From positions 1-20,509 of IMG/VR virus record IMGVR_UViG_3300021085_003264: DNA of 20,509 nt, one strand, 5' to 3'. The DNA is from a virus. A program made the position numbers and the translations under genes. Below are positions 1 to 20,509 of this stretch, piece after piece; positions within the stretch are counted from its first letter, which is position 1; each line of letters starts with the position of its first letter. Under the pieces are notes generated by a model. It searched no databases. It was given only the letters and a program-made list of their open reading frames with translations, and was not told the origin of the DNA.

Positions 1-26
1 CCCCCTTTTTTGATTTAGGATATATT

Positions 27-1022
27 ATGATAGCAAACTTGTGTGCATACAAGTACCCCACGATTTATGGTAATTGGGCAGAAATGTATTGTCACATTAC
101 ACTTGCCTTGAGCAATTTAGGATATACTGTAAATAGAAGTCCTTTAATTGATGCTCCTAGTCTAGAGAAAATGACTATCAAAGGTATTATAGATAATCCC
201 GAAGATCTATACATTTATAATCATACCTTTATAGAAGAACTACGGCAACAAGAGTTGGTACGTGGTCCTAACATCCTCATACTTAAACCTACTGCACCCA
301 CTCCTTCTCATTTTACAATAGACAGGATAGGTTACGCAGCATCTTCTTCTATCACATATACGAAACCTGATTACGAAAATTATGACAGTACGTCATTCTT
401 TCAAAGGGATGTGCCTTCTTATATTAGCAATAGAGAGTCTAAGTGGTCAGATAGAGAAGAGTTTCAATTTTTGAACGAACCGTTACACGTACCAGATAAT
501 CACGTATTGATATTAGGCCAGATGCCTGGCGATGAGACAGTAACTAAAATGTCTTTCGGTAATCACTGGGATAAGTTTTGTCAGATAGTAGATGAACTCA
601 AAGGTACGCAATCATTAGTTGTTAAGGTACATCCAACCTTAAAAAGAGAGGCCGAAGACTGGGGTTTCTATGAAAATAAAATCAAAGAATGGCGCTCTTC
701 TGGTATCATAGTATTTGAAGATTTCGAAAGTCTGTATGATATTCTACCGAAAACAAAAGTTGCAATACTAGAAAACAGCACATCGGGTATAGAATGTATG
801 ATGCATGAAGTTCCCGTCATTTCGTATGGATATCCGGAATATCATTGGGAGACTAAAGACCTTCGTCATCTTTGTCAAGTGAGAGATTTTGTTAATAACC
901 TATCTTGGTATAACAAAGAAAGGGCTAAAAGTTTCGTTGCATGGTACTGCCAACAGTATCAATGTTATGATTATGAGAGCACTGTGAGGCGACTTACAGA
1001 ACTTTTATCAAATAACGGTTGA
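27..1022 (+). CDS. putative glycosyltransferase-like protein (capsule-synthesis type)
   Basis: This 331-residue protein has the C-terminal layout of capsule polysaccharide synthesis (KpsC/KpsS-like, Capsule_synth) proteins. A strand 'VLILGQMPGD' lies near residue 160, followed by 'LVVKVHP' near residue 198, and then 'ENSTSGIECMMHEVPVISYG' near residues 250-270. The last motif resembles the nucleotide-sugar-binding end of GT-B folds, where a Ser/Thr-Gly-Glu stretch precedes a 'PVI.YG' strand. There is no signal peptide or membrane segment, so it should be cytoplasmic. The N-terminal 150 residues are unlike anything I recognise. An AGGA box at 17-20 sits six bases before the ATG. The gene ends just before a late promoter, so it belongs to the preceding transcription unit, although read-through is possible. 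It might glycosylate a virion or host surface component, but the substrate cannot be told. The family assignment rests on motifs only. Confidence 0.6.
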   Translation: MIANLCAYKYPTIYGNWAEMYCHITLALSNLGYTVNRSPLIDAPSLEKMTIKGIIDNPEDLYIYNHTFIEELRQQELVRGPNILILKPTAPTPSHFTIDRIGYAASSSITYTKPDYENYDSTSFFQRDVPSYISNRESKWSDREEFQFLNEPLHVPDNHVLILGQMPGDETVTKMSFGNHWDKFCQIVDELKGTQSLVVKVHPTLKREAEDWGFYENKIKEWRSSGIIVFEDFESLYDILPKTKVAILENSTSGIECMMHEVPVISYGYPEYHWETKDLRHLCQVRDFVNNLSWYNKERAKSFVAWYCQQYQCYDYESTVRRLTELLSNNG

Positions 1023-1029
1023 AAATCGT

Positions 1030-1037
1030 TATAAATA
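1030..1037 (+). promoter_or_regulatory. T4-type late promoter (TATAAATA)
   Basis: An exact TATAAATA, the T4 late-promoter consensus recognised by the gp55-type sigma factor, lies in the 51-base gap between the glycosyltransferase-like gene and gp8. It has no accompanying -35 box, as expected for this class. Transcription would start a few bases downstream and leave a leader of about 30 bases before the gp8 start. It probably drives the tail gene cluster that follows. Confidence 0.75.
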
Positions 1038-1073
1038 TAAGAAGAATATTTCTAACATGTGTGGGAAAATACA

Positions 1074-2465
1074 ATGCCAGCAATAGTAAGACAAACACTT
1101 AGTCGTAAATTAGCTAGAGATCTTTTATTAGATATCGCTAATCCCGACAATGAATACTACATTGGTATCTCAAAGTCAGATACTTTCAATGAACAAGATA
1201 CAGTGGTCCCACCAGTCGATTGTCCTTTTGATGAAAGAGAGTTTAGACATAGTCTACAGTCAATCAAAAAGGTTGAAGGTTCGACCTTTGTAGCCAAAAG
1301 GGTTAACTGGTCATCTGGTTCAGAATACTCTGGTTGGGACGACACCACGGCATCGGATGTTGTAGAACCTTGGACTCCTTGGTATGTCATGAATGACGCC
1401 AAAGAAGTTTACATATGTTTAGAGCCTGGTTTGAATATCGACGGTACTAGGAAACAGTCTATCGTGGAACCTAATTGGGGAGTACACGCTCCTATGAGTC
1501 CAGAGACTGATCCTAACGCACCGATGTTTAACGTACGCGAGTGGTGGAAACCATTCGAAACTGCTGACGGTTATATTTGGAAATATTCATTCTCTTTAAG
1601 ACCAGAAAATATTTATCAGTACCTATCATCAAACCACATCCCAGTACAGAAGGCAGAGATTGATCTACCTACAGGGGACTCCATCGAAGACCTACAAACT
1701 ACGGTCAGAGATGAGGCCATTGGTGGTCAGATACTTCGAGCAACCATCATTGACGCAGGTACCGGACACTCTAGTATTCCTACTATTAATATTCACGGTG
1801 ACGGTACTGGCGCTGTCGCAGTGGCAGAAATAGATACAAATACTGGTGCAGTAACTAAGATTAAAATGACGAACTACGGTAGTGGTTATACTCACGCATC
1901 TTTTGAAATCATTGGTGGTGTAACTACGACTATTGCACAAGCAGTAGTAACTAGTCAAGCCGGATTGGGATTCGATCCTATAGATGATTTGAAAACAAGT
2001 TCAGTCATGACAAACATCAAGCCAGATGGTGATGTTGGTGGTACCTTTATTACACTCAATACATTCCGACAGATGGGTCTGATCAAGAATCCTCTTAAAT
2101 CGGATGGCACTCCTTACGTTGGAGCATCTGTCAAGACTCTACCTTCTATTACTCTAGAAAACACTTCACCATTTGAATCAGGTAAGACAGTCACTGGTTC
2201 TATATCTGGTGCTACGGCATATGTTAACCAGTCGATAGATAAAGAAGTATTTTATCATCAAAATGAATCTACAGGTTTCAAGCCATTCCAAGTAGGTGAG
2301 GCATTAGTTCAGTCGGGAATAGTGCTTACAGGGGATATCGAGAGTATATCTCTAGTCAATGGTATAGACAGGTTCTCCGGAAATGTCATGTACATTGAGA
2401 GTCGTCACAGAATTCGACGTGACCCAGAACAACAAGAAGACATTAAGATAGTAATCACCGTTTAG
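1074..2465 (+). CDS. gp8: baseplate wedge subunit, T4 gp8-like
   Basis: The ends of this protein read as T4 gp8, which links wedge proteins in the baseplate. 'ADGYIWKYSFSLRPE' (about residue 160) matches the gp8 'GDGYVWEYLFEIPPD' segment. 'RQMGLIKNPL' matches its 'ISIITNPL' strand. The end, 'GNVMYIESRHRIRRDPEQQ' followed by 'EDIKIVITV', matches 'GEMIYMENRPPI...EEINILFTF'. At 463 residues it is longer than T4 gp8 (334). Much of the excess is a central insert (about residues 205-310) with the 'GxGTGAVAVAEI...GSGYTHA' pattern common in phage virion proteins. I prefer the ATG at 1074 because GGGA (1063-1066) sits seven bases before it and the homologous N-terminus begins near there. An in-frame GTG at 1059 would add five residues. 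The stop overlaps the AGGA box of the next gene. Confidence 0.88.
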   Translation: MPAIVRQTLSRKLARDLLLDIANPDNEYYIGISKSDTFNEQDTVVPPVDCPFDEREFRHSLQSIKKVEGSTFVAKRVNWSSGSEYSGWDDTTASDVVEPWTPWYVMNDAKEVYICLEPGLNIDGTRKQSIVEPNWGVHAPMSPETDPNAPMFNVREWWKPFETADGYIWKYSFSLRPENIYQYLSSNHIPVQKAEIDLPTGDSIEDLQTTVRDEAIGGQILRATIIDAGTGHSSIPTINIHGDGTGAVAVAEIDTNTGAVTKIKMTNYGSGYTHASFEIIGGVTTTIAQAVVTSQAGLGFDPIDDLKTSSVMTNIKPDGDVGGTFITLNTFRQMGLIKNPLKSDGTPYVGASVKTLPSITLENTSPFESGKTVTGSISGATAYVNQSIDKEVFYHQNESTGFKPFQVGEALVQSGIVLTGDIESISLVNGIDRFSGNVMYIESRHRIRRDPEQQEDIKIVITV

Positions 2466-2473
2466 GATTAATC

Positions 2474-5400
2474 ATGGCAGATTTTACAAACAAAACGTTC
2501 AAAGAAACATACCGCGATTTCTACAACGCTGAAGATGGCTATCATCGTGTATTGTTTAATTCTGGACGAGCTCTACAAGCAAGAGAATTAATAGAATCGC
2601 AGACAATTCTTCACGAAGAGATTTCTCGATTTGGACGCAACCTATTTAAAGAAGGCGCATTAATCAATCCAGGCGGTGCAACAGTAGACACTACCCTTGA
2701 ATATATTCGTCTAGATAATAGTAGTGCTCTGGATTTCAATGCAGTTGGTGAGGTTTTCACTAGCGCATCTGGTTTAGAATTCAAGGTTCTGGAAGTACGA
2801 GTATCAGATGCAATTGAGAACCCACCCCCAACTACTCTTTACGTACAGTACACTAATACTATTAATGTAGTTGACGATAAAAAGTCTGCACGAGTATTAC
2901 CAGAAGAAACTTTGACTTGTACAATATTTGGCACACAGAAGACACTGACCGTTGCAGAGGATGGTGTTATCTCAGCAGCTGGTCGTGGAACAAAGGCACA
3001 CTTTGCTTCAGGTGACTTCTTCGTTGAAGGTCACTTTGTGTTTATGGAAGGTGGTAGTACATTCATCGACCCATACAGTCATACTCCTACTGCTGACATT
3101 GGTTTCCGAATCGAACAGAGTATCGTTACAGCATTTGATGAGAATAAAGAAGACTTGTACGATAACCAAGGTGATGTTCCAGATAAAACTGCGCCTGGTG
3201 CTGATCGATATCAGATCAAACTAATTCCAACAACTCGTGACCAAGTAGAAGTTGAAGAGAACTTCGTATTCATTGCACGTGTCGTTGATGGTAATATTAC
3301 CCGTGAAGTAAATACGTTTGATTCATATAACAGAATCAATGATTTACTGGCACAAAGAACAAAAGAAGAATCGGGCAACTATGTAGTTGAAGAGTTCAAA
3401 TCAATCTTCAAAGAGTCTGAGAATGATGATAACCTAACTCTAGACGTTACCAAGGGTATCGCGTATGTCGACGGATATCGTTTAGATATCGGACAAAATG
3501 AAATAGAAGTTCCTAAGTCAAGAGACACTGTAGCGTTCGCAAACGAATCTGTACCAGCAACATATGGTAACTATGTCTATATTGATTCATCTACTACTCA
3601 AGGGTTTGGTCAACTCAACGTCTTCGGAGAAGTTCGATTAAAGAATGGATCTGACTTTATCGGATACGCTAACGTTCGAGGAGTTGATGATGACGCTAAA
3701 GGATGTAGGTTATATCTATTCAACATTCGAATGGACGGTATTTTTTCAGGATCACCAGCCGTTAGAATCGGAACAGAAAACTTCTCCAATGTTGATTCTC
3801 TGTTTGATGAAGCGACACAGAATACTATACCTTTACTTGATGGAGACTCTACTCTTTACGGCACTTCTGAAAACAGTCTATTATTTCCTCTACCTAAGAA
3901 CAGTCCTAAAGCAAGCACCATTGAGTCTGCAAGCTTCACAGTTCAAAAGTTCAATGAGGTCACTTCAGACGGAGCCGGAAACTTATCGTTGTCTGGTGTA
4001 GAATATCAGGACTGGGTTATTGCTGAAGCAGACGGACCTATCGTAGCTGTCAGTACTAACAACGGTTCTTATCAAAATCTAGCAGAAAATAAAGATTATG
4101 TCGTTGCCACATATCAGGAAGTAAGTTCAGGTCCTAAATCAAAGACTCGTACTACTGCAACAGAAAGTTTTGATATCACTAATGTTGATCAAGAGGCAAG
4201 ACCATTAAATCTGGAGTTTCCGGACGTAATCTCTATCATTTCAGTAACACATAAAGATGGTAATGTTGATACTGATATAACCAATCAGTTTATTTTAGAT
4301 GGTGGACAGAGAGATAACTTCTACGACAATGGATCTGCTCATGTTAAGGGTGGGTACAAAATACCTACGGGCGCTAACGTTGTAGTTGAAGTCGAATATG
4401 AATACTTTGCTCATGGTGCCGGCGGACGATACTTTGCATGTAGTTCATATGCAAATGAAGAATACGAAAATATTCCTAATCACACAACTGCTGGTGGACA
4501 AGTAATCTCCCTACGTGATGTATTAGATTTTCGTCCTACTAGGAAACCAAAGCAGACTGGAGATGTTTACAACCAACAATTTAACATCACTCAACTTCCT
4601 CAGAACTCATCTTCTATAACTATCAATGAAGTTGAGTACTACTTACCTCGTATTGATGTTTTGGTTGCGAATGCAACCGACAGTCGAGGTAGTGTTGGAT
4701 TCGGTGAACTACAGGTTATCCAAGGCGAACCAAACATTAATCCACGTGAACCAGAAATCCCAACAGGTTCTCTGGCACTATACAAGTTTGCATTAAACCC
4801 GTATACTTTTTCAAGTTCAGACCTAACAAGCACATTCATTCCAAACAAACGATTCACAATGAAAGATATCGGTAAGTTGGAACAACGTGTCACAGACTTG
4901 TTTGAACTGACTACATTGAGTCTGCTAGAGTCTAGCACTAACTCATTAGTAGTGCTTGATGAGAACGGTAATGCAAGAACCAAGGCAGGATTTATTGCAG
5001 ACAACTTTAGTTCATTTACGTTCTCTGATATTGACAATCCAGAATATCGTGCTTCTATAGATGCACAGGGACACTTGAAGCCATCTTTCCGTGAGAACTC
5101 TGTTCGACTTATATACAGTCCAGACAATTCTTCTGCTGTAACGTCAGAAAAGAGTGGTGACGTAGTAACTCTACCATACCAAGATGAGAATTTGGTATCT
5201 CAAACACTCGCTACTAGCACAATGAATATCAACCCGTTTGCAGTGATAACTCAAACAGGTCACTTAGAACTGTCACCGTCTTCGGATGAGTGGGTCGAGA
5301 CTCGTACTCTACCACCAATCATGCAGACCACAGTGCGTCGTTTCGAAAACTTCGAAGCAGACCTATGGAACAATCCTACAATACGTGACAGGAACTTCAG

Positions 5401-8400
5401 ACTACGTAGTGGTAACAACCTATTCACAACGATGCCAAGGGACGTGTCCTTCAGAGAAACTACTCGAAGCATACAAGACTTCATTGGTGAACAGGTTGCA
5501 GATGTAGAAGTAATTCCATTCATGCGGTCTCGTAGAATTAAGTTCTCGGCCAAAGGTCTTCGTCCTAACACTAAGATGTTCGCATTCTTCGGTGGTGTGA
5601 AGATGGACAAATGGGTTCGACAAGAAACATCAGAATCTAGGTTCTCCGACAGTCCTACAGAATTTGGTAGTGAATACTCCAATGCATTGGAATATCCAGC
5701 TGCTCTGGGTGGGAAGTCCTCACTACAGACAGACGACAAGGGAGAGATCGTCGGTAGTTTCTTCTTACCTAATACAAGTGAATTCAACTTCAGAACAGGT
5801 ACTCAAGAGTTTAAACTTCTTGACGTAAGTGAAAACGATGAAGATGAGGCATTATCAACAACTCGTGCATCATACACTTCAACTGGTTCTATCGAGAGTG
5901 TTCAAAGAACAGTACGTTCCACTCGTGTTATAGAAAGAGTCCGTGGTCGAAGAGACCCACTAGCACAGACTTTCTACGTTGACCAGATTGAAAACCCTAA
6001 TGGTTTGTACATCACTAAGGCTCACATATACGTTGATACTAAAGATGATGTCATTCCACTACAAGTACAGATCCGTCCAGTAGAGAATGGAATACCAACT
6101 AGCAGCATTATGCCAGGCGCAGTTAAGTTTATTGAACCTATTGATGTAGTAGTCGCAACTAACAGTATTAGTGGTAATGGTTCTGGTCCAGCAGAGACTA
6201 TGGCAGACGTTCAGGCATCTCCGACCGTTGTCGAATTTGATGAACCAATATACTTGACAAGTGGAGAAGAATACTGTATAGTACTACTTGCAGAGTCGGT
6301 AGAGTATAACGTATATGTCGCAGAGACTTATAAGAATGTATTCGGAAGCCGTGAAGACAGAATCACTAAGCAACCTACACTAGGTTCACTATTCCTTTCA
6401 CAGAACGGATTCACATGGACTCCAGATCAAACTAAAGACCTTATGTTTAAATTAGACCGTGCAGAGTTTGATACAAGCGGTTCGGTCGTTCTTGACAACG
6501 GTATACTACCGAAGGTTACTTTGGGGAATGATCCAATAAACACCGTCTTGGGTTCAAACACTATACAGATATCTCATGAAGGTCATGGATTCAGTCATAA
6601 TAATACTGTCACTATATCAGGAGCATCTTCGGTATCTGGTATCCCAGCTTCTGAGTTAAATGGTAGTCACGTAGTGAAATCTCCTACATCGGAAGGGTAT
6701 AGTATAGAACTAGGAACTATCGCTGTTTCTTCTATATCTGGTGGTGGTGATCAGGTAACTGCATCACAACAAGTTTACTTTGATCAGTACGTACCACAGA
6801 TACAGACACTTATCCCTAACTCGACAAGCATATCATCAAAGATTAAAAAGACAAATGCTCTTTCATATGGTAATGGTCGTTCTGATAGTATGTTCGATAC
6901 GGTACTACAACAAGAAGAAACTGTATTCTTAAATGACTTTAACTCTAATCAGGTTCCTAGTGTTATTGCTTCAAGCGATAACGCTTCTTCTCCTACAATG
7001 AAGTTGATCTTGAACATGAGTACTTCGGACACTAAAGTGTCACCTCTAATTGACTTGCAGAGAACATCTGCATTGACTCTTGAGAATGTCATTGATACAG
7101 ATGATGCTGCACAGCACATTACAATTCCGATAGTGGTCGATGAATCCTCACTAGGACTAAAGATCATATTTGCTGCAAACAGACCAGCAGGTGCTGACTT
7201 CGATGTTTATGTTAAAACAGCAGTAGACGAAGATACTTTTGAAAACGGATCTTTGTGGGTAGAGGCAACAGCAGATAACTCCCTTCCTTCAGATGATAAT
7301 CCATCAACTTTCCGTGACTACGAGTACACCATCAACACAGATCAATTCTCTGTCTTCCAAGTGAAGATTGTGATGAAGTCTAATAGTTCTTCTAAGTCTC
7401 CGGTGATTAGAGATTTACGTGCGATTGCATTGATAACAGGTGGTACGGGTAGTACGGGTGGCTCAAACACCGGCAATGACGGAAACGATACAGGTTCAGG
7501 TGGAGATGATACAGGTTCAGGTGGAGATGACACAGGTTCAGGTGGAGATGATACAGGTTCAGGTGGTGGCGGAAGTGGTGATGGAAATACCGCTGGTACA
7601 ACCGCAGCCGCATTCCCTGAGATAAGTCAACTACCAAGTTCAGTATCTGTCACAGGTGCTCCTCGTATCCTGAGTCAGTACAATCCTGAGTCAGATATTA
7701 ATTCGTATATGACCCCGAACAAGTACTGGCATCAAGGCACACGAAGAGTTCGATTGTTTGCTAAATTCGATAATAATGGCGATTTCCAACTATACACTAA
7801 TGACCCTAAAAAAGGAAGTGTCAATGTTGGTGATGATGAGCTAACAGGAAGTACTGTCTTGGCTACTGGTAAGTGGTTGGACAGACCAGTACAAGTAGGA
7901 GAGATTTTTGAGTGTGGTTTTAGAATCACTCATGTTGACGGTGTAGAACTACCTGCTTACTCTGGTGCTTTTCCAACACCGGCCACTCCTAGAGAAGAAC
8001 TACGTAACGTAGGTACTGGTGCAGACATAGGTTATCAGGAAGTCATTTCCGTCGACGTTGGTAAACTCAATACGGCCGGTCAAATGATAACTTGGGCTGG
8101 GCATGGACTAGTTATTGATGAACACAGCAACTCGCTTGACAATGGTCTTCCGTGGACAGTCGATTCACTGCATCTAGATCCAACCGTGGATATCACTGGT
8201 ACATTACGAATAGAAATATTTGTTGACCCAGATGATAGTGAAGATAATGCAACACCTCTTACAGGAACTACTTCTATACCATTAGACGTTAATTATACTC
8301 TAGAAGGCGGATCACTAGTCGATGACTCAGCTGAGTCTCAGTTGGTTCTTCTGAATGCAGATGACGGGTTTGTTTATGACCAAGACCCTATCCTTACATA

Positions 8401-8785
8401 CTATTCTCTAGATTCAACCAAACCTAAAAACTTCCATGAAGGAGCAACGGTTGCCGATCAAGTATTGACAGTTGATGCAAACAGTACTGTCAACTTCCAT
8501 ATGATGTGGGGATCTGAACAGAACAGTACTATCAATGTAACCTTCGGGAATGCATGGACGAATTCAGGTTCTACAGTAACACTTAACCGTGGAGATTTCT
8601 CATCCTTTACCGTTGCAAATGCTCCACAGGGTACTAACGCTACTGTTACTGCAACAAGCACTCTGCGTGGTCTAACATTTACCAGAGAGATCAAGATGGT
8701 TGTCGGTGAAGGTGCTACATCCACACCCACACCTGGCGGTGGCGGTGGCGGGCCCGGTGATGACGGTAACCCAGATCAAGTATAA
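2474..8785 (+). CDS. large virion structural protein, DUF4815-like N-terminus
   Basis: This 2103-residue protein follows gp8 by eight bases. The opening ('MADFTNKTFKETYRDFYNA', then 'GRALQARELIESQTILHEEI') and the segment near residues 720-880 ('EYYLPRIDVL', 'NKRFTMKDIGKLEQRV', 'LFELTTLSLLE') are hallmarks of the DUF4815-type structural proteins of marine T4-like phages. A further recognisable segment is 'GRRDPLAQTFYVDQIENPNG' near residue 1158. After residue about 1655 a low-complexity Gly/Ser/Asp linker carries four copies of a seven-residue repeat and separates a distinct C-terminal part rich in beta-type sequence. The last 20 residues are Gly/Pro-rich and end in 'GNPDQV'. The position after gp8 suggests a baseplate-peripheral or fibre-attachment role, perhaps the place of gp9/gp10 in T4, but that is inference. 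The AGGA at 2464-2467 overlaps the gp8 stop, suggesting coupled translation. Confidence 0.85.
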   Translation: MADFTNKTFKETYRDFYNAEDGYHRVLFNSGRALQARELIESQTILHEEISRFGRNLFKEGALINPGGATVDTTLEYIRLDNSSALDFNAVGEVFTSASGLEFKVLEVRVSDAIENPPPTTLYVQYTNTINVVDDKKSARVLPEETLTCTIFGTQKTLTVAEDGVISAAGRGTKAHFASGDFFVEGHFVFMEGGSTFIDPYSHTPTADIGFRIEQSIVTAFDENKEDLYDNQGDVPDKTAPGADRYQIKLIPTTRDQVEVEENFVFIARVVDGNITREVNTFDSYNRINDLLAQRTKEESGNYVVEEFKSIFKESENDDNLTLDVTKGIAYVDGYRLDIGQNEIEVPKSRDTVAFANESVPATYGNYVYIDSSTTQGFGQLNVFGEVRLKNGSDFIGYANVRGVDDDAKGCRLYLFNIRMDGIFSGSPAVRIGTENFSNVDSLFDEATQNTIPLLDGDSTLYGTSENSLLFPLPKNSPKASTIESASFTVQKFNEVTSDGAGNLSLSGVEYQDWVIAEADGPIVAVSTNNGSYQNLAENKDYVVATYQEVSSGPKSKTRTTATESFDITNVDQEARPLNLEFPDVISIISVTHKDGNVDTDITNQFILDGGQRDNFYDNGSAHVKGGYKIPTGANVVVEVEYEYFAHGAGGRYFACSSYANEEYENIPNHTTAGGQVISLRDVLDFRPTRKPKQTGDVYNQQFNITQLPQNSSSITINEVEYYLPRIDVLVANATDSRGSVGFGELQVIQGEPNINPREPEIPTGSLALYKFALNPYTFSSSDLTSTFIPNKRFTMKDIGKLEQRVTDLFELTTLSLLESSTNSLVVLDENGNARTKAGFIADNFSSFTFSDIDNPEYRASIDAQGHLKPSFRENSVRLIYSPDNSSAVTSEKSGDVVTLPYQDENLVSQTLATSTMNINPFAVITQTGHLELSPSSDEWVETRTLPPIMQTTVRRFENFEADLWNNPTIRDRNFRLRSGNNLFTTMPRDVSFRETTRSIQDFIGEQVADVEVIPFMRSRRIKFSAKGLRPNTKMFAFFGGVKMDKWVRQETSESRFSDSPTEFGSEYSNALEYPAALGGKSSLQTDDKGEIVGSFFLPNTSEFNFRTGTQEFKLLDVSENDEDEALSTTRASYTSTGSIESVQRTVRSTRVIERVRGRRDPLAQTFYVDQIENPNGLYITKAHIYVDTKDDVIPLQVQIRPVENGIPTSSIMPGAVKFIEPIDVVVATNSISGNGSGPAETMADVQASPTVVEFDEPIYLTSGEEYCIVLLAESVEYNVYVAETYKNVFGSREDRITKQPTLGSLFLSQNGFTWTPDQTKDLMFKLDRAEFDTSGSVVLDNGILPKVTLGNDPINTVLGSNTIQISHEGHGFSHNNTVTISGASSVSGIPASELNGSHVVKSPTSEGYSIELGTIAVSSISGGGDQVTASQQVYFDQYVPQIQTLIPNSTSISSKIKKTNALSYGNGRSDSMFDTVLQQEETVFLNDFNSNQVPSVIASSDNASSPTMKLILNMSTSDTKVSPLIDLQRTSALTLENVIDTDDAAQHITIPIVVDESSLGLKIIFAANRPAGADFDVYVKTAVDEDTFENGSLWVEATADNSLPSDDNPSTFRDYEYTINTDQFSVFQVKIVMKSNSSSKSPVIRDLRAIALITGGTGSTGGSNTGNDGNDTGSGGDDTGSGGDDTGSGGDDTGSGGGGSGDGNTAGTTAAAFPEISQLPSSVSVTGAPRILSQYNPESDINSYMTPNKYWHQGTRRVRLFAKFDNNGDFQLYTNDPKKGSVNVGDDELTGSTVLATGKWLDRPVQVGEIFECGFRITHVDGVELPAYSGAFPTPATPREELRNVGTGADIGYQEVISVDVGKLNTAGQMITWAGHGLVIDEHSNSLDNGLPWTVDSLHLDPTVDITGTLRIEIFVDPDDSEDNATPLTGTTSIPLDVNYTLEGGSLVDDSAESQLVLLNADDGFVYDQDPILTYYSLDSTKPKNFHEGATVADQVLTVDANSTVNFHMMWGSEQNSTINVTFGNAWTNSGSTVTLNRGDFSSFTVANAPQGTNATVTATSTLRGLTFTREIKMVVGEGATSTPTPGGGGGGPGDDGNPDQV
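7487..7570 (+). repeat. 4 x 21-bp tandem repeat coding DTGSGGD linker
   Basis: Four tandem 21-base units start at 7487, 7508, 7529 and 7550, each beginning gatacaggttcagg (one has gacacagg). They encode DTGSGGD within the large structural protein, around residues 1672-1699. The last unit degenerates to GGG. The repeat lies between the DUF4815-like body and the C-terminal portion and reads as a flexible, acidic, Asp/Gly-rich linker. Such a tandem unit can change copy number by slippage in whole seven-residue steps without breaking the frame. Confidence 0.9.
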
Positions 8786-8787
8786 TT

Positions 8788-9021
8788 ATGAGTAATCATA
8801 TAAAGGTAGAAGGTCACATGAATCTAGTACGAGATAAGCGTACTGGAGCTATACTAAATACCAACAAGAATGAAATGAATATTGCAAGAAAACTAAGTAA
8901 AATAAATAACGAGAAGCAAGAACATATTAACACATTAACCGAAGAAGTCAAGAGTCTAAAGGACGATATGTCTCAAATAAAAGATTTGCTCTTTCGTTTA
9001 GTAGAGGATAAAAATGAGTAA
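8788..9021 (+). CDS. small coiled-coil protein, virion cluster
   Basis: This 77-residue protein is charged, with no membrane segment. It starts 'KVEGHMNLVRDKRTGAILN', a pattern I recall from short proteins in T4-like marine phage tail clusters, where they carry no assigned function. Residues 35-72 show heptad-like spacing of Leu/Ile/Val (INTLTEEVKSLKDDMSQIKD and on) and should form a coiled coil. The ATG is two bases after the previous stop and has no clear ribosome binding site, so translation is probably coupled. Its last eight bases overlap the following fibre gene, which suggests equal expression and perhaps a structural or oligomerising partner of that fibre. The role is unproven. Confidence 0.75.
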   Translation: MSNHIKVEGHMNLVRDKRTGAILNTNKNEMNIARKLSKINNEKQEHINTLTEEVKSLKDDMSQIKDLLFRLVEDKNE

Positions 9022-12000
9022 TATACAAGTAGTCAATCTTGCAGATAATATTAATGCTGCTATTCTGAAAATTAATCAGAACTTTGCGGAAGTAGATTTA
9101 TCTAAACTATCAGAAGCTGAAGTCAATGCGTTAATACAAGCTGCACTTGCCGATTTTGATGTCGGTTTAGACGCAGATGCGGTTCGTGCTGTAATTGAAG
9201 GCGCTAACTTAGATATGGGTAGCAATAAGATTTTCTACTCTAACGTATTTCAGAATGAGTCAGACCTACCAAGCGCATCATCCTATCACGGTATGTTTGC
9301 TCATGTCCATAATACTGGAGCTGCATATTTTGCTCACGCAGGTCAGTGGGTAAAACTTGCGAATGCCGGTGATGCCGGTGCTGGATCATTAGATGATCTA
9401 AGCGACGTGCAGTTAACCTCTAATGTTTTAATTGGACACGTCCTAAAGTGGGACGGGACCAAGTGGACCAACCTAGAAGACTCCACAGGTGGCGGAGGTG
9501 ATCCTTCAGATCCAAGCGAAAATGGAACCTCTTTCTATCAAGCAACAATCTATAGAAGGGCAACATCACAACCAACAACACCTAGTGGTGGTACGTTCGA
9601 TTTCCCTTCGGCCACACTAACCCCACCATCTGACTGGGAAGGAACTATCCCAGACGGTTCCGATGACCTATGGGCATGTAACTTCCTATTCAGAGACTTC
9701 CTATCACAACAAGGTACAATCACCGCAACGACGTGGTCAGAACCATACCGACTTGCTGGGTTGATTGATGTTAACTCCAACGGTGAATCATACGCACAGG
9801 TATCTATCTATCGTAGATGGTCAGCACCAGCAAATGGAAGTGAACCAGTTCTACTTTCACCGACCGGCGGATCTTTTGATTTTGACCCTTCGGTCAATCT
9901 ACCTTTGACTGCACCTAGTGAGTGGTACTTAACACCGCCATCTGAGGAAGTGCAGACAGGAGATCTATACGTAAGTTCAGGTATTGCCACTACAAATGGT
10001 TTGGCAGAGGGGGTAACATTAGATCAGAGTATTTCATGGACACAGCCCCTAAAAACAAATACAGGAACTGACGGACAAGATGGTCGATCTATTTTCGAGA
10101 AGGCAGTTTATCGTAGAGTTCAAAAACCAGATGGATGGTCGGTTGGTGATGCTCTTCCTGTGCCACCAAAACCAGTGGGAGGTTTCTTTAACTTCGGTGA
10201 AGAGATCTTTGGTAAAACTGCACCGGACACACCTGGCCCACTAGATGACGCAGCTAACAACACCGGCGTTTGGTATGCTGGAGTCCCAACATGGGACCCA
10301 ACTTCGGGCGAACCAGCTGGAGATGTATGGTCATCTGTCTATGCGTTCAGTGTCGTAGGTGATACGGGAACCAGCGTAGCAGTTGATGAAAACTGGAGCG
10401 AACCTACAATAGGTATTTTAGATAGTGTATCAACATATCGAAAGTCTCTATACGCACGTTCTATTAATAGACCGACTACTGATTTTACTGGTAACTCTGT
10501 TATTTACGATTTCACGGCAGACAAATTCCTAACAATAAACGCAGGCACTGACGCTATTGCTGGAATTGATGGTGATACTGCATGGTATGAAGAACCACCA
10601 GAACTAGACCTAAATGATCCAATGGATTTGTGGGAAGTATCAACCACTGCAAGTATGATTGGATATCTTGGCCAAGACAAAAATCTCACTTTCGGAGATA
10701 TCAAACTAGTTCTTAACTATGCAATCGACGCAGAAGACGGATTCAGTTTCGTTCAATTAAATGCTTATAAGTGGTCAGCAACTAACCCAGGCACCCCACC
10801 GTCGGATGGTACCTTTAACTTCAATTCTAAGACTTTTGTAGTACCTACAGATTGGGATAGAAATGTTACTGAAAATAACGACGCCTCTAAAACACTATAC
10901 GTCTCCTCTGGTGTCGCAAGTACTAAGGGATTGACGGAAGCGGACAATAACATCGACAGTGACATTGAGTGGTCGACAGCAGACGCGACAACTGCAGGCG
11001 GTTCAGGTCGTGACGGTAGGTCTACATTCAGAGCCGTAATTGTAAAAAGAACAAACGATGTTCCGGTCATTAATGGAGGCACTTTAGTTCCACCAACAGG
11101 CGGTGTTGTTAACTTCGCAGGGATCTCTAAGACTGTTTCCTCTCAAGAACTAACAGGAGCTAACGTTGGAAACATCACAACATTTCCACCTAACTCAGTA
11201 ACTCCACCAGTTGGATGGTATGATCATGTTTCTGATATTCCGACAGGGGAAGTTCCAGACGGAAAGATTTGGGCAGTAGAACAAACCTTCGCAATCGATG
11301 GAGACGACTCTATAGATATTGGTGGCGAATGGTCCGCGCCATACGAAGATCATAACAACGGTGAGGATGGTTACTCAACCTTTTCTGCATCTGTTTATAA
11401 AAGAAGTGCAGACAAACCACCAGCAGATAGTAACGGTAAGTGGGGTCCAGTAGGTGCGACATACAATTTCTCGACAGACTTAATTCCAGTTGAAAGTTTA
11501 TCTGGTGGATGGTCTGAAGAACCACAAGCTTCTAACGCAGCAAAAGACCCTCTATGGATGTGTCGCGCCACTGCAACAACCCAAGGTCTGACGGGAGAAG
11601 ATCTTTCTCTGACTTGGTCGGAACCAGTAAAAGTATCAACAGACGGAGAGGATGGATTACCTGGCTCAGGTATTGTAGTAGATTTGACTAATGAGAACCA
11701 TTCGATAACTGCTCAAAATGATGGTACATTATATAGCACCTCTCTTCTTGGTGCATTCACCACCCTACAAGCTTTTGATGGTGATGATATAATAGATCTT
11801 TCTAATGAAACGGTTAACATATCAATATCAACTCCAGACCTTTTGAAAGGTACTGGTGTTAACAGAGTCAACTGGATTACAAACGGATTAGTTACGACAA
11901 TAACACACGTCGGAAAGAATGTTGATGAATTTACATTAGCGTTTTCTGTATTGGGTAAATCCACAACATTCACACTGACAAAGGTAAAGGCAGGTGCGGA

Positions 12001-12961
12001 TGGTATACCACCAACAGTATATCGATTGGTAACTAGCGCCAATGTTATTAAGGCAAATCCTAATAATACACAACATACTCCTTCTACCATTACTGCGAGC
12101 GTAATCAAATATGTAGGTGGTTTCATGCCTGTGGGTCAGCCTGACGGTGAGGCCACACTCAAAGTAAAAATTAATAACAGCACATCATATGCGAGTACAA
12201 GTGACACGGGAACTCTACTTGTCACCGTTGCGGATGGAACAGAAGAAGTATCGTTCGAACTTTACGTAAGCGATGTGATGGTAGACGAAGAGACGATACC
12301 AGTTGTATTTGATGGTACCGATTCAGGAGATATCACAGTTCCACCTAGAATGGAAACTGGTTATGTTTACTACACTGTCGCTCAAGACGCTAATCCTGGC
12401 GCACCTTCAGCAACGCAGTTTAACTTTTTAGGTACATCATCATCAGGTACAGATGGTAACTTTACCGGACTATCTCCGACCGGATGGTCTATCAACCCAC
12501 CGCAAGGGACAAACCTTAACGGCACTTTCTGGGCTGCTAGATTCTCTGCATTCGAAGATTCTTCTGGTAGCGGTGTGGCAACGAATGATAGTGGTAACCT
12601 ACACTTCAGTACCCCTTTCAAGAACTACTCTTTTAATGGATTAGTTACCTTTCAAAATCTTGACGGGTCTTTGATTGAAGCCGGCACAACACCTACAACC
12701 CTTATTGATGGTGGTTTGATTCATACAGGAACAGTTGTTGCTGATAGTATTCGAGCGACCGCCCTAACGGCCATTACCGCACAAATTCAAGAAGATTTGG
12801 TAATTACTACAGAAGCCACAAGTATAGATACTACAGACGCTATTGGATATGATTCTGCCGGAGAAAGAATGGTTATTACTGGGGAAAATATCAGAATTTA
12901 TGATGTTAATAGTACTAGCGAGACTACGGGTCTTCGTGTTAAATTAGGTAAATTGACATGA
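9014..12961 (+). CDS. modular tail fibre / host-recognition protein
   Basis: This 1315-residue protein begins with a head of about 170 residues. The head contains 'NVFQNESDLPSASSYHGMFA' and 'AYFAHAGQWVKLAN' (about 75-118), a segment common in structural proteins of marine T4-like phages, followed by 'LDDLSDVQL'. From residue 174 come seven consecutive divergent modules, and an eighth starts near 1117. Each has a 'Y(K/R)R' strand, a 'GG.F.F' strand, a 'P..W' turn, a 'LW' or 'LYVS' strand and a final 'WS.P'. Linkers such as 'GQDGRS', 'GEDGYS' and 'AEDGFS' join several of them. The same module style occurs in lambda gpJ-type central fibre proteins of prophages. The C-terminal 'TLIDGGLIHTGTVVADSI' also recalls gpJ ends. 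AGAGGA (9003-9008) lies five bases before the ATG. It probably forms an elongated receptor-binding fibre. Confidence 0.78.
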   Translation: MSNIQVVNLADNINAAILKINQNFAEVDLSKLSEAEVNALIQAALADFDVGLDADAVRAVIEGANLDMGSNKIFYSNVFQNESDLPSASSYHGMFAHVHNTGAAYFAHAGQWVKLANAGDAGAGSLDDLSDVQLTSNVLIGHVLKWDGTKWTNLEDSTGGGGDPSDPSENGTSFYQATIYRRATSQPTTPSGGTFDFPSATLTPPSDWEGTIPDGSDDLWACNFLFRDFLSQQGTITATTWSEPYRLAGLIDVNSNGESYAQVSIYRRWSAPANGSEPVLLSPTGGSFDFDPSVNLPLTAPSEWYLTPPSEEVQTGDLYVSSGIATTNGLAEGVTLDQSISWTQPLKTNTGTDGQDGRSIFEKAVYRRVQKPDGWSVGDALPVPPKPVGGFFNFGEEIFGKTAPDTPGPLDDAANNTGVWYAGVPTWDPTSGEPAGDVWSSVYAFSVVGDTGTSVAVDENWSEPTIGILDSVSTYRKSLYARSINRPTTDFTGNSVIYDFTADKFLTINAGTDAIAGIDGDTAWYEEPPELDLNDPMDLWEVSTTASMIGYLGQDKNLTFGDIKLVLNYAIDAEDGFSFVQLNAYKWSATNPGTPPSDGTFNFNSKTFVVPTDWDRNVTENNDASKTLYVSSGVASTKGLTEADNNIDSDIEWSTADATTAGGSGRDGRSTFRAVIVKRTNDVPVINGGTLVPPTGGVVNFAGISKTVSSQELTGANVGNITTFPPNSVTPPVGWYDHVSDIPTGEVPDGKIWAVEQTFAIDGDDSIDIGGEWSAPYEDHNNGEDGYSTFSASVYKRSADKPPADSNGKWGPVGATYNFSTDLIPVESLSGGWSEEPQASNAAKDPLWMCRATATTQGLTGEDLSLTWSEPVKVSTDGEDGLPGSGIVVDLTNENHSITAQNDGTLYSTSLLGAFTTLQAFDGDDIIDLSNETVNISISTPDLLKGTGVNRVNWITNGLVTTITHVGKNVDEFTLAFSVLGKSTTFTLTKVKAGADGIPPTVYRLVTSANVIKANPNNTQHTPSTITASVIKYVGGFMPVGQPDGEATLKVKINNSTSYASTSDTGTLLVTVADGTEEVSFELYVSDVMVDEETIPVVFDGTDSGDITVPPRMETGYVYYTVAQDANPGAPSATQFNFLGTSSSGTDGNFTGLSPTGWSINPPQGTNLNGTFWAARFSAFEDSSGSGVATNDSGNLHFSTPFKNYSFNGLVTFQNLDGSLIEAGTTPTTLIDGGLIHTGTVVADSIRATALTAITAQIQEDLVITTEATSIDTTDAIGYDSAGERMVITGENIRIYDVNSTSETTGLRVKLGKLT
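9533..11665 (+). repeat. seven divergent fibre modules in tandem
   Basis: Protein-level repeats begin at 9533, 9791, 10091, 10430, 10748, 11024 and 11378 (residues 174, 260, 360, 473, 579, 671 and 789), and a separate eighth begins at 12362. Units are about 85-120 residues and share the strand order given for the parent gene. Conservation is at the level of key residues, not DNA, so the duplications are old or maintained by exchange with related fibres. The fourth unit is the least typical: its closing WS.P is not recognisable. Confidence 0.7.
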
Positions 12962-13260
12962 GTTATGGACTAGAAGTATATAGTGAAAACGATGTAATAG
13001 TATGGTCTAGTGGCATAAGGACCACTAATATAGGTGCATTTCAATCGTTTAGTCTATCACCTAACCAAGAACTATTTGTTTCTTGCGCCAATGCAAATGA
13101 CAATAGTAAAATAAAGATTACCTTTATATCGGGAGCGTTTACTGTATTTCCAACATATCTTGGAATTCAAATAATTAGCAGAACTTCTTCAGGATTTACT
13201 CTGAAAGCTTCGACAAGCTTGGGATCTTCGGGAACCGTTATCGCAATGAGGGTATCATAA
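12958..13260 (+). CDS. small virion-associated protein, MSYGLEV family type
   Basis: This 100-residue protein is almost entirely beta-type sequence, with no membrane segment or signal peptide. It begins MSYGLEVY, a start I associate with short proteins next to tail-fibre or tail-tip genes in many phages, none with a firm function. It overlaps the fibre gene stop by four bases (ATGA) and its own stop overlaps the next start by one base (TAATG). The AGG at 12946-12948 lies nine bases upstream. A segment 'FSLSPNQELFVSCANAN' parallels 'LTSALSPGDLLFVKNPRN' in the next gene, so it may be a free-standing version of that protein's N-terminal domain. A small tail tip or fibre cap is possible. Confidence 0.7.
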   Translation: MSYGLEVYSENDVIVWSSGIRTTNIGAFQSFSLSPNQELFVSCANANDNSKIKITFISGAFTVFPTYLGIQIISRTSSGFTLKASTSLGSSGTVIAMRVS

Positions 13261-15176
13261 TGGCACACGGCTTACAAGTTAATGGTAGTGACTCTGGCGG
13301 AGACTTTTTGGTAGCAGACTCGAATCTAAGTCTGGTTAACCTACAGGTAGTCGCGCATGGTACACAAGATCATGAAATAAATCTAACTAGTGCTTTGTCA
13401 CCAGGCGACCTTTTATTTGTTAAAAACCCAAGAAATTCAACTGGAGGAACCAGTTTTCCACAACACACCTTTATATGGAATGATGGTTTTGAACGGCAAA
13501 CCTATACTTCTGGTATACCTCAGTGGTTTGATTGCAGGTTATCTAATAACGATAAAAAAATTAACTTTCACGGCAATATGTATCACCGATTTGAAGGCTC
13601 AGCCTTAAACGCAAATCTCAGACTCTATAGGGGTTGGGAAGTCTATTTTGACTGGTTTTTGGTTCGTAGCGTACAAAAAGTATTTTCTGACAACTTGGAA
13701 AATTCTGGAGACTATGGACTACAAATACTAACTGAAGGTGGACAAATCGCATATGACTCTAGAGGAGCAATAAACGATAAGACGTTCTCAATTAATGGGT
13801 CTATACCACCAACTGGTAACTGGGCAGGGAGAGATTCAAGAACCACCTTTACTTTCGGTGAAGCTGGCAGTTATTGTAATATTGAATGGACTTCTATATC
13901 ACAATTTACTGGCGTGGAACCTAGAATCCTAGGACTGGGAGTATCAAGTACACAGGCACAAGTATATGCTGGGTTTATTGATAACGAAATGGAAAACATC
14001 CAGTGGATTGGAGTTGGGGCCGCGCTGTTCTCTGCTAAACTTTTTACCGGACAACCTTCTGGAACTGATACAACTGGAGGATCTTCGGGGTCAGACGACA
14101 GTGAAGGTGATGGAACATCAACTACTCTTAGTGGTTCCATGCAACTTGTAGATTCGAGTGCATTTATGATTGAGGGTAATACTAATGATACTATTACCTA
14201 CAATGCGTCTACTAGCTCAACGACAGACCCGTTCTATATGAAAGTCTATAGAAATTCAGGTACAGTCGGTAGTGGAGAACTACAAAACACTAGCACTTCG
14301 TGGACTGGGTCTACAGGTACTCTAACTATAGGGGTTGATGATGATGCAGATTCAGAGGTAGGTTATCAAGGAGAATCCTTTACGATAAAGTTAAAGCAAG
14401 GATTGATAGCAGATGATGCCTCAGGTAACAATTTCATCTTGGATGAAAAAACATTTATCCTATATGACGACGACGGAGGAACGACCCTTGTAGGTGCATC
14501 TTCTCAGAAATACACCATAGATCATGATGCTACGTCTGCAACTGTACAGTTCAGTATTTCGACATTGGGTCTGGGTAATTCTACTATTAATGCTAGGATC
14601 AGATATGCAAGTGGATCAGTTTCTATAAAAACTTTCACTATGACTAATAGCACAACCAAAAGTGTTGTTATGACCGGAAACTTACCTTTTGAAGGGTTTT
14701 CATCAGATTATGTTATGCAAGTCTGGAATGGAGTTACTTGGGCAGATAACGGGTCTCCTTTTACTATCGAAAGAGAAGAAGCACCAAGTACTGGTGGTGG
14801 AAGTAACCCAACAAGTAATCCAATCACGACTCCAGCAAATCAAAACATATTATCAAGTGCAACTAGCGCGACAGTAACATTCTCAAATCTAACTAGTGGA
14901 GAGAAACTAAGAGTAGTTAGGGCAGACAGTCCAACCAACGTTGCAATGCCTGAGTTTACTATAACTGCTTCTCAGATGAACAGATCCTTTTTAGCTTTCT
15001 TACCGAATCAGGGATCTACTAGAACTTACACTCCACAAGTGAAACTTCAGGGAGCGACGACTTGGACAAGTAAGCCAGGTGGTAACTTTACCGTAACCAG
15101 AAATGAACCTGCTCCTGGCGGTGGCAATAATGGATTCCCACCAGCTGGCGATGGTGCTGGAAACCCAGACAATTAA
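13260..15176 (+). CDS. probable fibre or adhesin protein with beta-sandwich-like repeats
   Basis: This 638-residue protein starts MAHGLQV, like its small neighbour. The N-terminal half (to about residue 265) is aromatic-rich and ends in a Gly/Ser/Asp linker near 'TGGSSGSDDSEGDGTS'. Then come at least two or three immunoglobulin-like or Calx-beta-like beta domains. One includes 'VDDDADSEVGYQGESFTIKL' and 'KTFILYDDD', acidic loops that suggest calcium binding. The C-terminus is a Pro/Gly-rich tail ending 'GDGAGNPDN', similar to the tail of the 2103-residue protein. GAGGG at 13248-13252 gives a good ribosome binding site seven bases before the ATG. The layout suggests a surface-exposed virion adhesin. 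I do not recognise a named family for the whole protein, and the domain assignments come from sequence pattern only. Confidence 0.72.
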   Translation: MAHGLQVNGSDSGGDFLVADSNLSLVNLQVVAHGTQDHEINLTSALSPGDLLFVKNPRNSTGGTSFPQHTFIWNDGFERQTYTSGIPQWFDCRLSNNDKKINFHGNMYHRFEGSALNANLRLYRGWEVYFDWFLVRSVQKVFSDNLENSGDYGLQILTEGGQIAYDSRGAINDKTFSINGSIPPTGNWAGRDSRTTFTFGEAGSYCNIEWTSISQFTGVEPRILGLGVSSTQAQVYAGFIDNEMENIQWIGVGAALFSAKLFTGQPSGTDTTGGSSGSDDSEGDGTSTTLSGSMQLVDSSAFMIEGNTNDTITYNASTSSTTDPFYMKVYRNSGTVGSGELQNTSTSWTGSTGTLTIGVDDDADSEVGYQGESFTIKLKQGLIADDASGNNFILDEKTFILYDDDGGTTLVGASSQKYTIDHDATSATVQFSISTLGLGNSTINARIRYASGSVSIKTFTMTNSTTKSVVMTGNLPFEGFSSDYVMQVWNGVTWADNGSPFTIEREEAPSTGGGSNPTSNPITTPANQNILSSATSATVTFSNLTSGEKLRVVRADSPTNVAMPEFTITASQMNRSFLAFLPNQGSTRTYTPQVKLQGATTWTSKPGGNFTVTRNEPAPGGGNNGFPPAGDGAGNPDN

Positions 15177-15210
15177 TAACAAATTAAGAAACATATAGGA
15201 AATAAATAAA

Positions 15211-15690
15211 ATGATCAAGTACGTGGCACATGTTGACGTAGAAACCGGAAAAGTAGTTGGTGTAGCTCACCCACAATTTAATACTCCTACTCATCTAAGT
15301 ATGGTTGGAAACCAGCAAGCAGTTCATATTAGAGATGATAATATGCCTGAAAATTGCGAAGATCCACAAGACTTAATGCGATGCTGGTATTATGACACAG
15401 TATCCGATGAGTTCAAATTTGTAGGAGAACCGCCTAATGAGTATGCATCATGGGATGCAAGAGAGGATGGTTGGGTCTGGGATGTACCCTCTATGGAGAA
15501 AGATATACGTAGAAACAGAAACTCTTTACTATTGCAATCTGACTGGACCCAAATGCCAGACTCACCTCTTAGTGGTACACAACGCGGAGAGTGGGCAGAT
15601 TATAGACAAGCATTAAGAGACTTGTTTCAAGAGGTTGATTTTTCTACTATTGATAGCCATGATAAAATCCCTTGGCCGGTCGCACCTTAA
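15211..15690 (+). CDS. putative phage tail-fibre assembly chaperone (APC type)
   Basis: This 159-residue protein ends with the pattern typical of phage tail assembly chaperone (Phage_tail_APC) C-termini: 'RNRNSLLLQSDWTQMPDSPL', then 'EWADYRQALRDLF', then 'IPWPVAP'. In the family this is written R..LL..SDWTQ.PD.P, followed by W..YRQALRDLP and a terminal WP.P. The N-terminal part ('MIKYVAHVDVETGKVVG', 'RDDNMPENCEDPQDLMRCWY') fits the substrate-description half of these proteins. Such chaperones help fold or trimerise tail fibres encoded nearby. Here the protein lies between the adhesin at 13260 and the giant repeat protein at 15821, and either could be the client. AGGA (15197-15200) is ten bases before the ATG. 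The gene is the last before a strong terminator. Confidence 0.75.
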   Translation: MIKYVAHVDVETGKVVGVAHPQFNTPTHLSMVGNQQAVHIRDDNMPENCEDPQDLMRCWYYDTVSDEFKFVGEPPNEYASWDAREDGWVWDVPSMEKDIRRNRNSLLLQSDWTQMPDSPLSGTQRGEWADYRQALRDLFQEVDFSTIDSHDKIPWPVAP

Positions 15691-15726
15691 TATCTTATAA
15701 GTATAGTAATAAAATAATTTGAAAAA

Positions 15727-15759
15727 TGTGCATAGACCCCGTTTATGCACATTTTTTTT
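15727..15759 (+). terminator. rho-independent terminator
   Basis: An eight-base perfect stem (tgtgcata at 15727-15734, tatgcaca at 15744-15751) with a nine-base loop is followed by eight Ts (15752-15759). Five As upstream (15722-15726) can extend the stem by pairing with the T tract, so it may also work on the opposite strand. It closes the unit that ends with the chaperone gene. Confidence 0.9.
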
Positions 15760-15761
15760 GT

Positions 15762-15769
15762 TATAAATA
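15762..15769 (+). promoter_or_regulatory. T4-type late promoter (TATAAATA) for the giant repeat gene
   Basis: An exact late consensus TATAAATA sits three bases after the terminator T tract and about 50 bases before the GTG start at 15821. With the terminator it makes a clean boundary, so the repeat gene has its own late transcript. A leader of about 45 bases would contain the palindrome at 15797-15808. Confidence 0.82.
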
Positions 15770-15796
15770 AAGGGGTCATTAACCAATAAACTTTAA

Positions 15797-15808
15797 CTTT
15801 AGCTAAAG
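15797..15808. other. 12-bp perfect palindrome in 5' leader
   Basis: The sequence ctttagctaaag is a perfect palindrome in the leader of the giant repeat gene, ending next to the purine-rich ribosome binding region (GAGAG at 15808-15812). As RNA it could only make a very short hairpin unless it dimerises. A regulatory role is speculative. Confidence 0.35.
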
Positions 15809-15820
15809 AGAGACGATATC

Positions 15821-18800
15821 GTGTCAGCATCTAGTATACCACTAAAAATTAAGAATACCGATGGTGACCTACAGGAATTCACTCCAGCGCAAGAGATGTA
15901 TCTTGCGGTAAAAGTGGGTGAAGCACTTGCAGAGGCCTCTGCTGGTGATGTCGGTGACATCAGTCTAACCAATGGTACAAACATCGGTTCATTTGTAGAT
16001 ACTTTCTACAACGAACCAGCGGGCACACACCCGATGTCTGCTATCACTGGCACTAGTGTAACCACGACCTTGAAACAGGTTGGTGGTTCTGCAAGTGAAT
16101 CTGGTTCTGATTTTGCCCGTCCTGTCGGTTATTATGCAGATAATTCTAATCCTGGCTTCTACGAAATGGTAGACTCAGACTTAGATAATCTCACAAATCG
16201 TGCACTGAAGAATGTGGAGACCCTAGGTCTTCAGGGTGCATATGAACTTTCAACGTCCTCGCCAGGCAGTGATTGGACCAAACACATCGATGGTGTGTTC
16301 TCCGATACTCATGGTGACGGTACAACAACTCAATACCACATCTGGAAGAAAGTTACTTTGGCAACACCACCATCCGGTGTTACCACTACTCGACCAGTTG
16401 CAACCGACTATGATGGTTCTTCATCATTCAGCGGTTTCAAAGAAATGTCAGACGCGGAAATCAAGTACACCCTTGGTCAACGTGCTAAATCACTTCGAGC
16501 AACAGCAGGTGCGATTGGTTCATACCAGTTGCGTTCATCTGCACAAGGTGCTCCAACTCTAGCAGGTACATGGGTACCACGAGGTTCTGCCTCTAACACC
16601 CGTCGTACTATTGTCGATGTAGCATATGCACGTACACGTAACTCAGCTTACACACGTACAAGAATCTCTGCATATACTCGTAACCGTATTTCAACATATA
16701 CTCGTAACAGTGTAGATACTTTCTCACGTACTTTTGTTGGAGAATATACGGGAGCATATTCACGTGACTTCGTAGGAAATTACGCACGTGACTTCATCGG
16801 TAACTATGCAAGAACTCGCGTTTCATCATATACACGTAATAGACTAACTGCATTTACTGGTTATTTTGCCGGTACTTACAACCGTTCACGTGTTTCTACA
16901 TATGTTCGAAACCGTATCACACCATTTACTGGTACATTCTCACGCAATAGAGTTTCTTCTTATACTCGTGGCCGTGTATCAACTTACTCAGGTACTTACT
17001 CACGCAACCGTAGTTCTTCTTACTCAGCAGACTACACTCGCACACGCGTATCAGCATACACCGGAACTTACTCAGGAACTTATTCCCGTAACCGTGTATC
17101 TGCATATGCCGGTACCTATTCACGAAACCGTGTATCAGCTTATGCACGTACTAGTACTAGAACTCGTACATCTGCTTACTCAGCAGACTACACCCGTACT
17201 CGTATAACTAACTATACCCGTGACCGTGTAACTAACTTCGCAGGCGTTTTCTCTCGTGCACGTGTATCTTCATACACACGTAATCGAGTCACTAACTTTG
17301 CCGGTAACTTCGTAGGAAACTATGCTCGTGGATTTGTGGGTAACTACTCACGTGGATTCGCAGGCAACTACTCCCGTGGTTATGCTGGTGATTATGTTGG
17401 TAACTACGCTCGTGTTTCTACTCGTACATCTACAAGAACTCGATATTCTGCATACGCACGTACATCAACACGTACTCGTTACTCTGCATATACTCGTGAT
17501 CGTGTCACTAACTTTGCCGGTAACTTCGTAGGAAACTATGCGACTACCTTTACTGGTGACTTCGTAGGTAACTATTCACGTACATTCACAGGTAACTATG
17601 GTGGTGATTTTGTTGGTAACTACGCAACTACCTTTACTGGTGACTTTGTTGGTAACTATGCACGTGGATACGCTGGCAACTATGCTGGTGATTACGTAGG
17701 CAACTACTCACGTGACCGTGTAACTAACTTTGCTGGTGATTTTGTTGGTAACTATGCAACAACTTTCACAGGTGACTTTGTTGGTAACTATGCTCGTGGA
17801 TATGCTGGCGACTTCGCTGGTAACTACGTTGGAGATTACGCAAGAACTTCTACACGTACTCGTTACCAAACATATGATTATACTCGCACGTCGACGCGTA
17901 CGTCTACTCGTACATTAACTTACACTCGTACACTGTACTATGCTGGAAACTATGTAGGCGACTATGCTCGTAACCGTGCATTCTCATATGTTGGAGATTA
18001 CTCACGTAACCGTGCATTCTCATATGTCGGTAACTACGGACGTACTCGTACTGGTAACTATACTGGTAACTATGGACGTACTCGCGCCACTAACTACGCA
18101 GGCAACTTCGTAGGGAACTACGGACGTACTCGTGCTGCTTCATATGTTGGTAACTATGCTCGTACATCTACACGAACTCGTAATGCAACCTATACTGGTA
18201 ACTACGGACGTACATCAACCCGTACTCGTTACTCTGCATATTCTCGTGATCGTGTAACTAACTTCACTGGTAACTTTGCTGGAGATTACTCACGTAACCG
18301 TGCCGCGACATTGGACTATACAAGAGTATCTACAACGGGAGCTCCATATGTTGGTAACTATTCAAGGACTAGCACAAGAACCTCAGCCGTAGCATCAAAC
18401 TACACTCGTAGTGTAACGTCGACTCGTACTTCAACTCGTACTTCTGCTGTTACAACTTCTGGTGGATGGACATCATACTTTGGTGTGGCTTCAAACCCAA
18501 TCTTCGCTGGTGACTCCGCTGGTACGAACATCTACTGGAAGCGTGAATCTGAAGGTGGACTGCACATGCACTCAGTCTTCTGGTTATCAGAAGGTTTCAA
18601 GGGAATGACAACTACTACCTCAAGTGGTACTACTAGTATGACTCTTGGTGGAGTAAGTTATGGAAGAGGTACCTTCCTTGGTTACCGTAGCATTTGGGCA
18701 GTATATAAAGTAAGACGATACCAAACAGGTGGAACTACTAACTATACTGGCAACTTCGCTGGTAACTTCACTGGTACTGCAACATACTCTCGTACCACTA

Positions 18801-20509
18801 ACTATACTGGTAACTACGTAGGAAACTACTCACGTACTCGTAGTTCAACGTTCTACTATACTGGTAACTACACTCGTGGTGTAACATATACTGGTAACTA
18901 CGGTCGTACTCGTGCAACTAACTATGCAGGCAACTTCGTAGGTAACTACGCACGTGGATATGCCGGTAACTTTGCTGGAGATTACTCACGTAACCGTGCA
19001 GCATCATATGCTGGTAACTTCGTAGGAGACTACAGTCGTACACGTGGAGCATCATATGCTGGTAACTACTCACGAGATCGTGTAACTAACTTCACTGGTA
19101 ACTTTGCTGGAGATTACTCACGTAACCGTGCATTCTCATATGCTGGGGATTATTCTCGTACACGTACTGGTGCTTACACTGGTAACTACGGTCGTACTCG
19201 TACTGGTAACTATACTGGTAACTATGCAAGAACAAGTACTAGAACTTCAACCAATACTGGTTACTACACAAGAACTGGCTATTATGCTGGCGATTATGTC
19301 GGTAACTATACTCGTACTCTAGGATACGCTGGTGACTATGTCGGTAACTATGCAAGAACAAGTACTAGAACTTCTACACGTACTCGTTACTCTGCATACG
19401 CAAGAACTCGTGTAACTAACTACGTTGGTGACTTTACTCGCAACCGTGTAACTAACTTTGCAGGCAACTTTGTCGGTAACTACGCAAGAACTTCAACTCG
19501 AACTTCTACACGTACTCGTTACTCTGCATACGCAAGAACTCGTGTAACTAACTACGTTGGTGACTTTACTCGTACTTCGACTCGTACTTCGACTCGTAAC
19601 CGTGGCTCTGCTTATGCAAGAACTCGTGTAACTAACTACGTTGGTGATTTCACTAGAGATAGAGTAACTAACTTCGCTGGTAACTTCGTAGGCAACTATG
19701 CACGTGGATACGCTGGTGATTTTGTTGGTAACTATGCTCGTGGATATGCTGGCGACTTCGCTGGTAACTATACTGGTGAGTATGCTCGTACTTCAACACG
19801 TACTCGTTACTCTGCATACGTACGTAACCGAATTTCGGTATACACTCGTAACCGTAGTTCTGCATATACCCGTGACCGTGTAACTAACTTTGCTGGTGAC
19901 TTCACTGGTAACTACTCTAGAACTTTCTCTGGTCAATACTCACGTAACTACGCAGGTAACTTTGTAGGTGATTACGTTGGTGACTTTGCTGGTAACTATG
20001 TTGGTAACTATGCAAGAGACTTCGGTGGAAACTACGTAGGAAACTACACACGTGGATTCGCAGGAGAATACGTAGGTAACTACTCACGAGGATTCGCTGG
20101 TGAATATACTGGTGCTTACTCTGGAACTTACTCACGTAACTTCGGTGGAAACTACGTAGGAAACTACGCACGTGGCTTCGTTGGTGAGTACACAGGAACC
20201 TACAGCAACACATTCACTGGTAACTACTCACGTGGATTCTCTGGTCAATACACAAGAGATTTCGCTGGAGACTTCACTGGCAACTATGCAAGAACGTTTG
20301 CTGGAGATTATGTTGGTGAGTACGCTCGTGACTTCGTAGGTGACTTCGTAGGTAACTACTCACGCGACTTCGTAGGTAACTACTCACGTGTCCGTGTATC
20401 TGCTTACTCAAGAATCCGTAGTTCTGCATACTCCGGTACTTACTCACGTGATCGTGTATCTACATACGTAGGTGACTTCACTGGTAACTACTCACGCGGA
20501 TTTACTGGT
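15821..20509 (+). CDS. giant tetrapeptide-repeat virion protein (partial, open at right edge)
   Basis: The frame from a GTG at 15821 stays open for 1563 codons to the window end. The GTG is preferred because GAGAG precedes it by eight bases and the encoded 'SASSIPLKIKNTDGDLQEFT' matches how I recall related structural proteins of marine T4-like phages starting. The first ATG, at 15896, would remove this segment and has no spaced ribosome binding site. Residues 1-268 form a head with 'NIGSFVDTFYNEPAGTHP', 'GSDFARPVGYYA' and an internal duplication around EM.D. Residues 269-878 and 975-1563 are tetrapeptide repeats such as YAGN, FVGN, YSRG, STRT and RVTN, split by a globular island at 879-974. 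Inside the repeats all positive charge is Arg, and I see no Lys, Cys, His, Met or Trp. It probably forms a long fibre or a sticky surface layer of the virion. It has its own late promoter. Confidence 0.85.
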   Translation, partial: MSASSIPLKIKNTDGDLQEFTPAQEMYLAVKVGEALAEASAGDVGDISLTNGTNIGSFVDTFYNEPAGTHPMSAITGTSVTTTLKQVGGSASESGSDFARPVGYYADNSNPGFYEMVDSDLDNLTNRALKNVETLGLQGAYELSTSSPGSDWTKHIDGVFSDTHGDGTTTQYHIWKKVTLATPPSGVTTTRPVATDYDGSSSFSGFKEMSDAEIKYTLGQRAKSLRATAGAIGSYQLRSSAQGAPTLAGTWVPRGSASNTRRTIVDVAYARTRNSAYTRTRISAYTRNRISTYTRNSVDTFSRTFVGEYTGAYSRDFVGNYARDFIGNYARTRVSSYTRNRLTAFTGYFAGTYNRSRVSTYVRNRITPFTGTFSRNRVSSYTRGRVSTYSGTYSRNRSSSYSADYTRTRVSAYTGTYSGTYSRNRVSAYAGTYSRNRVSAYARTSTRTRTSAYSADYTRTRITNYTRDRVTNFAGVFSRARVSSYTRNRVTNFAGNFVGNYARGFVGNYSRGFAGNYSRGYAGDYVGNYARVSTRTSTRTRYSAYARTSTRTRYSAYTRDRVTNFAGNFVGNYATTFTGDFVGNYSRTFTGNYGGDFVGNYATTFTGDFVGNYARGYAGNYAGDYVGNYSRDRVTNFAGDFVGNYATTFTGDFVGNYARGYAGDFAGNYVGDYARTSTRTRYQTYDYTRTSTRTSTRTLTYTRTLYYAGNYVGDYARNRAFSYVGDYSRNRAFSYVGNYGRTRTGNYTGNYGRTRATNYAGNFVGNYGRTRAASYVGNYARTSTRTRNATYTGNYGRTSTRTRYSAYSRDRVTNFTGNFAGDYSRNRAATLDYTRVSTTGAPYVGNYSRTSTRTSAVASNYTRSVTSTRTSTRTSAVTTSGGWTSYFGVASNPIFAGDSAGTNIYWKRESEGGLHMHSVFWLSEGFKGMTTTTSSGTTSMTLGGVSYGRGTFLGYRSIWAVYKVRRYQTGGTTNYTGNFAGNFTGTATYSRTTNYTGNYVGNYSRTRSSTFYYTGNYTRGVTYTGNYGRTRATNYAGNFVGNYARGYAGNFAGDYSRNRAASYAGNFVGDYSRTRGASYAGNYSRDRVTNFTGNFAGDYSRNRAFSYAGDYSRTRTGAYTGNYGRTRTGNYTGNYARTSTRTSTNTGYYTRTGYYAGDYVGNYTRTLGYAGDYVGNYARTSTRTSTRTRYSAYARTRVTNYVGDFTRNRVTNFAGNFVGNYARTSTRTSTRTRYSAYARTRVTNYVGDFTRTSTRTSTRNRGSAYARTRVTNYVGDFTRDRVTNFAGNFVGNYARGYAGDFVGNYARGYAGDFAGNYTGEYARTSTRTRYSAYVRNRISVYTRNRSSAYTRDRVTNFAGDFTGNYSRTFSGQYSRNYAGNFVGDYVGDFAGNYVGNYARDFGGNYVGNYTRGFAGEYVGNYSRGFAGEYTGAYSGTYSRNFGGNYVGNYARGFVGEYTGTYSNTFTGNYSRGFSGQYTRDFAGDFTGNYARTFAGDYVGEYARDFVGDFVGNYSRDFVGNYSRVRVSAYSRIRSSAYSGTYSRDRVSTYVGDFTGNYSRGFTG
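16625..18454 (+). repeat. tetrapeptide repeat array, block 1
   Basis: About 150 tetrads encoded by 12-base units run from residue 269 to 878. Early units are mostly of the YTRN-RVSA type. Around 17290-17860 runs of FVGN, YARG and YAGD dominate. Near 17860-17930 and 18360-18450 runs of STRT occur. Synonymous wobble differences between copies are frequent (tac/tat, gca/gct, tca/tct), so the pattern is kept at protein level. Confidence 0.93.
18455..18742 (+). other. non-repeat globular island inside the repeat protein
   Basis: Residues 879-974 lose the tetrad pattern and contain residues absent from the repeats: Trp (GGWTSYF, IYWKRE, FWLSEG, SIWAVY), His-Met-His, Lys and Met. Strands such as 'GLHMHSVFWLSEGFKG' and 'TSMTLGGVSYGRGTF' suggest a small beta domain. 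It lies between two repeat arrays and could be a knob, a receptor-binding domain or a chain-register domain. No family is recognised. Confidence 0.75.
18743..20509 (+). repeat. tetrapeptide repeat array, block 2 (continues past edge)
   Basis: This is the second array, residues 975-1563, resuming with YTGN after the island. To about 19900 it mixes Gly-type tetrads with STRT, RYSA and RVTN. From 19920 it becomes richer in Gly-type tetrads with acidic or amide ends (FAGE, YVGN, FSGQ, YARD). It is still repeating at the last base of the window, so the full length is unknown. Confidence 0.93.
19368..19572 (+). repeat. 73-bp perfect direct repeat pair within block 2
   Basis: Bases 19368-19440 and 19500-19572 are identical over 73 bases, offset by 132 bases (44 codons, 11 tetrads). 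A shorter third copy of the distal part starts near 19617 with some synonymous changes. The offset is a whole number of tetrads, so recombination between copies would keep both frame and register. Confidence 0.9.

Follow-up and report, generated by a model that had tools for sequence, protein, structure and literature searches.

A giant protein encoded at the end of a viral genome fragment carries four-residue repeats in two arms, which mirror each other about a central non-repeat domain. That domain and the mirror symmetry, both unseen in a preliminary description of the same DNA, are the main finding of this work. The shaft is shown here, at the level of the amino acid sequence, to consist of two equal-length arms paired in antiparallel orientation, residue i with residue c − i, through a complementary pattern of side chains. 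It is quite likely that the protein is a late-expressed tail fibre whose shaft forms a giant antiparallel β-hairpin; the fibre would probably be a trimer, and the turn of the hairpin would carry a rapidly evolving tip that binds the receptor.

The putative fibre gene, its setting and its relatives

The window, that is, the whole stretch of DNA analysed (20,509 nucleotides), is the entire viral metagenome record and represents a genome fragment. The fibre gene lies on its plus strand (15821..20509), where a GTG start opens a frame of 1563 codons that runs to the contig end, so that the uninterrupted frame of at least 1563 codons claimed previously is borne out. From residue ~263 onwards, aromatic residues recur four apart (of about 240 gaps, 144 measure 4 residues and 44 measure 8), and identity autocorrelation reaches 0.20–0.30 at lags that are multiples of 4, against ~0.04 at odd lags and a baseline of 0.105. 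Since the peaks fall at multiples of 4 only and Pfam returns no match, the period is indeed unlike those of collagen (3), pentapeptide (5) and RTX (9) repeats. Of the ~300 tetrapeptide units described before, the period of 4 is real, but the units are not uniform and the chain has five parts: first a head of 262 residues, then the outgoing arm, a domain of ~95 residues that lacks the repeat and interrupts it, the return arm and, just past the contig end, a short, conserved C-terminus. Near residue 680 the tetrads shift phase by 2, and near residue 1150 they shift back, symmetrically about the non-repeat domain. The features of the gene and its surroundings are as follows:

13260..15176, plus strand: neighbouring 638-aa virion protein, shaft-free here; a tetrad shaft is inserted in it in the sister phages L115 (1627–5976), L059 and L060
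15211..15690, plus strand: tail fibre assembly chaperone, directly upstream of the fibre gene (PF16778, E=1.5e-19); same position in phage C48C1
15722..15759, plus strand: inverted repeat followed by a T-run, an intrinsic-terminator-like end of the chaperone gene, recognised from the sequence (minus-strand self match 15722–15756)
15762..15769, plus strand: T4-type late promoter TATAAATA, 52–59 bases 5' of the GTG
15821..16606, plus strand: head/anchor, residues 1–262; its last two modules are related, and the final one is split by the shaft and apparently completed by the C-terminal strand
16613..18448, plus strand: outgoing shaft arm, residues ~265–876, tetrads and octads
18449..18736, plus strand: putative tip domain at the turn, residues ~877–972, fast-evolving
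18737..20509, plus strand: return arm, residues ~973–1563, complementary to the outgoing arm with a mirror sum of 1848 (0-based); the contig ends ~41 codons short of the expected stop

The genes upstream encode a gp8-like baseplate wedge (phrog_438), a DUF4815 giant protein, tail-fibre-type proteins and the fibre chaperone; a late gene among tail genes, next to a fibre chaperone, is the setting of a T4-like tail fibre. The late promoter motif is found twice in the window against 1.27 occurrences expected and is thus not rarer than chance there; among relatives, 50 of 56 fibre genes have a NATAAATA box in the 120 bases preceding them, usually 40–60 bases before the start. A T4 portal is present on the contigs of two of three relatives, and the window fibre belongs to a T4-like, Kyanoviridae-related phage. 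No psbA was found in 8 records, and a cyanobacterial host is therefore not supported. A capsule polysaccharide synthesis-like gene (window 27–1022; PF05159, no PHROG match) adjoins the baseplate genes.

Searches of IMG/VR with the head as query returned 28 loci, and those with the C-terminus 74; the set of relatives comprises 66 complete, distinct tetrad-bearing frames, and the 61 used exceed 800 aa and include 54 with distinct heads. The closest relatives are 98–100% identical to the window protein over the first 293 residues, and the intact genes among them (1585–1639 aa) end in a stop, so the missing stop in the window reflects the contig end only. A full length of ~1604 aa, with ~41 codons missing, follows both from the best relative and from the mirror rule. 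Compared with close relatives, dN/dS is 0.12–0.20 in the arms and 0.05–0.19 in the head, and the tip is nearly saturated. The only true homologue in GenBank is a 3347-aa protein of phage C48C1 (Kyanoviridae; WJE88074.1), annotated as hypothetical and sharing the gene order. Judged from the arm dN/dS and this annotated homologue, the fibre gene is translated and under selection.

The window protein matches nothing in Pfam or PHROGs, and neither it nor the shaft matches PDB chains by sequence, in keeping with the earlier view of an undescribed repeat type. The kinship formerly suggested with repeat proteins of marine T4-like phages survives for one record, C48C1 (39.5% identity). The 63 matches in Synechococcus phages are short; the one examined, in S-RIM2, arises from low-complexity sequence in a different protein, whose repeats are of the GNVTGN type, and was rejected as a relative. 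One match in a cellular genome lies in a 142-kb contig of a Sphingobacteriales MAG, which is probably a phage contig. A 336-aa mini version (L034/L035, 9821–10831, on a 235-kb contig) consists entirely of Y-x-G-x tetrads, ~seven per arm. Two tandem tetrad-fibre genes per genome occur in L101, L106, L107, L091, L098, L112, L116 and L024, each with its own mirrored shaft, for which support is strong in most and weak in some, e.g., L112_5787.

Mirror pairing and coupled arm lengths

In most members of the family, the mutual information of positions i and c − i peaks at a single sum per protein. In L008, the closest relative, 617 consecutive pairs lie at one sum, gap-free; in L027, L028 and L003, which carry large one-sided inserts, the mirror register needs a gapped alignment. 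Set antiparallel, the arms are complementary: on the aromatic face of the window shaft, R:R pairs number 0 against 21.7 expected, R:G pairs 80 against 33 and Y:Y pairs 48 against 17.8, and the share of R:G, 0.277 for the true sum, exceeds both that of the next best slide (0.189) and the median (0.109). Y:Y pins recur mostly every 4, 8, 12 or 16 residues with a small vocabulary between them, in which RFG|SRR alone accounts for 535 of 1611 cells. At the sum c+2, Arg faces Tyr or Phe in 561 of 1562 cases and R:R is again absent, these two sums being the only even offsets at which R:R is zero. Together, the c and c+2 signals are those expected from a direct and one diagonal neighbour of a twisted antiparallel ribbon; mutual information leaves the two sums indistinguishable as the direct register.

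When the window is scored held-out, with a matrix built from L019 and L021 only, the mirror alignment reaches 381; shuffling the return arm by tetrads lowers this to 79 ± 12 (z=24.4), and shuffling in 16-residue blocks to 151 ± 14 (z=16.8). For held-out relatives, scored with a matrix built on four close ones, z is mostly 10–60, and about 2–7 in several short or divergent shafts, with the parallel control near background; in the 336-aa mini version of L034, the mirror z of 1.6 is not significant for so short a shaft.

These scores bear on the possibility that the shaft is a parallel triple-stranded fibre of the β-spiral or β-helix kind, in which each arm would fold on its own repeat along an onward-running chain and the mirror would be a by-product of repeat homogenisation. 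Many phage fibres are trimers of this type, and some codewords are self-complementary, so that unrelated arms also exceed shuffles (179 for outgoing against outgoing and 236 for return against return, compared with 381 for the true pairing). Nevertheless, the parallel alignment stays at background (26.5 against 381), zero R:R is confined, among even offsets, to the true sum and c+2, and matched, equal arm lengths would not be expected of such a fibre; this reading is improbable.

Arm lengths provide a signal of another kind. In pairwise alignments, indels between the window and L015 amount to 12, 16 and 30 residues in the first half and 30, 16 and 12 in the second, and those between L019 and L021 to 176 in the first half and 156 + 20 in the second. 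Since these indels are mirrored about the central domain, the lengths of the two halves vary together. When tip BLAST, and not the pairing, defines the boundaries, the outgoing and return arms show a length correlation of r=0.992 across a range from 425 vs 436 to 712 vs 706; the two arms differ by no more than about ten residues in 12 of 15 proteins and by no more than 29 in any of them. Homologous site pairs that swap R:G for G:R were sought and none was found; the covariation evidence is thus that of coupled length and code, not of site-by-site swaps. In L027, a ~170-aa domain within one arm bulges out and the register is intact on both of its flanks.

This ~170-aa globular domain (L027 residues ~1259–1425) has no Pfam match; many members, among them L028, L090, L102, L105 and L003, carry it within the return arm, with 47–68% identity between most copies.

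Proposed hairpin topology, tip and architecture

A hairpin has to be weighed against an antiparallel homodimer, in which two head-to-tail chains would pair i with c − i and the non-repeat domain would lie at the midpoint. Both arrangements obey the same sum rule, and mirror statistics alone do not separate them. However, in L112 and L116 (875 aa) the tip domain is absent and the mirror centre holds only a ~9-residue Gly-rich turn, GGGKGGNAY. Moreover, L115 has a homologue of the neighbouring 638-aa protein (E=5e-25 for one half and 4e-19 for the other) in which a tetrad shaft of ~925 residues replaces ~22 residues; the shaft was inserted as a unit, and thus its ends lie together, entering and leaving at one point. 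In the fibre itself, the third module of the head resembles the second, and adding the C-terminal 24 residues raises the match to 42.8 vs 37.3 ± 0.9 for shuffled columns, a value attained in 1 of 60 shuffles. The shaft therefore appears, on this comparison, to be inserted in a loop of the third head module, with the C-terminal strand completing that module. A dimeric fibre anchored at both ends would also bury its variable domain. The Gly-rich turn, the L115 insert, the split head module and the one-arm inserts with register kept together favour the hairpin, and the homodimer is quite unlikely.

At the turn, residues 902–967 are predicted to form a six-stranded all-β domain, with pLDDT 84–93 in blocks and low confidence in the arm stubs of the same fragment (one GenBank row was left out of the alignment); Foldseek found no match to it in PDB and BFVD at E<=0.001. 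For the full-length relative L056, AlphaFold2 with 23 sequences gave pLDDT 31 and pTM 0.28, and the shaft was not modelled. The tip is the most divergent part of the protein (pN 0.46–0.65 vs 0.05–0.16 in the arms). The best match of the window tip is that of L120, at 58% identity, despite an L120 head only 52.6% identical, and phages closer than L120 have tips more divergent from that of the window. This pattern fits tip exchange and would suit a tip that binds the receptor. Several of the tips of L104, L102, L112 and L105 share a Gly-Lys-Gly-Asn-like loop (GGKGGN, GSKGGN, SKTGNT).

In the proposed hairpin, the chain would exit the base domain, extend ~600 residues outward as a β-strand, form a small β domain (the tip) at the turn and return, its last strand finishing the base domain. 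We infer a hairpin length of roughly 200 nm (617 pairs × ~0.33 nm). One face of the strands would present Tyr, Phe, Arg and Gly, held by the Y:Y pins, and the other the small or polar residues A, V, T, S, N and D. Between pins, Arg could stack over Gly, Ser or Phe of the opposite strand and beside a diagonal aromatic, producing a cation–π zipper. By analogy with other phage fibres, three such hairpins might join with their small-residue faces inward to form a six-stranded needle. The tip would then contact the host receptor, the arms would set its reach and hold the register, and changes in arm length would be tolerated mainly if made in both arms.

More generally, the shaft may well be a protein analogue of a complementary duplex, in which a side-chain code zips hundreds of pairs of one 1600–3300-residue chain in exact register, so that the shaft is portable between loops of unrelated virion proteins and symmetrically extendable, and its tips are replaceable. 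The code would rather probably consist of Y:Y pins and cells such as RFG vs SRR, GFG vs TRR and G vs G.

The preliminary description had envisaged either a very long fibre or a Tyr/Arg-rich adhesive coat. The T4-like tail gene context upholds the long fibre; the coat is not supported, as the Tyr/Arg/Gly pattern is explained by the strict cross-strand complementarity of the chain halves. A disordered Tyr/Arg/Gly-rich sticky coat would share its composition with low-complexity adhesive proteins and would agree with the low AlphaFold2 confidence, but a strict phase across hundreds of residues and a gapless 617-pair register are unexpected in disorder, and such a coat is very unlikely. The probability that the mirror is an inverted DNA repeat or an mRNA hairpin is negligible: inverted duplication can yield mirror symmetry in a gene, but no result here supports it, the arms are under purifying selection at the protein level, and base complementarity at the mirror position (0.216) is below the mean of other offsets (0.253), which rules this candidate out.

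If the hairpin is true, the self-complementary shaft with its readable pairing code would add a new principle to the design of long protein fibres, in which register, length and tip position are predictable from sequence alone. It would explain how phage fibres lengthen and swap tips without breakage, provide a template for designed nanofibres, and make giant "hypothetical" genes of marine phages recognisable as receptor-binding fibres.

Comparison with known systems

No description of a tetrapeptide-repeat or out-and-back phage fibre of this build was found in the open-access literature. The C48C1 protein WJE88074.1 shares the head, a mirrored shaft (940 pairs, R:R 0), a tip and the gene order, and differs in its longer arms and in the several globular domains that interrupt its return arm. 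In WSXWS-type ladders of cytokine receptors, alternating aromatic and Arg side chains are stacked on one face of a β-strand; these are, however, short motifs of a single domain, without a cross-strand code along a fibre, and homology is not claimed. T4 gp5 and other fibre shafts are likewise long β-structured phage shafts with short repeats, and the intertwined part of the gp5 C-terminal triple β-helix, which has an octapeptide repeat, is a three-start helix of three chains, but mirrored complementary arms are not described there (PMC3004832).

The closest structural counterpart would be the long tail fibre of T4. Its gp37 tip is described, in PMC9659904 and PMC12724248, as a six-stranded antiparallel β needle (PDB 2XGF; Bartual et al. 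2010), about 15 nm (150 Å) long (PMC3004832). Both would be antiparallel β needles of T4-like long tail fibres, as the sequence suggests for the tetrad fibre, and the variable tip of the tetrad fibre may bind the receptor as the far-end domain of gp37 does. In gp37, three chains each go out and back, the last strand rejoins the base domain, and the needle holds iron via HxH motifs. An out-and-back antiparallel chain would likewise be indicated for the tetrad fibre by its mirrored arms, its portable insert and its split base module. In contrast to gp37, the tetrad shaft has hundreds of pairs per arm and a Tyr/Arg/Gly pairing code, and instead of HxH iron motifs there are 2 His in residues 263–1563. 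Comparison of the gp37 C-terminus with the alignment A2 by hhalign gave a probability of 0.05%, that is, homology was undetected. The C-terminal strands are similar (...YIVRLA in gp37 and ...TLYVRVA in the tetrad-fibre family). With neither a sequence relation nor the His signature, the shaft is not placed in the gp37 family, but it probably acts in the manner of a gp37 needle of much greater length.
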